From the NCBI RefSeq assembly GCF_001746835.1, contig NZ_CP016094.1:2681501-2745500 (forward strand): a DNA stretch of 64,000 nt. The letters are read 5' to 3'. The stretch's first letter is position 1. Each line of letters starts with the position of its first letter. Positions 1 through 64,000 of the stretch are shown in pieces. The position numbers and the translations under genes are program-made. The stretch is from Lacunisphaera limnophila. GTDB lineage: Bacteria > Verrucomicrobiota > Verrucomicrobiia > Opitutales > Opitutaceae. Under the pieces are notes generated by a model. The model worked only from the letters and a program-made list of their open reading frames with translations. It searched no databases and was not told the DNA's origin.

Positions 1-180
1 GAGACCCTTCGAGTCCTGCAGCAGGCCTGTCCGCGGTGCCCCCGCGGGCAGAGGAAAGGACACCACCACGGCCACGCGGTCGACCTCGGCCGCAGGCACG
101 GTGACTCGCCAGGCCGGTGAAGCCCAAGCGAGACCCGGCAACGCAACACACAGGGCAAGAAGGCGGGGGAGTGGGTGCAT
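1..180 (-). CDS. Secreted protein, N-terminal 60 residues only (runs off the left edge)
   Basis: An open frame starts with ATG at 180 and stays open to base 1. Its first 20 residues (MHPLPRLLALCVALPGLAWA) are a clear signal peptide with an AWA-S cleavage context, so the product is exported. The ATG lies 7 bases after the stop of the MFS gene at 188, which suggests co-transcription with the transporter and the Gfo/Idh gene. The visible mature part (SPAWRVTVPAAEVDR, then SFPLPAGAPRTGLLQD) recalls from memory the start of DUF6807/PmoA-like proteins that occur beside Gfo/Idh genes, but 40 residues are too few to decide. Confidence 0.6.
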   Translation of the reverse strand, partial: MHPLPRLLALCVALPGLAWASPAWRVTVPAAEVDRVAVVVSFPLPAGAPRTGLLQDSKGL

Positions 181-187
181 GGGCAGA

Positions 188-1462
188 TTACTCCGGCAGG
201 GGCTTGCCGCGGGTCTCGGGGGCGAACCAGATGAGCACGAGGCCGAAGACATAGATCAGGGAAATCACCGCGCCGGCCTGGGCGTAGCTGCCGTCGAAGG
301 TTTGCATGAGCGCGCCCATCTGCAGCGCGCCGACAGCGGCGAGGATGCGGCCGGCGTTGAAGGAGAGGCCCTGGGCGGTGGCGCGCACGCGGGTCGGGAA
401 GAGCTCCGGCAGGTAGAGCGGCATCCAGCCATAGAAAGCGGCGGTGACGGTGCCGACGACGAAGGTGAGCGTGAGGAAAGACGCGCCGTAGCTGTCGATC
501 CCGCGGAAGAGCCAGGCGCAGGAAATCAGCGAAACGAGGCAGAGGAGGAAGTAGGCGGGGCGCCGGCCGAACTTGCCGCCCATCCACGCGCCGAGCAGAC
601 AGCCGAAGACCGAGCCGAGGGCGGACAGGAATTGCGTGTAGGCCTTGGCCTTGGGCAGGTCGGGGCCGGCCATCTTGTCGGCCCAGAGGGGCAGCCATTG
701 CACGGAACCCCAGGTGCCGATCAGGGCGACCGAGGCGAGCAGGGTGGCGATCAGGAGCGGGCGGATCAGGGCCGGGCTGGAGAAGATTTCCTTCATCGGC
801 TGCGTCGGCTTTGCGGCGGCGGCGTGCTGCCATTTTTCCGACTCCGGAACGAAGAGCCGCACAAAGAAGGTGAGGGCGGCCGGCAGGGCGCCGATGACCA
901 CGACGTAGCGCCAGGTCTCCTGGGTGACGGCGTAGAACATGCCGACCGTGGCGATGAGGGCGAAGCCGATGTTGGCGGCGGCGCCGATGATGCCGGCGAG
1001 CATCGGGCGGTTCTTCTCGGGCCAGACCTCCATGACAAGGGCCACGCCGAGGGCCCATTCGCCGCCCATGCCGAGGGCGGCGACGAAGCGCAGCGCGGCG
1101 AGGTGCCAGGGCTCCGCGGCGAAATACACGAGGCCGGTGAAGATCGAGTAACAGAGGATCGCCATGCTCATCGCGCGGACGCGGCCGACCTTGTCCCCGA
1201 GCCAGCCGAAGAGGAGGCCGCCGCCGGCGGCGCCGAGGAGGAAGGCGGCGGTCACCCAGCCCATCCAGTGGCCGACGAACTTGTCATCCATGATGCCGTG
1301 GTTGGCCTGCATCTGCTGGAGAGCCGGCCGGGCGATCAGGGGGAAGATGCCCATTTCGAGGCCGTCAAACATCCAGCCGAGGAAGGCCGCGAGGAGGACC
1401 ATGCCGCGGCGTCCGGCGGTGGCGGGGGTGGAGGCGGGGGGAGGGGATGTGGGTTCGGTCAT
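188..1462 (-). CDS. MFS transporter, probable sugar-acid/sugar:H+ symporter
   Basis: A 424-residue inner-membrane protein with about 12 hydrophobic segments. After a Pro/Thr-rich cytoplasmic tail of about 18 residues, the first helix reads GWMFDGLEMGIFPLIA; the D-G-x-E pattern in TM1 is typical of sialate/aromatic-acid:H+ symporters. The MFS signature GWLGDKVGRVRAM lies between TM2 and TM3, with GGEWALG in TM4 and a matching GGKFGRRPA in the second half. It sits between a Gfo/Idh dehydrogenase gene upstream and a secreted protein gene downstream on the same strand, so it probably imports the substrate of that pathway. The substrate cannot be read from sequence. Confidence 0.88.
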   Translation of the reverse strand: MTEPTSPPPASTPATAGRRGMVLLAAFLGWMFDGLEMGIFPLIARPALQQMQANHGIMDDKFVGHWMGWVTAAFLLGAAGGGLLFGWLGDKVGRVRAMSMAILCYSIFTGLVYFAAEPWHLAALRFVAALGMGGEWALGVALVMEVWPEKNRPMLAGIIGAAANIGFALIATVGMFYAVTQETWRYVVVIGALPAALTFFVRLFVPESEKWQHAAAAKPTQPMKEIFSSPALIRPLLIATLLASVALIGTWGSVQWLPLWADKMAGPDLPKAKAYTQFLSALGSVFGCLLGAWMGGKFGRRPAYFLLCLVSLISCAWLFRGIDSYGASFLTLTFVVGTVTAAFYGWMPLYLPELFPTRVRATAQGLSFNAGRILAAVGALQMGALMQTFDGSYAQAGAVISLIYVFGLVLIWFAPETRGKPLPE

Positions 1463-1490
1463 GGGGTAGGGGGGGCGTGGGGAGGGAAAT

Positions 1491-1522
1491 TGTAGGGCGG
1501 GGTTCGGCGACCCCGCCCTACA
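1491..1522. repeat. Perfect 32-bp palindromic intergenic repeat (TGTAGGG family, short form)
   Basis: Two 13-base arms, TGTAGGGCGGGGT and ACCCCGCCCTACA, are perfect inverse complements around the loop TCGGCG. It lies between the Gfo/Idh stop and the MFS start. The same sequence, whole or truncated, recurs at 3435-3489, 11577-11596, 42991-43098 and 49291-49318, always between genes. No T-tract follows on either strand, so it is better read as a mobile or REP-like repeat than as a terminator. Confidence 0.85.
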
Positions 1523-1540
1523 GGGCTTTAGAATGCGTGA

Positions 1541-2584
1541 TCATACTTTCACCGGCTGGCCGGATTTGGCGGATTCGTAGATCGCATGGACGAGGGCGAC
1601 GGCGCGGCGGCCCTCGCGCGCGCCGATGGCGGGGGGGCGGTGCTCGCGGACGGCGGCGACCAGATCGGCGATCTGGCGGAGGTGGCCGGTGAGGGAAATG
1701 CCGCCGGGGGTGCCGGCGCCGGAGCCGAGCGCGGGGTCGCGTTTGGCCGCGCGGATGGCCTCATCGCCGGGCTCCGGTTGGACGAAATCCCACTGGGCGA
1801 TGTGGTCGTCCTCGAGGCAGATCGAACCGTGCTCGCCGCAGAGTTCGATGCGGCGCGACCAGCCGGGCCAGAGGGCGGTGCTGGCCTCGATGGTGCCGAG
1901 GGCGCCGTCGGAAAACTGCAACGTGGCGACGGTGGTGTCGTCGGCCTGGATGCCGGTGTGGACGCGACGCGTGAAACGGCCCGAGACTTCGGTGGGCAGG
2001 CCGGCGAACCACTGGAGCAGGTCCACGCCGTGGATGGCCTGGTTCATGAGGGCGCCGCCGCCGTCGAGCTCCCAGGTGCCCTTCCAGGCGGTCTGGTAGT
2101 AGGCGGGGGTGCGGTGCCACTTGACATACGCGCTGGCGAGGACGAGCCGGCCGAGGCGTCTGGCCTCGACCGCGGCCTTGACCGTCTGGGCGCCGGCGCC
2201 GAAGCGGCCCTGGAAAATGGCCGCGACCTTCACGCCGTGTTGCTCCGCGGCGGCGATGATCTGGTCGCAACGGGCGGGAGTGATCTCGAGGGGTTTCTCG
2301 ATGACGACATGGCGTCCGGCGCGGATGGCGGTGAGCGCGGGATCGAGGTGGGCGCCACTGGGGGTGGTGATGTTAAGGACGTGGATGTCGTCCCGGGCAA
2401 CCATTTCCTCGACGGTGGCGGTGATGACAGGGATGCCGTGTTGGGCGGCGAAGGCGGCGCCGCGCTCGGGGGAGCGGCTGACGACGCCGACCAGTTTAGC
2501 GCCGGGGGTCTGGGCGATGGCCTGGGCGTGGTAGCCGGCGATCATGCCGGTGCCGATGACGGCGAAGCCGAGGGGGGAAGGCAT
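1541..2584 (-). CDS. Gfo/Idh/MocA-family NAD(P)-dependent oxidoreductase
   Basis: A 347-residue cytoplasmic dehydrogenase. The N-terminal Rossmann fold is shown by VIGTGMIAGYHAQAI (GxGxxA-like, about residues 8-22). The family's catalytic-lysine motif HVVIEKPLEI lies near residue 90-100. The substrate domain carries DGGGALMNQAIHGVD (about residues 173-187), whose H-x-x-D pair is the usual active-site element. Members oxidise or reduce sugars, inositols or their derivatives. The gene begins a minus-strand set with the MFS transporter and the partial secreted protein, consistent with a catabolic operon. The exact substrate is unknown. Confidence 0.92.
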   Translation of the reverse strand: MPSPLGFAVIGTGMIAGYHAQAIAQTPGAKLVGVVSRSPERGAAFAAQHGIPVITATVEEMVARDDIHVLNITTPSGAHLDPALTAIRAGRHVVIEKPLEITPARCDQIIAAAEQHGVKVAAIFQGRFGAGAQTVKAAVEARRLGRLVLASAYVKWHRTPAYYQTAWKGTWELDGGGALMNQAIHGVDLLQWFAGLPTEVSGRFTRRVHTGIQADDTTVATLQFSDGALGTIEASTALWPGWSRRIELCGEHGSICLEDDHIAQWDFVQPEPGDEAIRAAKRDPALGSGAGTPGGISLTGHLRQIADLVAAVREHRPPAIGAREGRRAVALVHAIYESAKSGQPVKV

Positions 2585-2641
2585 CAGGAAAGGAAGAAGG
2601 AAGAATTAAGAAGGAGGAAGCAGGATTCTCCGCGGTGAATC

Positions 2642-3034
2642 TCAGGGCTTGGTCCGCCATTTGCCGTCTTTTTCGAGGGCATCCTTGACCCGGTGCTTGG
2701 TGAGTTTGCGGATGAGGGCCAGGGGGAGCGGTTGGTCGAAGGGGAAGCGCACGGTGGCGCCGGCGGTGTCGTGTTTGGCCAGTTCCTTCTTGAAGGCGCG
2801 GATGACCGGGGTGCCGGCGAAGAGGCTGACGTGATTTTTGAAGGCCCCGTAGATCATGAGAATGCGCTTATAGGAATGAGCGGGCATGCCCCACTTGAGG
2901 GATTCGACGGCGCCAGGCGCGGCGGTCCGGATGCATTTCCGCAATGCGCGGAGCTTCGGGCGGGCTTTCTTATCGGCGGCGGCGATGTATTCCGCGACGG
3001 TCTTCGGCTTGGCGAGGGCTTTGGGGGGAGCCAT
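2642..3034 (-). CDS. DUF1801 (YdhG-like) domain protein
   Basis: A 130-residue cytoplasmic protein of the DUF1801/YdhG fold. Typical elements are ALRKCIRTAAPGAVESLKWGMPAHSY, read in two parts, followed by NHVSLFAG and a C-terminal basic stretch. I chose ATG 3034 (MAPPKALAKP). The frame extends 13 codons further upstream, but that extension lacks family similarity. Family members are small proteins of unknown biochemical role, sometimes linked to iron or stress. It stands alone, 57 bases from the Gfo/Idh start and pointing the same way. Confidence 0.85.
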   Translation of the reverse strand: MAPPKALAKPKTVAEYIAAADKKARPKLRALRKCIRTAAPGAVESLKWGMPAHSYKRILMIYGAFKNHVSLFAGTPVIRAFKKELAKHDTAGATVRFPFDQPLPLALIRKLTKHRVKDALEKDGKWRTKP

Positions 3035-3147
3035 GGGGTCTGGTGGATATAGTCCCCGGGCGGTGAGCGTCAAACGCAGGGTTTGAGGCGGGCAGGGTCG
3101 GCGAAGTCAGCCTACCACCGACGCCCCCATCCCTTTGGAAAGGCTGG

Positions 3148-3220
3148 TGCGAATGCCGGGAGTCGAACCCGGATCAATAGCTTCGGAGGCTACTACACTA
3201 TCCATTGTGCTACATTCGCA
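3148..3220 (-). tRNA. tRNA-Arg(CCG)
   Basis: On the minus strand a 73-nt cloverleaf can be folded: acceptor TGCGAAT pairs with ATTCGCA, the D arm is AGCA/GTGT around AATGGATA, the anticodon stem GTAGC/GCTAT encloses the loop CTCCGAA, and the T arm is CCGGG TTCGACT CCCGG. The anticodon is CCG, which reads CGG arginine codons. No CCA is encoded. A T27-T43-type wobble (G-T) occurs at the base of the anticodon stem. Confidence 0.95.
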
Positions 3221-3375
3221 GGGAGCAGATGGGGAGCTTTCGCGGCTGGGGCCCAAGTTCAAGAAGGTTTTGTGAGCCGCCCGGCCGATTGGAACCACCA
3301 AGACCCCAAGGCACAGAGCAGTCGCTGCTTTCGGGTCGTCGTACCTCGGTGGCGAAATCGGGGGTTTCGGGGGTC

Positions 3376-3389
3376 GCCTGCAAGCAGGC
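3376..3389. repeat. REP-like hairpin GCCTGC-AA-GCAGGC followed by CCCACA
   Basis: A perfect 6-bp inverted repeat around AA is followed by TCCCACA. The hairpin at 8747-8762 has the same plan with other stem bases (CGCGAGC-AA-GCTCGCG, then GCCCACA). Both are in spacers. This points to a second family of short intergenic palindromes in the genome. Confidence 0.55.
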
Positions 3390-3393
3390 TCCC

Positions 3394-3427
3394 ACAAAGA
3401 AAAAGGCGGGATCAGGGATCCCGCCTT
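3394..3427 (-). terminator. Rho-independent terminator of the PPi-PFK gene
   Basis: Read on the minus strand, an 11-bp perfect stem AAGGCGGGATC/GATCCCGCCTT with a 3-base loop is followed at once by TTTCTTT. It lies about 75 bases past the PFK stop at 3503. The 55-bp repeat 3435-3489 sits between stop and terminator, as if inserted there. Confidence 0.8.
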
Positions 3428-3434
3428 CGAGGGG

Positions 3435-3489
3435 AGGCGGGGTTGCTACGCCATCTCCGCAAAGCCTCCGTCGGAGACCCCGCCCTACA
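3435..3489. repeat. 55-bp right half of the TGTAGGG-family element
   Basis: Starts AGGCGGGGTTGCTACG and ends GAGACCCCGCCCTACA. It aligns without gaps to 43044-43098 with 4 differences in 55 bases. The left half with its TGTAGGG end, present in the 108-bp copy at 42991, is missing here. Confidence 0.8.
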
Positions 3490-3502
3490 GGGGAGATGGC
3501 GC

Positions 3503-4732
3503 TTAGTGCGCCACGTGGACGACCTTGGTCATCGGCTGGCCGATTTCCTTGAGGAGGTCCTGGAACCAGGGCTGGGTGACGTCGAAGGCCTTGCCGCCCT
3601 TGATGCGGGGGAACTCGATGGCGCGGAGCTCGAGGCCGCGTTCCTCGTCGTGGCCGATGAGGCCCGAGACACCGGCGCGGGCGCACTCGATGGCCTTGAG
3701 GACGCAGGTGTCGATCAGCTTGAAATCCTCGGCGTTGGCCGGGGCGGAGCGGGCGAAATAGCCGCTCTTCTGCACGAGCACCTTCTCGGCGCCGAGCTTC
3801 TTGGCGAACTGCTCGGCGAACCACTTGCCGGGGTTGATGGTGTCGAGGCGGACATGGCCGAAGGCGTCGCGCGCGGGCTCCTGGCCGCTGGCGGTCAGCT
3901 CGGCGATGATCTCCTCGAGGCCGGCGCCCTCGCTGATGAAGATGTTGATATTGCCCTGGCTGTCCATGAGCGCCTTGAGGCGCTTGGCCTCGGCCTCGAT
4001 GTCGAGGGCCATCTCGGGCACGTAGATCGCATGGACGGAGTAGCGGGACTTGGTGACGCCGAGGCCGGGGACCCAGGCCTGCTTGGCCAGGCTCTTCTGG
4101 TATTCGGAGGCGGTGGCGGCGGTGAGCCAGCCGCAGTTGCGGCCCATGACCTCGTGGACGATGAGCATGCGGCCGCTGGCGCCGAGCTCGGTCACGACGT
4201 TGGAGAAGAATTTCGCGCCCTGCTCGGCGGCGGTGACGGCGCCGAGGCTCTGGCGGATCGGGATGATGTCGTTGTCGATCGTCTTGGGCAGGCCGATGAC
4301 CTTGAGGGCGTAGTTGTGCTTCTCGAGGTAGGCGGCGAGGTCGGCGGCCGTGGTGTTGGTGTCGTCGCCGCCGACGGTGTGGAGGATGTCGACGCCGTCC
4401 TTCTGGAGCTGCTCGGCGGCGACGGTGAGCGGGAGCTGGCCTTCCTTGACGAGGCCGCGCTTCACGGCGTCCTTGACGTTGGTGAGCTTGACGCGGCTGT
4501 TGCCGATGACGCTGCCGCCGTAGTTCTTGAGTCCGGCCGCCTGGGCGCGGACCTCGGGGGTCACGACGTAGCTCTGACCGAGGAGGAGGCCCTTGTAGCC
4601 GGAGCGGTAGCAGATGATGTCCCAGTCAGGGCATTGCTCCGTGTAATGGACGATGAGTTGCCCGACGGCGGCGCTGAGGCAGGGGGCGTGACCGCCGGCG
4701 GTGAGGATGGCGACTTTCTTCTTGGTGCTCAT
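3503..4732 (-). CDS. pfp: Pyrophosphate-dependent 6-phosphofructokinase
   Basis: A 409-residue glycolytic enzyme that phosphorylates fructose 6-phosphate, here most likely with PPi. Two diagnostic positions favour PPi over ATP: TVGGDDTNTTA has Asp after GGD, where ATP enzymes have Gly, and GLPKTIDND has Lys, where ATP enzymes have Gly. The substrate motif MGRNCGWLTA and an N-terminal AILTAGGHAP nucleotide/PPi loop are present. I chose ATG 4732 (MSTKKKVAIL) over an in-frame ATG ten codons upstream because the family starts at the first beta strand. A terminator follows at 3394-3427. PPi use would make the step reversible. Confidence 0.93.
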   Translation of the reverse strand: MSTKKKVAILTAGGHAPCLSAAVGQLIVHYTEQCPDWDIICYRSGYKGLLLGQSYVVTPEVRAQAAGLKNYGGSVIGNSRVKLTNVKDAVKRGLVKEGQLPLTVAAEQLQKDGVDILHTVGGDDTNTTAADLAAYLEKHNYALKVIGLPKTIDNDIIPIRQSLGAVTAAEQGAKFFSNVVTELGASGRMLIVHEVMGRNCGWLTAATASEYQKSLAKQAWVPGLGVTKSRYSVHAIYVPEMALDIEAEAKRLKALMDSQGNINIFISEGAGLEEIIAELTASGQEPARDAFGHVRLDTINPGKWFAEQFAKKLGAEKVLVQKSGYFARSAPANAEDFKLIDTCVLKAIECARAGVSGLIGHDEERGLELRAIEFPRIKGGKAFDVTQPWFQDLLKEIGQPMTKVVHVAH

Positions 4733-4891
4733 AGAGGGAAAAGTGAGCGGGAAACGTGCCACGGCCGGGCGGCCGGAGGCAACCGGGAATCTGTTTATGG
4801 CACGGAGTTGGCAAGAAATGCGATTGGCACGTTCGCAGATCGGGTGGGGTGGGCCTTAACGCCTCGACACGCGCGCCCTTGGAATCCCGTC

Positions 4892-4937
4892 GGGGTGTAA
4901 ATTCACCCCATGCGGAGGGCGCACACAAGGTGCGCCC
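4892..4937. repeat. Two tandem hairpins between folD and pfp
   Basis: GGGGTG-TAAATT-CACCCC (4892-4909) and GGGCGCAC-ACAAG-GTGCGCCC (4917-4937) are perfect short inverted repeats in the spacer after the folD stop. There is no T-tract on the minus strand, so a classical terminator is not supported. They may weakly terminate folD transcription or be another intergenic repeat. Confidence 0.45.
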
Positions 4938-4954
4938 CGATACGGCGAGGCGGT

Positions 4955-5827
4955 TCAGGCGCGGTTCTGCGCGTGGGCCTTGACCGTGTTGGCCATGAGC
5001 ATGGCGACGGTCATCGGGCCGACGCCGCCAGGGACAGGGGTGATCTTGGCGCAGAGCGGGGAGACGGTGGGAAAGTGGACGTCGCCGGTGAGGCGGTAGC
5101 CGGACTTCTTCGTGGCGTCGGGCACGCGGTTGACGCCGACGTCGATGACGACGGCGCCGGGCTTGACCATGTCGGCCGTGACGAACTCGGGTTTACCGAT
5201 CGCGGCGATGAGCACGTCGGCCTGGCGGGTGAGGGCGGCGAGGTTGGCGGTCTGCGAGTGGCAGACGGTGACGGTGGCGTTGGCCCAGCTCTTGCGCTGC
5301 ATGGCGAGGAGGGCGGCGGGTTTGCCGACGATGAGGCTGCGGCCGAGGACCACGACGTGTTTGCCGGAGAGGGAAACGCCGGAGCGCTGGAGGAGCTCCA
5401 TGATGCCGGCGGGTGTGCAGGCGACGAAGCCGGTATCGTCCTCCTGCGCGAGCTTGCCGAGGTTCATGGTGTGGAAGCCGTCGACGTCCTTGTGCGCGGC
5501 GATGCGGCGGAAGACCTCGACCTCGTTGATGCCCTTCGGCAGCGGGGACTGGACGAGGATGCCGTCGACGCCCGGGTCGGCATTGAGCTGGTCGATCAGG
5601 GCGAAGAGCTCGGCCTGGGTGGTGGTGACGGGCGGGAAGATGAGGCGGCTCTCGATGCCGATGGTGGCGGAAGTCTGCTCCTTCTTTTTCACGTAGGAGA
5701 CCGACGCGGGGTCCTCGCCGACGCGCACGAGGGCGAGGCAGGGGCGGCGGCCGGGCAGGGCGGCGACGCGGGTCTTCAGTTCGGCGACGATGTCAGCGGC
5801 GATCTTGTTGCCGTCGATGAGTTCCAT
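4955..5827 (-). CDS. folD: Bifunctional methylene-THF dehydrogenase/methenyl-THF cyclohydrolase
   Basis: A 290-residue enzyme of one-carbon metabolism that interconverts 5,10-methylene-THF and 10-formyl-THF with NADP. Family motifs are [15 protein letters not shown] (catalytic Lys near residue 48), [22 protein letters not shown], the NADP-binding [15 protein letters not shown], and the C-terminal [16 protein letters not shown]. Its length is normal for FolD. It starts at ATG 5827 without a Shine-Dalgarno sequence (CTTTTTCACCCC precedes the ATG). It is followed on the same strand, 220 bases on, by the PFK gene and is probably an independent unit. Confidence 0.96.
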
Positions 5828-5880
5828 GGGGTGAAAAAGGAAAAGGCCGGCCCGCGGGGCCGGCCGGGTTGGCGGGAGGA

Positions 5881-6642
5881 TTATTTCAGCGAGAGGGACT
5901 CGGCGGAGATGACGAGGTCCTTGCCGTCGACGCTGTTGCGGATGGTGCCGGTGACGGAGACCGCGCGATCGAGGTAGGCCTCGATCTTGTCGGTGAGGAG
6001 GAGGCGCTTGGTGTCGACGTAGGCGAAGCGGCGGCCGGAGTTGTCGACGAGCTGGTACTCGTAGGCCGGGTTGGGATTCACGAAGGGGCGGCGGGCGAGC
6101 ACGAGGCGGCCGGCGAAGAGGCGGGGCAGGTCCACGCTGTTACCGGTGACCTGGGCGGGGCGGCCGACGGCGGTGGAGGGGGCGACGGGCACGGCGGCGA
6201 CGGGCACGGGCCGGACCTCGGGGGCGAGGTTGGCGGCGCCGGTGGCGACGAAACCCTGGAGTTTCTTGGTGAACTTGACCTGGACGTAGTCGCCGCCCGC
6301 GAGGCCGACGACTTCGGACTTGTCGCCTTCCTGGCCGACGGTGAGCACGGGGGCGTCTTTCTTGGGCGCGGTGAGGATGTTGCCGCCCTCGCGAACCTCA
6401 AGGCCCTTGGTGATATCGCGGTTGTGGGCGTAGCCCTCGAAGGAGCCGCTGAGCTCGACGCGGCGCCAGCCGGCGGGGGCGTCGCCGGTGTAGATGACGG
6501 TATTGCCGGCCTTGAGGCGCACGAGGACGTGCGACTTGGGGTCGGGCTGGAGGAAGACGGCGGCGTCGGACGGCAGGAGGTCGGCGGCGAGGAGGCGGAC
6601 CGTGGCGGCGAGCAGGAGGAAGGGCAGGAATTTAGTTTTCAT
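5881..6642 (-). CDS. Secreted SH3-like domain protein
   Basis: A 253-residue exported protein. Residues 1-20 ([20 protein letters not shown]) form a signal peptide. The next 120 residues hold two bacterial-SH3-like beta segments: [20 protein letters not shown] with [16 protein letters not shown], and [15 protein letters not shown] with [18 protein letters not shown] Val/Pro-rich linker leads to a C-terminal part ([20 protein letters not shown], then [18 protein letters not shown]) that resembles an OB-like nucleic-acid or ligand fold. It overlaps the end of the pseudouridine-synthase gene by 11 bases and is probably translated from the same mRNA. The role is unknown; SH3 suggests peptidoglycan or protein contact in the periplasm. 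Confidence 0.8.
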
Positions 6643-7408
6643 CGGTGTCAGGGGCCGGGCCGTCGCGGTGGGAAGGAGCGGGCACGGTGAACAGGGATTG
6701 GATTTCCTTGCTAGAAAGTTGTTTCACGCCGCGCAAAGGAATTCCTTTCAGGCGGAGGGAGCCGATCTGGTAGCGGCGGAGGCGGCGGACGTCGAACCCC
6801 AGGGCAGTGAAGAGCTGCCGGATCTCGCGCTTTTTGCCATGATGCATGTGCACGTCGAGCTCGGTGGAGGCGCGGTCGGCGCGGGGGTTGACGAGGTTGG
6901 CGCGCTCGACCTTGAGGTGTTCGCCCTCGATGTGGACGCCGCGGAGGAGCTGGCGGAGGCGGGCGTGGGGGAAGGGTTCCTCGAGGGAGACGTAGTAGCG
7001 CTTCACGACCAGGTTGGACGGGTGCATGAGCTTGTGCGCGAGGTCGCCGTCGGAGGTGAGGATGACGAGGCCCTCGCTGTCCTTGTCGAGGCGGCCGGCG
7101 CAGAAGAGGCGGAGGCGGGCCCACTCGCGGGGGAGGAGGTCGAAGATGGTGCGCTCCTCGTGCGGGTCGCTGTTGCTGCAGACGACGCCGCGGGGCTTGT
7201 GCATGACGAGGGCGAGCTTGGGCTGGCCCTGGGCGCGGAGGGCCTTGCCCCGGACGGTGACCTTGTCGGCCTCGGGGTCGACCTTCTGGCCCAGCTCGGC
7301 CTTCTGGCCGTTCACATAAACCTCGCCTGCGGTGATGAGGGTCTCGGCCGCCCGGCGCGAGCAGAGGCCGCTTTCGGCGATGAATTTTTGAATGCGAACG
7401 GGCTCCAT
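6632..7408 (-). CDS. RsuA/RluB-family rRNA pseudouridine synthase
   Basis: A 258-residue RNA-modifying enzyme. An N-terminal S4 RNA-binding domain (VRIQKFIAESGLCSRRAAET, about residues 3-60) precedes the catalytic domain, whose signature GRLDKDSEGLVILTSDGDL contains the nucleophilic Asp. KPRGVVCS and the C-terminal KKREIRQLF are also family-typical. I chose ATG 7408 (MEPVRIQKF) rather than upstream in-frame ATGs because the S4 domain begins there. The divergent CysJ-type gene starts at 7515. Whether it modifies 16S or 23S rRNA cannot be told, so no symbol is given. Confidence 0.92.
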   Translation of the reverse strand: MEPVRIQKFIAESGLCSRRAAETLITAGEVYVNGQKAELGQKVDPEADKVTVRGKALRAQGQPKLALVMHKPRGVVCSNSDPHEERTIFDLLPREWARLRLFCAGRLDKDSEGLVILTSDGDLAHKLMHPSNLVVKRYYVSLEEPFPHARLRQLLRGVHIEGEHLKVERANLVNPRADRASTELDVHMHHGKKREIRQLFTALGFDVRRLRRYQIGSLRLKGIPLRGVKQLSSKEIQSLFTVPAPSHRDGPAPDTDEN

Positions 7409-7514
7409 GTAGGCCGGCTGCATGGCATGCGCCGCAGGACGGCGCAACGAGATTCACCCGGGAGAAACCGGGCTTGCGTTGGCCGGTCGGAGTGAAAGTA
7501 AGTCTCCCGCGCCC

Positions 7515-8681
7515 ATGCATCTTTCCACGCCGCCCTCCAGCGCCTACACAAAGGACAATCCTTTGCCGGCGAAACTGCTCGAAAACCGCGTGCTGAACAA
7601 GGACGGCTCGGGCAAGGATACGCGGCACCTCGTGATCGACATCGCGGGCAGCGGGCTGACCTACCAGGTCGGTGATTCGCTGGGGATTTATCCCGCCAAC
7701 CGCCCGCAGCTGGTCGATGAGGTCATCGAGCTGCTGGGGGCCACGGGGAACGAGCCGGTGCAGCCGGCCCGCGCGACCGCCGCCATCAGCCTGCGCGAGG
7801 CGTTGACGAGCAAGCTTTCGCTTAACGGGCCGACGAAGAAAATCCTCGAGACGCTCGCCCTGAAAGCCACCACGCCCAAGGAGAAGGGGCGGTTGGAGTC
7901 GCTGCTGGCGCCCGAGGCGGCGGAGTTGCGCGAGGCCTTTCTCGGCGAGCGGGAATACATCGACCTGCTGGAGGAGTTTCCCGGCATCCGGCTGACGCCC
8001 CAGGAGCTGGTCGACCACCTGCGCCGCCTGATGCCCCGGCTCTACTCCATTGCGTCATCGCCGTTGCGGCATCCCGGGGAGGTGCACCTGACCGTCGCAC
8101 CCGTGCGTTATGAATCCAATGGCCGCCGGCGCTACGGGGTGTGCTCCACGTTCCTGGCGGACCGCGTGACGCGGCGGAAGACGCCGATCCCGGTGTTTGT
8201 CGCGACTTCGCACTTCAAGCTGCCGGAGGATCTCGCCCGGGATGTCATCATGGTGGGCCCGGGCACGGGCGTGGCGCCGTTCCGGGCCTTTATGCAGGAG
8301 CGGGTGGCGACGGCGGCCCGCGGGCGCAACTGGCTGTTCTTCGGCGACCAGCACCAGGCCACGGATTATCTTTATGGCGACGAGTGGAAGGCCCTGCTCG
8401 CGGAGGGGAAGATGGCGCGGGTCGACCTGGCCTTCTCGCGCGACCAGGCGCAGAAGATCTACGTGCAGGACCGCATGCGTGAGAACGCCGCGGAATTCTG
8501 GGCCTGGATCCAGGGAGGGGCCCACCTCTACGTGTGCGGCGACGCGCACCGGATGGCCAAGGACGTCGATCTCGTGCTGCACCAAATCATCGAGCAACAG
8601 GGCGGCCTGGAGCCCGCGGCCGCGGCGGAATACGTGAAGCAGATGAAGCGGGACAAGCGTTACCAGCGCGACGTGTATTGA
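7515..8681 (+). CDS. Stand-alone CysJ-type FAD/NADPH reductase (lacks flavodoxin domain)
   Basis: A 388-residue flavoprotein equal to the C-terminal two thirds of CysJ or P450 reductase. The FAD domain has the connecting region GLTYQVGDSLGIYPANRPQL and the FAD motif MPRLYSIASSP (RxYS). The NADPH domain has MVGPGTGVAPFRAFMQER and the C-terminal YVCGDAHRMAKDV. The N-terminal FMN/flavodoxin domain of CysJ is absent, with no room for it upstream. I chose ATG 7515 (MHLSTPPSSAY). Such short forms are annotated as sulfite reductase alpha subunits, but no sulfite reductase hemoprotein is in the window, so the electron acceptor is unknown. Confidence 0.85.
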   Translation: MHLSTPPSSAYTKDNPLPAKLLENRVLNKDGSGKDTRHLVIDIAGSGLTYQVGDSLGIYPANRPQLVDEVIELLGATGNEPVQPARATAAISLREALTSKLSLNGPTKKILETLALKATTPKEKGRLESLLAPEAAELREAFLGEREYIDLLEEFPGIRLTPQELVDHLRRLMPRLYSIASSPLRHPGEVHLTVAPVRYESNGRRRYGVCSTFLADRVTRRKTPIPVFVATSHFKLPEDLARDVIMVGPGTGVAPFRAFMQERVATAARGRNWLFFGDQHQATDYLYGDEWKALLAEGKMARVDLAFSRDQAQKIYVQDRMRENAAEFWAWIQGGAHLYVCGDAHRMAKDVDLVLHQIIEQQGGLEPAAAAEYVKQMKRDKRYQRDVY

Positions 8682-8746
8682 GAGAGGGGTTTGGGGGCGG
8701 AACAGGTGCGAGCGAGGTTGCGCGCGACCTGGGGCGCGGGTCTGAG

Positions 8747-8762
8747 CGCGAGCAAGCTCGCG
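8747..8762. repeat. REP-like hairpin CGCGAGC-AA-GCTCGCG followed by CCCACA
   Basis: A perfect 7-bp inverted repeat with an AA loop in the 164-base spacer between the reductase and fabG. The following GCCCACAAGG matches the flank of the hairpin at 3376-3389. No T-run follows, so termination is not indicated. Confidence 0.5.
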
Positions 8763-8845
8763 GCCCACAAGGGGGGCGGGGACGGCGGAAACTTCGCGCT
8801 TGCGGCGGGTGGGGGGAGTGCGTGCCATGAGCACCCTATCCCATC

Positions 8846-9592
8846 ATGAGCCTCACCTATAACAATCGTGTGGCCCTTGTCACCGGCGCGGGCCGGGGCA
8901 TCGGCAAGTCCATCGCCGAGTTGCTGGCCAAGAACGGCGTGAACGTCATCTGCGTGAGCAAGTCCGCCGACAGCTGTGGCGCGACGGCCGCGGCCATTGT
9001 CGCCGCGGGCGGCAAGGCCAAGGCGCTGGCGGTGGACGTGGCGGACGGCGCCGCGGTGGCGAAGGCGAGCGCCGACCTGCTCGCCGAGTACGGCCAGATC
9101 GACATCCTGGTGAACAACGCCGGCATCACGAAGGACGGCCTGCTGTTCCGCATGTCGGAAGACGACTGGAACTCGGTCATCGCGACGAATCTCACCAGTT
9201 GCTACCACTGGACGAAGTATATCGGCCGGTCCATGACGACGAAGCGCTGGGGCCGCATCGTGAACATCACCTCGGTGGTCGGCATCATGGGCAACGCCGG
9301 CCAGGCCAATTACTGCGCGGCCAAGGCCGGGCTCATCGGCTTCACCAAGTCCATCGCCAAGGAGTTCGCCGCGCGCGGGGTGACCTCGAACGCCGTCGCC
9401 CCGGGCTTCATCAAGACCGACATGACGGCCGCGCTGCCCCCCGAGGCGGCCGAGAAGATCACCTCAGTCATTCCGTTGAAGCGCCTGGGCGAGGCGGCCG
9501 ACATTGCGCACATGACGGCCTTCCTCTGTGCCGAGGAAGCGGGCTACATTACCGGCCAAGTTTTTACCGTTGACGGCGGCATGGTGATGTGA
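8846..9592 (+). CDS. fabG: 3-oxoacyl-ACP reductase
   Basis: A 248-residue short-chain dehydrogenase that reduces 3-oxoacyl-ACP in fatty-acid elongation. The NADPH loop is TGAGRGIGKSIAELL (about residues 12-26), NNAG is present near residue 90, and the catalytic Ser/Tyr/Lys are seen in NITSVVG and NYCAAKAGLI (Y-x-x-x-K). The tail SNAVAPGFIKTDMT and ITGQVFTVDGGMVM is typical of FabG. The start has no Shine-Dalgarno sequence. acpP follows 39 bases downstream, then fabF, giving the classical fab order and supporting the assignment over other SDR enzymes. Confidence 0.95.
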   Translation: MSLTYNNRVALVTGAGRGIGKSIAELLAKNGVNVICVSKSADSCGATAAAIVAAGGKAKALAVDVADGAAVAKASADLLAEYGQIDILVNNAGITKDGLLFRMSEDDWNSVIATNLTSCYHWTKYIGRSMTTKRWGRIVNITSVVGIMGNAGQANYCAAKAGLIGFTKSIAKEFAARGVTSNAVAPGFIKTDMTAALPPEAAEKITSVIPLKRLGEAADIAHMTAFLCAEEAGYITGQVFTVDGGMVM

Positions 9593-9631
9593 ACCCTCTT
9601 ACCTAGCTAAATTTCATATCCCTTTACCAAC

Positions 9632-9895
9632 ATGGCCGACCAGAAAACCATCGAACAGCGCGTCAAAGAAATCATCGTTAACCAATTGAATGTTAACGAG
9701 GAGCAAATCACTCCCCAGGCTTCGTTCCTGGATGATCTGGGCGCCGACTCGCTCGACACCGTCGAGCTCATCATGGCCTTTGAAGAAGAGTTCAAGGACG
9801 AGATCAAGGGTGAGATCCCTGAGTCCGACGCCGAGAAGCTTCAGACCGTGGGCGATGTGACCGCCTACATCCAGCAGAAGGCTGGAAAGAACTAA
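9632..9895 (+). CDS. acpP: Acyl carrier protein
   Basis: An 87-residue acidic carrier protein. The phosphopantetheine attachment site is the Ser of [19 protein letters not shown], in the canonical DSLD context. It carries the growing acyl chain for FabG and FabF encoded on either side. The upstream bases (ATATCCCTTTACCAAC) hold no Shine-Dalgarno sequence even though ACP is normally a very abundant protein. A strong terminator follows directly (9917-9965) and probably keeps ACP mRNA more abundant than fabF mRNA. Confidence 0.97.
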
Positions 9896-9916
9896 CGTTT
9901 TGGCTTTTGAACTGAT

Positions 9917-9965
9917 CGCTCTACCGTCTGGCCATGTCCTGGCCCGGTAGGGCGTTTTTATTTTT
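9917..9965 (+). terminator. Intrinsic terminator between acpP and fabF
   Basis: CGCTCTACCG (9917-9926) pairs with CGGTAGGGCG (9945-9954) with one G-T wobble, an inner GGCC/GGCC pair can add to the stem, and TTTTTATTTTT follows. It sits 22 bases past the acpP stop and 16 bases before the fabF ATG. It should reduce read-through into fabF and protect the acpP mRNA end. Confidence 0.82.
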
Positions 9966-9980
9966 CCACCTGAACCTTCG

Positions 9981-11231
9981 ATGGAAACCGTATCCTCCAA
10001 CCGTCGCGTCGTAGTCACCGGCATGGGCGTCATCACGTCGCTCGGCCACAATGTTGCTGATTTCTGGTCCGCGCTCCTCGCGGGCAAGTGCGGCGTGGAC
10101 CGCGTGTCGCTCTTCGACGCGAAGGACTACAGCTGCCAGATTGGCGCCGAGGTCCGGGGCTTTGACCCCGCGACGCTGATGGACCCGAAGGAGGTCCGGC
10201 GCAACGACCGCTACACCCATTTCGGTTTCTGTGCGGCCAAGCAGGCCATCGCGGACTCGAAGCTCGACATGACCAAGGCCGATGCGGATCGCGTCGGCGT
10301 GATCATCGGCTCCGGCATCGGCGGCATGTGGACGATCGAGAACCAGCACAAGGTGCTGCTCGAGCGCGGCCCCCGCAAGGTGTCGCCCTTCATGATTCCC
10401 GCGCTGATCAGCAACATGTGCAGCGGCCTGGTGGCGATCGAGCTGGGGGCGCGCGGCCCGAATTTCGGCATCGTCAGTGCGTGCGCCACGGCCACGCACG
10501 CCATTGGTGAATCCTTCCGCATGGTGCGCAGCGGCGAGGCCGACGTGATGGTCTGCGGCGGCGCCGAGGCTGCGATCACGCCGCTCGCCTACGCCGGGTT
10601 CTGCTCGATGAAGGCGATGAGCACGAACAACGAGAATCCCCAGAAAGCCAGCCGCCCGTTCGACCTGAACCGCGACGGCTTCATCATGGGCGAGGGTGCC
10701 GGTGTGCTCGTCATCGAGAGCCTGGAGCACGCGCAGGCGCGCGGGGCGACGATCTATTGCGAACTGGCCGGTTATGCCGCCACGTGCGACGCCTTCCACA
10801 TCACGCAGCCGGATCCCGAGGGCAAGGGCCTCTCGCAGGCGATGAGCCGCGCGTTGAAGGATGCCCAGGTCACGCCGGAACAGATCGACTACATCAACGC
10901 CCACGGCACCTCCACGCCCTACAACGACAAATTCGAGACGCTCGCGATCAAGAAGGTGTTCGGCGAGGCCGCGCGCAAGGTGATGATCAGCTCCACCAAG
11001 TCCATGACCGGCCATCTGCTGGGTGCCGCCGGCGGCATTGAGGCGGTCATCAGCGTGAAGACCATCCAGACCGGCGAGGTGGCGCCGACGATCAATTACG
11101 AGACGCCGGACCCGGACTGCGATCTCGACTACGTGCCGAACGTGAAGCGCAGCGCCCCGGTCAAGACGGTGCTGACCAACAATCTCGGCTTCGGCGGACA
11201 GAACGCCGCGCTCGTCTTTCGCCAGCTCTGA
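9981..11231 (+). CDS. fabF: 3-oxoacyl-ACP synthase II
   Basis: A 416-residue condensing enzyme that extends acyl-ACP with malonyl-ACP. The Cys-His-His triad is visible: Cys in VSACATATHAIGES (about residue 168), His in INAHGTSTPYND, and His in STKSMTGHLLGAAGG. NNLGFGGQNAALVF at the C-terminus holds the gatekeeper loop. It is the third gene of fabG-acpP-fabF but lies behind the acpP terminator, so it depends on read-through or its own promoter. The start ATG follows CCACCTGAACCTTCG, with no Shine-Dalgarno sequence. Confidence 0.96.
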   Translation: METVSSNRRVVVTGMGVITSLGHNVADFWSALLAGKCGVDRVSLFDAKDYSCQIGAEVRGFDPATLMDPKEVRRNDRYTHFGFCAAKQAIADSKLDMTKADADRVGVIIGSGIGGMWTIENQHKVLLERGPRKVSPFMIPALISNMCSGLVAIELGARGPNFGIVSACATATHAIGESFRMVRSGEADVMVCGGAEAAITPLAYAGFCSMKAMSTNNENPQKASRPFDLNRDGFIMGEGAGVLVIESLEHAQARGATIYCELAGYAATCDAFHITQPDPEGKGLSQAMSRALKDAQVTPEQIDYINAHGTSTPYNDKFETLAIKKVFGEAARKVMISSTKSMTGHLLGAAGGIEAVISVKTIQTGEVAPTINYETPDPDCDLDYVPNVKRSAPVKTVLTNNLGFGGQNAALVFRQL

Positions 11232-11321
11232 GACCGCGGCGGCGGGGGTGGACGGGAAAAATCAAAATTCCCCGTTGACGCGCCCGAAGCCCGGCCTTTT
11301 ATCTCGCGCTCTTTGGTTTGG

Positions 11322-11397
<76 letters not shown>

Positions 11398-11487
11398 TCC
11401 TTCGCCGAGCTGGGCGAGGACGAAGGATGTCCTCCGAAGCTTCATCGCAGGAGGACGTTTAACAGGCGACTTGGCCCGAGTGGCTAC

Positions 11488-11596
11488 GGATGGCACGGCC
11501 ATCCTTGCTAGCGCGTCCGTGCGGTTCCCTTTTCGATTATGCGGATACTTATGCCAAATCCCCCATGGCTGACGCAGTCGGAGACCCCGCCCTACA
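11488..11596. repeat. Spacer palindromes after tRNA-Phe, with a truncated TGTAGGG-family end
   Basis: Two things are visible in the spacer 11398-11614. GGATGGC-ACG-GCCATCC (11488-11504) is a perfect 7-bp hairpin, and GTCGGAGACCCCGCCCTACA (11577-11596) equals the last 20 bases of the repeat at 3435-3489 exactly. The rest of the spacer shows no gene. A tRNA-Ser-like D-arm string near 11470 does not fold into a full tRNA. Confidence 0.6.
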
Positions 11597-11614
11597 AGCC
11601 AAAGTCAGTCGGTA

Positions 11615-11959
11615 TCATCCCTGCGGCGTGCGGGCCCCGTCCGTGATCAGGACGATGCGCTCGGCGTTGAGAGCCATCATGTCGCCCGCCGAAAAGGTGA
11701 TCAGCACGACCCCGTGCAGGGCCCGGGCGGTCCGGATGCCCTTGACGGAGGCGACCTTGTTGTCGCTCTGGAAGAAGACCACGAGGCTCTTGGGCGACAT
11801 TTGCTGGATAGCCGCGGCATAGCCGGCGGCCAATTCGCTGGCGGGGGAGGCCACGGTGACGTTCGTGGTGGCCGGAATGGCCGGCGCGGTTTCGGGCAGG
11901 GCCGCGGGCAGGGCCGGGGCGAGCGTGGCCAGGAGCAGGAGCAGGCGGAGGGTTTTCAT
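11615..11959 (-). CDS. Small secreted protein of unknown function
   Basis: A 114-residue protein with a clear signal peptide (MKTLRLLLLLATLAPALPAA). The mature part has an Ala/Thr/Pro-rich start and then two predicted beta-rich stretches, SLVVFFQSDNKVASVKG and ALHGVVLITFSAGDMMALNA. I recognise no family. It lies 66 bases downstream of another small exported protein on the same strand (12026-12430), so the two may be co-transcribed. Codon usage looks like its neighbours, and the signal peptide argues that it is a real gene. Confidence 0.65.
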   Translation of the reverse strand: MKTLRLLLLLATLAPALPAALPETAPAIPATTNVTVASPASELAAGYAAAIQQMSPKSLVVFFQSDNKVASVKGIRTARALHGVVLITFSAGDMMALNAERIVLITDGARTPQG

Positions 11960-12025
11960 GGCTGGGGTCGACGGGTTGGGTGGGCGATGGGCCCCCGTTC
12001 AGACGCCAGCGTGACCGGCCGGTTC

Positions 12026-12430
12026 CTAGCGGGGAAACTTGAAATCGAAGGCCTGGATTTCCTCGACCATCCCGGGGAAGGATTCGTTGGCCAGCTTGCC
12101 GGCTACCACGGGGGTGACCTGGGCGGGCGAACGCAGCTTCAGGGTCTTGGAACTGATCACGACCTTGTACACCAGGTCCTTGGCCAGCTTGTTTTCCACC
12201 CGCAGCTTAAGGATCTTTTTCTCGGGATCGGGCTGGGCGGAGAAGATCACCTGCGCGCCGGCATCAGGCTGGGGGCTGACAGCCACGAGCTTCAGTTTTT
12301 TGCCGTCGACCTCGAAGCGGGCGTAAAGGGTGTCGCCGGGACGGATGACCAGTTCCTTCAATTTGTCGGCGGCCGAGGCAAACGGGCTGAGGACGGCGAG
12401 CAAGAGCAGGGCAAGGAGGTGGCGATTCAT
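12026..12430 (-). CDS. Small secreted beta-rich protein of unknown function
   Basis: A 134-residue protein whose first 21 residues (MNRHLLALLLLAVLSPFASA cleaved before AD) are a signal peptide. The mature part alternates charged and hydrophobic residues (DTLYARFEVDGKKLKLVAV, KILKLRVENKLAKDLVYKVV), which suggests a compact beta sandwich. No known domain is recognised. It is divergent from the NtrC-type regulator at 12576 with a shared 145-base upstream region, and is followed by another small secreted gene at 11615-11959. Confidence 0.72.
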   Translation of the reverse strand: MNRHLLALLLLAVLSPFASAADKLKELVIRPGDTLYARFEVDGKKLKLVAVSPQPDAGAQVIFSAQPDPEKKILKLRVENKLAKDLVYKVVISSKTLKLRSPAQVTPVVAGKLANESFPGMVEEIQAFDFKFPR

Positions 12431-12575
12431 CGGAAAATAGGGGGTGGGGGACGACGTGATTTAGCGCTAAGGAGCAGCGTTAGGCAGCCGGGTTCAACTG
12501 AATAGTGCGGCGGCCCTGTGCCACCTCGTCTCATTTCCCGTTGACCAGAGCCCCGCCCGAGGCTTCATGGGGGGC

Positions 12576-13949
<1,374 letters not shown>

Positions 13950-14061
13950 AGGCGGGCAAACGCAACGGGTGGAACCTGACCTCCGGGCAGGTTTGCCGAT
14001 CGGGCGTCGATCAGCCCGCGCGGAGCGCGGACTCCACCGCGGCGCCGCACCTCCCCCGGCC

Positions 14062-15831
14062 ATGAAATCCGCGCAGGAACTGATCCATTGGCTGGAACAG
14101 GGCCGCGGGGCGCGCTGGGTCGCCCGCGCGGGGCTGGTGCTGGCGGGCCTGCTGCTGACTACCCTCTACACTTGGAAGCAATTCCACGGCATTCCCGATG
14201 AGCTGGCCATGCAACAGGCCGTGCTTGGGCGACAACTGGCGCGGGGGGAGGGCTTCACCACGCCGGTCAATTACCCGCAGACCTACGCGGTGCTCGCGGC
14301 CCGCGGGCAGAAATTTGACGAGGGAAAACCGTATCCCGACCTGCACCACGCACCGCTCTATGCGATCGTGCTGGCCGCGACCTTCACGCTCCTGCCCGAT
14401 GCGGCCTGGGCGCACCGGCCGGTGCCCCCGGAAGGCTGGGCGCCCGACTATGTCGTGCTGGGGTTGAACGCGGTCCTGATGTGGGTGGCGGTGTGGCTCG
14501 TTTGGCGGCTGGCTGTCCGGTTGTATGACCGCCGCGCCGCCTGGCTGGCGGCGCTGGGCACGGTGCTCTCGGTGAGCCTGTGGGAACAGGTGGTCAGCTT
14601 GAGCGGGCTCACGGTTTTCCTTGTGGTGATCCTCGCGGTCTTCAATGGCCTCGCGGGGATCGAGGTGCGGCTCACGCAGTCGGCCGCCTGGTCGCGGGCG
14701 CTGGGCTGGCGGGTGGCGGCGCTGGGCGGGCTGGCGGCGCTGTTGTTTCTCACGGAATACTCCGGCGGCCTGGTGGCCGTGGTCCTGATCGGCTACCTGG
14801 CCTGGCGCCTGCCGGGGCGCGCCCGCTGGCCGGTGCTCGGGGTGTTTGCCGCGGCTTTCGCCCTGCTGGTGACGCCCTGGCTGGGTCGCAACCTCCTGGT
14901 CTCCGGCCATCCGCTCGGGCTGGCCTGGCAAAATCTGGCGCTCAAATCCGGTGATCCCACGGCCGAGCCCGCCACGCAGCGCCAACTCGCCGCCACCGAG
15001 CCGCCGGGCTTTGACCTGAACAAGCTGGGCAACAAGGGCCTGACCGGGCTCGAGCAAAATCTGCAGTCGCGCATCTGGTCGGGCGGCGGGATGCTGTTCA
15101 CGGCCTTCTTCATCGCGGGGCTGGCGTATCAATTCCGGCACGGACCGATGAACCGTGTACGCTGGGTTTTTGCCGTGGTGTTGCTGGTGCTGCTGGCGGG
15201 ACAGCCGTTCCTGAATTCCGGGGAGAGTCCGCGTCTGCCGGCCCACTACCTGGCGCCGCTCATCATCGTTTTTGGCAGTGGTTTTCTGCTGGTGCTGGTG
15301 GACAGCCAGCCGCGCCTGGCCTCGCACTGGCGCTGGGTGGCGGCGGCGCTATTGCTTCTGCAGGGCCTGCCGCTGTCGCGCGACTGCCTGGAACCGCGCA
15401 AGATCCATTTCCACTACCCGCCCTATTTCCCGAATCTGTTCATCGAGCTGCGAAAGGACATGCAGACGCGCTTCCTGCCCGGTACCGGCGTGGCCAGTGA
15501 TGTGCCGGCCGGCACGGCTTGGTACGGCCAGTTGCGGGTCTGGGCCAAGCCGGAGCGGCTGCGTGATTTCTCGCAGATCATCGTCGAGCAGAATATCGGG
15601 GCCCTGCTGCTTACGCCGGTTACGCTGGACCGCCCGTTTTTCACCGAACTGGCGGCCCGCAAGGATGATAACATCAGCCTGACCGACACGGGCGGGTGGG
15701 GCGGGGTTTATGCCGGATTGGTCACGCGTCGGATGCCGGCGAATTTCCCGCTCAATCTGCCCCCGCAAAAACTGACGGAAAACATGGTGCTGCTGGTCAA
15801 TCCGCAGACCCTCCTGCGACAGGGAAATTGA
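14062..15831 (+). CDS. GT-C-type membrane glycosyltransferase-like protein
   Basis: A 589-residue polytopic inner-membrane protein with about 10 to 11 hydrophobic segments in the first 470 residues and a soluble C-terminal part. The first periplasmic loop has GIPDELAMQQAVLGRQLARG, an Asp-Glu pair followed by A-x-x-x-A-x-G as in ArnT/PMT-like (GT39-type) enzymes that use polyprenyl-phosphate sugars. I chose ATG 14062 (MKSAQELIHW); the longer upstream frame lacks membrane character. It precedes the outer-membrane barrel and Wzc-like genes and may glycosylate envelope components. Family assignment rests on topology and the DE motif only. Confidence 0.7.
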   Translation: MKSAQELIHWLEQGRGARWVARAGLVLAGLLLTTLYTWKQFHGIPDELAMQQAVLGRQLARGEGFTTPVNYPQTYAVLAARGQKFDEGKPYPDLHHAPLYAIVLAATFTLLPDAAWAHRPVPPEGWAPDYVVLGLNAVLMWVAVWLVWRLAVRLYDRRAAWLAALGTVLSVSLWEQVVSLSGLTVFLVVILAVFNGLAGIEVRLTQSAAWSRALGWRVAALGGLAALLFLTEYSGGLVAVVLIGYLAWRLPGRARWPVLGVFAAAFALLVTPWLGRNLLVSGHPLGLAWQNLALKSGDPTAEPATQRQLAATEPPGFDLNKLGNKGLTGLEQNLQSRIWSGGGMLFTAFFIAGLAYQFRHGPMNRVRWVFAVVLLVLLAGQPFLNSGESPRLPAHYLAPLIIVFGSGFLLVLVDSQPRLASHWRWVAAALLLLQGLPLSRDCLEPRKIHFHYPPYFPNLFIELRKDMQTRFLPGTGVASDVPAGTAWYGQLRVWAKPERLRDFSQIIVEQNIGALLLTPVTLDRPFFTELAARKDDNISLTDTGGWGGVYAGLVTRRMPANFPLNLPPQKLTENMVLLVNPQTLLRQGN

Positions 15832-15890
15832 TTTGCCACCGAGGGGGGGCTGCCCCTTAAGTCAGGCACACCTAAGACCTTGGCTTAATT

Positions 15891-17069
15891 ATGAAAACCA
15901 CGCTTCGCCTACTGCCAGCCGTTGTCCTTTTGCCTTCTTTTGCCCTGGCGGTCTATGCGCCCATTCCCGACCAGGAACAGGGCAAGGCCCTGACTTATCG
16001 CCTGGGTGCCGGCGTGTCGCACGACAGCAATATTTTCGGCGGCTCGACCGGCGAGATCGACAGCGTGGTTTATAATTTCACGGGTGAGATCTCCTACAAC
16101 GGATCGATCAGCGACCAGACCTTCCTCTCTGCCTCCTACGAGCTCAGCAACGACCATGTGGTGGACCGTCCGGGCAAGCAGAACCTCACCAACCACCATC
16201 TCGAGGCGCGCGTGGCGCATTCCTTCGCGCAGGACACCAACATCGATCTGAGCGCGGCCTACGTCATCGCCAACAATCCGGAGTCCCTGCTCGCCGGCGT
16301 GCCGCTGAACACCGACCAGTCCTACAATCGCGGCCAGTTCGACGGCCGCTACACCACCAGCCTCAATGCCAAGACCGCGCTGGTCACCAAGTACCGGTTC
16401 GTCGACTACCGCTACGACAGCGCGACGCTCGCCACGGACCTCGACCGGTCCGAACATCTGCTGGGCCTGGAGGCCTCCTTCCAGCTCCTGCCCGAGACCA
16501 AACTCGTGGGCGAATACCGCTACCAGGACATCGGCTACGATTCCGCCGCGAGCCTCAAGAACAAGACCTCGAACTTCTTCATGGTCGGGTTTGAGCACAA
16601 TCCCGGCAAACATCTCATGGTCTCCGGCCGGGCCGGTCTCGAGGACCGGAGCCGCGACTCCGGCGCCGACACCACCGCCCCCTACGTCGAGCTGAGCACG
16701 CGCTACAGCTACACCGAGGGCTCCTACCTCTCCGCCGGTTACATGCACACCATCGAGGAACCGTCCGATGTCACCCGCTTCACCGATACCCAGGTCAACC
16801 GCTACTTCGTCAACCTCCAGCACCAGCTGAGCGGCGCCTTCACCGCCTCGGCCTCCGTGACGTATGAGCCCTCGTCGCTCCAGGGCCGCCGCGGCGTGCA
16901 GGTCGACCTGGATGAGGACACGACCCGTCTCGGCCTGGCCCTCGCCTGGCGCCCGACCAAGAACTGGGCCCTGATCGGCTCCTACGATTACGATGATGTC
17001 AGCTCCGAGGACCCCAACCGCGGCCAGAACCGCGACCGGCTCGGGGTGAACGCTCGGTACACGTTCTGA
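15891..17069 (+). CDS. Outer-membrane beta-barrel protein of an exopolysaccharide locus
   Basis: A 392-residue protein with an N-terminal signal peptide (MKTTLRLLPAVVLLPSFALA). The rest is a series of alternating amphipathic strands such as LTYRLGAGVSHDSNIF, SLNAKTALVTKYRFVDYRYD and SFQLLPETKLVGEYRYQDIG. It ends in aromatic NARYTF, the usual C-terminal Phe signal for BAM-dependent outer-membrane insertion. The opening GAGVSHDSNIFGG is common in barrel proteins encoded next to capsule genes. The autokinase gene starts 19 bases downstream, so the two are likely one operon. No Wza-like polysaccharide export lipoprotein is present nearby. Confidence 0.82.
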   Translation: MKTTLRLLPAVVLLPSFALAVYAPIPDQEQGKALTYRLGAGVSHDSNIFGGSTGEIDSVVYNFTGEISYNGSISDQTFLSASYELSNDHVVDRPGKQNLTNHHLEARVAHSFAQDTNIDLSAAYVIANNPESLLAGVPLNTDQSYNRGQFDGRYTTSLNAKTALVTKYRFVDYRYDSATLATDLDRSEHLLGLEASFQLLPETKLVGEYRYQDIGYDSAASLKNKTSNFFMVGFEHNPGKHLMVSGRAGLEDRSRDSGADTTAPYVELSTRYSYTEGSYLSAGYMHTIEEPSDVTRFTDTQVNRYFVNLQHQLSGAFTASASVTYEPSSLQGRRGVQVDLDEDTTRLGLALAWRPTKNWALIGSYDYDDVSSEDPNRGQNRDRLGVNARYTF

Positions 17070-17088
17070 TCTCCGCCGCCGCGGACTC

Positions 17089-19263
17089 ATGCCCACCCTC
17101 CCGTCCACCAAGGACAGCGCGACCCTCGGCGATTTCGTCGGTCTGCTGCGCCTGCGCAAGGGGCTCATCTTCCTGGTCCTCGGCCTCGTGCTGCTCACCA
17201 CGCTGGGCGTCACCGCCCTGCTGCCCAAGTGGTATCTGTCCACGGCCAAGATCAGCGTGCAGAAGCCCGAGAGCGAGGTGAAGCTCTTCCAGGCGCAGAG
17301 CAACACCTACTACGACCCGTATTTCATCCAGGACCAGTTCCGGATCATCCAGGCGGAGAAGATCCTCTATCCCGTGATCGAGTCGCTCGGACTCAACGAG
17401 ATTCTGGGCAAGCAGCTCAACGACGGCGTGGCCCTGCCCTCGGCGATCACCTACCGTTACCTCATCAGCAAGATGCTCCGCGTGGAGGCGCCCCGCGCCT
17501 CCTCCATCATCGAGATTGATGTCTACGCCCGCGACCAGCGTCTCGCCGCGGACATCGCGAACGCCATCGCCCGCGTCTACGCCGAGGACCGGATCACGCT
17601 CGCGACCTCCGACCAGCGCGAGGGCCTGGCCCAGCTGCGCAAGGAGCTCGACAAGCAGGAGCTCGCCGTCACCACCCAACGCGATCACGTGGAGAAGCTG
17701 CGCAAGGAGCTCGATATCGCCGGCGTGGATCTCAGCCAGCGGTACAGCGACATGGACATCGAGACGCTGCGCCAGATGCAGAACTCGCTCATCGCCCTCC
17801 GGGTCGACGCCATCGGCCGCAAGACCCGCTGGGAACGTTTCCGCAACATCCCGGCGGCCGACCGCCGCAACCTCGTCAATTCCGAGCTGATCCAGGACAC
17901 CAACATCCAGAACCTGCTCCAGGCCTACCTCATCTCCGACCAGACCGTCACCCGGCTCATGGCCCGCCTGGGGGCGGCCCACCCGGATCTGATCGCGGCC
18001 ATCGATAACAGCGCCAAGATCCAGCAGCAGCTCGACAGCCAGCTGCGGGGCTACGAGAGCTCGCTCGAGATGGCCTTCAAGGAGGCCGAGGCGCGCGTCA
18101 CCGAGCTCGAGCGCCAGCTGGCGCAGGCCAAGGTTGACCAGATCCTCTCCGCCCGCGAGCGCATGCGGCCCTTCGAGGAGGCGACCGGCAAGCTCGACGA
18201 CGAGCAGCGCCTCCTGACCACCCTCAAGCTGACGCTCCGGCAGCGGGAAATCGACTTCCAGGTGCCGAAGAAGACGATCGAGATTCTGAACACCGCCGAG
18301 CCCGCGCGTTTTGCCAGCCGACCCAACTGGCCCCTGAACATTCTGTTTGCCTGCGTCTTCGGTACCATCCTCGGGGTGGGGGCCGCGGTGCTGCTCGAGT
18401 ACTTCGACACCAGCTTCCGCAACGTGGCCGATGTGGAGGGCAAGCTCAGCCTGCCTGTGCTCGGCGTGATCCCGCACATGGCCGAGGCCGGTGAGTTGCA
18501 CGACCCCAGCTCCCCCGAAGGCGAGCCCTACCGGGTGCTGCAGACCAACCTGAACCTCGCGCTGACCGCCGGCAAAACCTCCGTGCTCGTCGTGCTGTCG
18601 TCCGGCCCCGGCGAGGGCAAGTCCACCACGTTGCGCCAGCTGGCCCTGTGCATGGCTGCCGCCGGTGAGAAGGTGCTGCTGATTGATTCCGACGTGCGTC
18701 GCCCGACGCAGCACAAACTCGCTGGCCTGTCGCGCGATCCCGGCCTGACCGACATCGTGCTCAACAAGGTGCCGTGGACCGCGGCGGTCGTGCGCGACAA
18801 GTCCGGCCTGATCGACTTCATCCCGGCCGGCGCGGCCGCCAACAACGTCACGCTCGGCCTGCTCTACGCCACCAAGCTCAAGGCGCTCGTGGAGGAGTTC
18901 CGTGGCCGCTACGACAAGGTGCTCTTCGATTCCCCGCCGATCATCGGCGTGAGTGATGCCTCGGTGCTGGCCAGCCTCGCCGACGGCATCGTCCTGCTGA
19001 TCCAGCACCGGCGCAACCCCGAGAGCATGGTCCAGCGCGCCAAGCAGATCATCGACGGCCTGAAGGTGCCGGTGATCGGCGTGGTGCTCAACCAGGTGCC
19101 GACCGGCACGGGCGAGGACTACAGCTACTACACGAACAATTACTCCTATTACTCCCACGAAAAACCGGTCCCGGGAGCGGCCGGGGCCGCGGGACCAAAC
19201 GAAGCCCGGGGCAGCGACCGCATCGAGATGCGGGAAACGCGTGAACCCGAGCGCAAGCGCTGA
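17089..19263 (+). CDS. Wzc-like chain-length determinant/tyrosine autokinase (BY-kinase)
   Basis: A 724-residue inner-membrane protein that regulates exopolysaccharide polymerisation and export. TM1 is GLIFLVLGLVLLTTLGVTAL (about residues 25-44). A long periplasmic coiled-coil region follows (about 190-400), then TM2 near residue 415-435 (LNILFACVFGTILGVGAAVL). The cytoplasmic kinase has Walker A SSGPGEGKSTTL (about residue 505), Walker A' VLLIDSDVRRP and Walker B DKVLFDSPPIIG. The tail DYSYYTNNYSYYSHEK is a tyrosine cluster of the kind that is autophosphorylated. The tail extends about 40 residues beyond the cluster. It is 19 bases after the outer-membrane barrel gene. Confidence 0.94.
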   Translation: MPTLPSTKDSATLGDFVGLLRLRKGLIFLVLGLVLLTTLGVTALLPKWYLSTAKISVQKPESEVKLFQAQSNTYYDPYFIQDQFRIIQAEKILYPVIESLGLNEILGKQLNDGVALPSAITYRYLISKMLRVEAPRASSIIEIDVYARDQRLAADIANAIARVYAEDRITLATSDQREGLAQLRKELDKQELAVTTQRDHVEKLRKELDIAGVDLSQRYSDMDIETLRQMQNSLIALRVDAIGRKTRWERFRNIPAADRRNLVNSELIQDTNIQNLLQAYLISDQTVTRLMARLGAAHPDLIAAIDNSAKIQQQLDSQLRGYESSLEMAFKEAEARVTELERQLAQAKVDQILSARERMRPFEEATGKLDDEQRLLTTLKLTLRQREIDFQVPKKTIEILNTAEPARFASRPNWPLNILFACVFGTILGVGAAVLLEYFDTSFRNVADVEGKLSLPVLGVIPHMAEAGELHDPSSPEGEPYRVLQTNLNLALTAGKTSVLVVLSSGPGEGKSTTLRQLALCMAAAGEKVLLIDSDVRRPTQHKLAGLSRDPGLTDIVLNKVPWTAAVVRDKSGLIDFIPAGAAANNVTLGLLYATKLKALVEEFRGRYDKVLFDSPPIIGVSDASVLASLADGIVLLIQHRRNPESMVQRAKQIIDGLKVPVIGVVLNQVPTGTGEDYSYYTNNYSYYSHEKPVPGAAGAAGPNEARGSDRIEMRETREPERKR

Positions 19264-19498
19264 CGGCGGTCGCGGAGGTTGGATTGACCTTGGCCCCCGG
19301 CCCGCATCCGGGCCGGCGGCCGCGCCTCCAGCCGGTTCCCGCAGCAATGCAAGCCCACGCGGGACGGGAGGTTAGGCCGTAGCCGGAGGGTGTCCGGGGA
19401 CGCCTGATGGCGGGGTGGGGGAATTGCCCGCGGTGCCCGTGGATGGAGGCTTGTCAGTCTCCGCGCCACGCTACTAACTGGCCGGCTTAACCCGAACC

Positions 19499-22222
19499 AT
19501 GGCCCAGATCACCAAGAGCTACGAACCGCAAGAGGTGGAGAAAAAATGGTATGCCGACTGGCTCCAGGCCGGCTGCTTCGCGGGCCGGGCCAACCCGGCC
19601 AAGGCCCCCTATACGATCATGATCCCGCCGCCCAATGTCACGGGCGTGCTGACGATGGGCCACGTGCTGAACAACACGTTGCAGGACATCCTCATTCGCC
19701 GCGCGCGGCTCGAAGGGTGCGAGGCGCTCTGGCTGCCGGGCACGGACCACGCGGGCATCGCCACGCAGACCGTGGTGGAGCGCGAACTCCGCAAGGAGAA
19801 GAAGCATCGCCGCGACCTCGGCCGCGAGAAGTTCCTCGAGAAGGTCTGGTCCTGGCGCGAGGACAAGGGCGGGATCATCCTCAAGCAGTTGCAGGCCCTC
19901 GGCGCCTCGGCCGACTGGAGCCGCACGCAGTTCACCATGGACCCGGCCTACTCGCAGGCCGTGCTCAAGGTGTTTGTCGACCTTTACGGGAAGGGCCAGA
20001 TCTACCGCGGCAAGCGCATGGTCAACTGGTGCCCGGTCAGTCTCACCGCGCTCTCCGATGAGGAAGTGATCATGAAACCCGCGAAGGGTTTCCTCTACCA
20101 GGTGCGCTACGAACTGGTGGACCAGCCCGGCCGGTTCATCGAGGTCAAGACCACGCGCCCCGAGACGATCCCGGGCGACGTCGCCATCGCCGTGCATCCG
20201 GATGACCCGCGCTACACGGATATCATCGGCAAGAAAGTGCGCCGCCCCCTTGGGCCCACCGCCGAGATCCCGATCATCGCCGACGCCGCCGTGGACCAGG
20301 CCTTCGGTTCCGGCGCGCTCAAGATCACGCCCGCGCACGACAAGGTGGATTTCGAGGTCGGCCAGCGCCACAAGCTCGCGCCGATCGACGTGCTCACGCC
20401 CGACGCCAAGCTCAACGAGCTCGCCGGACCGGAACTGGCCGGGCTCGACCGTTTCGCCGGCCGCAAGAAGGCCGCCGAATTGCTCAAGGCGTCCGGCGCG
20501 CTGGTGCAGGAAGAGCCCTACGAAAACAACGTCGGCTATTCCGAGCGCGCCGACGTGCCGATCGAACCGCGGCTCACCTGGCAGTGGTGGCTCAAGTATC
20601 CGCGCATCGAGGAGGCCAAGACCGCGGTCCGCGACGGCCACATCAAGTTCTACCCCGAGCGCTGGTCCAAGGTTTACCTGCACTGGCTGGAGAACATCCA
20701 GGACTGGTGCATCAGCCGCCAGCTCTGGTGGGGCCATCGTATTCCCGTCTGGTACGCCAAGGGGCTCGACAAGGAGAAGCTCACCGAGGCCGACCTGGCC
20801 GACCCGAAAAAGGTCCACGTCTCGCTGGACGGCCCCGCCGACAAGGACAACTGGGTCCAGGAGGACGATGTGCTCGACACCTGGGCCTCGTCGTGGCTCT
20901 GGCCCTTCGCCACGCTGGGCTGGCCCGACCGCGGCGCGATGGACAAGGCCGGCTTCGACTATTTCTACCCGACCACCACGCTCGTCACCGGCCCAGACAT
21001 CATCTTCTTCTGGGTCGCCCGCATGATCATGGCCGGGTTGGAATTTGTGCGGCCCGGCGAACCGCTCGAGCGGCGCATCCCCTTCAAGCATGTGTATTTC
21101 ACCGGCATCATCCGCGACCAGCAGGGCCGCAAGATGTCGAAGTCGCTGGGCAACTCGCCCGACCCGCTCGACCTCATCGCCAAGTACGGCGCGGACGGCC
21201 TGCGTTTCGGCATCGTGTCCATCGCCCCGCAGGGCCAGGACATCCGCTTCCAGGAAGACCGCATTGAGGGCGGCAAGAACTTCTGCAACAAGCTCTGGAA
21301 CGCCTGCCGCTTCCGCGAAATGAACGGCGAGATGGCCGACAACTCGTCTTGCGGCGCCATCCTCGCGCGCATCGAGCCGCCGAAGTTTGACGCGGACGAC
21401 CACGCGATCCTGGACCGCCTGCTGGCCACGACCCGCGAGGTGGACCGCTGCTTCACGGAGTTCGAATTCAGCGCCGCCGTGCAGGCGCTCTACGGCTTTT
21501 TCTGGAACGATTTCTGCGACTGGTACGTGGAAGTCTCCAAGGCCAAGCTGCTGGATCCGGCCACGAAGGCGAACTGCCTCGCGATCCAGGACCTCGTTCT
21601 GCGCCAGACGCTGCTGCTGCTGCATCCCTTCATCCCGTTCATCACCGAGGAACTCTGGCACCTGCTGGGCTACGGCGCCCCGGGCACCTTCCTCGCCAAG
21701 GACACCCTGCTGGAGAACTGCTCGCAGATGGCCGCCCGCGGCCTGGCCATCGACGCGAAGGCCGCGGCCCAGGTCAGTACGCTCAAGGCGGTTTGCTCGC
21801 AGGTGCGCGCCTTCAAGGCCGAGCACGGCGAAGCCGCGAGCAAGACCTCGGAGTTCGTGGTCGAGGCCACCGACGCCCACTGGGCCGTGCTGGAGGCCAA
21901 CCTGGCCAAGCTCAAGCGCATGATGGGCGCGGGCTCGATCACGCGCGGGGCGATGTCGCCCAATGCGCCGGCCATCGTGACCGCCTACGGCACCTGGAAC
22001 CTCATCAAGCAGCTGAAGGGCGATCCTGCCGCCGAGAAGGTCCGGCTCACGAAAGAGATCGAAGCCATGGGCAAGCATATCGCCGGCACGCAGGCCCGGC
22101 TCAGCAACGAGGCCTTCGTCAGCAAGGCCCCGCCCGCGGTGCTGGAAGGCGCCCGGAAGCAGCTGGCCGACCAGCAGGCCAAGCAGGCCGAACTGGAACG
22201 GCTGCTGAAAGCCCTGGGGTAA
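19499..22222 (+). CDS. valS: Valyl-tRNA synthetase
   Basis: A 907-residue class I synthetase that charges tRNA-Val. Catalytic motifs are PPPNVTGVLTMGHVLNNTLQ (the HIGH box, but reading TMGH) and GRKMSKSLGNSPDP (KMSKS, about residue 545). The editing domain lies between (TTRPETIPGDVAIAVHPDD). WTRCW-type CP elements, an anticodon-binding helical domain, and a C-terminal coiled coil (about residues 840-905) complete the family architecture. Length is normal. The first His of HIGH is Thr (residue 52), which is unusual. There is no Shine-Dalgarno sequence before ATG. Confidence 0.97.
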   Translation: MAQITKSYEPQEVEKKWYADWLQAGCFAGRANPAKAPYTIMIPPPNVTGVLTMGHVLNNTLQDILIRRARLEGCEALWLPGTDHAGIATQTVVERELRKEKKHRRDLGREKFLEKVWSWREDKGGIILKQLQALGASADWSRTQFTMDPAYSQAVLKVFVDLYGKGQIYRGKRMVNWCPVSLTALSDEEVIMKPAKGFLYQVRYELVDQPGRFIEVKTTRPETIPGDVAIAVHPDDPRYTDIIGKKVRRPLGPTAEIPIIADAAVDQAFGSGALKITPAHDKVDFEVGQRHKLAPIDVLTPDAKLNELAGPELAGLDRFAGRKKAAELLKASGALVQEEPYENNVGYSERADVPIEPRLTWQWWLKYPRIEEAKTAVRDGHIKFYPERWSKVYLHWLENIQDWCISRQLWWGHRIPVWYAKGLDKEKLTEADLADPKKVHVSLDGPADKDNWVQEDDVLDTWASSWLWPFATLGWPDRGAMDKAGFDYFYPTTTLVTGPDIIFFWVARMIMAGLEFVRPGEPLERRIPFKHVYFTGIIRDQQGRKMSKSLGNSPDPLDLIAKYGADGLRFGIVSIAPQGQDIRFQEDRIEGGKNFCNKLWNACRFREMNGEMADNSSCGAILARIEPPKFDADDHAILDRLLATTREVDRCFTEFEFSAAVQALYGFFWNDFCDWYVEVSKAKLLDPATKANCLAIQDLVLRQTLLLLHPFIPFITEELWHLLGYGAPGTFLAKDTLLENCSQMAARGLAIDAKAAAQVSTLKAVCSQVRAFKAEHGEAASKTSEFVVEATDAHWAVLEANLAKLKRMMGAGSITRGAMSPNAPAIVTAYGTWNLIKQLKGDPAAEKVRLTKEIEAMGKHIAGTQARLSNEAFVSKAPPAVLEGARKQLADQQAKQAELERLLKALG

Positions 22223-22270
22223 TCACCGGCTTGCCTGCGGCCTGAACCTTCGCCTATCTCTCTATCTCTC

Positions 22271-23287
22271 ATGAAAAAAGCCCTGATCACCGGCATCACC
22301 GGACAAGATGGATCCTACCTGGCCGAGCTGCTGCTCGCCAAGGGCTACGAGGTCCATGGCATCATCCGCCGCGCCTCCACCTTCAACACGAGCCGGATCG
22401 ACCACCTGTACCGTGATCCGCATATCAACGGGGTGAAGCTCATCCTGCACTATGGCGACCTGGCTGACTCCGTGCAAATGGTGAAGCTGCTCTACGACCT
22501 CCAGCCCGACGAGATCTACAACCTCGGGGCCCAGTCGCATGTGCGCGTCTCCTTCGACATCCCGGAGTACACCGGCGATGTGGTCGGTCTCGGCGCCGTG
22601 CGCATCCTCGAGGCCATCCGCGAGGCCGGACTGGTGAAGAAGTGCCGGTATTACCAGGCCTCCTCCTCCGAGATGTTCGGCAAGGTGCAGGAAGTGCCGC
22701 AGGTGGAGACCACGCCTTTCTGGCCGCGTTCGCCGTATGGCTGCGCCAAGATGTATGCGCACTGGCTCACGGTGAACTACCGCGAGAGCTACCACCTGCA
22801 CGCCTCCAGCGGCATCCTCTTCAACCATGAGAGCCCGCGCCGCGGCGAGACCTTCGTCACCCGCAAGATCACCCGCGCGGCCACCCGCATCAAGCTGGGC
22901 CTGCAGGACAAGCTTTACATGGGCAACCTCGACGCCCAGCGCGACTGGGGCTACGCCAAGGAATACGTCGAGATGATGTGGGTCATGCTCCAGCAGGACC
23001 AGCCTGACGACTACGTGGTCGCGACCAACGAGACGCACACGGTCAAGGAGTTCATCCAGGAGACCTTCGGCCTGCTGAACCTCGATTGGGAGAAATACGT
23101 GAACTACGACGCCCGGTACGAGCGCCCCGCCGAGGTCGAGTTGCTCATCGGCAACCCCGCCAAGGCCAAGAAGCAGCTCGGCTGGGAGCCCAAGGTGAAG
23201 TTCAAGGAGCTCGTGAAAATCATGACCGAGTCCGACCTCGAACTCGCCAAGCGCGAGGCCCAGATCGCGAATCTGCCCAAACCGTGA
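22271..23287 (+). CDS. gmd: GDP-mannose 4,6-dehydratase
   Basis: A 338-residue NADP-dependent SDR enzyme that converts GDP-mannose to GDP-4-keto-6-deoxymannose. The dinucleotide loop is [18 protein letters not shown], the catalytic region is [16 protein letters not shown] with Thr/Ser-Glu, and Y-x-x-x-K lies in [31 protein letters not shown] is a Gmd hallmark. fcl follows 97 bases downstream and carries out the next steps to GDP-L-fucose. The upstream region is CT-rich (TATCTCTCTATCTCTC) without a Shine-Dalgarno sequence. Confidence 0.97.
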
Positions 23288-23298
23288 TGAAGCAGCGA

Positions 23299-23373
23299 GT
23301 AGTGAGTAGCGGGTAGCGAGCATTCTGGTTATCCGGGTCATTTGCTTTCTACTCACTACCCGCTACTCACTAC
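23299..23373. repeat. 18-bp inverted repeat with 14-bp tandem units between gmd and fcl
   Basis: GTAGTGAGTAGCGGGTAG (23299-23316) is the exact inverse complement of 23356-23373. The right side is made of two exact copies of CTACTCACTACCCG (23349-23362 and 23363-23376) plus a partial third. The whole spacer can form a long hairpin between the two fucose genes. No T-tract follows before the fcl ATG at 23385. Confidence 0.75.
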
Positions 23374-23384
23374 CCGCTACTGAT

Positions 23385-24320
23385 ATGAGACTCTTCATCG
23401 CAGGACACAACGGCATGGTCGGGGGCGCGCTCGTGCGGCGCTTTGCCGCCGAGCCCGGCGTCACCCTCCTCCTGCGTACCCGGAAGGAGCTCGACCTGAC
23501 CAACCAGGCGGCGGTCACGGCGTTCTACGCCGCGGAAAAACCCGATACCGTCATCATGGCCGCGGCCAAGGTCGGGGGCATCCACGCCAACAACACCTAT
23601 CCGGCTGACTTCCTGTTCGACAACCTGGCGATCGCGGCGAACACCATCCACGGCGCCTATCAGGCCGGGGTAAAGCGCCTGCTGTTTCTCGGCAGCTCGT
23701 GCATCTACCCGAAGCTCGCCCCGCAGCCGATGCCGGAGAGCTGCCTGTTGACCGGTCCGCTCGAGCCGACCAACGAGGCCTACGCCATCGCCAAGATCGC
23801 CGGCCTCAAGCTCTGCGAGTATTACCGCAAGCAGCACGGGGTGCTCTACCACTCCGGCATGCCGACCAATCTGTACGGCCCGGGCGACAATTACCACCTG
23901 CAGAACTCGCACGTGTTGCCGGCCTTGATCCGCAAGTTCGACGAGGCCAAGGCCGCCGGTCGGCCCGAGGTCGTCGCCTGGGGCACCGGTTCGCCCAAGC
24001 GCGAGTTTCTCCACGTGGATGAACTGGCAGACGCCTGCGCCTTCCTGCTGCGGCAGACCAATCCGCCCGATCTGATCAACATCGGCACCGGCACGGATGT
24101 CACCATCAAGGAACTCACCGAGATCGTGGCCGACACCGTGGGCTTCCCGGGCCGGATCGTGTGGGATGCCACCAAGCCGGACGGCACCCCCCGCAAGCTG
24201 ATGGACGTCTCGCGGCTGGCCGCGCTTGGTTGGACCGCCCGCATCGGGTTGCGGGAGGGCGTGCGCCGGGCCCACGCCAGCTACCAGGCGGAAAAAGCCG
24301 CCGGCACGCTGCGGCAGTAA
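23385..24320 (+). CDS. fcl: GDP-L-fucose synthase
   Basis: A 311-residue SDR epimerase/reductase that turns GDP-4-keto-6-deoxymannose into GDP-L-fucose. Motifs are [18 protein letters not shown] (NADP loop), [40 protein letters not shown] (catalytic Ser and Cys), and Y-x-x-x-K in [15 protein letters not shown]. Length is typical. It is paired with gmd 97 bases upstream, so fucose is probably a component of the exopolysaccharide or lipopolysaccharide. Confidence 0.96.
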
Positions 24321-24408
24321 CCGGAAGGGCGGCGTTGACGGGCAGGGGAGTGGGCGCCAGTCTGCGGGCGTAGTCCGGCGATCCCGCCTGGACTCACGAA
24401 TCGAACCC

Positions 24409-24762
24409 ATGTCCACCTCTGATACACCTCCCGTCGTTGGCACATCCGAGGAGCGCACCGTCGCCATCCTCAGTTACATCACCATCATTGGTTTCATCGT
24501 CGCGATCGTGATGCACAGCAGCAAGAAGACGAAGCTCGGCGCCTACCACCTGCGGCAGATGCTGGGTCTGATCCTGACCGGTCTGGTCGGTGGCGTGGTG
24601 GGCGTGATCCCCTTCATCGGCTGGGTGGCGCTGCCCCTCATCTGGATCGGTTTGCTGGTCCTTTGGGTCATGGGCCTGCTCGCGGCGGTCAACGGCCAGG
24701 TCAAGCCCGTCCCCGTCCTTGGCGAGCAATACCAGAAGTGGTTTGGTAACGCCTTTGAGTGA
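24409..24762 (+). CDS. DUF4870/Tic20-like small membrane protein
   Basis: A 117-residue protein with three to four hydrophobic segments: VAILSYITIIGFIVAIVMHS, LRQMLGLILTGLVGGVVGVI and WIGLLVLWVMGLLAAV. The motif KLGAYHLRQMLGL between TM1 and TM2, plus the compact layout, is that of the DUF4870 family. The start ATG 24409 (MSTSDTPPVV) gives a normal short cytoplasmic head. The frame is open about 60 codons further upstream, but that part is GC-rich noise. The function of the family is unsettled. It lies between fcl and prfB and is likely transcribed with one of them. Confidence 0.82.
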   Translation: MSTSDTPPVVGTSEERTVAILSYITIIGFIVAIVMHSSKKTKLGAYHLRQMLGLILTGLVGGVVGVIPFIGWVALPLIWIGLLVLWVMGLLAAVNGQVKPVPVLGEQYQKWFGNAFE

Positions 24763-24824
24763 GTCGGGCGCCCGGCCAAAATCCGCTTGCGGAGTCGGCC
24801 GGGCTGCCAAGGGTGGGGCTGTCC

Positions 24825-25968
24825 ATGATCGCTCCCGAAACCTTTTCCCACCTCGACAACCTAAAGAAGCGTGCCGGCTACTTATGGAGGTTTCTTTGAC
24901 GTCGAACAAAAGCAGCGCGAGATAGAGGCGATGGAGGCCCAGATGGGCGATCCGACCTTCTGGGACAACAACGAGCGCGCCCAGAAGCACATCGCCAAGC
25001 TGAACGGCCTGAAAAAGACCATCGGCGGTCTGGTGGGCTTCAACAAGCGGCTGGATGATGCCGCCGTCATGATCGAGCTGATCGAGATGGCCACCCCCGC
25101 CGAGCAGGAGGCCGCCGCGAAGGAACTCGACACGACCGTGACCGCGATGATCGAGGAACTCGACCTGATCGAGATCTCCTCCTTCCTCACCGGCCAGTTC
25201 GACCGCAATAACGCTATCTTCAGCATCCAGGCCGGCGCGGGCGGCACCGAATCCAACGACTGGGCCGACATCCTCTTCCGCATGTATTCCCGTTGGTGCG
25301 AGCGCCGCGGCTTCACGGTCGAGCTGATGGACGTCCAGCCGGGCGACCAGGCCGGCATCTCCAAGGCGACGATCCTGATCAAGGGCGAGAACGCCTACGG
25401 CTACGCCAAGGCCGAGCGCGGCGTGCACCGCCTCGTGCGCATCAGCCCCTTCGACTCCAACAAGCGCCGGCACACCTCCTTCTGCGCGGTGGACGTCGTC
25501 GCCGAGATCAACGAGGACATCCAGATCGAGATTCCCGAGTCCGAGATCCGGACCGATGTCTACCGTTCCTCCGGCAAGGGCGGCCAGGGCGTCAACACCA
25601 CGGACTCCGCCGTGCGCCTCACGCACATTCCCACCGGCACCGTGGTCGTTTGCCAAAACGAACGTTCCCAGATCAAGAACCGCGCCAGCGCCCTGAACGT
25701 GCTCAAGGCGCGCCTGTATGAAAAGAAACTCGACGAGCAGCGCAGCGAGATGGAGAAATTCTACGGGGAAAAGGGCGAGATCGGCTTCGGCTCGCAGATC
25801 CGCAGCTATGTGCTCCAGCCCTACCAGATGGTGAAGGACCTGCGGACCGGCGTCAGCACCAGCGACACCCAGGGCGTGCTGGACGGCGATCTCGACCGCT
25901 TCATCACGGGCTGGCTGCGGGCCGGCTGCCCGCGCCACCGCAACAAGGACATCCAGATGGATGACTAA
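24825..25968 (+). CDS. prfB: Peptide chain release factor 2, made by programmed +1 frameshift
   Basis: RF2 ends translation at UGA and UAA. Zero frame starts at ATG 24825 and reads 24 codons ([20 protein letters not shown], then WRFL) to an in-frame TGA at 24897. A +1 shift on CTT-TGA-C gives [15 protein letters not shown] and continues to 25968, for about 380 residues in total. The shifted part holds the stop-codon recognition tripeptide RISPFDS (near residue 207) and the peptidyl-hydrolysis motif [14 protein letters not shown] (near residue 252). ATG 24871 in the shifted frame is not the true start, because the zero-frame head matches the conserved N-terminus of RF2. Confidence 0.93.
24885..24900 (+). 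promoter_or_regulatory. RF2 autoregulatory frameshift site
   Basis: The sequence reads TGGAGG-TTT-CTT-TGA-C. The internal Shine-Dalgarno-like TGGAGG lies three bases before the slippery CTT, exactly the spacing of the classical RF2 site, with the UGA stop followed by C. When RF2 is scarce the ribosome pauses at UGA and shifts +1, making more RF2. Confidence 0.92.
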
Positions 25969-26029
25969 AGGCGGAGTCCAGCGGACGGCGGCGGCAGCGC
26001 AGGTTGTGTTTTGCGACCGGCCGAGTTCT

Positions 26030-26059
26030 GTCCTCCGTTTTCCGTAATCCGTCCTCCGT
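26030..26059. repeat. Short direct repeats in the prfB/ATP-grasp spacer
   Basis: GTCCTCCGT occurs at 26030-26038 and again at 26051-26059, separated by TTTCCGTAATCC, just before the ATG at 26064. The pattern of short self-similar words resembles the spacer at 23299-23373. The sense-strand pyrimidine run is not a ribosome-binding site. Confidence 0.5.
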
Positions 26060-26063
26060 CCCC

Positions 26064-27482
26064 ATGTCCGACCTCACGCACGAGCAGATCAAGACCGCGC
26101 TCAGCGGCCAGCCGCTGTTTGAGGACAAGACCTGGCAGCTGTCGCCCGCGGCGTGGCCGCTCACGCCGGAGCAGGTGCGCGAATTGGAACAGATCGGGGC
26201 CGCCTGCCTGGAATTCCACCAGGCGCTGGAGACGCTCTACCTGCGCGCGGTGGCCGGGAAGAATCTCCTGCGCAACAAGCCGCTGCTCGCCCCGTGGGTG
26301 GCCGACTACCTCGACCGCGGCAAGCCGGCCGACCTGGTGGCGCACGCGCGGGATCCGAAAAACCGGGGCGCCCTGCCCACCGTGCTGCGGCCCGACCTGC
26401 TGCTGACCGACGAGGGCTTTGCCCTGACCGAACTGGATTCTGTGCCGGGCGGCATCGGCCTCACGGCCTTTCTCAACCGGCTGTATGGCGGCGCCGACGA
26501 TCCGGCGGTGCTCGGTCACGGCGACGCGATGGTGGAAAATTTCCACCAATCCCTCGCCGGGCTGCGACCGGACCTGCGCAATCCCCTGATCGCGATCCTC
26601 GTCAGCGACGAGGCTGCGACCTACCGGCCGGAGATGCAGTGGCTGGCCGAGCAGCAGCAGCGGCTCGGCCGCCGGGTATTCTGCATGCGACCCGAGGATG
26701 TCTTTCCGCTCGGGGGCGACCTGTGCTTCGATGTCGAGGGCACCCCGGAGAAAATCGATGTCATCTACCGGTTCTACGAGCTCTTCGACTGGCCCAATGT
26801 GCGGATCGGGCGCGAGATCCTCGAAGCCTGGCAGAGCGGGGCCGTCGCCCTGGCTCCCCCGATGCGTCCCTTTCAGGAGGAGAAGCTGGCCCTGGCGCTT
26901 TTCCACCACCACCTGTTGCGGGATTTTTGGGCCGAGACGCTCAGCGGCCGGGCCCGGCAGTTGTTGCAGAAACTCATCCCGCGTTCCTGGATCATGGATC
27001 CTGCGCCGCTGCCACCGGGCGCCGTGCTGGACGGCCCGGTCATCGGCGGCCGCCTGCCCAACGACTGGCGGGAGCTGGCCGCCGCCTCGCAGAAGGAGCG
27101 CGACCTGATCATCAAGATCAGCGGCTTCCATCCCACCGCCTGGGGGGCGCGCAGCGTCGTGCTGGGCAGCGATTGTTCCCGGGAGGAATGGCAGGCCGGC
27201 ATCGAGCAGGCCCTCAGCCTGGCGTCCACGAACCTTCACCTCCTGCAGGAATACCGGAAGCCGAAGCGGATCATGCATCCGTTGTACGAGGCCGCCGGAG
27301 CCGGTCCGGCCGCGGCCGTGCCGAAGGCGGGCCGGCTGCGCCTGTGCCCCTATTATTTTGTCGTGGGCGGCCAGCCGCGTTTGTCCGGTGCCCTCGCCAC
27401 CTTCTGCCCGCCGGACAAGAAAATCATCCACGGCATGACCGATGCAGCCTTGCTCCCGTGTAGGGTTTTCCCCTTAAACTGA
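26064..27482 (+). CDS. Circularly permuted ATP-grasp-like protein (tentative)
   Basis: A 472-residue cytoplasmic protein without signal peptide or membrane segments. I do not recognise a named family. Two regions recall circularly permuted ATP-grasp proteins: ALTELDSVPGGIGLTAFLNR (about residues 120-140) and LIIKISGFHPTAWGARSVVL (about 350-370) followed by an L-Q-E-Y strand and PYYFVVGGQPRLSG. Such folds ligate carboxylates to amines using ATP. Start ATG 26064 (MSDLTHEQIK) was preferred over an upstream frame lacking protein character. The stop is 3 bases before the GTG of the giant Sel1/LysM gene, so the two are almost certainly co-expressed. Confidence 0.6.
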   Translation: MSDLTHEQIKTALSGQPLFEDKTWQLSPAAWPLTPEQVRELEQIGAACLEFHQALETLYLRAVAGKNLLRNKPLLAPWVADYLDRGKPADLVAHARDPKNRGALPTVLRPDLLLTDEGFALTELDSVPGGIGLTAFLNRLYGGADDPAVLGHGDAMVENFHQSLAGLRPDLRNPLIAILVSDEAATYRPEMQWLAEQQQRLGRRVFCMRPEDVFPLGGDLCFDVEGTPEKIDVIYRFYELFDWPNVRIGREILEAWQSGAVALAPPMRPFQEEKLALALFHHHLLRDFWAETLSGRARQLLQKLIPRSWIMDPAPLPPGAVLDGPVIGGRLPNDWRELAAASQKERDLIIKISGFHPTAWGARSVVLGSDCSREEWQAGIEQALSLASTNLHLLQEYRKPKRIMHPLYEAAGAGPAAAVPKAGRLRLCPYYFVVGGQPRLSGALATFCPPDKKIIHGMTDAALLPCRVFPLN

Positions 27483-27485
27483 CCT

Positions 27486-30400
27486 GTGCGCATTTCCGCC
27501 CGGACAACTAGGCATATACCATCAGTGAGCGTGGGCCTGCTCCTCGGCCTGCTGTTGCTTCCCGGCGTAGCCCGGGCCCAGCCCGCCCCTGACCTGGCCA
27601 CCCTGCGCACGCGGGCGACGGGTGGAGATCTGGAGGCCCAGAACGCCTTGGGCAATGCCCATACGAATGCCTTGCTCGGACTTTCCCGGGATTTTGCGGA
27701 GGCTTTCAAATGGTACCGGCAGGCGGGGGACAAGGGTTTTGCCCCGGCGCAGTTCAACCTCGGCCTCGCCTACGAACTGGGGCGCGGCGTGGCGGCGGAC
27801 GAGCGGCAGGCCTTCAAGTATTACCTCATGTCGGCGGAGCAGGGTTTCGCGCCGGCGCAGTTCAATGTCGGCAACATGTACGCCTCCGGCCGGGGCATCG
27901 CGCAGGACCTGTTCGAGGCCAATCTTTGGTACAAGCAGGCGGCCGAGAACGGGCTCGTCGAGGCGCAGTTCAATCTCGGCCTGGTCTACGAGACGGGCCG
28001 GGGCGTGAAGAAGGATGATGGGCTCGCCGCCCGCTGGTATCGGACGGCCGCGGAACGCGGGTACCCCCGCGCCCAATACAATTACGCGCTGCTGCTCGAG
28101 GAAGGGCGGGGTGTGGCCAAGGATGCCGCCACCGCCGCCCTGCTTTACCGGGCGGCGGCGGAACAGGGTTTTGCCCCCGCGCAAGTCAACTACGGGGTGC
28201 TGCTCGCCGAAGGGCGGGACGGCATCAGTCGCGATCCGATCCAGGCCTACGTGTGGCTGAGCCGCGCCGTGCAAAATGGCGCCACCCCCGAGGCCCGGGA
28301 TGCGTTGGCCGCCACCCTGACGCCGGAGCAACTGGCCGCGGCCCAGCAGGCCGGCGGTGCCCGGGTCGTCAGCGCCGCCCCGGTCGCCCTTCCCGCCGGC
28401 GCCCCGCCGGCCGCAACCGGCGGAGATGCGCGAGTCGGCGAGCTCAGCAGCGCCCTCGCGCAGGCCCGCGAGGCCAATTCCCGCCTGGCGGAGGCCAACC
28501 AGCGGCTCGAGGTGGAGAATGCCCGTCTGGCGGACGAGGTCGCGCGTGCAGGCGGTAGCAGCCCCTTGGTCGAACAACTCCGCGCCCAAAGCAGCCGTCT
28601 CGCCGAGCAGGTCCAAGCCCTCACCGCCGACAAGGAGGCGAGCGAGCGTCAGGCCGCGCTGCTGGCCGCCCAGGTCAAGGACGCCGAGCATGATCTCGCC
28701 CTCGCCCGGTCGGCCGGTTCGGCCACGGCGAGCCCGGTCCCGGCGGTGGACGTGGCCGCCTACGAAAGCCGCATCGCCACCCTCTCCGCCCGCCTGGAGG
28801 AGGCGACCTCCGAATTGAAGGCCCTCCAGACGGCCCATGCCGATCTCCTGGCGGCCAACCAGCAGCTGCAACGGGAGCGCGATACCCTGGCTTCGGCCCA
28901 ACCGGCCAACGCCTCCCCCGCGGCCGCCACGGTGGATGCCAATGCCTTGGCCACGCTTCAGCGCGATAACGCCCGCCTTAATGAGGAGGTCAAACGGGCC
29001 ACGGTGCAACTGCTCGCCCTCAACCGGCAGCTCCGGGCCCAGACCCGGGCCGGCGGCACCGCGGCCGAGCCGGCGCCTGATCTCACCGCTTTGAACACCC
29101 GGGTGCAGGCTGCCACCGAGGAAGCCGCCCGCCTGCAGGACGAAAACCGTCGCCTTGCCGGCCGGGTGGCCGAGCTTGAAAGCCAGCCCAAGCCGACCAC
29201 CGACGACTCCCTCGCGCCCCAGCTGGCTCAAGCCCGCCAAGAGGCGATGGCCCTGAGTGAACGCATCACCGGATTGCTGGAGGAGAAAGCCGCCCTGGAA
29301 ACCAAGGCAACGAGCTGGGAACAGAAAGCCACGGAGGCGCTGGCCGCCTCCCGCGGGGCCGGCGAAAACGAGGCCGCGCTCCGTCGCCAGCTGGAAGATC
29401 TCCAGGCCCGGCTGGTGGAGCAGGACCAAGCCCAGGCCCGGCACCTCCGGGACGTCGCGGCGCTGACGGCCGACAATCAGGCGCTGACCGAGCGGCTGGC
29501 GCGCGCCGAAACACAATTACGCCAGGCCGCCAGCCAGACGGTGTCCAATGATCAACTGACCAACCTCCAACAGGAACTCGCGGCGAGCCGGTCCCGGACT
29601 GAGGAGTTGGGGATGGAAAACCGCCGGCTGGCCGCGGCGCTGGCCGAGCAGGAACAGGGCGGGGCGGCGACGCGCGCCCGGATCGAGGCGCTGGAGCAGG
29701 AACTTGCCGCCGCCCGGACCACCGAGGTCGAGGCGGGGCCCGAACTCGACCGGTTGCGTACAGCGCTGGCTGCCGCGGACCGCCGGGCCGAAATCCTGGC
29801 CGCCGCCAACACGGATTTGCAGGGCCAGCTCAACCTCGCGCAGGGGGCGGCCGCGACGACCGACAGTCTCCGCCGTGAGCTGATTCAAGCCAACCAGGCC
29901 TTGGAGAAAAACGCGGCGACGACGGCCGAGTTGACCGCCGCCAACCAGCGGCTGGAAGGCGAGCTCGCGGCCGCAGCCCGACAGGGGGACGCGCAAGCCG
30001 CACTCCGCGACGAGTTGGCCCAAGCCCGGCAGGATCTTGCCGAACTCACCACGCTGCGCGAAAGCAACAGCCGACTCACCGCCGAGCTGGCCCGCACCAC
30101 CGCCGCCCGCACCCCGGACGCGGCGTCGACCCGGGAGTTGGAGAATCTCACGACCGCGCTGGGGGACAGCCGGCGGGACCTGGCCTCCGCGCAGGCCCGG
30201 GTCGCCGACCTGGAGCAGGCCCTGGCCGAGGCGCTGACCGTGCGCACCCGCGGCACGGATGACCAGAATCGGGTCATGGCCGACCGCGACGAGGCCAACC
30301 GCACCGTGGAGAAACTCACCGCCGCGGTGACCGAGCTTACCGCCGAAAACCAGAAACTGGAGCAGGATCTCGACAACGCCCAGAAGTCCGTGGCCGCGGC

Positions 30401-31637
30401 CCTGGCTGCCCAGTCGCAGGCCGAGAGCGCCGCCAGCCCGGATGCCTATCAGATGGAGATCAGCACCCTCAACGCGCGCCTGAAGCAGTTGGAGACGCAG
30501 GTGGAGGAGGAGAGGAGCGGCGCAGCGCGTGAGATCACGACACTGGCCGCCCAGCTGCAGCGCACGCGCGAGACCAACCGCTCGCTCACCGAGGCCAACC
30601 GCGCGCTGTTGTCGGCGAAGGAGAGCGAGACTGCGGCGGATCGCGACGCGGTGGCCGGCCTGGAGGGCCGCGTGCGCGAGCTGACTGCGGCCAACGAGGA
30701 AATGCGCCGGCAGGCGGCGCAGCAGGTCGCGGAGCTCCGCGCCGCCACGGGCGAGCGCGACGGCCTGCGAGCCGAGCTGGCCGACGCCCGGCAGGTCGCC
30801 AAGGTCCTGCCCGGCCTCAGCGACGAGAAACTGGCCTTGCAGGAGCGCCTCGAGGCCGTGGGCGGCCAGCTGGTGACCCTCCAGCGCGACCATGAGGAAT
30901 TGGAAAAGGTCCACGCGGAGCTGAACCAGCAATTACTGGCGAGCCAGCAGGTGGCAGAAAAGAGCGGGGCCGACCTGGCCGCGCTGCAGGCCCGCGTGGC
31001 CGCGGCGGAACAAGCCGATGCGAACCACACGGAGTCCGTGGCCGAGCTCACCCAGACCAACCAGCGGCTCGAGCAGGAACGCGAGGACATGCGCCGGCTC
31101 GTGGATTCGTACCGCGCCGACATCGCCCGCCTGACCCAATCAGTGCGGACCGCCGAGCAACTGCGGACCGAGGCGGAACGCGGCGGCCAGCAGAACGTCG
31201 ATGCGCTGGCGGCACAGCTGGCGCAAGTGCGACGGGAGGTGGAGGCGGCCCGCAGCGGTCAGGCCCGCCTAACCGAGTCCTACGCCGCTCAGGAACGCGA
31301 ACGGCAGGCGATTATCACCCAGTTGCGCACCGAGAACGGCGCCCTCGTGGCGCGACTCAACCAGGCCCAGGGCACGCTGGACCAGATCGCCGCGGCGGCC
31401 CGGCTCGGCACCCCGGCTTCCACCATTGCCGCAGGCGGGACCCCGCCCGTGCGCCCGCTGCCCGTCCCGGCTAACGAGGGGCGCACCCATACCGTGGCCG
31501 AGGGGGATTCGCTGTCCCGCATCAGCCTGCGGTACTATGGCACGCCGAACCGCTGGCAGGAAATCTTTCAGGCCAACCGCGATGTCCTGCAGGGCAGCAG
31601 TGCGCTCCGCGTCGGCATGCAGCTGCGGATCCCCTGA
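27486..31637 (+). CDS. Giant Sel1-repeat/coiled-coil/LysM envelope protein
   Basis: A 1,383-residue exported protein read from a GTG start (GTG at 27525 or 27531 would also keep the signal peptide GLLLGLLLLPGVARA). Residues about 45-275 hold six Sel1-like repeats of about 36 residues (for example AFKWYRQAGDKGFAPAQFNL). Residues about 315-1320 are one long Ala/Glu/Gln/Leu-rich coiled coil with many heptads. The C-terminus (1332-1383, HTVAEGDSLSRISLRYYG to LRVGMQLRIP) is a LysM domain that binds peptidoglycan. It could span the periplasm and anchor to the wall while the Sel1 part binds partners. It is 3 bases after the ATP-grasp-like gene. Confidence 0.9.
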   Translation: MRISARTTRHIPSVSVGLLLGLLLLPGVARAQPAPDLATLRTRATGGDLEAQNALGNAHTNALLGLSRDFAEAFKWYRQAGDKGFAPAQFNLGLAYELGRGVAADERQAFKYYLMSAEQGFAPAQFNVGNMYASGRGIAQDLFEANLWYKQAAENGLVEAQFNLGLVYETGRGVKKDDGLAARWYRTAAERGYPRAQYNYALLLEEGRGVAKDAATAALLYRAAAEQGFAPAQVNYGVLLAEGRDGISRDPIQAYVWLSRAVQNGATPEARDALAATLTPEQLAAAQQAGGARVVSAAPVALPAGAPPAATGGDARVGELSSALAQAREANSRLAEANQRLEVENARLADEVARAGGSSPLVEQLRAQSSRLAEQVQALTADKEASERQAALLAAQVKDAEHDLALARSAGSATASPVPAVDVAAYESRIATLSARLEEATSELKALQTAHADLLAANQQLQRERDTLASAQPANASPAAATVDANALATLQRDNARLNEEVKRATVQLLALNRQLRAQTRAGGTAAEPAPDLTALNTRVQAATEEAARLQDENRRLAGRVAELESQPKPTTDDSLAPQLAQARQEAMALSERITGLLEEKAALETKATSWEQKATEALAASRGAGENEAALRRQLEDLQARLVEQDQAQARHLRDVAALTADNQALTERLARAETQLRQAASQTVSNDQLTNLQQELAASRSRTEELGMENRRLAAALAEQEQGGAATRARIEALEQELAAARTTEVEAGPELDRLRTALAAADRRAEILAAANTDLQGQLNLAQGAAATTDSLRRELIQANQALEKNAATTAELTAANQRLEGELAAAARQGDAQAALRDELAQARQDLAELTTLRESNSRLTAELARTTAARTPDAASTRELENLTTALGDSRRDLASAQARVADLEQALAEALTVRTRGTDDQNRVMADRDEANRTVEKLTAAVTELTAENQKLEQDLDNAQKSVAAALAAQSQAESAASPDAYQMEISTLNARLKQLETQVEEERSGAAREITTLAAQLQRTRETNRSLTEANRALLSAKESETAADRDAVAGLEGRVRELTAANEEMRRQAAQQVAELRAATGERDGLRAELADARQVAKVLPGLSDEKLALQERLEAVGGQLVTLQRDHEELEKVHAELNQQLLASQQVAEKSGADLAALQARVAAAEQADANHTESVAELTQTNQRLEQEREDMRRLVDSYRADIARLTQSVRTAEQLRTEAERGGQQNVDALAAQLAQVRREVEAARSGQARLTESYAAQERERQAIITQLRTENGALVARLNQAQGTLDQIAAAARLGTPASTIAAGGTPPVRPLPVPANEGRTHTVAEGDSLSRISLRYYGTPNRWQEIFQANRDVLQGSSALRVGMQLRIP

Positions 31638-31671
31638 TCCCAGGCAGGGCGGTCATGGACGGCCGCTCCGG

Positions 31672-31702
31672 TCGAAAAAAAGGCGCGCCGGGTGGCGCGC
31701 CT
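31672..31702 (-). terminator. Intrinsic terminator of the arm-domain gene
   Basis: On the minus strand AGGCGCGCC-ACCC-GGCGCGCCT is a perfect 9-bp stem followed by seven T. It lies 28 bases past the stop of the gene 31730-31987 and 35 bases from the stop of the convergent giant gene. Confidence 0.88.
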
Positions 31703-31729
31703 GGGAGAAGGGGAGAGGCTGGTCGCAGA

Positions 31730-31987
31730 TTAGGCGAAGGCGGTCGTCTGCTCGGCCACCGGCACCAGGCTGGAGTTCTGCTTGGCCAGCAGGCTGAAGA
31801 AGTTGTCGCGGCGCTCGCGGGCCACCTTGACGTCCTTCGTGCCGAGGGAGCGGCGGATGCGCTCCTTGGTGAAGGGGGTCGGATAGACGGTGTAGTGGAG
31901 AAACCACGTCCCGTTGTTGTTCCACAGGTGGTGGTTGGGGTTCGCTTCGCTGATGCGAAGGGAGGCGAGGGTGAGGAGGGTTGACAT
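31730..31987 (-). CDS. Orphan integrase-arm-like small protein
   Basis: An 85-residue protein. Its core, NNNGTWFLHYTVYPTPFTKE then RRSLGTKDVKVARERRDNFF, looks like the N-terminal arm-type DNA-binding domain of tyrosine recombinases (a short beta sheet with G-T-W, then S-L-G-T-K-D and a helix of the A-R-x-R-R-D type). No core-binding or catalytic domain follows and none is encoded nearby, so it is an orphan domain and not an integrase. It has its own terminator and a long structured leader. The ATG is preceded by a hairpin, not by a Shine-Dalgarno sequence. Function is unknown; DNA binding is inference from similarity. Confidence 0.72.
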   Translation of the reverse strand: MSTLLTLASLRISEANPNHHLWNNNGTWFLHYTVYPTPFTKERIRRSLGTKDVKVARERRDNFFSLLAKQNSSLVPVAEQTTAFA

Positions 31988-32031
31988 GATGCGTGAGCGG
32001 TTAGCGGTTGTGGGTTAATCGTTCGCGCATC
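31988..32031 (-). promoter_or_regulatory. Hairpin abutting the start codon of the arm-domain gene
   Basis: GATGCGTGAGCG (31988-31999) pairs with CGTTCGCGCATC (32020-32031) as a 12-bp stem with two wobble pairs. On the minus-strand mRNA the stem ends at the base before the ATG at 31987. It would keep the initiation region folded and could control translation. Confidence 0.6.
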
Positions 32032-32052
32032 AGGGTTTTTCCGGAAAAAACG

Positions 32053-32091
32053 AAAGCCGCCTGAGGGCATCAGGCGGCTTTTCGCTTTTTT
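32053..32091. terminator. Strong bidirectional terminator inside the 31988-32405 spacer
   Basis: AAAGCCGCCTGA (32053-32064) and TCAGGCGGCTTT (32070-32081) form a perfect 12-bp stem. On the minus strand CGTTTTTT follows; on the plus strand TTCGCTTTTTT follows. It lies upstream of the minus-strand arm-domain gene, in the position of an attenuator, and there is no other gene whose end it would serve on either strand within 400 bases. Confidence 0.88.
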
Positions 32092-32208
32092 AGGAGGAGT
32101 TTTTTGTTAGAGGGTTTGACCCCTCTCACATCCGGGTGACTTGCGTCACTCGAAACCACCGTGATCACTCCTAGACCCGGTTGGCAGAACCGACCGCTTT
32201 CGGCCGAT
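32091..32208 (-). ncRNA. Putative structured leader or small RNA ahead of the attenuator
   Basis: On the minus strand several stems nest in 118 bases. AGGAGT (32167-32172) pairs with ACTCCT (32095-32100) as an outer helix. Inside lie CGAGTGAC-GCAA-GTCACCCG (32133-32152), an 8-bp stem capped by a GNRA-type tetraloop, and AGAGGG-GTCAAA-CCCTCT (32109-32126). Upstream, ATCGGCC/GGTCGGT (32189-32208) competes with CGGTT/AACCG (32178-32192). The GNRA loop exists only in the minus-strand RNA, in line with the direction of the gene behind it. I match it to no known riboswitch class. An independent small RNA ending at the terminator is the alternative. Confidence 0.45.
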
Positions 32209-32374
32209 CCTTTCCTGATGCAAGGCGGAGCGTGCAAACTCCGGCGCGGCTGGCCAGAAAAATCTTTGATTCGCGACTGAAGTTATCAGGTTGGCCCCGC
32301 CAAATCGCTGCAAACGGTCATTTTATGCAAGTGGTGAGCTGGAAAAAATCTTTTCATGCCGCATTTGGGCTCGG

Positions 32375-32402
32375 CCAAGTGGATCAAAAATGATCCACTT
32401 GG
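32375..32402. promoter_or_regulatory. Perfect palindromic operator before the XRE gene
   Basis: CCAAGTGGATCA (32375-32386) and TGATCCACTTGG (32391-32402) are exact inverse complements around AAAA. The palindrome ends three bases before the ATG at 32406, so a dimeric repressor bound there would block transcription or initiation. The HTH protein encoded next is the obvious ligand, giving negative autoregulation. Confidence 0.82.
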
Positions 32403-32405
32403 GGC

Positions 32406-32705
32406 ATGAAAGAGGACAAACTGAAGCGTTTTGAGACCACATCCACCGAATACCTGCGGGAAGAAGGCCTGTATGGGGATGTCGAGGCCAATGCCATGAA
32501 GCATGTGGTCGCCGCGGCGCTGACGCAGCGGATGGAACGCCTGGGCCTGACGGTTTCCGAGCTGGCGCGGGAGCTGGGGACCAGCCGGGCCGCGGTGAAC
32601 CGGGTTTTCGATCCGTTGAACACCTCCCTGACCCTGACCACGCTGGCCCGGACGGCCGCCGCGCTGGGTTGCCGGGTGAAGATTGAGATCGTGCTGCCGC
32701 GCTGA
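32406..32705 (+). CDS. XRE-family HTH protein, antitoxin-like
   Basis: A 99-residue DNA-binding protein. The HTH spans about residues 40-75 (LTQRMERLGLTVSELARELG, then TSRAAVNRVFD), followed by SLTLTTLARTAAALGCRVKI, the typical end of HigA/XRE antitoxin-like repressors. It starts right after a perfect 28-bp palindrome (32375-32402), which implies autorepression. No toxin-like ORF lies beside it: upstream is a 418-base non-coding spacer and downstream a convergent DUF3500 gene. It may be an orphan antitoxin or a stand-alone regulator, perhaps of the divergent spacer transcripts. Confidence 0.88.
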   Translation: MKEDKLKRFETTSTEYLREEGLYGDVEANAMKHVVAAALTQRMERLGLTVSELARELGTSRAAVNRVFDPLNTSLTLTTLARTAAALGCRVKIEIVLPR

Positions 32706-32714
32706 GGGGCGCGG

Positions 32715-33743
32715 TTATTTTCCCGCCGCGTGGTCGTGCTCGCGGTGTTCCCGGAGGAGGTCGCGGCCGAAATCACCGGTGAAGTTACGCCACGTGGTGT
32801 GGATGTGGTTCGAGTCGTTCTGGATGTTGTCGTACTCGATGACGAAGTCCGGGCTGTGGATGCGGTAATAATGGGGCTGCCGCGGGGTCAGGCTCCCGGC
32901 CCAGGCGAAATGCACCTGATGCCAGCCCCGGTCCGCGATCCGCTGGAGCTCGGCGGTGGCGATCTCGGGGCGCAGGCGGCCGGCGTAGACGGCGACCAGG
33001 GCGCGCAAGTGTTCCTGCTGGGCGGGCGTCATCGAGGCGAAGGGCAGGCCGGTTGGGTGGGCGAGCTGTGCCTCGCGATCGTTGCCGGTGATGATGTCCG
33101 CCGGGGCGTGGTCGGCGATGAGTGCGACGGTCAGCTGCTCCGGGTCGAGGGACCGCACCAGGCTGCGGCCCAGGTCTTCCTCGGCCGCCAGCGCGCGCCG
33201 GCCCTGCTGGGCGTGCGTGATGCGCACCTCGGCCGGGTTGGAGCCGAAGAACATCGGGGTGACGGCGATCCGGGAGCCATCGGCGATCAGGATGTTGACC
33301 GAAAGGTGATGGCCCTCGAGCCGCCACCCCCAGGTGCCGTGGTCGTCGGGCACGCCAAAGACGGTGAAATAATAGAGCCCCCGATCGCGGCGGGTTGCTC
33401 CTTCCATGGCGAACAGCACGTCCTCCAGCGCGATGATGGCGTCGGTGGTCAGCAACCCGCGCTCGCTCAGGCCGGCGGCGACCAGCTGGCGGGCCAGTTG
33501 TTGTTGGGCGGGCGACATGCTTTTCAGCGGCAGACCGTGGCGGTCGCGGGGGACGAAGTGCCAGTTTTCCCGCTCCGCGTCCGCCAGCGGGTAGACCGCC
33601 TGCTGACGTTGCGGGAGGGCCAGCGAGTCGAGCCAGGCGCGGGCGGCGACGGCCATCTCCTGCGCCGGGGAGGGTTCGGAGTGGGCACGGGCGGCGGTGA
33701 GGCCCAGCAGCAGCAGGGCGGCGATCAGGGTGGGGCGGGGCAT
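32715..33743 (-). CDS. Secreted DUF3500 protein
   Basis: A 342-residue exported protein with a signal peptide (MPRPTLIAALLLLGLTAARA). The mature protein shows the DUF3500 pattern: W-H-F-V-P near residue 60, GLYYFTVFGVPDDHGTWGWR, EGHHLSVNILIADG, TPMFFGSNPAEVR, and near the end HYYRIHSPDFVIEYDNIQND with NHIHTTWRNF. The family is His/Asp/Trp-rich, suggesting metal or ligand binding, but its chemistry is unknown. ATG 33743 was chosen because the signal peptide begins there. It is divergent from the PIG-L gene at 33833 with only 89 bases between, so the two may share regulation. Confidence 0.9.
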   Translation of the reverse strand: MPRPTLIAALLLLGLTAARAHSEPSPAQEMAVAARAWLDSLALPQRQQAVYPLADAERENWHFVPRDRHGLPLKSMSPAQQQLARQLVAAGLSERGLLTTDAIIALEDVLFAMEGATRRDRGLYYFTVFGVPDDHGTWGWRLEGHHLSVNILIADGSRIAVTPMFFGSNPAEVRITHAQQGRRALAAEEDLGRSLVRSLDPEQLTVALIADHAPADIITGNDREAQLAHPTGLPFASMTPAQQEHLRALVAVYAGRLRPEIATAELQRIADRGWHQVHFAWAGSLTPRQPHYYRIHSPDFVIEYDNIQNDSNHIHTTWRNFTGDFGRDLLREHREHDHAAGK

Positions 33744-33832
33744 GGCGCACCGTGGCAGCCCGGGGCGGGCCGGGCAAGCGTGGGCTGGCGCTTCGCCTTG
33801 CCAACCGGCCCGACCACTGGCCGAGTAGGGGT

Positions 33833-35164
33833 ATGAGCCACTCACCCCTTGGCCTCAGGCTGGTATTGGCCGGTCTTTGCTCTGGTTTGCTGGCGGTTTC
33901 GCTGGTGGCCCAGCGACCGCATTTTGCGCCGCAAGGCGACTACGCGTACGACCTCGGAGCCACCGAGACCAACGGGCGGACCGTCCAGCTGGACGCGACG
34001 GGCTTTGACTGGCCCGCTGATCTGGCTCCCGCCGACACCGTCTTTTTAGAAATATCGCTCACGGCAAGCCCGGGCCAGAACCCGGGGCTCAAGGCGGTGC
34101 GCGGTGCGCTGGCGGTCCGGCAGGTTTTCGAGGCCGAGACCCGGGGCCGCCGGTTTTTGGATGTGAGCCCGCTGGTGAAGGCCGAAGGGGGACGGGTCGC
34201 CCTGACTGGCACCGGGTTGACGTGGTCGCCCGGTCCGGCTCGCCTCTTCACCTATCGCAACGCCCCGCTGGCGGGTCGCCGGGTTCTGGTGCTGGCGCCG
34301 CATCCTGATGATGCCGAGATCGCGGCGTTCGGCGTCTACCGGCAGACGCAGGCCGATGTGATCACCGTGACCTCCGGGGATGCGGGCGGCGACAATTTCA
34401 AGGTGCTGTTCACCGAACCGGCGGAGCACTACCGGGTGAAAGGCTGGATCCGCACTTGGGACAGCATCAGCGTGCCCTTTTATGGCGGCGTGTATCCGGG
34501 CAAGGCGCGCAATCTCGGCTACTATGACGCCACGCTCAAGCGCCTGCAGGCTGCCCCGGCGGCCGTTGTGCCGCCCCTGCTGGCCGCGCTTGAGGATCCG
34601 GGTTATTACCGGAAGCTGAACGTCGATCCCGCCCTGCGGGACCGGCCATTTCACGGAACTTGGGAAGCCTTGGTGAATGACCTGGTGTGGGAACTGGAGC
34701 GGGTCCGGCCGGAAGTCATCGTCGCGCCGCATCCGCTGCTCGACAACCACGCCGACCATCAGTTCACCACCATCGCGCTGATCGACGCCCTGGCCCGCTG
34801 GCCGGGCGCCTGCGAGCTCTATCTCTACACCAATCACGCGTTGGAAAACGAGGCATGGCCCTTGGGTGACCGTGACGCCATGAGCGGCCTGCCGCCCACC
34901 AGCCACGGTGGGTTGTTCTTCCGACGGCTCTACTCCCATCCGCTTTCACCCTTCGAACAAAAGCTGAAGCTGGTCGCGTTGGAGGGCATGCACGACCTGC
35001 GGGCCTTCGACCTGCGCGACGGCACGCCGGTGAGCGAGAGCGATCGCGAGGCGTGGGCCGATTACGACTATTACCGCCGCGGCCCGCGGCCCAACGAGCT
35101 GTACTTCGTGGTCACGCGGGAGGAGGCGTTCCGTTTGCGCGACGCGTTCCTCGCCCCGCGGTGA
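33833..35164 (+). CDS. Secreted PIG-L (LmbE-like) deacetylase
   Basis: A 443-residue protein with an N-terminal signal peptide (SHSPLGLRLVLAGLCSGLLA). About 130 residues of beta-rich sequence precede the catalytic domain, which opens with RVLVLAPHPDDAEIAAFGVY; the H-P-D-D motif is the zinc site of N-acetylglucosaminyl deacetylases. A second metal-binding element is APHPLLDNHADHQFTTIAL. VTSGDAGGDN fits the substrate loop. The protein acts outside the cytoplasm, so a glycan or glycolipid substrate is likely. It starts at ATG 33833; the longer open frame upstream covers the divergent promoter region. Confidence 0.88.
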   Translation: MSHSPLGLRLVLAGLCSGLLAVSLVAQRPHFAPQGDYAYDLGATETNGRTVQLDATGFDWPADLAPADTVFLEISLTASPGQNPGLKAVRGALAVRQVFEAETRGRRFLDVSPLVKAEGGRVALTGTGLTWSPGPARLFTYRNAPLAGRRVLVLAPHPDDAEIAAFGVYRQTQADVITVTSGDAGGDNFKVLFTEPAEHYRVKGWIRTWDSISVPFYGGVYPGKARNLGYYDATLKRLQAAPAAVVPPLLAALEDPGYYRKLNVDPALRDRPFHGTWEALVNDLVWELERVRPEVIVAPHPLLDNHADHQFTTIALIDALARWPGACELYLYTNHALENEAWPLGDRDAMSGLPPTSHGGLFFRRLYSHPLSPFEQKLKLVALEGMHDLRAFDLRDGTPVSESDREAWADYDYYRRGPRPNELYFVVTREEAFRLRDAFLAPR

Positions 35165-35228
35165 GATTCCCGGCGTCCGGGGCTTGACCTGCCTGCGGGC
35201 TCTGCCGTGGTAGACGGCAACACGCACT

Positions 35229-37508
35229 ATGCAGGGCATTGATTTCATCAAGGATCTCGCGGTCGTCATGATGGTGGCCGGCCTGGTCGGCTGGGCCTGC
35301 CACCGGGTGGGCCTGTCCGTGATCGTGGGTTTCCTGGCCGCCGGCATGGTCATCGGTCCGTTCACCCCGCCGTTCTCCCTCGTCACGGACGCAGGCCGCA
35401 TCGAGACACTCGCGCAGGTGGGGTTGGTGTTCCTGATGTTCTCCATCGGCATGAAGCTCAGCCTGCGGAAACTGCGCCGCCTGGGCCTGCCCCTGGTCGT
35501 GGCCACGGCGGTGACCGCGTTGATCGTCTACAACCTTTCCCGGCTCGGCTCGCCGCTGCTGGGCTTCAGCGGCTCGACCGCGGTGTTTTTCGGGGCAATG
35601 CTGATCGTCTCGTCCTCAGCAATCATCAGCAAGGTGCTGCAGGAAACGGGCCTCACCCACGAGAAGGCCGGCCAGATGGCGATGGGCATCACCGTGCTGG
35701 AGGACGTGGTCGCGGTCATCACGCTGGCACTGCTCAACTCCGTCGTGCTGCTGGGCGGCATGGGTGAGGCGAAGGTCGGGGAGACGCTGGGGTTGCTGAG
35801 CGCCTTCGTGGCTCTGGCCGGCGTGATCGGCCTGCTGGCGGTGCCGTGGATCCTGCGCAAACTCAGCGAGACGGCGAGCGAAGAGCTGCAGACCCTGGTG
35901 GTGGCGGGCATGATGCTCGGCCTGGCGCTCACGGCGCAGGAGGCGGGTTATTCGCTGGCCATGGGCGCCTTCATCCTGGGTTCCATCATTGCCGAGACCC
36001 CGCAGCGCGCGCAGATCGACCGTGTTTTCGAAGGGGCGCGCGACATGTTCAGCGCCGTGTTCTTTGTCTCCATCGGCATGCAGATCGACGTGAAGCTGCT
36101 CGGCCAGTCCTGGCTGCTGGTGCTGGGGGCCTCGGCCCTGGCGCTGGTGGCTCGCCCGCTCGGCGGCACGGTGGCCATGCTGGTCACAGGGGTGAAGCTG
36201 CGCGATGCGGTTCGAGTCGGCCTCATCATCACGCCGATCGGCGAATTTTCCTTCATCATTGCCCAGCTCGGCGTGGCCGCGGGGGTGGTGCCGGCCAACT
36301 TCGGGGCGGTGGCGGTCGGCCTCTCGCTGGTCACGGCGATCGCCGCGCCGCTGCTGACGCGGCGCTCCGGTGACCTCAGCGAATGGGTCGCGGCCCGGCA
36401 GCCCGCGTGGCTGGAGGGCTGGCTGGGGTACTACGGCCGCCTGTTGGACCGGCTGTCCCAGATGCAGAAGCGGAGCGTGCTGTGGCAGCTGAGTCGCAAG
36501 CGCGTGATCCAGATCACGCTGGAGATACTCCTGGTGACGGGGTTGGTGGTCTTTTCCGAGCAGATGTTCGGCCTGGTGCGCGATTACCTGCCGGTGCACA
36601 GCCGGTTCCCCCGGGGCGCGGAGGTCATCTTCTGGAGTGTGTTGGTCCTGGTGGCACTGGCGCCGCTGGTGGCCATCTGGCGGAACACGTCGGCGATGGC
36701 CATGTTGATCGCGCAGGTGAGCACACAGGGGCACCCGAAGTCGGCCAAGCTGGCGCCCGTGGTGGAGACGGGCCTGAAGCTCGGCGCCGGGCTCCTGCTG
36801 CTACTCTGGCTGAATGCCATCCTGCCGGTCAGCGGCGTGGCGCGCTGGCTGCCGGCCCTGGTGTTGATCGTGATCTTGCTGGGCCTGCTGCTGATGCGGC
36901 GGCGGCTGATCTACTGGCACAGCATGCTGGAGGTCGAACTGCAGGAAATGCTGGAGCGCGGCGACCAGAAGTTCACCGGCACCACGGCGCCGTGGATGGC
37001 CCCGCACAGCGAGTGGCGCCTGGCCCTGACCGACTGTGTGCTGCCTGACATGGCGGATGCCCGCGGGCGCACGCTCGGCGAGCTGGCGCTGCGGACCAGG
37101 TTTGGCTGCACCGTGGCGGGGGTGGAGCGGCAGGGTGTCATGGTCGGCAATCCGGTTGGCGCCATGGTCCTGTATCCCCGCGACAAGGTGCTGCTGTTGG
37201 GCGATCCCGAGCAGGTGGCGGCGGGCAAGGAGTTTCTGCAGCGGGCCTCCGGGGCCCCCGTGGTGTCGAACTTTGACGAGGTGCGCATGGAGTCCGTGGA
37301 GCTGCCGCCGGGCAGCGGGCTGCACGACCGCACGCTCGCCGATATTGCGCTGGGCAAGGCGTTCGGCCTCCAAGTGGCGGGCATCAACCGCGCCGGTCGT
37401 CGCATCCTCAACCCGAGCGGAGAGGAAAAGCTCTACACCGGGGACGACGTGCTCGTCCTGGGCAGCCCGGACCAGATCGCGGCGTTCAAGGCGACGCTGC
37501 GGGGGTAG
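35229..37508 (+). CDS. CPA2-family cation:proton antiporter with C-terminal TrkA-C domains
   Basis: A 759-residue membrane protein. Residues about 1-385 are the 12-13-helix exchanger domain, with HEKAGQMAMGITVLEDVVAVI holding the ion-binding acidic residues, here read as two parts, and FVSIGMQIDVKLLG in the later helices. Residues about 410-580 add four more membrane segments (ITLEILLVTGLVVFSEQM, VIFWSVLVLVALAPLVAIW and others). Residues about 600-759 hold two TrkA-C-like regulatory lobes (GRTLGELALRTRFGCTVAGV and DRTLADIALGKAFGLQVAGI). A KefB-like TrkA-N nucleotide domain is missing. It probably exports K+ or Na+ in exchange for H+. Confidence 0.92.
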   Translation: MQGIDFIKDLAVVMMVAGLVGWACHRVGLSVIVGFLAAGMVIGPFTPPFSLVTDAGRIETLAQVGLVFLMFSIGMKLSLRKLRRLGLPLVVATAVTALIVYNLSRLGSPLLGFSGSTAVFFGAMLIVSSSAIISKVLQETGLTHEKAGQMAMGITVLEDVVAVITLALLNSVVLLGGMGEAKVGETLGLLSAFVALAGVIGLLAVPWILRKLSETASEELQTLVVAGMMLGLALTAQEAGYSLAMGAFILGSIIAETPQRAQIDRVFEGARDMFSAVFFVSIGMQIDVKLLGQSWLLVLGASALALVARPLGGTVAMLVTGVKLRDAVRVGLIITPIGEFSFIIAQLGVAAGVVPANFGAVAVGLSLVTAIAAPLLTRRSGDLSEWVAARQPAWLEGWLGYYGRLLDRLSQMQKRSVLWQLSRKRVIQITLEILLVTGLVVFSEQMFGLVRDYLPVHSRFPRGAEVIFWSVLVLVALAPLVAIWRNTSAMAMLIAQVSTQGHPKSAKLAPVVETGLKLGAGLLLLLWLNAILPVSGVARWLPALVLIVILLGLLLMRRRLIYWHSMLEVELQEMLERGDQKFTGTTAPWMAPHSEWRLALTDCVLPDMADARGRTLGELALRTRFGCTVAGVERQGVMVGNPVGAMVLYPRDKVLLLGDPEQVAAGKEFLQRASGAPVVSNFDEVRMESVELPPGSGLHDRTLADIALGKAFGLQVAGINRAGRRILNPSGEEKLYTGDDVLVLGSPDQIAAFKATLRG

Positions 37509-37555
37509 GGGTAATTATGCAGGGCCGGTCCCGCATCCGCGGGATCGCCTGGCGA

Positions 37556-37576
37556 GGGCGGTTGGGGCAACCGCCC
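37556..37576. repeat. Hairpin GGGCGGTT-GGGGC-AACCGCCC
   Basis: A perfect 8-bp inverted repeat with flank CCCTACC in the spacer between the antiporter and tatA stops. It recalls the TGTAGGG family in its GGGCGG stem and CCCTAC edge but differs in sequence. There is no T-run on the plus strand directly after it. Confidence 0.5.
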
Positions 37577-37607
37577 CTACCGCATTTAATCAGGCCGGGG
37601 ATTCCAA

Positions 37608-37636
37608 CAAAAAAGCGCATCCTGTCGGATGCGCTT
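37608..37636 (-). terminator. Intrinsic terminator after tatA
   Basis: On the minus strand AAGCGCATCC-GACA-GGATGCGCTT is a perfect 10-bp stem followed by a T-run (TTTTG). It lies 24 bases past the tatA stop and ends the dnaG-rpoD-tatA transcript. Confidence 0.87.
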
Positions 37637-37660
37637 GGGAAACCAAAAACTTGCGCCGCC

Positions 37661-37876
37661 TCAGTTGTTGCCGGGCTTCGCGTCGGGCTTCTTCTCGTCC
37701 TTGGCCGGCTCGTCCTTGGCGGCGTTCTTGAATTCCTTGATAGACTGGCCGAGGCCCTTGGCGAGGCCGGGCAGCTTGGAGCCGCCGAAGAGGAGGAGCA
37801 GGATGATCAGGATGATGATCAGCTCGGGGCCACCGAGGCCCATGATGCCCACGACGGGGGAGAGGAAAGTTGTCAT
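37661..37876 (-). CDS. tatA: Sec-independent translocase subunit TatA/TatE
   Basis: A 71-residue protein: a short periplasmic head, one membrane helix ([20 protein letters not shown]) and the conserved amphipathic helix start [18 protein letters not shown], then a Lys/Asp/Pro-rich tail. This is the pore-forming TatA type of twin-arginine export. The Phe-Gly hinge (LLFGGSKLP) is intact. It is the last gene of a minus-strand run after dnaG and rpoD, 53 bases behind rpoD. tatB and tatC are not in the window. Confidence 0.94.
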
Positions 37877-37929
37877 GACAAAGGGAAGGCTAGAGTGAGG
37901 GGAGGCCTAGTAAAGGGTGAAAGCGGCGC

Positions 37930-39873
<1,944 letters not shown>

Positions 39874-39928
39874 AACGTAATTAAGGTATCCCTGATGGGC
39901 TACGGCGCAAAGGGGGCATCCTGACAAC

Positions 39929-41785
39929 TCAGGAAGCCAAGGAGAGCTTCGGCGGATTGAGGAGCTGTCGGGTGATAGCGGCGCGTTGTTTCAAGAGGGA
40001 CGGTAAGGTCGGGTCACCTATCGCGCCTTTCGAGGCTATTTCAAGTTCTATTTGTTGCTTCTTCGGCTCTAGGAACCGCTTCTGCAAGTGGCGCAGGCCT
40101 TCGTTGGCGATCTTGACCCAATCTTCCTCGCCGGGGGTCTGGAAAAGCAGGGTGGCGGCAAGTGACTTTTCTTCCTCACTCTCAAGGAGTTGGTCGAGAG
40201 TTTCCCGGCCCTGCCAGCCGTTGTGCAGCACCTCCGCGAGGAGCTTGTCGAGCAGCAGTCCGGCGGTGCCGGTGGTGTCGATCCATTCGTGGGCCAGATG
40301 GGTGCTCAGGTCATGCAGGAGCGCCTCGTTGTGGAGGCAGACGTAGAGCAGGTGTTCCTCGTAGCCTTTGGTGTGGGTCTCGCCGTGGGTTGACGGGGTC
40401 GGAGCGGCGGGGTCCTTGCCCCCGGTGTAACGGCGTTTTTCGAGGATCGCGACCTCGCTGCGGATGGCGTCGGGTTGCACGCCGAGGAGAAGCGAGACCT
40501 GTTGCAGGTAGTCGTCGCGGGCCACTTGGGTTTCAGCCTGGAGGGCGATTTCGACCATGCTGCGCACGGCCTGCATGCGCTCGTTGAAGGAGGCCTTGGT
40601 GGGTTCGGGCAGGAAGGCCTGGCGGGCGAAGGGCATGGCGGCGAGCGCGCCGCGGCGGACCTCGTCGTAGGCGGTGAGGCCTTTTTCCAGGAAGAGCAGG
40701 TCGGGATCGAGCTTGGCGGCGCCGGCGAGGGTGAGGAAGCGGACCTCCAGTCCGGCCTTGAGCGCCATGGGGAGAAAGCGGAGCGCGGCTTTCTGGCCGG
40801 CGCTGTCGCTGTCGAAGAAGCACTCGACCTGGGCGTGGTAGCGCTTGAGCAGGGCCAGCTGGCCCTCGGTGATCGAGGTGCCCTGCGGGGCGATGGCGGT
40901 CTTGAGACCCACGCTCCAGCAGCGCAGGGCGTCGAGCTGGCCTTCGACGAGGACGAAGGGGTGGCCCTCGCCGGCGTGGCTGCGGGCGCGGTCGAGGTTG
41001 AAGAGCAGGTTGCTCTTCGTGAAGATCGGCGTCTCGGGGGAGTTGACGTATTTCGCCTCGTGCGAGGCGTCGTCCTGCGGGGTGAGCGTGAGCTGGCGCG
41101 CGGTGAACGCCACGATGCGGCCCTGGTGGTCGCGAATGGGGATCATCAGCCGGCCGCGGAAGCGCGGCCGCATCACGCCGAGGGTGGGGATCGCGCCGTC
41201 GCGGATGAAGAACAGGCCGCACTGGCGCAGGGCGTCCTCGGAAAATTTCCGTTTCAGCATCACGGCGGCGAGGCCGGTGTCATCCACCGGGGCAAAACCG
41301 ATCTTGAATTCCTCGGCGAGTTCCGGGGCGAACTTGCGGTTCTGGACCCAGTAATCGCGGATGAAGTCGCCATGCGGGGTGGGGGCGAGGAAGGCGTGCC
41401 GGTAGAAGTCCGCGGCCAGGTCGTGGATGTCGAAGATCTCCTGCCGCAGCGAGCGGGTTTCCTTCGACGGGCCGCCGGAGCCCTCCTCGTACTCGAGGGT
41501 GAAGCCCGAGCGCTGCGCGATGGCCTCGACCGCCTCGGTGAAGGGCAGGCCCTCGGTCTCCATGACGAAGTTGATCGCGTCGCCCGCCTTGCCGCAGCCG
41601 AAGCACTTGAAGAAGCCCTTGTCGGCCGAGACGTTGAACGAGGGGGTCTTTTCGGCGTGGAACGGGCACAGGCCCTTGAAACGTCCGCCGCCGGCCTTCT
41701 TAAGCGCCACGACCCGGATGACCACATCGTGGATGTTCACCCGGTTTTTCAGGTCACGGAGGCTGTTGGCTTTGATGACGGGCAC
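39929..41785 (-). CDS. dnaG: DNA primase
   Basis: A 618-residue replication primase. The N-terminal zinc ribbon is [11 protein letters not shown] with [15 protein letters not shown] (C-x2-H ... C-x2-C). The RNA polymerase core follows, and the TOPRIM motif reads [13 protein letters not shown], with [13 protein letters not shown] as the second acidic cluster. The C-terminal part (about 450-618) should be the DnaB-helicase-binding domain. It leads the minus-strand dnaG-rpoD-tatA set; rpsU, often first in this operon, is absent. Upstream, TTGTCC (41818-41823) and GGACAA (41836-41841) form a small inverted repeat of unknown meaning. Confidence 0.96.
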
Positions 41786-41944
41786 GGGAGGAAAAGGGGA
41801 CGATAACAGGCCGACTTTGTCCAGCGTGGTTCAAGGGACAATCGCGGACCGGGGCCTTTCGACCGGGCAGATTAAACTTTTATCCGCGGGTGGTGTCTGT
41901 CAGGTTGCGCGTCCGTGTCGCTTCCCGGCCGGCCGCCTTTTTTC

Positions 41945-42985
41945 ATGCGCCTTCCCTTGTTCATATCCACCCTGTGTTCCGTCCTCCTGGCCGCGGTCGG
42001 TCTGACCGCCGCCGAGCCCGCCCCCGCTCCGGGGCTGGTCTGGGAGCACGGGCTGGGCGATTTCAGCGACGCCGCCTACCGGTACGCCGTCGAGCAGACG
42101 ATGCAGGCCTACGAGCAGAACACCGGGAAGCCGCTGGTGCCGGGCGCCAAGCGCAAGGCCGGCATCAAGATCTACGCCGATTCCGGCCCGGGGCTCTCCA
42201 CGCCGTTTGGCCTCGTGCGCGCCGTGATCGCCGCGCTGGAGAAGCGCGGGTTTGAGAAGCAGGACATCTTCCTCGTCGGCCTGAACCCGCTGCGGCTGCG
42301 CCTCACCGGTTTCCTGCCGTCGTATTCCACCGGCGTCGCGCCGTTCCCGGGGCATCCGGTGTTCGTGCTCGAGTCGGGCAAGTTCTACGATCCGGCCTGG
42401 TTCTACGACAGCCCGCTGCCGGCGCGCTTCGATGCGATCCTGACCGAGCAGGCGGCGAAGAACGCGGCCGGCGGCCGGGCCGAGACGACCGTCGAGGAGG
42501 ACCGCAAGAGCTTCCTCGCCACGCCGCTGTTCCTCGACGCCGATTTCTGGATCAACCTGCCGGTCTACACCGACCATCCCGTGCTGGGCATCAACGGCGC
42601 GCTGGTGAACGCCACGCTGTGGAATGCGAGCAACACCTTCCGATTCTTCAAGAGTCCCGCGACCGCGCCCGCCGCGGTGGCCGAGATGGCCGCGATCCCC
42701 GAACTGCGCGAGACCTGGGCGCTGACCTTCGCCAGCCTGCAGCTCTACCAGTTCATCGGCGGACCCTTCTTCAACTCGCTGTACACCGTCTCGGAGCCGC
42801 GGATCCTCGCCAGCGCCGACCCGGTGCTGCTCGATTCCGTGATGCTGGCGCGGATCAACACCGCCCGCAAACGCGCCGGCTTTGACCCGATTTCGGAGGA
42901 CGACGCCCGCGTGCTGGAGTTCGCCCGGCAGCTCGGCGTGGGTTCGACCGACGTGGAACATGCGACGGTGACGAAGGTGGAGTGA
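41945..42985 (+). CDS. Secreted DUF362-like protein
   Basis: A 346-residue exported protein with a signal peptide (MRLPLFISTLCSVLLAAVGL). The mature part resembles DUF362 proteins: KIYADSGPGLSTPFGLVRAV then AALEKRGFEKQDIFLVG, followed by DFWINLPVYTDHPVLGINGA and late in the protein EPRILASADPVLLDSVMLAR. The usual ferredoxin-like cysteine cluster of many DUF362 proteins is absent. ATG 41945 was chosen for the signal peptide. The enzymatic role is unknown. Its stop lies five bases before a complete 108-bp repeat element. Confidence 0.75.
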   Translation: MRLPLFISTLCSVLLAAVGLTAAEPAPAPGLVWEHGLGDFSDAAYRYAVEQTMQAYEQNTGKPLVPGAKRKAGIKIYADSGPGLSTPFGLVRAVIAALEKRGFEKQDIFLVGLNPLRLRLTGFLPSYSTGVAPFPGHPVFVLESGKFYDPAWFYDSPLPARFDAILTEQAAKNAAGGRAETTVEEDRKSFLATPLFLDADFWINLPVYTDHPVLGINGALVNATLWNASNTFRFFKSPATAPAAVAEMAAIPELRETWALTFASLQLYQFIGGPFFNSLYTVSEPRILASADPVLLDSVMLARINTARKRAGFDPISEDDARVLEFARQLGVGSTDVEHATVTKVE

Positions 42986-42990
42986 GAAAC

Positions 42991-43098
42991 TGTAGGGCGG
43001 GGTCTCAGAACCCCGCCTTGGTTCGATCACCTTATCGCGTTCGAGGCGGGGTTGCTTCGCCATCTCCGCCAAGCCTCCGTCGGAGACCCACCCCTACA
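42991..43098. mobile_element. 108-bp MITE-like element with 16-bp imperfect terminal inverted repeats
   Basis: The left end TGTAGGGCGGGGTCTC (42991-43006) and right end GAGACCCACCCCTACA (43083-43098) are inverse complements at 14 of 16 positions. The left half folds on its own (GGCGGGGT against ACCCCGCC), and the right 55 bases match 3435-3489 with 4 differences. It fills the 115-base gap between two convergent genes. There is no coding capacity and no clear target-site duplication. It looks like the full-length member of the repeat family. Confidence 0.75.
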
Positions 43099-43100
43099 AG

Positions 43101-44081
43101 CTAACCCAGCGTCGCGCGCAGGGCGCGCGCCTCGGCGGCGAGTTCCCGGGCGGCGGCGAGCAGGTCGTCTGATCCGGCCAGAGATGCGGTGGTGGCGGCG
43201 GCGACGGGGGATGATTTTTCCTCGGGGTCGCCCAGACCGCTTTCGCGGAAGTGGCGCAAACGGGCGAGGATGAGGTCGCGGATCTCGTCCGGGTTGGTCA
43301 CGCTGTGAAAGAGGCCGAGGTGCATGTCATCTCCCTTGCCGTGGTGTTCGTCCGAATCGCCCCCGCCGCCGCCGGCGGACTGCACCTTCACATCGGACAG
43401 ACCCAGCACGCGTTGCAGCGGGCCCTGGGAGACGATGACCTGCTGGATGTTGGCGAAGCTCATGGTGGACTCGTTGATTTTCCAGACGCCGTGGCGGATG
43501 CGGAGGCTGCGGTCGGTGACCATGTACCAGCGCAGGTCGTAGTCCATGCGGGCGAGGAGGAACGTCACGGGCAGCTGCAGCACGTAGAAGACAATACCGC
43601 TGAGTTCAAAAAACCAGATCACGAGCATGGCGCCGGACGGCAGCCGCGACAGGAAGCCGATCATACCGTTACGCCAGGCATAAAACCCCTGCAGCGGGCC
43701 GACCTTGCGCTTGTTTTTGCGGATTTCCTGAAATTCCTTCCCGGCGGCGGTCGCTTCATCCTTCAAGCCGTGGACCACTGAGTTAACCGCCTGCTCCATG
43801 TTTTGCTTTTCCGGCGCCGGCGCCGGGGCGGTGGTCTTGGCTTGGGCGTTCTGCTGCCGCTTGTCCTCGACGCGGTCGCCGAGGTCCGAGAAAACCCCGA
43901 GCCAGAAGATGATGCCGGCGAGGGCGCCGGCTTGGGCCACGCCCCATTTCAGCAGGCGTAGATTGAGAAAGTTTTTGCCGGCGCGGAAAACGCGGAGCGA
44001 GGCCGGATCGCCGTGGGGCGGCTGGGGCTCGGGCGGGACGCGCAGCCAGCGGAGCAGCAGGAGGGTGGCTCGAGAATACAT
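43101..44081 (-). CDS. PH-domain (bPH2/YdbT-like) membrane protein, large partner
   Basis: A 326-residue inner-membrane protein. Hydrophobic segments are WGVAQAGALAGIIFWLGVF (near residue 47) and MLVIWFFELSGIVFYVLQLP (near 150). After them the PF03703-type bacterial PH-like strand pattern reads DYDLRWYMVTDRSLRIRHGV, then NESTMSFANIQQVIVSQGPL and VLGLSDVKVQSAGG. A Gly/Asp/His linker leads to an Ala-rich C-terminal helix. The stop is two bases beyond the MITE-like element. It starts five bases after the end of a second PH-domain gene (44087-44617), so the pair is co-transcribed like ydbS/ydbT. Confidence 0.85.
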   Translation of the reverse strand: MYSRATLLLLRWLRVPPEPQPPHGDPASLRVFRAGKNFLNLRLLKWGVAQAGALAGIIFWLGVFSDLGDRVEDKRQQNAQAKTTAPAPAPEKQNMEQAVNSVVHGLKDEATAAGKEFQEIRKNKRKVGPLQGFYAWRNGMIGFLSRLPSGAMLVIWFFELSGIVFYVLQLPVTFLLARMDYDLRWYMVTDRSLRIRHGVWKINESTMSFANIQQVIVSQGPLQRVLGLSDVKVQSAGGGGGDSDEHHGKGDDMHLGLFHSVTNPDEIRDLILARLRHFRESGLGDPEEKSSPVAAATTASLAGSDDLLAAARELAAEARALRATLG

Positions 44082-44086
44082 GGCGG

Positions 44087-44617
44087 TCAGGTCCGGCGGC
44101 GGGCGAGTTCCTCGCGCAGGGCGCGCAGCTCGGCGACGGTTTCACGCAGGGCGGCGGCGACATCACCGTTTCCGGCGCCGGCGTGGGTGGCGTTCGCGGG
44201 CGCCGGGGCGTGGTGCGGATCCTTCACGCCCCGCATCCGGGCGTAGAGGAAGTCGCGCAGGGCTTCGAATTCCTTCAGGCCCTCGATCGTCATCTCGGCC
44301 GAGCTGCTCCCGGAGGCGGTCTGCACGAGGATGCGGGCGATCCCGAGCCAGCGCTCGACGATGTTGGACTGGAGGTGGATGTCCTGGATGCGCGCGTAGT
44401 TCACGATGATCTCACGCCGGAAAAGGATGCCCCAGCTCATGGAGATGCCGTCATCGGTGAACTTGTAACGCATGGTGCGGTACCGGAAATAGTAGTAGGG
44501 ACCGGCGATCACGAGCAGCGGCGGAAAGACGAGGCAGCTGAGCAGGTAGTATTTCAGGAGGACCTGGTCAGGGCGTTCGATGGCCTGGATTTGCCGGTCG
44601 AGGGCGGGGTCGGTCAT
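44087..44617 (-). CDS. PH-domain (bPH2/YdbS-like) membrane protein, small partner
   Basis: A 176-residue membrane protein with two adjacent hydrophobic helices (LLKYYLLSCLVFPPLLVIAG and YYYFRYR) and one bacterial PH-like domain: MRYKFTDDGISMSWGILFRR, IIVNYARIQDIHLQSNIVER, LGIARILVQTASGSSSAEMT, and GLKEFEALRDFLYARM. The C-terminus is an Ala/Arg helix like that of its neighbour (LRALREELARRRT). ATG 44617 (MTDPALDRQI) was chosen; the open frame continues far upstream through the promoter region and the next gene. The role is unknown, probably envelope stress or membrane-protein assembly. Confidence 0.87.
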   Translation of the reverse strand: MTDPALDRQIQAIERPDQVLLKYYLLSCLVFPPLLVIAGPYYYFRYRTMRYKFTDDGISMSWGILFRREIIVNYARIQDIHLQSNIVERWLGIARILVQTASGSSSAEMTIEGLKEFEALRDFLYARMRGVKDPHHAPAPANATHAGAGNGDVAAALRETVAELRALREELARRRT

Positions 44618-44730
44618 GGCGGGAGAAAAGCCGGGGTCGCGGCGGGGCGCAAGCCCGCGGCCATTGCACGGCCCGGGTTGTTTTCCAGCGTGGGCCGCAC
44701 CTGGCCAATCGGGTCGGCGACAGATAGACT

Positions 44731-45297
44731 CTACCGGGGCGGCTCGATCCGGCTCAGGGCGGAGCGCACGCGGGGCGTCACCGGCTGACCGGTGGCGGTG
44801 TCCACGATCCAAAACTCGCAGTAGCTGTTCTGGCCGAAGAGCTGGGCGTCGCTGGCGAAACGCACCTCGTAAGCCGCGGCGCTGACGGCCTCGATGGCAA
44901 GGTCGGCGTGCGCGGCGAAGACCCCGCGATTGAAGCCGAGGGACACGCGGTGGGGCCCGGCCGGGAGCGCAATCGGCGTGCTCCAACCCGGGCGACCGCC
45001 GGCCACGGCCACGCCATCCACGGCGACCACATAGACCGTGAAGTTGTCCAGCATCGTGCTGGTTTCCTCGGAACCGGTGATGCTCGCGGGCGGGAGGGGG
45101 ACCACCACCGATGGCGGGGGCGGGGCGGGCAGGGTGACGGCAGCCGCGGTGGGAGCCCGCGTGGGTGCTGTCGCCGGCACCGAGTCGGCCATGGGGGCCG
45201 GGGCGGGGGCGGGCCCGCCCAGGGGCGCGGTTGTGGTGCAACCGGTGAGCGCGGCCAAGGCCAGGATCAGGCAGAAGCGGCCGGGGGAAACGCTCAT
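44731..45297 (-). CDS. Lipoprotein of unknown function
   Basis: A 188-residue lipoprotein with lipobox LAALTGC (Cys about residue 20). A Pro/Ala/Thr-rich linker of about 50 residues follows, then a folded domain of about 110 residues with beta strands such as FTVYVVAVDGVAVAGG, GPHRVSLGFNRGVFAA and YEVRFASDAQLFGQNSYC. The pattern recalls small PEGA- or transthyretin-like sandwich domains, but I cannot assign a family. It is in line with the PH-domain pair downstream (113 bases) and may belong to that transcript. Confidence 0.78.
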   Translation of the reverse strand: MSVSPGRFCLILALAALTGCTTTAPLGGPAPAPAPMADSVPATAPTRAPTAAAVTLPAPPPPSVVVPLPPASITGSEETSTMLDNFTVYVVAVDGVAVAGGRPGWSTPIALPAGPHRVSLGFNRGVFAAHADLAIEAVSAAAYEVRFASDAQLFGQNSYCEFWIVDTATGQPVTPRVRSALSRIEPPR

Positions 45298-45310
45298 GGA
45301 ATTTGGTTCA

Positions 45311-45338
45311 GCAAAAAGCGCACGGGGGACGTGCGCTT
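45311..45338 (-). terminator. Intrinsic terminator of the IPT-like lipoprotein gene
   Basis: On the minus strand AAGCGCAC-GTCCCCC-GTGCGCTT is a perfect 8-bp stem followed by TTT. It lies 26 bases past the stop of 45365-46273 and before the next lipoprotein gene, separating the two. Confidence 0.75.
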
Positions 45339-45364
45339 GATCGGGGCCGGTTGGGGTCGGGCGC

Positions 45365-46273
45365 TCAGTTGGCGGTGACGGTCACCGCGATGCTGCTCTC
45401 GCCGACGCTGCTGCGGAAGAAGAGCGAACCGGTGCCGGGCTTGCCGCCCTGGATCGGGACGGTGACGTCGGTCCGGCCGGCCTCCACCATGACGACGGGC
45501 ATCACGACGCTTTCGGGGACATCGGTGGTCACGTCGATCAGCAGGCCGCCGGCGGGGGCGGGCTGCGGGATGGTGAAGGTGACGGCCTGTTGTTCGCCGG
45601 GGCGCAGCACGACGGCGCTCGGGCTGACCTGGAAGCTGATCGCATCGACGCGGAAGCTGCCCACGTCGAGACCGACGCCGGCACCGCGAATGGTGAGCTT
45701 GTAGCTGCGGCCGGGGACGACGGCCGGGACGAAGAAGCTGAGCGAACTGGGCGACTCGAAAACCGTGCGGGTGGGGTTGTTGTCGAAATAGACGAGGTCC
45801 GCGGTGGTGAAGCCGGCGCCGAGGATGCTGACGCGGGAGCCGACGGGCGCGCGGGTGGCTTCGGGACGGATCACGTAGCGGCCCGCGATCTTGAGGTGTT
45901 GGAGCTCGGAATAGAGGTCCATGGTCTCGGCGCTGCCCTTGGTCTGGTAGTCACAGATGAAATAGTAGGAAGCCGTGGTGCGGCCGGCGGGCAGCTGGTA
46001 GTCGAATTCCCAGATGTCGATGCCCGCGGGGCTGCGGTTCATGGCGTAGGCCGAGCCGTCAATGATGATGCGGGGGCGGATGGTGGCGGTCTCGACCTGG
46101 CTGCTGGCGCGGAAGCTCGCCGTGATCGTGTAGATCTGGGACGGATTCTGCGGCACGGTGTCGGGCGTCAGGTTGGTGATCGTGAGATTGCAGCCGGCGA
46201 CCAGAAACAGCATGAGGGCCGCGGCGAGGGCCGGGAAAATTCTGCTCGCTAGGAGGGAGGGAGTCTTTTGCAT
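45365..46273 (-). CDS. Surface lipoprotein with IPT/TIG-like domains
   Basis: A 302-residue lipoprotein with lipobox MLFLVAGC (Cys about residue 28). Its beta-rich mature part includes an IPT/TIG-like stretch, RAPVGSRVSILGAGFTTADL with VYFDNNPTRTVFESPSSLSF and FFVPAVVPGRSYKLTIRGAG. The C-terminal third (SAVVLRPGEQQAVTFTIPQP, then TDVTVPIQGGKPGTGSLFFR) looks like another immunoglobulin-like fold. It is probably exposed in the periplasm or on the surface and binds carbohydrate or protein. It is divergent from hemW with 63 bases between the starts. Confidence 0.82.
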   Translation of the reverse strand: MQKTPSLLASRIFPALAAALMLFLVAGCNLTITNLTPDTVPQNPSQIYTITASFRASSQVETATIRPRIIIDGSAYAMNRSPAGIDIWEFDYQLPAGRTTASYYFICDYQTKGSAETMDLYSELQHLKIAGRYVIRPEATRAPVGSRVSILGAGFTTADLVYFDNNPTRTVFESPSSLSFFVPAVVPGRSYKLTIRGAGVGLDVGSFRVDAISFQVSPSAVVLRPGEQQAVTFTIPQPAPAGGLLIDVTTDVPESVVMPVVMVEAGRTDVTVPIQGGKPGTGSLFFRSSVGESSIAVTVTAN

Positions 46274-46336
46274 GGGATGAAATTGACCGCCAACCGCGCA
46301 GGCTGTTGGCAGTTCGTAAATTGGAGAGATTCAATA

Positions 46337-47566
46337 ATGCCCGGCTTCCCCTCAGCGCAAGAAAAAGAGCAGGCGCCCGAACCGGCGCCCGTGGGGGTCT
46401 ATGTGCATGTGCCGTTTTGCGCGACAACTTGTGATTTTTGCGCCTTTTACCAGACCGTGCCGCGAGGCGACGCCGTGGTCCGCTACCTGGAGGGAATTGA
46501 GACCGAGGCCGGGTTGGTGAACTGGCCCGCGGCCACCGGTCCGGGGTCGGGCGCCCGACGGGTGACGACGGCGTTTTGGGGTGGGGGCACGCCCGGTCTG
46601 CTCAAGGCGTCCGAGCTGGAGCGGCTGGGGCGGACCATGCTGCTGTTTTGCGGTGCCCAGCCCACGGAGTGGAGTGTCGAGATGGCCCCGGCCACGGTCA
46701 CGGCGGAGCGGCTGGCGGTGCTGAAGGCGCTGGGCGTGACCCGCATTTCGCTGGGGGTGCAGAGTTTCGACGACGCCCTGCTCGACGCGCTCGGCCGGCA
46801 GCACACCCCGGCCCAGATTTACCGGGCGTATGATCTGATCCGGGCGGCGGGTTTTGCCACCGTGAGCATGGACCTGATGTTCGCGCTGCCGGGCCAGACC
46901 GAGACGCAGTGGCGGGCGGATCTTGACGAGGCTCTGCGGCTCGCACCGGACCACCTGTCGACGTACTGTCTCACTTTCGAGGAGGACACCGCGCTCTGGG
47001 TGAAACTTTCGCAGGGCAAGGTGAAGCTCGATGCCGACAAGGAGGCGCTGTTTTACCAGCACACGTGGGACTACCTCGCGACGCGGGGCTATGCCCAGTA
47101 TGAGGTCTCAAATTTCGCGCGACCCGGGCAGACCTGCCGGCACAATCTGAATACCTGGCACATGATGGAGTGGGTCGGCCTCGGTCCCTCCGCGGCCAGC
47201 CAGTATGAAGGCTGGCGCGGGTCGAACCCCGCGGACCTCGCGCGCTGGCTGGACGATGTGGCCGCGGGCCGTCGCGTCACCAGCGACCGGGTGGCGCTCA
47301 CCCCGGAGCTGCTGGCGGCCGATGCCGTGATCTTTGGCCTGCGCATGAATGACGGGGTGTCGTTGCCGCGCCTGCGCCGGCGGTTCCCTTCCGCGCCTTG
47401 GGTCGGGCTCGAGGACTTGATTCCCCGTCTGCTGCTGGATGGTCTGCTCACCGCCACGGCGGAAGGCCGCATCCAACTGACCCCGCGCGGCCGGCTGGTG
47501 GCCGACGCGGTGGGAGTGGAGGTCATGGAAGCTTTCGAGGCGGTGCCGAGGGGGGCGGAGAAATGA
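46337..47566 (+). CDS. hemW: HemW-like radical SAM heme chaperone
   Basis: A 409-residue radical SAM protein. The iron-sulfur motif C-A-T-T-C-D-F-C gives Cys28, Cys32 and Cys35, in the HemW context VGVYVHVPFCATTCDFCAFY. Other family elements are FWGGGTPGLL, SLGVQSFDDALLDALGR, SMDLMFALPGQTETQW, and the HemW C-terminal domain (SNFARPGQTCRHNLNTWHM). I chose ATG 46337 (MPGFPSAQEK), which has GGAGAG nine bases before it, one of the few Shine-Dalgarno-like sites here. Its stop overlaps the next start in ATGA, so the downstream lipoprotein is translationally coupled. Confidence 0.9.
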   Translation: MPGFPSAQEKEQAPEPAPVGVYVHVPFCATTCDFCAFYQTVPRGDAVVRYLEGIETEAGLVNWPAATGPGSGARRVTTAFWGGGTPGLLKASELERLGRTMLLFCGAQPTEWSVEMAPATVTAERLAVLKALGVTRISLGVQSFDDALLDALGRQHTPAQIYRAYDLIRAAGFATVSMDLMFALPGQTETQWRADLDEALRLAPDHLSTYCLTFEEDTALWVKLSQGKVKLDADKEALFYQHTWDYLATRGYAQYEVSNFARPGQTCRHNLNTWHMMEWVGLGPSAASQYEGWRGSNPADLARWLDDVAAGRRVTSDRVALTPELLAADAVIFGLRMNDGVSLPRLRRRFPSAPWVGLEDLIPRLLLDGLLTATAEGRIQLTPRGRLVADAVGVEVMEAFEAVPRGAEK

Positions 47567-48078
47567 GGGGGCGGTCCGAATGTCTCGCTCCCACAAAGGG
47601 AAGACATCTTATCCTGTTTGCTTTGCTCGCTCTCACCGCCTGCCAGCAGACGACCTCGGCGCCTCCTTATGAACCGCTCGTGGCCCGGCTCTTTCTTGAA
47701 ACCCGGCCCGGTGAGGCCGGCATCACGGTGCGGCTGCCGGTGAGTGGCGTCGGGATCACGGTCGCGGCCAAGCCAGTGTTCGTCGAATATGATGTGCGCG
47801 ACGCCGAGGCGGCCCGCGTGGATCTGGGGCCGTGCCTGTGGTTGCAGGTTACGCCCGCGGCGGCGCGCGATCTCTACCGCTTGTCGGTCTCCGCGGTGGG
47901 CCGTCGGCTGGTGCTGTTGCTCAACGACGAGCCCGTCGGGGTGCACCGGATCGAGCAGGCGTTGGCGGACGGCAGGTTGCTGGTTTTCGTGGAGCGGCCC
48001 GACGCCGAGCTGCCCGCCCTGGTGGAACGGTTGAAACGAACGACCGCCGACATCGCTGTTGCGGCCGCAAACAAATGA
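47563..48078 (+). CDS. Small lipoprotein coupled to hemW
   Basis: A 171-residue lipoprotein with lipobox LLALTAC (Cys about residue 24). The mature part is one beta-rich domain (VARLFLETRPGEAGITVRLP, GITVAAKPVFVEYDVRDAEA, LVLLLNDEPVGVHRIEQAL). The form resembles a SecD/preprotein-translocase P1-like ferredoxin fold, but this is only an impression. Its ATG at 47563 overlaps the hemW stop (ATGA), and its own stop overlaps the M23 peptidase start at 48075 in the same way. The three genes form a tight translationally coupled operon. Confidence 0.78.
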   Translation: MRGRSECLAPTKGRHLILFALLALTACQQTTSAPPYEPLVARLFLETRPGEAGITVRLPVSGVGITVAAKPVFVEYDVRDAEAARVDLGPCLWLQVTPAAARDLYRLSVSAVGRRLVLLLNDEPVGVHRIEQALADGRLLVFVERPDAELPALVERLKRTTADIAVAAANK

Positions 48079-49187
48079 TCCCAATGCCTGCAGACGGTAT
48101 GGTCACCCCAAGCAAAAGAAACGCAGATTCCGGTCCGGGCCTGCCCACCGGCATTTTGCCCCGCGCACGCGGCACCCTCCGGGTTTTGATTCTGCTGGTG
48201 GGGGCGGGTTTGGCCGTCACGGGTTCCGCCCAGCGGGTCGAGATCAGCTGGCCGACGCCGAATCCCGCGTGGGAGCGCGGGCGCGCCTTCGACGCGTGGG
48301 TGCAGCCCACGGTCTCGGGGCAGGCGACCTCCGGGCTCTGGGGTTCGGTGCGGAGCAACGGCACGCAATTTCATGAGGGCCTCGACATCAAGCCGATGGG
48401 GCGCGACCGCAACGGCGAGGCGACCGACCCGGTGATGGCGGCGATGGATGGGGTGGTGCGCCACGTGAACACGCGGGCCGGGGACAGCAGCTACGGGAGG
48501 TATGTGGTGCTCGAGCATCCGGGCGTTACGCCGGCGGTCTACACGCTTTACGCGCATCTGGCCAAGGTAGAGCCCGGCCTCCGCACGGGCCTGACAGTGC
48601 GCCGTGGGCAGACCCTCGGCCTCATGGGGCGCAGCGCCGGTGGTTACGCGATCCCGAAGGACCGGGCGCACCTGCATTTCGAGATCGGACTGCGGCTGAC
48701 CGACGATTTCAGCTCGTGGTTCACGTGGCGGAAATTCGGGAGTCCCAACCAGCACGGCCTGTACAACGGCATGAACCTGATGGGCATCGACCCGCGGGAT
48801 TTCCTGGAGCGTTGGCGCAGCCGGCGGGTGGATAATTTCGCCCAGTTTTTCGCCGGCCGCGACTCGGCGGTGCGGCTGCGGGTCGTCACGACGCGCGTGC
48901 CGGACTTCATCCGGCGTTACCCGGCGCTGTTGCGCAAGCCGATGGACGGCCTCGTCGGCGGCTGGGAGGTGCAGTGTGATGTGACCGGCCTGCCCTTTGC
49001 CTGGACCCCGCTCAGTCCGACCCAGGTGGCGGGCCAGCGCGCCGGCACGGTCGAGATTTTGGACGTGGACAGTGCCGCGCTGCGTTCCTTCCGCGGCAAA
49101 TCCCTCATCCGCACGCGCGGGGGTAAACCCACGCCGGGGCCGGACCTGACGACCATGCTGCAGCTGGTGTTCGGGTTGCGGTCGTGA
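48075..49187 (+). CDS. M23-family peptidoglycan endopeptidase-like protein
   Basis: A 370-residue exported protein. A hydrophobic signal segment is at about residues 35-55 (LRVLILLVGAGLAVTGSAQR). The M23 domain has the zinc ligands in QFHEGLDIKPM (H-x-x-x-D) and HLHFEIGL (H-x-H), with GRYVVLEHPGV and YTLYAHLAKVEPGL between. The C-terminal 150 residues have an extra beta domain of unknown role. The start ATG 48075 overlaps the previous stop; ATG 48084 or 48102 are alternatives that shorten the head. Likely cuts or remodels peptide cross-links. Confidence 0.88.
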   Translation: MIPMPADGMVTPSKRNADSGPGLPTGILPRARGTLRVLILLVGAGLAVTGSAQRVEISWPTPNPAWERGRAFDAWVQPTVSGQATSGLWGSVRSNGTQFHEGLDIKPMGRDRNGEATDPVMAAMDGVVRHVNTRAGDSSYGRYVVLEHPGVTPAVYTLYAHLAKVEPGLRTGLTVRRGQTLGLMGRSAGGYAIPKDRAHLHFEIGLRLTDDFSSWFTWRKFGSPNQHGLYNGMNLMGIDPRDFLERWRSRRVDNFAQFFAGRDSAVRLRVVTTRVPDFIRRYPALLRKPMDGLVGGWEVQCDVTGLPFAWTPLSPTQVAGQRAGTVEILDVDSAALRSFRGKSLIRTRGGKPTPGPDLTTMLQLVFGLRS

Positions 49188-49290
49188 GCGGAAGGCCGGG
49201 TTTGCGGGGCTCCCCCGCGGTCAGCGGCCGGCCTAAAACGGGATTGAACCTCAGCCGGCGGATCGGGGTATAAAGCCTTCTATTCAAGAC

Positions 49291-49318
49291 AGGCGGGGTT
49301 CGGAGACCCCGCGCTACA
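49291..49318. repeat. Truncated TGTAGGG-family repeat that supplies a stop codon
   Basis: AGGCGGGGTTCGGAGACCCC plus GCGCTACA matches the 32-bp form at 1491 with its left five bases missing. The last bases CTACA contain the TAG stop (49314-49316, minus strand) of the M16 peptidase gene, so the repeat overlaps the end of the coding region. Confidence 0.7.
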
Positions 49319-52159
49319 ATTTAGGCGCGGCCGGGGCGATGGGCGTGACGATGAATTCGCTCACCTTGGCGGGGACGTAGTATTGTTGGGCGAGGGCGGA
49401 GAGTTCGGCGGCGGTGATGCTTTCGTTGTCGGAGTAGCGGGTGCGGCTCCAGTCGAGGCGCTCGGGGAATTCCTGGGCGGCGGCGAGGACACTGCCGAGC
49501 CAGTAGCCGTTGGTGCGGGCGGATTCGCGGAGGGCGGTGAGCACGGGCTGGCGGGCGCGTTCCAGTTCCTCTTCGGTCACGCCGCCGGCGTGGAGGTCGG
49601 CGGCGACTTTCTTGATGGCATCCGCGATGAGACGGGTGTCGGCGGGGGCGACGGTGGCGTCGGCGATGAGCCAGCCGTAGCCGGGGTAGGTGTCGCTGAG
49701 GTCCGGGGCGGCATTGGGGCTGTAGGTGCCGGCCATTTTCTCGCGGATCTCGACGCGTAGGCGGTCGGCGAACACGTCGTTGAGGAGACGCAGGCGGCGG
49801 GAGAGCTTCACGTCGCGGGCGTCGGTGGCGGGCCAGTAGAGGCGCACGAGTGCCTTGGGGATCTCGGAAGTAATGGTGTATGCCTTGGCCAGCGGCTCCG
49901 CGGGCGGGGTCAGGCGGCGGGCCTCGGTGTAGGCGGGTTTCTTGTCGCGCTTGGGCAGGGCGCCGAAGGTGCGGGCGACGGCCTCGATCGCGGCGTCGGG
50001 TTCGAAGTCACCGACGAGGGTGATCTCAACCGGGCCGCGGGCGAACTGGGGCGCGAGCCAGGCCTTGAGCTCGTCGAGGGAGCGCGCGAGCAGGACCTCG
50101 CGGGCGGGCAGGCCGAAACGCGGGTCGCCGCCGGCGAGGAGGCCGGCGACTTCAAGCTGGAGTGGTCCCTCGGGCGTGTGGGGGAGGCGTTGGTAGAGCT
50201 GCTCGGCGGCCTTGTGGACCTGGCGGAGGGACTCGGGACGGAAGCCAGGATCGGTGACGTAGGCGCAGAAGAGCTGGAGTTGGAGGAGCAGGTCGGCGCG
50301 GTTGGTGGTGGCACCGAAACTGAAGGCGTCGCTTTGGGCCCCGAAGGACAACCCGACGGTACGGCCGGCGAGGAGGCGTTGCAGGTCGTCCACGCTGTGC
50401 CGGCCGAGGCCGCCGGTGGTGAACGCGACATTGGCGAGGAGCGGCAGGCCGGGCTGATCGGCGGGCGCGGTGAGCGTGCCGCCGCCGAGGCGGATGTTGA
50501 GGCGGATGCGGCCCGCCTCGAAATCGGTGGGCTTGAGGTTGAGGCGGACGCCATTCTTGAACGCCAGGAGGGTGGCGCCGAGGTCCGTGACCTCGGTGCG
50601 CTCGTCGACCTTGCCGGGTTTGCCGAAGTCGGTGTAGGCGAACGCGGCCGCCGCGATCTTGGGCGGCGCGGCGACGACGGTGCGGGTGCTGGCGGTGTAG
50701 GCGGCGGCGATGTTTTGCGGCGCGCGCGGGATCTGGACGTTGCCGCTGACGAAGAGCTTGCGGCCGGCGGCCTCGGCCCAGGTGGCGCGGAGGTCGGCGG
50801 TGCAGGCCTCGGGCGTGAGGGTGGCGAGGGCGGGCTGGTAAAGGCGCTGGTCGGCGATGGGGTGGGTGGGGACCGCGTCGTCGATGAGACTGCCGGTGAG
50901 GAAGTCGGCCAGGCCGTTGGAGCGGCGGGTGGGGGCGGTGCGCACGGCCTGCTCCAGGTTGTTGGTCATCTCGGCGACGACCTCGGCCAGTTCCTCGGGT
51001 TGGAAACCGTGTTCCAGGGCGCGGCGGAGTTCCTGCTCGGCAACCGCGAGCGCGGCGGTCCACTGGTCAGGCCGGCAGTTGAGCTCGATGGCGGCGTTGC
51101 GGAACAGGTCGAACTGTTCGCTGATGCCGACGATGCCGCTGAGGAACGGGGCGTTTTCCGCCTTCGCCAGGATGGAAAGGCGGCGGTTGAGCATGCGGAG
51201 GGCCAGCGTGCGGGGGAGGTACTGCAGGCGGTTGGCCGCGGTGTCGGGCTCGAACGCGTAAGGGACGACGGTCTGGATGGAGACGTTGGTGCCGCCGGCC
51301 TCCATCTCGGGATGGAGCTGGGCCTCGATCGTCGCACTGGGGTTGACCAGGCCGAGGCGCGGCTCGGGGGCGCGGGAGCGCGGGCGGTGACGGCGCCGAG
51401 GATCTCGCGGACGACCGGCTCGACCTGGAGGGGTTCGATGTCGCCGACGAGCACGAGGATCATGCGGTCGGGGCGGTACCAGCTGTCGTAGTACTCGACG
51501 AAGCGTTCGCGGCCGGCGGTGCGGAGGACCTCCTCCGTGCCGATGGGGAGGCGCTGCGGGAGGCGGGTCTCGGGCACCAGGAACTCGAGCTCGGCCATGA
51601 AGGTGCGGAGGGCGACCGAGTCGCGGGCGCGTTTCTCGCTGAGGATGATGCCGCGCTCCTTGTCGATTTCCTGCGGGTCGAGGAGCAGGCCGTCGGCGAC
51701 GTCGGCGAACCAGGTTAGGGATTCGCGCAGGGTCTCGGGCTTGGTGTCGGGCAGTTCGAGCTGGTAGATGGTGCGGTCGAAACCGGTGGAGGCGTTGGTG
51801 TCGCCGCCAAAGTCCATGCCGAGCTTCTGGAAGAACTCGATGACATTGGCCGCGGGGAAGCGCCGGCTGCCATTGAAGGCCATGTGCTCGAGGAAGTGGG
51901 CCACGCCGCGCTGGTTCTCATTCTCGTGGAGCGAACCGGCCTTGATGGCGAGGCGGGCGCTGATGCGGCCCTGGGGCTCGGCGTTGCGGAGGAGGGCATA
52001 GCGGAGGCCGTTGTCGAGCCGGCCCCACTTGATGCCGGGATCGGCGGGCAGGTCGCTGGCCTGGTGGGCGAAGTCGGCGGCGGACAGCGTCGCGAGCGGC
52101 AGAAGGATCAGGGCAAAGGCCAGACGCGCGGCGCGGGCGGGAAAGGAAAGCAGCTTCAT
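49314..52159 (-). pseudogene. M16 zinc metallopeptidase, reading frame broken by one base
   Basis: A two-part insulinase-type peptidase. It starts at ATG 52159 with a signal peptide (LSFPARAARLAFALILLPLA). The N-terminal catalytic half has the inverted zinc motif HFLEHMAFNG and DTNASTGFDRTIYQL. After VREILGAVTARAP the frame shifts at a G5/C5 run (51366-51370); adding one C restores EPRLGLVNPSATIEAQLHPE and joins the second half, which runs to 49314. The repaired gene would be 948 codons, normal for two-domain M16 proteins. Both halves are otherwise free of stops and well conserved. It could be a sequencing error, a recent mutation or a phase-variable run. Confidence 0.85.
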
Positions 52160-52292
52160 GCGGGGCAAATTGACAGCAGGACGGGCCGGAAGTGCAAGGT
52201 CGGGTTGGAAGGAGCGTGCGCCACCCGGTCGGGACGGCGCGGGCTGGCACGGTCCGTCCAAGTGCCGGGACCAGAGCAACATGTTGCCGGCC

Positions 52293-52318
52293 AAGTCCCG
52301 CAAAATACGCCGGGACTT
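52293..52318. promoter_or_regulatory. Hairpin in the leader of the deoxyhypusine-synthase homologue
   Basis: AAGTCCCG (52293-52300) and CGGGACTT (52311-52318) form a perfect 8-bp stem with a ten-base AT-rich loop, followed by TTGTG, 42 bases before the ATG at 52360. It may be part of the 5' untranslated region or a weak terminator. It also lies in the upstream region of the divergent M16 gene. Confidence 0.45.
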
Positions 52319-52359
52319 TTGTGTGGCCAAGGGCCGGGGCCGCGACCTTGCTTGGCGGG

Positions 52360-53409
52360 ATGAAGACGAAAGCCAAAGCCCAGCCCAAACCCGAACTCGT
52401 CAACGCCAAGCTGGCCCGCAAGAAGGGCCCGGTTTCCCGGTTCATCGCCCACAATTACCGGCACTTCAACAGCGCCGCCCTGCTCGACACGGCGAAGGGT
52501 TATGAGACCCACCTGCAGGCGGGGGGCAAGATGCTCGTGACGCTGGCCGGAGCGATGTCCACGGCCGAGCTGGGCATCACGCTTGCCGAGATGATCCGAC
52601 AGGACAAGGTCCACGCCATCGTCTGCACCGGCGCGAACCTGGAAGAAGACATCTTCAACCTGGTCGCCCACGACTATTATGAGCGCGTGCCGCATTACCG
52701 GCACCTGACGGCTGACGACGAACAGGCCCTGCTCGACCGGCACATGAACCGCGTGACCGACACCTGCATCCCCGAGGGCGAGGCCATGCGCCGGATCGAG
52801 GCCGCCGTGGCGGAGGAGTGGGTGGCCGCCGACCGCGCGGGCCAGAGCTTTTTCCCGCACGAGTTCATGTTCAAGATCCTGCGTTCCGGGAAACTGAAGA
52901 AGTCCTACCAAATCGACCCGAAGAATTCCTGGATGCTCGCCGCCTGCGAGAAGAACCTGCCCATCATCGTGCCCGGCTGGGAGGACTCAACCCTGGGCAA
53001 CATGTATGCCGGCCGCGTCATCACGGGTGAGATCACGCGGGTGCACACGGTCCGCACCGGCATCGAGTACATGGCGTGGTTCGCCGGCTGGTACACGAAG
53101 ACGGCGAAGCGGCTGCGCACTGGTGAGGGTTCGATCGGGTTCTTCCAGATCGGCGGCGGCATCGCGGGTGACTTTCCGATCTGCGTCGTGCCGATGCTGC
53201 ACCAGGACCTGGGCCGCCGGAGCGTGCCGCTCTGGGGCTATTTCGCCCAGATCAGCGACTCGACCACGAGTTACGGCAGTTATTCGGGGGCCGTGCCCAA
53301 CGAGAAGATCACCTGGGGCAAGCTCGGGGCGAAGACGCCGCAGTTCATCGTCGAGAGCGACGCCACGATCGTGGCGCCGCTGATCTTCAGCTGGGTCCTG
53401 GGCCACTAA
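52360..53409 (+). CDS. Deoxyhypusine-synthase-family protein
   Basis: A 349-residue enzyme homologous to eukaryotic/archaeal deoxyhypusine synthase, which transfers the aminobutyl group of spermidine. The NAD-fold elements are visible (KMLVTLAGAMSTAELGITLA, HAIVCTGANLEEDIFNL), GGGIAGDF and the catalytic-lysine region EKITWGKLGAKTP, with Lys near residue 321. Bacteria lack the eIF5A substrate, so in this lineage the protein probably acts on a free polyamine (homospermidine-type chemistry) or an unknown protein. ATG 52360 (MKTKAKAQPKPE) gives a short basic head. The divergent neighbour is the M16 gene; waaA follows. Confidence 0.92.
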   Translation: MKTKAKAQPKPELVNAKLARKKGPVSRFIAHNYRHFNSAALLDTAKGYETHLQAGGKMLVTLAGAMSTAELGITLAEMIRQDKVHAIVCTGANLEEDIFNLVAHDYYERVPHYRHLTADDEQALLDRHMNRVTDTCIPEGEAMRRIEAAVAEEWVAADRAGQSFFPHEFMFKILRSGKLKKSYQIDPKNSWMLAACEKNLPIIVPGWEDSTLGNMYAGRVITGEITRVHTVRTGIEYMAWFAGWYTKTAKRLRTGEGSIGFFQIGGGIAGDFPICVVPMLHQDLGRRSVPLWGYFAQISDSTTSYGSYSGAVPNEKITWGKLGAKTPQFIVESDATIVAPLIFSWVLGH

Positions 53410-53497
53410 AGCGACCTGAATTGAACCCCAGAGGCACAGCGTTCATGGAGAAGTCTGGTTTGCGCGGTGACCTCCGTGTCTCGGTGGTTGGATCAAA

Positions 53498-54796
53498 TTG
53501 ACCGCGCTGCCACCCGTGATCTGGATCTACCGCATCCTTGTCCTGCCGGGGCTGGTGCTTGCGGTGCCGTATTTTCTCTGGCTGATGCGGCGGCGCGGGG
53601 GGCATGTGGAAAACCTCGGCCACCGCTTCGGCGGGACCGATCCGTTGCCGCCCAAGGTGGCCGGGCGCAAGCGCGTGTGGCTGCAGGCCGTGAGCGTGGG
53701 GGAGATGCTTGCCATCGCCCCGCTGCTGGAAGCCTTCCGGCGCGAGGGGAACGCGGAAGTCTACCTCACCACGACGACCAGCACGGGGTACCGGCTGGCG
53801 CAGGAGAAGTACGCCGCGCTGACCATCGGCATCGGCTACTTTCCGTTCGATTTCTGGGCCTTCAGCGAGCGTGCGTGGTGGCGGGTGCGGCCCGACCTGT
53901 GCATCCTGATGGAAGGCGAGCGCTGGCCGGAGCACGTGCACCAGGCCGCGCTCCATGGCGTGCCGGTGCTGAGCATCAATGCGCGGCTGTCCGACCGGAG
54001 CTACCGGCGCCTGATGCGCTTCCGCTCCGTGGTCGGCCCGCTCTCGCGGGGAATCACCCGCACGCTGTGCGCGGCGCGGCGCGATGAACAGCGGTTCAAG
54101 CTGCTGGGTTTCCCGGCGGAACGGCTCGTGACGACGGGCAACATGAAACTCGATGTGGACATCCCGCTGCTCCCGTCCGCCGAGCTGGCGCGCCTGCGGC
54201 ATGAGCTGGGCCTCGGCGACGGATTGGTGCTGCTCGGTTCCTCCACCTGGCCGGGTGAGGAAGCGGCGCTGCTCGCGGCCCTGCAGTCCGCCCGCCGCCG
54301 GGGACTGGTCGCGTCGTTGCTGCTGGTGCCGCGGCACTCGGAGCGGCGGGAGGAGTTGCGGGCCCTGCTGGATGGGAGCGGTTTCACCTTTCACTTCCGT
54401 TCCGTCGGTCCGGCGCCCGGTCCCGTGGATGTCGTGGTCGGCGACACGACCGGCGAGTTGCGGAAGTTCACGCAGCTGGCCGACCTGGTCTTCGTGGGCA
54501 AGAGCCTCGCCCCGCACGACGGGGGGCAGACGCCGGTCGAGGCGGCGATCCTGGAGAAACCGTTGTTGCACGGCCCGCACATGACCAATTTTCGCCAGAT
54601 TATCCGCGGCCTGACCGAGGCCGGCGCCGTGCGGAAGGTCGAGACCCACGAAGAACTAACCCGGGTGGCGGTGGACTTGCTGGCCGATGAGGCGCAGCGA
54701 AAAGCGCTCACCGCATCCGCCCACGCCTGGCATGAAGCTAACCGCGGCGCGACGGAGCGGACGGTGGCGGTCATCCGGGAAATGCTCAGGCGCTAG
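53498..54796 (+). CDS. waaA: 3-deoxy-D-manno-octulosonic acid (Kdo) transferase
   Basis: A 432-residue GT30 glycosyltransferase that adds Kdo to lipid A precursor at the inner membrane. An N-terminal membrane anchor (IYRILVLPGLVLAVPYFLWL) is followed by VWLQAVSVGEMLAIAPLLEA, whose Glu is the family's catalytic base. EGERWPEH, TGNMKLDVD, GSSTWPGEEAALLA and FVGKSLAPHDGGQTPVEAA are WaaA motifs with modest changes. The frame opens at TTG 53498; GTG 53516 is another possible start, and no ATG is available before the membrane segment. It shows that the organism makes lipopolysaccharide. It converges on the glycolipid operon. Confidence 0.9.
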   Translation: MTALPPVIWIYRILVLPGLVLAVPYFLWLMRRRGGHVENLGHRFGGTDPLPPKVAGRKRVWLQAVSVGEMLAIAPLLEAFRREGNAEVYLTTTTSTGYRLAQEKYAALTIGIGYFPFDFWAFSERAWWRVRPDLCILMEGERWPEHVHQAALHGVPVLSINARLSDRSYRRLMRFRSVVGPLSRGITRTLCAARRDEQRFKLLGFPAERLVTTGNMKLDVDIPLLPSAELARLRHELGLGDGLVLLGSSTWPGEEAALLAALQSARRRGLVASLLLVPRHSERREELRALLDGSGFTFHFRSVGPAPGPVDVVVGDTTGELRKFTQLADLVFVGKSLAPHDGGQTPVEAAILEKPLLHGPHMTNFRQIIRGLTEAGAVRKVETHEELTRVAVDLLADEAQRKALTASAHAWHEANRGATERTVAVIREMLRR

Positions 54797-54845
54797 GAGG
54801 CGCCCGGGCTCACCTAGGGGCACAGCGGCGCACCAGGCCAGATGT

Positions 54846-56030
54846 TCACCGCACCGTCGCGGCGGCGGCCCGGCTGGGCATAGCGGCCGGCCGGGTGGTG
54901 GCGGCGGGCGGGGTGGGCGACGGGAGGCCCGGGCTGTGTTCCAGCACCTGCCGGGCGATGGTCCGAGCCGCGGTGGGTTGGGCGAGGGACTGGAGGTTCC
55001 TGCGCCAGTGCCGCCAGAGGGCGGCATCGTGGGCGAAGGCGCGGTGGAGCGTGGCGGCAATCGCGGGCGGCGTGGTGGCGAGGGCGCCGGTGTCGTGCCG
55101 GCGCAGGAGCTCGTAGTTGCCCTCCTCCTGTCCGGGGACGATCTGGCTGACGATCATCGGGCAGTGGGCATTGATGGATTCCTGGGTGGTCGCGCCGCCG
55201 GCCTTGCTGATGACGACGTGGTGGGTCATCAGCAGCTCGGGAATGCGGTCGGTCCAGCCAAGGATCTGGGCCGACGCCGGGGCATCGGCGACGAGCGCCT
55301 CCAGTTCCTGGCGGAGCTTGAGGTCACGACCGGCGGTGAAGGTGATCTGCCAGCCGCGGTGCTGGAGCAGTTCGCGGGCGATGGCGAGGGCCGCGCTCCG
55401 GCCGGAGTTTATCATGAAAAGGATCCGGCGCGGGGTTGCCGGCGAGGGCTCGGGCGGCTGCCACAGACCGGGCCGGTCGGCGAAAGCGGAGGCGACGGGA
55501 AAGCCGCTGACGTGGACCCGTTCGTCCCGCACCCCGCGGGCACGGAGGAAGGAGGCGGAGTCATGATCGGTCACAAACCAGCCGGCGGAGGGCGGCCGGT
55601 ACCAGAGCGAGTTGATTGTGAGCGCGTCGGTGATGACGGTGTAATGCGGGCAAAAAACCTGACCATCGGCGCGGAGGCGCGCGAGCAGCCACGCGTAGAC
55701 CGGGTACGTGGAGACGATCGCCGTGGGTTGCTTTTCCGCGATGAGGCGGCCCAGCAGGTGGCGATGACTGCCGAGCGTACGGAACAGCGCCGGGGCCCGG
55801 GACGACTCGTCCAACCACCGGTAGATGCGGCTCCAAAGATCGGGGGCCGTGTTGATGAGCCCGAGGTAGCCGCGGCGGGAGAGGTCATTGAGGCGGGGGG
55901 CGCGCAGGGCGAAGAGATCGACCAGTTCAGCGGCGACGCCGGGTTGTTCGTTGAAGGCCGTCTGGAGGGCGCGGGCGGCGCTGTTGTGGCCTTCGCCGTA
56001 GCCGGCGGTCAGGATAAGGATGCGTTTCAT
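54846..56030 (-). CDS. GT28 MGDG-synthase-like glycosyltransferase
   Basis: A 394-residue glycosyltransferase of the MurG/MGDG-synthase type that typically adds a sugar to diacylglycerol. The acceptor-side N-terminus is ILILTAGYGEGHNSAARALQ, with the Gly/His-rich loop that marks processive diacylglycerol glycosyltransferases. The sugar-nucleotide site is ILGWTDRIPELLMTHHVVIS followed by KAGGATTQESINAHCPMIVS (G-G-x-T-x-x-E). The C-terminal 40 residues are Pro/Ala/Thr-rich. It is the last gene of a minus-strand set with a PlcP-like phosphoesterase and a GT4 enzyme, 83 bases behind the former. It could use diacylglycerol released by that esterase. Confidence 0.88.
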   Translation of the reverse strand: MKRILILTAGYGEGHNSAARALQTAFNEQPGVAAELVDLFALRAPRLNDLSRRGYLGLINTAPDLWSRIYRWLDESSRAPALFRTLGSHRHLLGRLIAEKQPTAIVSTYPVYAWLLARLRADGQVFCPHYTVITDALTINSLWYRPPSAGWFVTDHDSASFLRARGVRDERVHVSGFPVASAFADRPGLWQPPEPSPATPRRILFMINSGRSAALAIARELLQHRGWQITFTAGRDLKLRQELEALVADAPASAQILGWTDRIPELLMTHHVVISKAGGATTQESINAHCPMIVSQIVPGQEEGNYELLRRHDTGALATTPPAIAATLHRAFAHDAALWRHWRRNLQSLAQPTAARTIARQVLEHSPGLPSPTPPAATTRPAAMPSRAAAATVR

Positions 56031-56113
56031 GGGGGAGAGGCGGGTGCGGCGCTCGTGAACGCAGGGTGCGGGGCACGGCGTTCACGGACTGCCGCTACCG
56101 GCCGGGAGGAGAT

Positions 56114-56977
56114 TCAGCGCATGGCCGCCATGATCGCAGCGGGGGCGGCGGCATCGAAGGGGAAGGGCAGGGGCTCTTCCCCTTCAGTTTCCGTCTCCAT
56201 CGTCTCGCGGGCGGGCATGGGGAACTGGGCGGTGAAATCCTTGAACGTGATGAGTTCGAAGCGGCCGTCGTGGTGCTCGACGATCGCCGTGAGGGATTCA
56301 ACCCAGTCGCCGGAGTTCAGGTAGTGGATGCCGCCGATCCGTTTGTCGGCCGCGGTGTGGATGTGGCCGCAGATGACGCCGGTGCAGCCGCGCTGGCGGG
56401 CGAGGGCGGCGACCTGTTCCTCGAACTTGCCGACAAAGCTCACGGCTTGCTTGACCCGGGCCTTGATGGCCGCGCTGAGCGAGAAGTACTCCTTGCCGCG
56501 CAGCTGGCGGAACCAGTTGTAGGCGCGGTTCACCCGGAGCAGCATGGCGTAGCCCATGTCGCCGAGGTGGGCGAGGAAGACCATGTTCTTCACCACCCCG
56601 TCGAAGACGTCGCCGTGCAGCACGAGGTAGCGGCCCGAGGCGGATTCGAGCACATAGTCCTCGACCAGGCTCAGGCGGTCGAAGCGCATCGGGAGCAGGC
56701 GGGCGAGAAAATCATCGTGGTTGCCGCGGAGGTAGACGACATCCGTATCCTTCTTTTGCACGAGGGTGAGGACGCGGCGCACAAAGCGCGTGTGGGCCTT
56801 GGTCCAGCGGCCGTCCCGGCGCAGGCGCCAGCCGTCGATGATGTCGCCGTTGAGCAGGAGGCGCTCGCAACGGACGTGCTTGAGGAAGTGCGTGACCTCG
56901 TCGGCCTTGGCGTGGGGGGTGCCGAGGTGAAGGTCGGAGAGGATGACGGTGCGGACCTTGAGGGCGGGTTTGCTCAT
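56114..56977 (-). CDS. Calcineurin-like metallophosphoesterase, PlcP/LpxH-like
   Basis: A 287-residue dimetal phosphoesterase. Metal motifs are VILSDLHLG (D-x-H), LLLNGDIIDGWRLRRDGRW, YLRGNHDDFLARLLP, LVLHGDVFDG and VICGHIHTA. NSGDWVESLTAIVEHHDGRF near the end matches what I remember of rhizobial PlcP, the phospholipase C used in phosphate-starvation lipid remodelling; such proteins are often annotated as UDP-2,3-diacylglucosamine hydrolase. Its ATG overlaps the end of the GT4 gene by 4 bases, so the two are translationally coupled. The glycosyltransferase neighbours favour a lipid-remodelling role over lipid A synthesis. Confidence 0.88.
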   Translation of the reverse strand: MSKPALKVRTVILSDLHLGTPHAKADEVTHFLKHVRCERLLLNGDIIDGWRLRRDGRWTKAHTRFVRRVLTLVQKKDTDVVYLRGNHDDFLARLLPMRFDRLSLVEDYVLESASGRYLVLHGDVFDGVVKNMVFLAHLGDMGYAMLLRVNRAYNWFRQLRGKEYFSLSAAIKARVKQAVSFVGKFEEQVAALARQRGCTGVICGHIHTAADKRIGGIHYLNSGDWVESLTAIVEHHDGRFELITFKDFTAQFPMPARETMETETEGEEPLPFPFDAAAPAAIMAAMR

Positions 56978-58236
56978 GAGGAGGAGGCGGAAGGCTGGGG
57001 GGCGAGCGTGGCGGGCCCGGTTCCGGCCGGGAGCGTGCGGTGGAATTCCTCGGCGGCCTCCAGGAGGTCGGCGACGAAACGATCCACGATGGCATCCCAG
57101 GTCAGGAGGCGCGCGGTGGCGGGGCCGGCGGCGGCACAGCGGGCGCGCAGGGCGGGCTCGCGGGCGAGGCGGTCGGCAGCGGCGAGGTAGGCGGTCTCGT
57201 CGCCCACGGGGGCCAGCAGGCCGTTATCCCCGGGGCGGATGAATTCGTGCGCGGCGGCGTAGTCGTAGGCGACGACGGCGAGGCCGCTGCCCAGCGCCTC
57301 GGTGACCACGTTGCCGAAGGTTTCGGTGATGCTGGTGTGCAGGTAGATGTCACCCGAGGCATAGTGCCGGGCCAGGCTTACGCCGGTGTAGAACCCGGTG
57401 AAAACAGCATCCGGCCGCTCGCGCTGGCAGGCGGAGAGGAGCGGGCCGTCGCCGACGATCACGAGCTTCGCCCGCGGTTGCACGGCCTTGATGGCGTCGA
57501 AGGCGCGGAAGAGCAGGGGATAATTTTTTTCGGCGGCGAGGCGGCCGACGTGGATCACGGCGAGTTCGCCCGGACCGACCCCCCAGGCGGCGCGGAGGGC
57601 CTCGTCGCGCCGCGCAGGATTGAAGAGGGTGGTGTCCACGCCGCGCGAGAGCAGGCGCAGGTTGCGGTAGCCCTCGTGCTCGAGGCGGGCGGCCAGGTCG
57701 CGGGTGGGGACGAAGGTGCGCAGGGTGCGGTTGTGCAGGTGCCGCAGCCAGGCGGCGACGACGGGCTTGAACCAGCCGATGCGGTAGTCGCGGGTGTACT
57801 GGTCGAAGTTGGTGTGGAAGCTCGAAGTGACCGGGATGCCCATGCGGCGGGCCGTCGTGATGGCCGAGGCTCCCAGCGGGCCCTCGGTGGCGACGTGCAC
57901 CAGATCGGGGCGGTTGAGCGTCCAGAGCTTGCGGAGGCGGCGCGCGGCCGGCAGGCCGAGGCGGAGTTGGGGGTAGCCGGGAATGGGCACGCCGGGCAGG
58001 CGGATCTGCCGGCAGGCCAGACGCTGAGTGACCGAAAAGCGGGGAGATTCGTGCCGCTGGCGGGGGCGCACGATCGTGATCCGGTGGCCGCGGGCGGCGA
58101 GGCCGTCCACCAAGCGGCCGAGCGTCATGGCGACGCCATTGATTTCAGGTGCGTAGGTTTCGGTGACGATGATGAGGTTCAATTGGGTTGGCCCGGACGG
58201 CGGCGACCTGCCAGCCGTCGAGCACCCCGCGATCAT
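56974..58236 (-). CDS. GT4-family glycosyltransferase (MgtA/Agt-like)
   Basis: A 420-residue glycosyltransferase of the GT-B fold. The acceptor side opens with LIIVTETYAPEINGVAMTLG, VHVATEGPLGASAITTARR and TSSFHTNFDQYTRDYRIGW, all typical of lipid-directed GT4 enzymes such as GDP-mannose-dependent alpha-mannosyltransferases. The donor site has VIHVGRLAAEKNYPLLFRAF and HTSITETFGNVVTEALGSGL (E-x7-E). The start ATG 58236 gives an odd 18-residue head; TTG 58182 just before the first strand is an alternative. First gene of the operon with PlcP-like and GT28 proteins. The sugar donor is not certain. Confidence 0.88.
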   Translation of the reverse strand: MIAGCSTAGRSPPSGPTQLNLIIVTETYAPEINGVAMTLGRLVDGLAARGHRITIVRPRQRHESPRFSVTQRLACRQIRLPGVPIPGYPQLRLGLPAARRLRKLWTLNRPDLVHVATEGPLGASAITTARRMGIPVTSSFHTNFDQYTRDYRIGWFKPVVAAWLRHLHNRTLRTFVPTRDLAARLEHEGYRNLRLLSRGVDTTLFNPARRDEALRAAWGVGPGELAVIHVGRLAAEKNYPLLFRAFDAIKAVQPRAKLVIVGDGPLLSACQRERPDAVFTGFYTGVSLARHYASGDIYLHTSITETFGNVVTEALGSGLAVVAYDYAAAHEFIRPGDNGLLAPVGDETAYLAAADRLAREPALRARCAAAGPATARLLTWDAIVDRFVADLLEAAEEFHRTLPAGTGPATLAPQPSASSS

Positions 58237-58374
58237 GAGGGGTTGGTGTGAAGAACCCGTGGCGGAGAGGTGACGATCCGGTTAAACGACCCGTAAAAAC
58301 AGCCATCGGGAAAATAGGCCAAATAGGTGTTGCACGCCCGTTGGCGGGGTTTCTAGGGTCCCTCTTTTAGTTTG

Positions 58375-60963
58375 ATGCAATCCCACGGTCCCAAACGCAT
58401 CTACACTCCGCAGTCGCTGGATTTCTGGTTTGGTCGCATGGAAATCGAGTGGGAGGGGCAATTTGACGCGACCCATGTGGAGCGCGGCCATGGCATGTAC
58501 CGCGACAGCGAGATCCGTGAGGTTGAGCTGGGGGCCAAGGACGCCATCATCCACCGCCGGGTGGACAAGAAGGAGGAATACGCGGTGATCGAGTGGGAAG
58601 GGGACAGCATCAAGGTGCGTTCCTCCTCGACCGACCTGGTGCTCGCCAACGCCATCGCCGTGGCGGGGTTGCACGAGATCGAGGAGCTGCTGGTCGATGA
58701 GATGTCCGCCCTGCTGCCGGACGGCGCGCCCCGCGGGGGTGCGCGGGTCAGCGGCAACGGCGCCACCCATGCGGCCAACGGCCAGAACGGGCACGCCGCC
58801 AAGCCGGACAGCAACCTGCCCGCGCGCGACCTCCTGCTCAGTTTCACGGCCAACGCCGACGGCCTGGTGTTTCTCGCCTACTGGAAGAACGGTCGGAACC
58901 GGATCCCCGCCCTGGGCAACACCACGCATCATCCCAGTGCCGCCGAGCGGGCCAAGCTGATCGCGCTGGCCACCTACGCCCGCAAGGCCCACTTCCGGTA
59001 TAATCAGGCCACGCATGCGTACGCGCTCGACGCGCTGGCCGACATTCCGGGTTTCATCCGTGATCTGCTGCCCCACTGGAAAAAGCAGTTCGCCATCGAG
59101 CTCGATGGGAAGGTGGACAACATCAAGCAGGGCGCCCGGGTCATCGAGATCGAGGCCGTGGCCGACAAGCGCAGCGGCTCCGCCGGCGGCTTGAACCTGC
59201 GCTGGATCTTCCGGGCTGGCGAGAAGCTGCTCACCGACGAGCAGGCCGCCGCCTTGCTCAAGCACGGCCGCACCCCGATGCTGCTGCCCGACCTCGGCAT
59301 CGTCACGATGCAGCCCGAGAAGTGGGAGAGCTACCAGCAGTGGAAGCGCAACCTCGAGGAGACCGCGGTGGGCGGCGAGGTCCCGCCCTACCTGATTTTC
59401 TCCCTCTTCAACGACCGGCGCATCAAGGTGACGCTCGGGCCCGAGATCGCGGCCTGGCGGCAGAAGGTGCTGACCGCCCCCGCGTCGCCGCCGGTGATGC
59501 CGGATTTTCTCCGCAATTACCAGCGCCGCGGCGTCGAGTGGATGCACCACCTGTGCGAGACCGGCTGCCACGGCCTGCTGGCCGACGAGATGGGCCTGGG
59601 CAAGACGGCGCAGATGATCGCGCTGCTGCGTTCCCGCCCGATGGGCCGGAACCGGCACATCGTGGTCTGCCCCGCGAGCGTCGTGCCGGTCTGGCGCGAG
59701 GAGATCGCGCGGTTCTACCCCGACGCCACGGTCGAGATCCTGAAATCCGGCCATGATTTCAAGCAGCACAAGTCCTACTGCATCTGGCTCGCCAGCTACA
59801 CGCAGCTGCGCAAGCACCGCGCCCTGCTCGACCAGACCGATTTCGGGTATGCCATCCTCGACGAGGGCCAGTTCATCAAGAACCCCGACGCCAAGGTCAC
59901 GCAGGCCTGCTTCGCACTCCGGGCCGAGCACCGCCTGGTGATGACCGGCACCCCGCTGGAGAACCGGCAGCTGGACCTGTGGTCCATCTTCCGGTACCTG
60001 CTGCCGGGCCTGCTCGGATCGCGCTCCGGCTTCGAGTCGGCCCTGATCCAGGACCGGGACGGCACGATGAACCGCCTGCGCCAGCAGGTCGCGCCCTTCA
60101 TTCTGCGGCGCACGAAGAACGAGGTCGCCACGGAGCTGCCGCCCAAGGTGGAGATGGACCTGCTCTGCCCGCTGACCGAGGTGCAACGCGCCGAGTACGC
60201 GCGGATCTGCACCGAGGGCCTCGCCCGCCTGGGCGAGGACATCGGCCTGGCGCTGCGGGAGAAATCCTTCGGCTTCCTCGCCCTGCTCACGCGCCTGCGG
60301 CAGGTGTGCTGCGACCCCGACCTGCTGCCGTGGCTGCACTCGCCGCTGACGGACAGCGGCAAACTCCAGCTGCTCGTCGAGAAGCTCACCGAGATCGTGG
60401 CCAGCGGCCACAAGGTCGTCATCTTCTCGCAGTTCGTGACCCTGCTGGACCGCGTGCGCACCGCGCTCGACCAGCATTACCCGGACCTGCCCCGGTACGA
60501 GATCACGGGCATGACGGTGGACCGGCAGAAGCCGGTGAAGGATTTCCAGTCGGCCCAGGGCGCGGCGGTCATGTTGGTGAGCCTCAAGGCCGCCGGCACG
60601 GGCATCACGCTCCACGCCGCGGACTACGTGTTCCTGCTCGACCCCTGGTGGAATCCCGCGGTCGAGGACCAGGCGATCGACCGCGTGCACCGCATCGGCC
60701 AGACGAACACGGTGTTCGTCTACCGCATGGTCACGGCGGGCACGATCGAGGAGCGCATCCAGGCGCTGAAGGGGGAGAAGAAGCAACTCTTCAACCAGGT
60801 GGTCGGCGGGCACAGCGGGGACTTCGAGTGGACGACGCATTTCAGCTCCCTCAACAGCCTGATCCAGCTGAGCGCGGCGGACGCCGCCGAAGCGGAGACG
60901 ACCTACGGCCCGGCGGCCCCGGTGGCGCCCGAGGCGCCACCGGTCGCGGGCGTGCAGGGGTAA
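58375..60963 (+). CDS. SNF2-family helicase-like ATPase
   Basis: An 862-residue Swi2/Snf2-type DNA translocase. The first 370 residues are an uncharacterised N-terminal region (with Gly/Asn/Ala-rich linker near 125-145) and no SWIM zinc motif. The ATPase core starts near residue 380: motif I DEMGLGKTAQMIALL (about 404), motif Ia VVCPASVVPVWREEI, motif II DEGQFIKN (about 496), motif III MTGTPLENR, then motif V SLKAAGTGITLHAADYV and motif VI DRVHRIGQTNTVFVYRMV. ATG 58375 is preferred over the TTG codon directly before it. It is divergent from the glycolipid operon. It probably remodels nucleoprotein complexes; its target is unknown. Confidence 0.93.
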   Translation: MQSHGPKRIYTPQSLDFWFGRMEIEWEGQFDATHVERGHGMYRDSEIREVELGAKDAIIHRRVDKKEEYAVIEWEGDSIKVRSSSTDLVLANAIAVAGLHEIEELLVDEMSALLPDGAPRGGARVSGNGATHAANGQNGHAAKPDSNLPARDLLLSFTANADGLVFLAYWKNGRNRIPALGNTTHHPSAAERAKLIALATYARKAHFRYNQATHAYALDALADIPGFIRDLLPHWKKQFAIELDGKVDNIKQGARVIEIEAVADKRSGSAGGLNLRWIFRAGEKLLTDEQAAALLKHGRTPMLLPDLGIVTMQPEKWESYQQWKRNLEETAVGGEVPPYLIFSLFNDRRIKVTLGPEIAAWRQKVLTAPASPPVMPDFLRNYQRRGVEWMHHLCETGCHGLLADEMGLGKTAQMIALLRSRPMGRNRHIVVCPASVVPVWREEIARFYPDATVEILKSGHDFKQHKSYCIWLASYTQLRKHRALLDQTDFGYAILDEGQFIKNPDAKVTQACFALRAEHRLVMTGTPLENRQLDLWSIFRYLLPGLLGSRSGFESALIQDRDGTMNRLRQQVAPFILRRTKNEVATELPPKVEMDLLCPLTEVQRAEYARICTEGLARLGEDIGLALREKSFGFLALLTRLRQVCCDPDLLPWLHSPLTDSGKLQLLVEKLTEIVASGHKVVIFSQFVTLLDRVRTALDQHYPDLPRYEITGMTVDRQKPVKDFQSAQGAAVMLVSLKAAGTGITLHAADYVFLLDPWWNPAVEDQAIDRVHRIGQTNTVFVYRMVTAGTIEERIQALKGEKKQLFNQVVGGHSGDFEWTTHFSSLNSLIQLSAADAAEAETTYGPAAPVAPEAPPVAGVQG

Positions 60964-61081
60964 GCGTCCCCGGCGAGTCGCCGTGGCGCCGGTGCTTTCC
61001 GGGTGGAGCGCGGGCAACGCACCGGCGGGAACGGGTTTCCCCGGGAACAAACCTTGCAGGATCGCGTCAGCTTGGTGACCA

Positions 61082-62887
61082 TTGTCCCGCGTGAAGGAAG
61101 TCGTGCCGCAAATCTACCGCCGGTTGCTCCGTCTGCTGCGCTGGCGTTTGTGGATCATCGAGAAGCTGCGGCCCTCGCCCTGGCAGGAGATGCTGGCCTA
61201 CGCGGCGGTGGCGGGCATTCTCGGGGCGCTGGCAGCGCTGCTGTTCCGGCATGGGGTCGAGATTATCCATTACGTGATGACCGGCACCGGCAGCGGCATG
61301 GTGGATTCTTTCCGAGAACTGGAATGGTGGCAGCGGCTGGCGATTCCCGCCGTCGGCGGCCTGATGGCCGGGCTGGTCCTGTTGTTCGGCAAGCGCCTGC
61401 ACCGGGGCCAGAGCTCGACTGACTACATGGAGGCGATCCTGATTGGCAGCGGGGAGCTGCCGGTGCGCGCGACGCTGGTGAAAAGCACCGCGGCGATGTT
61501 TTCCATCGCCTCCGGCGGCTCGATCGGCCGGGAGGGCCCGATGGTGCAGCTCGCCGCCGTGGCGGCCTCGCAATTTGGGCGCTGGCGGCAGCTGTCGGCG
61601 CCTCAGTTGCGCCTGCTCGTGGCCTGCGGCGCGGCCTCGGGCATCGCCTCGGCGTACAATGCCCCGATCGCCGGTTCATTCTTCGTGGCGGAGATCATCC
61701 TGGGCACGATCGCGATGGAGAGTCTCGGCCCGCTGGCGGTAGCCGCCGTGGCGGCCACGCTTACCGTGCGGACGCTCTCGGATGCGCACACGCTCTACAC
61801 CGTGCCGGCGTTCACGCTGCATTCGCTTTGGGAGATCGGACCCTTCCTGGTGCTCGGGGCGATGGCAGGCGTGGTGGCGCCGTGGTTTCTCCGTTCGTTG
61901 CGGCAGGCCGAGCAGCTGTTCGCCGCGACTAGCCTGCCCGTGCCGCTGCGGCTGGCGCTGGGCGGCCTGGTGGTGGGCGGCCTGGCCGTATGGGTGCCCG
62001 AGGTTTGCGGCAACGGCTACAGCGTGGTGCTCGCGATCCTGAACGGGCATCTCATCTGGCAGACGCTGGTGCTGGTCCTCGTCTGCAAGTGGGTCGCGAC
62101 CGCCGCGTCGTTCGGGTCGGGCGCGCCGGGTGGCGTGTTCACGCCCACGCTCTTCATGGGTGCGGCCATGGGTTATCTCTTCGGGTTCGGCGTCAACCAG
62201 GTGTGGCCACAGGGGGCGGCGGACCCCGGCGCCTTCGCCCTCGTGGGCATGGGCGCGCTGCTGGCGGCGGCCAGCCATGCCCCGGTCATGGCCATCATCA
62301 TGTTGTTCGAGATGACGCTGAGCTATGACATTATCATGCCCCTGATGGTCTGCAGCGTGGTGGCGTACTACACCGCGCGGGGCATCGAGAACCAGTCCCT
62401 CTACAGCGAGGCGCTGAAGAAAAAGGCGGCGGAGGCGCCGGAGCCGGTCACGTTGCCCGGGTCGGTGGCGGATCTCACCCGCTCGCCAACCTCGTCCGTC
62501 ACGCTGACGGCGCGTTTTGAGGACATTGCCCGTCAGTTTCTCTCATCGCGCCACGAGTCGATCTACGTGACCGATGCGGAGGGCAAATACGCGGGCCTGA
62601 TCTCCTTGCATGACATCAAGCCACACCTCAACGACGAGGCCGTGGCCACACTCGTGATCGCGGAGGACCTGCGCCGGGATGATGTGCCGAGCGTCGCCCC
62701 CGCGGCGACCCTGGCTGACGCCCTCCGGCTCTTTGCGCAACAGGCGGGCCAGACACTGCCGGTGGTCGATCCGGCGACGGGCCGGCTGACGGGTGTGTTG
62801 GTCAAGAACGACTTGCTGCTCGCGCTGCTGGAAGGCCGCGGGGCGGAGAAGCGCGGCGCCACCCGGTCGCCCTGGCAGGGTAGTTGA
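61082..62887 (+). CDS. ClcB-like CLC anion channel/transporter with CBS pair
   Basis: A 601-residue membrane protein. The CLC core (about residues 30-450) has the gating-glutamate motif GGSIGREGPMVQLAA (near 151) and GSGAPGGVFTPTLFMGAAMG. The first selectivity loop reads GQSSTDYMEAIL, like E. coli ClcB and unlike the GSGIP of ClcA. The internal proton glutamate of ClcA falls on Ile in APIAGSFFVAEIILG. Residues about 470-590 form two CBS domains (FEDIARQFLSSRHESIYVTD and SVAPAATLADALRLFAQQAG) that usually sense nucleotides. The start is TTG 61082 or GTG 61091; no ATG is available. Confidence 0.9.
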   Translation: MSRVKEVVPQIYRRLLRLLRWRLWIIEKLRPSPWQEMLAYAAVAGILGALAALLFRHGVEIIHYVMTGTGSGMVDSFRELEWWQRLAIPAVGGLMAGLVLLFGKRLHRGQSSTDYMEAILIGSGELPVRATLVKSTAAMFSIASGGSIGREGPMVQLAAVAASQFGRWRQLSAPQLRLLVACGAASGIASAYNAPIAGSFFVAEIILGTIAMESLGPLAVAAVAATLTVRTLSDAHTLYTVPAFTLHSLWEIGPFLVLGAMAGVVAPWFLRSLRQAEQLFAATSLPVPLRLALGGLVVGGLAVWVPEVCGNGYSVVLAILNGHLIWQTLVLVLVCKWVATAASFGSGAPGGVFTPTLFMGAAMGYLFGFGVNQVWPQGAADPGAFALVGMGALLAAASHAPVMAIIMLFEMTLSYDIIMPLMVCSVVAYYTARGIENQSLYSEALKKKAAEAPEPVTLPGSVADLTRSPTSSVTLTARFEDIARQFLSSRHESIYVTDAEGKYAGLISLHDIKPHLNDEAVATLVIAEDLRRDDVPSVAPAATLADALRLFAQQAGQTLPVVDPATGRLTGVLVKNDLLLALLEGRGAEKRGATRSPWQGS

Positions 62888-62941
62888 AGCAGGCGGGCTG
62901 ACCACCGGCGGGTTTGGGGCAAGTGGGTGTTGTTTCCCGCT

Positions 62942-62986
62942 TCGTCACACAGGCGTCACGAAACCGTAACATGGCGCCCCTATGAT
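62942..62986 (+). promoter_or_regulatory. Pho-box-like promoter of the porin gene
   Basis: Three direct repeats lie at exact 11-base steps: TCGTCAC (62942-62948), GCGTCAC (62953-62959) and CCGTAAC (62964-62970), with four-base spacers. Ten bases further a good -10 element TATGAT (62981-62986) follows. Eleven-base repeats ending about ten bases before the -10 is the classical layout for PhoB-activated promoters. The predicted mRNA would begin near 62993, giving a leader of about 46 bases. Confidence 0.65.
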
Positions 62987-63038
62987 CCGAACGCGTCCCG
63001 GCATTCCGTCGGGCAAATCCAAGCAATACCCAACGAAC

Positions 63039-64000
63039 ATGTTCAACCTGAAATCCAAACTGACCGCCGTGCTGGCCGCCCTGCTGTGCGCCGGCACCGC
63101 CCTCGCGCAAGACAGCGGCCCGCTCATTGACATCCTGGTCAAGAAGGGCCTGCTCAATGACCAGGAGGCCGAGGATCTGCGCGCCGAACTGGTGAAGGAC
63201 TTCGCGGCGAACACCTCCGCCGGCAAACTGAATCTCTCCTCGGCCCTCACGGAACTGAAGATCGCCGGTGACGTGCGCATCCGTTACGAAGGCCGCGGTG
63301 GCGAACTGGTCAACGGCACCGACCTCGCCCGCGATCGCCTGCGCTATCGCCTGCGCACCGCCCTCACCGGCAAGCTCCTGAATAATTGGGGCTTTGGCCT
63401 CCGGCTCGAGACCGGCGGCGGCAACCGCTCCTCGAACGTGACCATGGCGGATGACGGCGGTCCGTATGCCAAGACCAATGACGGCATTTTTGTCGGCCAG
63501 GTCTATGCGACCTGGGCTCCGACCTCCGAGTGGACCTTCACGGCCGGCCGCATGGCCAACCCGCTCGTCACGACCTCGATGGTCTGGGACGGTGACATCA
63601 ATCCCGAGGGTTTCGCGGAGCAGTATCGCACGCGTCGGGGCGACAATGAATTCTTTGTCACCTTGGGTCAGTTCGTCTACGGCACCTCGGGCACCCAGAA
63701 CCCGTTCCCGGTCATCACCAACGCCAACATCGCCGGCACGGAGGATGTGTTCCTCACCGCCTGGCAGGGCGGCTACAAGCGCTACATCAAGGGCGCGACG
63801 ACCTTCTTCCAGATTGCCCCCGTGGTTTACAGCTACATTGGCGCCGATCAGCGCGCGAACGTCGCGGCCTTCAACGGCGCGATGAGCGCCACCAATGCCG
63901 CGCCGATCAATAACCTTTATGTCGTGGAAGTGCCCATGGAGTACAACTGGGTGGCCCAGAACGGCGTGGCGCTGCGCGCGTTCGCCGATGTGGCCATCAA
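63039..64000 (+). CDS. Putative porin, OprO/P-like (runs off the right edge)
   Basis: The first 320 codons of an outer-membrane porin. A signal peptide (MFNLKSKLTAVLAALLCAG, cleaved at ALAQ-D) is followed by LIDILVKKGLLNDQEAEDLR, the short N-terminal helix of many putative porins, and then amphipathic strands: LKIAGDVRIRYEGRGGELVN, LRYRLRTALTGKLLNNWGFG, GIFVGQVYATWAPTSEWTFT and FFVTLGQFVYGT. The C-terminus is beyond base 64000. There is no Shine-Dalgarno sequence before ATG 63039 (AATACCCAACGAAC). The promoter upstream has a Pho-box-like triple repeat, so a phosphate porin induced by phosphate limitation is plausible. Confidence 0.88.
   Translation, partial: MFNLKSKLTAVLAALLCAGTALAQDSGPLIDILVKKGLLNDQEAEDLRAELVKDFAANTSAGKLNLSSALTELKIAGDVRIRYEGRGGELVNGTDLARDRLRYRLRTALTGKLLNNWGFGLRLETGGGNRSSNVTMADDGGPYAKTNDGIFVGQVYATWAPTSEWTFTAGRMANPLVTTSMVWDGDINPEGFAEQYRTRRGDNEFFVTLGQFVYGTSGTQNPFPVITNANIAGTEDVFLTAWQGGYKRYIKGATTFFQIAPVVYSYIGADQRANVAAFNGAMSATNAAPINNLYVVEVPMEYNWVAQNGVALRAFADVAI

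Follow-up and report, generated by a model that had tools for sequence, protein, structure and literature searches.

A SAM-I/IV-type riboswitch as a likely OFF switch on a stand-alone integrase-arm-type protein, a possible sulfur regulator, in Lacunisphaera limnophila

Results

Organization of the locus

The window analyzed here is the whole 64,000-nucleotide stretch of Lacunisphaera limnophila contig NZ_CP016094.1 (positions 2,681,501 to 2,745,500 of the forward strand), within which an 85-codon open reading frame (ORF) followed by its own terminator lies on the minus strand, downstream of a structured leader that runs into an intrinsic terminator (Table 1). An earlier interpretation of the letters alone (hereafter the sequence-only reading) had described the ORF and its terminator, the 12-bp hairpin with its T-run, a stem with a GCAA loop and a 6-bp stem, all of which are present, the GCAA-loop stem with one mismatch; the attenuator-type order of aptamer, terminator and gene that it proposed also holds. 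The complementarity that it saw between AGGAGT and ACTCCT is real, but these strands do not form a helix enclosing the others and instead pair the P3 loop with the 3' tail as a pseudoknot. Moreover, the leader begins further upstream, at about 32223, and its 5' third (the P1 5' strand, P2 and half of P3) had been overlooked.

Table 1 Features of the leader, the arm gene and their surroundings in the window (coordinates within the window)
Feature	Coordinates	Strand	Basis
XRE-type HTH ORF	32406-32705	plus	HTH_37 match
Perfect 12-bp inverted repeat CCAAGTGGATCA, 4-nt spacer	32375-32402
Putative promoter: CTGGCC, 17-nt spacer, CACGCT	32257-32252 and 32234-32229	minus	by eye
SAM-I/IV-type riboswitch aptamer	32223-32093	minus	RF01725 match and custom model R1
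P1 5' strand, GCAUC	32221-32217	minus	alignment A2
Strand A, GCAUCAGG (P1 5' strand and the following AGG)	32221-32214	minus	alternative pairings
P2, 11-bp uninterrupted stem with 4-nt loop	32211-32186	minus	fold and covariation
P3, with the CCAACC / CGGUGG core of the SAM pocket	32185-32155	minus	alignment A2 and covariation
Pseudoknot strand 1, AGGAGU, in the P3 loop	32172-32167	minus	partner test
P4, stem with one mismatch and GCAA tetraloop	32152-32133	minus	fold
P1 3' strand, GAUGU	32132-32128	minus	alignment A2 and fold
P5, 6-bp stem	32126-32109	minus	fold
Pseudoknot strand 2, ACUCCU, in the 3' tail	32100-32095	minus	partner test
Intrinsic terminator, 12-bp hairpin and T-run	32081-32053	minus	terminator scan
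B1, CCUGAUGC, in the terminator 5' arm and loop	32074-32067	minus	8-nt complement of strand A
B2, second CCUGAUGC	32034-32027	minus	complement of A and of C
C, CGCAUCAUG, including the start codon	31993-31985	minus	pairs with B2
Orphan arm-type protein, 85 aa	31987-31730	minus	DUF6538-like, dN/dS, AlphaFold2
Terminator of the arm gene	31702-31681	minus	terminator scan

The region 32230-32040 folds more stably than every one of 200 dinucleotide shuffles (z = -5.97), and its terminator is also terminator-like on the plus strand. In an alignment of 15 same-genus sequences to the window, identity was highest over the aptamer and terminator (mean 0.92), followed by the terminator-to-ORF stretch together with the ORF (0.81) and the promoter-like stretch (0.64), and fell to 0.39-0.44 upstream of the latter and to 0.41 just past the ORF. 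The promoter-like stretch was picked out by eye; a similar layout, CTGGNC-N17-CACnnT, occurs in several leaders of family f1, and a sigma-70 scan detected no promoter. Divergent from the riboswitch unit lies the XRE-type HTH ORF (HTH_37, E 2.3e-6), three bases before which the perfect inverted repeat ends; this repeat is a probable self-operator of the HTH gene.

The arm-like protein

The 85-codon ORF encodes a real protein under selection, with pairwise dN/dS of 0.02-0.20 over 62 core codons within the genus and identities of 0.90, 0.90 and 0.74 at codon positions 1, 2 and 3 among same-genus sequences. Its SLGTKD...AR.RRD stretch (residues 38-60) matches the Pfam profile DUF6538, the N-terminal domain of recombinases, at a score under the cut-off (23.2 vs 27 bits, E 5.6e-5); this cut-off was reached in none of 24 genomes, and neither NCBIfam nor PHROGs gave a match. 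AlphaFold2 predicted three strands and a C-terminal helix with middling confidence (mean pLDDT 69.5). Among 50 VIA rows, the arm domain of the HAI7 integrase (3ju0) had the top sequence identity, 29% over 48 aa; as a structural match it was weak, at Z 3.3 (rmsd 2.4 over 48 aa), and ranked below unrelated rows. Foldseek returned nothing for the model at E <= 0.001, and a PDB sequence search gave six weak matches, four of them to designed WRAP proteins.

The resemblance to arm-type domains of tyrosine recombinases, as put forward in the sequence-only reading, is supported by the DUF6538-like stretch without being proven. The topology predicted for the window protein, three strands and then a helix, fits these domains, but the protein has no room for a catalytic or core-binding domain and differs further in its HHLWNNNGTW motif and its conserved chromosomal neighbors. 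A tyrosine recombinase as such was rejected, because the 85 residues hold no catalytic domain and only the DUF6538-like stretch was matched. DNA binding is the most likely activity to be read from these features. Unlikely in comparison is an RNA target in place of DNA, for instance the protein's own leader: three strands plus a helix is also the topology of double-stranded-RNA-binding domains, and chains containing such domains are among the weak Foldseek and VIA rows, whereas the integrase arm domain ranks first by identity and a DNA box stands at the promoter even where no riboswitch was found (G040).

Class of the leader

The sequence-only reading could assign the leader to no known class, and Rfam at its default threshold indeed returned nothing there. 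At a relaxed threshold, in E-value mode, the best match in the window was to SAM-I/IV (RF01725; 38.7 bits, E 7.4e-5, 32226-32093), which the default threshold had masked and which rules out an unknown riboswitch class. The window copy misses the RF01725 gathering score of 41.1 bits by 2.4 bits. Among arm-linked relatives, L217, L219 and L223 score over this cut-off (46.8, 43.7 and 41.6 bits) and L066, L061 and L210 under it (41.0, 39.4 and 37.2 bits), while L240 and L053 gave no RF01725 match at E <= 0.01. We identify the leader as SAM-I/IV because relatives score over the cut-off and, as the gathering score is a curated threshold and not an anatomical trait, name the window copy "SAM-I/IV-type". 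The custom model R1, itself partly built from the window sequence, gave the window aptamer 104.9 bits. SAM-I was rejected for the relatives, none of 57 matching RF00162 at E <= 0.01 under strict filters. Sister loci carry RF01725 over the cut-off before S-adenosylmethionine synthetase (metK) genes in L358 and L362 and an RF01725 match before a homocysteine S-methyltransferase gene in L065, with L067 likewise by eye.

The P1-P5 layout of the window leader agrees with the anatomy of SAM-I/IV, including its single uninterrupted P2, as described in PMC2864571 and PMC6890682: P2 is one uninterrupted helix, the P4 stem is present, and the pseudoknot between the P3 loop and the 3' end after P5 is found in the window and in most leaders outside genus g35. 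The ligand core is common to SAM-I (S-box, RF00162) and SAM-IV (RF00634) as well, but SAM-I has an internal loop in P2, which the window leader does not have, and SAM-IV lacks the P4 that is found here. With SAM-I numbering mapped onto the window, pocket bases 6-8, 11-12, 44-47, 57-59 and 87 are kept except at position 59, which is C in SAM-I and is G with a swapped partner in the window. These bases, which lie within 5 Å of SAM in SAM-I, are listed in PMC6890682.

Collectively, the leader is almost certainly a riboswitch of the SAM-I/IV type, and it would be expected to bind SAM. A SAM-clan fold that keeps this architecture with a switched ligand, such as SAH or another adenosyl compound, is quite improbable. 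SAM binding is here predicted from the letters, and the J1/2 base after CAUCA can be G, C, A or T depending on the leader; the window nevertheless has every SAM-I contact base of that list save the one at position 59, and relatives found by the same model stand on metK and homocysteine methyltransferase genes.

Covariation of the aptamer and pseudoknot

For the comparison of leaders, 59 of 97 upstream regions were retained because they fitted a sequence pattern. Among the other 38 are variants that look genuine (L058, L088, L091, L222 and L224-L226), besides cut-off contigs and riboswitch-less genes. After removal of near-duplicates and L239, 45 of the 59 rows formed alignment A2, which includes three that are not arm leaders (L063, L065 and L067). 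As the pattern demanded several SAM-pocket letters, A2 overstates the conservation of the letters that the pattern fixed.

The search for compensatory changes in the stems, whose absence would have counted against the sequence-only reading, found them: 12 of the 19 nested pairs in P1-P3 have changed on both sides among the 45 aptamers, and none of 500 shuffles reached the covariation score. These 19 pairs are formed at 92.8%, compared with 77.5% in shuffles, and pairing falls to 30-49% when the partners are slid by 1-3 columns. The pseudoknot also covaries (GGGAGC/GCUCCC, GGAGA/UCUCC and ACGGGAU/AUCCCGU), with a mean pairing score over 58 leaders of 14.4 versus 11.8 for permuted tails (maximum 12.7 of 60 permutations); genus g35 (family f19) has little or none of it. 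The leaders of three arm paralogues in genome G443 (L224-L226) carry CCGACC or CCAAAC in place of CCAACC and have no obvious P1, and one of them is still matched by R1; an altered ligand or decay is possible there.

Alternative pairings of the P1 5' strand

Strand A has two perfect complements in the window, B1 and B2 (Table 1). Over 53 leaders, the mean score of A with its best complement was 21.9, versus 18.7 for permuted partners (maximum 19.8 of 40) and 12.3 for mononucleotide shuffles; individually, the pairing lay within the best 5% of such shuffles in 49 of the 53, the failures being L060, L066, L213 and L240. Changes in A are compensated in its complement, as in CGCAUCACGA/UCGUGAUGCG, ACACAUCACGA/UCGUGGUGUGU, CAUUACGA/UCGUAAUG and GCAUCAAG/CUUGAUGC. 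Of 58 leaders, 33 have a terminator by the terminator scan and 25 have none, some terminators being missed by it (that of L063 is visible by eye); a complement of A of at least 6 bp lies inside all 33, and among 14 chosen representatives it reaches at least 7 bp in 12, against 0.5 expected in shuffles. In f19, the leaders have no terminator by the scan, yet A:B is kept, so that translational control may be an older layer than termination.

In the thermodynamic fold, A:B2 (-104.0) is balanced with P1 plus B2:C (-100.0), the ligand and the pseudoknot being left out of the count. For the terminated transcript, A:B1 (-70.5) is about 11.5-14.6 kcal/mol poorer than the terminator-bearing states, so that any antitermination would be under kinetic control.

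As the P1 5' strand can pair instead with the terminator arm and with a site ahead of the start codon, an OFF switch is predicted. On SAM binding, P1 would close, the P3-loop pseudoknot would form and strand A would be occupied; the terminator could then form, and in any read-through message B2 would pair with the start-codon strand C. In the SAM-free state, A would pair first with B1, while the terminator arm is being made, and later with B2, which would release the start codon, so that the arm protein would be made at low SAM. This logic, with the gene off when SAM is present, is probably correct, the direction of control being deduced from the pairings. S-box switches use the 3' strand of P1. 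The window leader differs from SAM-I/IV (RF01725) in switching through the 5' strand, with terminator and start-codon elements paired, and in its target, an orphan arm protein and not a metabolic enzyme; the two have in common P1, the uninterrupted P2, P3, P4, P5, the pseudoknot, the pocket bases and the sister loci upstream of metK.

The sequence-only reading had also considered that the leader could be a small RNA in its own right; its terminated form would then act in trans. The strong terminator that closes the leader, and that forms in all computed states but the costly forced A:B1, would suit such an RNA. This alternative is nonetheless highly improbable, because the alternative pairings run into the start codon; B2 and C, which lie downstream of the terminator and reach across the start codon, show conservation within the genus and complementarity to A across families, and the scan left the 25 leaders mentioned above without a terminator, even allowing for those that it misses.

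Leader and arm gene across genomes

Among 21 same-genus genomes, the window's own included, 17 have the leader and 18 the protein, in keeping with the expectation that the two travel together; the window's genome carries a single arm gene and a single RF01725 match. At the level of the order, 40 of 273 genomes have RF01725, at 41 places altogether, and an arm ORF lies downstream in 25 of the 30 of these loci that were fetched. The remaining five comprise L065 and L067 with homocysteine methyltransferase-like genes, L063 with an unrelated small ORF, L064 with other ORFs and L082, which ends at a contig edge.

In 387 genomes of the phylum, arm profile matches were found in 83 and R1 matches in 59, under strict filters that lose weak matches. 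An arm ORF lies 36-223 nt downstream of 42 of the 70 R1 matches, and of 40 of the 43 best, an association biased to arm leaders because R1 was built from A2, which consists mostly of these. Conversely, R1 is upstream of 42 of 106 arm matches, and many g99 genomes are among the 64 without it. The same convergent neighbor family adjoins 40 of 80 arm loci. That the small ORF is a decaying, functionless integrase remnant is scarcely credible: its DUF6538 resemblance is outweighed by the low dN/dS in the genus, the presence of the arm protein in so many genomes of the phylum, this shared neighbor and the lack of a PHROGs match.

SAM-I/IV-like riboswitches were seen before other genes as well. In other families, a second small protein (about 155-190 aa, MIIYPNVPKEVRNWAY...) lies behind them (L349:1696-2175, L351:1755-2219, L353 and L356), with no Pfam match for those of L349 and L351. 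N-formylglutamate amidohydrolase family genes do so in L357 (1523-2290) and L366 (1576-2322), and by eye in L359. A small sigma-70-like factor (Sigma70_r2, r4) follows an R1 match in L363 (280-879), a further SAM-type riboswitch on a regulator.

Gene neighbors and the TATGACA box

Where arm genes have no riboswitch, their neighbors were inspected. In five of six such neighborhoods of family f29 outside g99 (6 of 11 genomes), the arm gene stands directly behind a Cys/Met PLP enzyme gene (PF01053, E 7e-36 to 2e-41; G444, G511, G527, G565 and G497), G614 being the exception. In G040, the stop codon of the arm gene shares one base with the start of cysH (PF01507, E 1.1e-39). Elsewhere the setting agrees less well with a sulfur role, or not at all. 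Riboswitch-less copies in G374, G473 and G224 adjoin unrelated genes, the g99 neighbors are not sulfur-looking, one reading by eye as rpmB, and two arm paralogues follow leuB-like genes (L258, Pfam Iso_dh; L262, by eye). An IF-2B/mtnA-like gene lies nearby upstream at 9 of 80 named Opitutaceae loci, three of them Pfam-tested.

Upstream of the unit, the box TATGACA was found in 12 of 12 regions of f19 (about 0.3 by shuffling), 25 of 39 of the mixed remainder (about 1.3), 26 of 75 other f1 regions (about 0.8) and 2 of 12 of f29; these counts are of regions, several window-genus and f1 contigs being counted twice through two locus lists. The window's genus lacks it, with 2 of 31 regions against 1.0 expected. 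In g35, 13 loci that together span 40.6 kb have one copy apiece. TATGAC or its complement precedes the first PF01053 (metB/metY-type) paralogue in 4 of 8 g35 genomes, with 0.3 expected, a count reached by 0.0004 of shuffles in a post hoc test whose shorter 6-mer and 120-nt span were picked after viewing the data. Because of this choice, and of the absence of TATGAC before the second paralogue (0 of 5), the g35 result is taken as a lead. Two extensions were rejected, namely a box before PF01053 genes in general (3 of 29 versus 1.1 expected) and control of cysI-cysH in g35 (0 of 8 regions).

A promoter-pattern search of 12 genomes picked up 15 sites. Arm genes follow two of these (L270 and L272) and a gene taken by eye for serA follows one; the rest are mostly inside ORFs or have no obvious target. 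Two TTATGAC boxes near position 1501 of L277, in the g35 genome G054, precede a gene that reads by eye as serA.

Discussion

Sequence and comparison establish the riboswitch class, the pseudoknot, the alternative pairings and the association with the arm protein. As a whole, the locus is likely to comprise a SAM-I/IV-type riboswitch that turns off a stand-alone protein of the integrase-arm type, itself predicted to bind DNA and perhaps to regulate sulfur amino-acid genes. The link to sulfur amino acids comes from the riboswitch as sensor, the neighbors of the riboswitch-less copies and the TATGACA box. Our best guess is a domesticated integrase arm that would regulate sulfur amino acids when SAM is low; the chances that sulfur amino-acid genes are its regulon seem about even, and it probably acts on its own promoter too. 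A broader and more tentative proposal is that integrase-arm-only transcription factors, either kept at the right dose by a SAM riboswitch or encoded beside metB/metY-type or cysH genes, serve sulfur amino-acid genes across the phylum through single TTATGACAC-type sites, and perhaps serine and one-carbon genes too.

MetJ, MetR and SahR sense the metabolite by protein, whereas sensing here would be by RNA, the arm protein having no ligand domain. The role proposed for the arm protein is otherwise that of these regulators of methionine genes (PMC4239095). The riboswitch class is known; the titles and abstract openings of the matches listed mention no link between a SAM riboswitch and an arm protein, nor a platform controlling such an orphan protein across the phylum, an earlier mention elsewhere being possible. 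Those matches likewise describe no sulfur regulator in this phylum, for which the arm protein is now a candidate.

Riboswitches normally guard an enzyme or a transporter. The one described here guards a minimal DNA-binding-like protein, so that a single RNA sensor could govern a regulon in trans. The finding suggests that a recombinase arm has been retained as a free-standing regulator and, if true, would provide the Verrucomicrobiota with a previously undescribed regulator of methionine.
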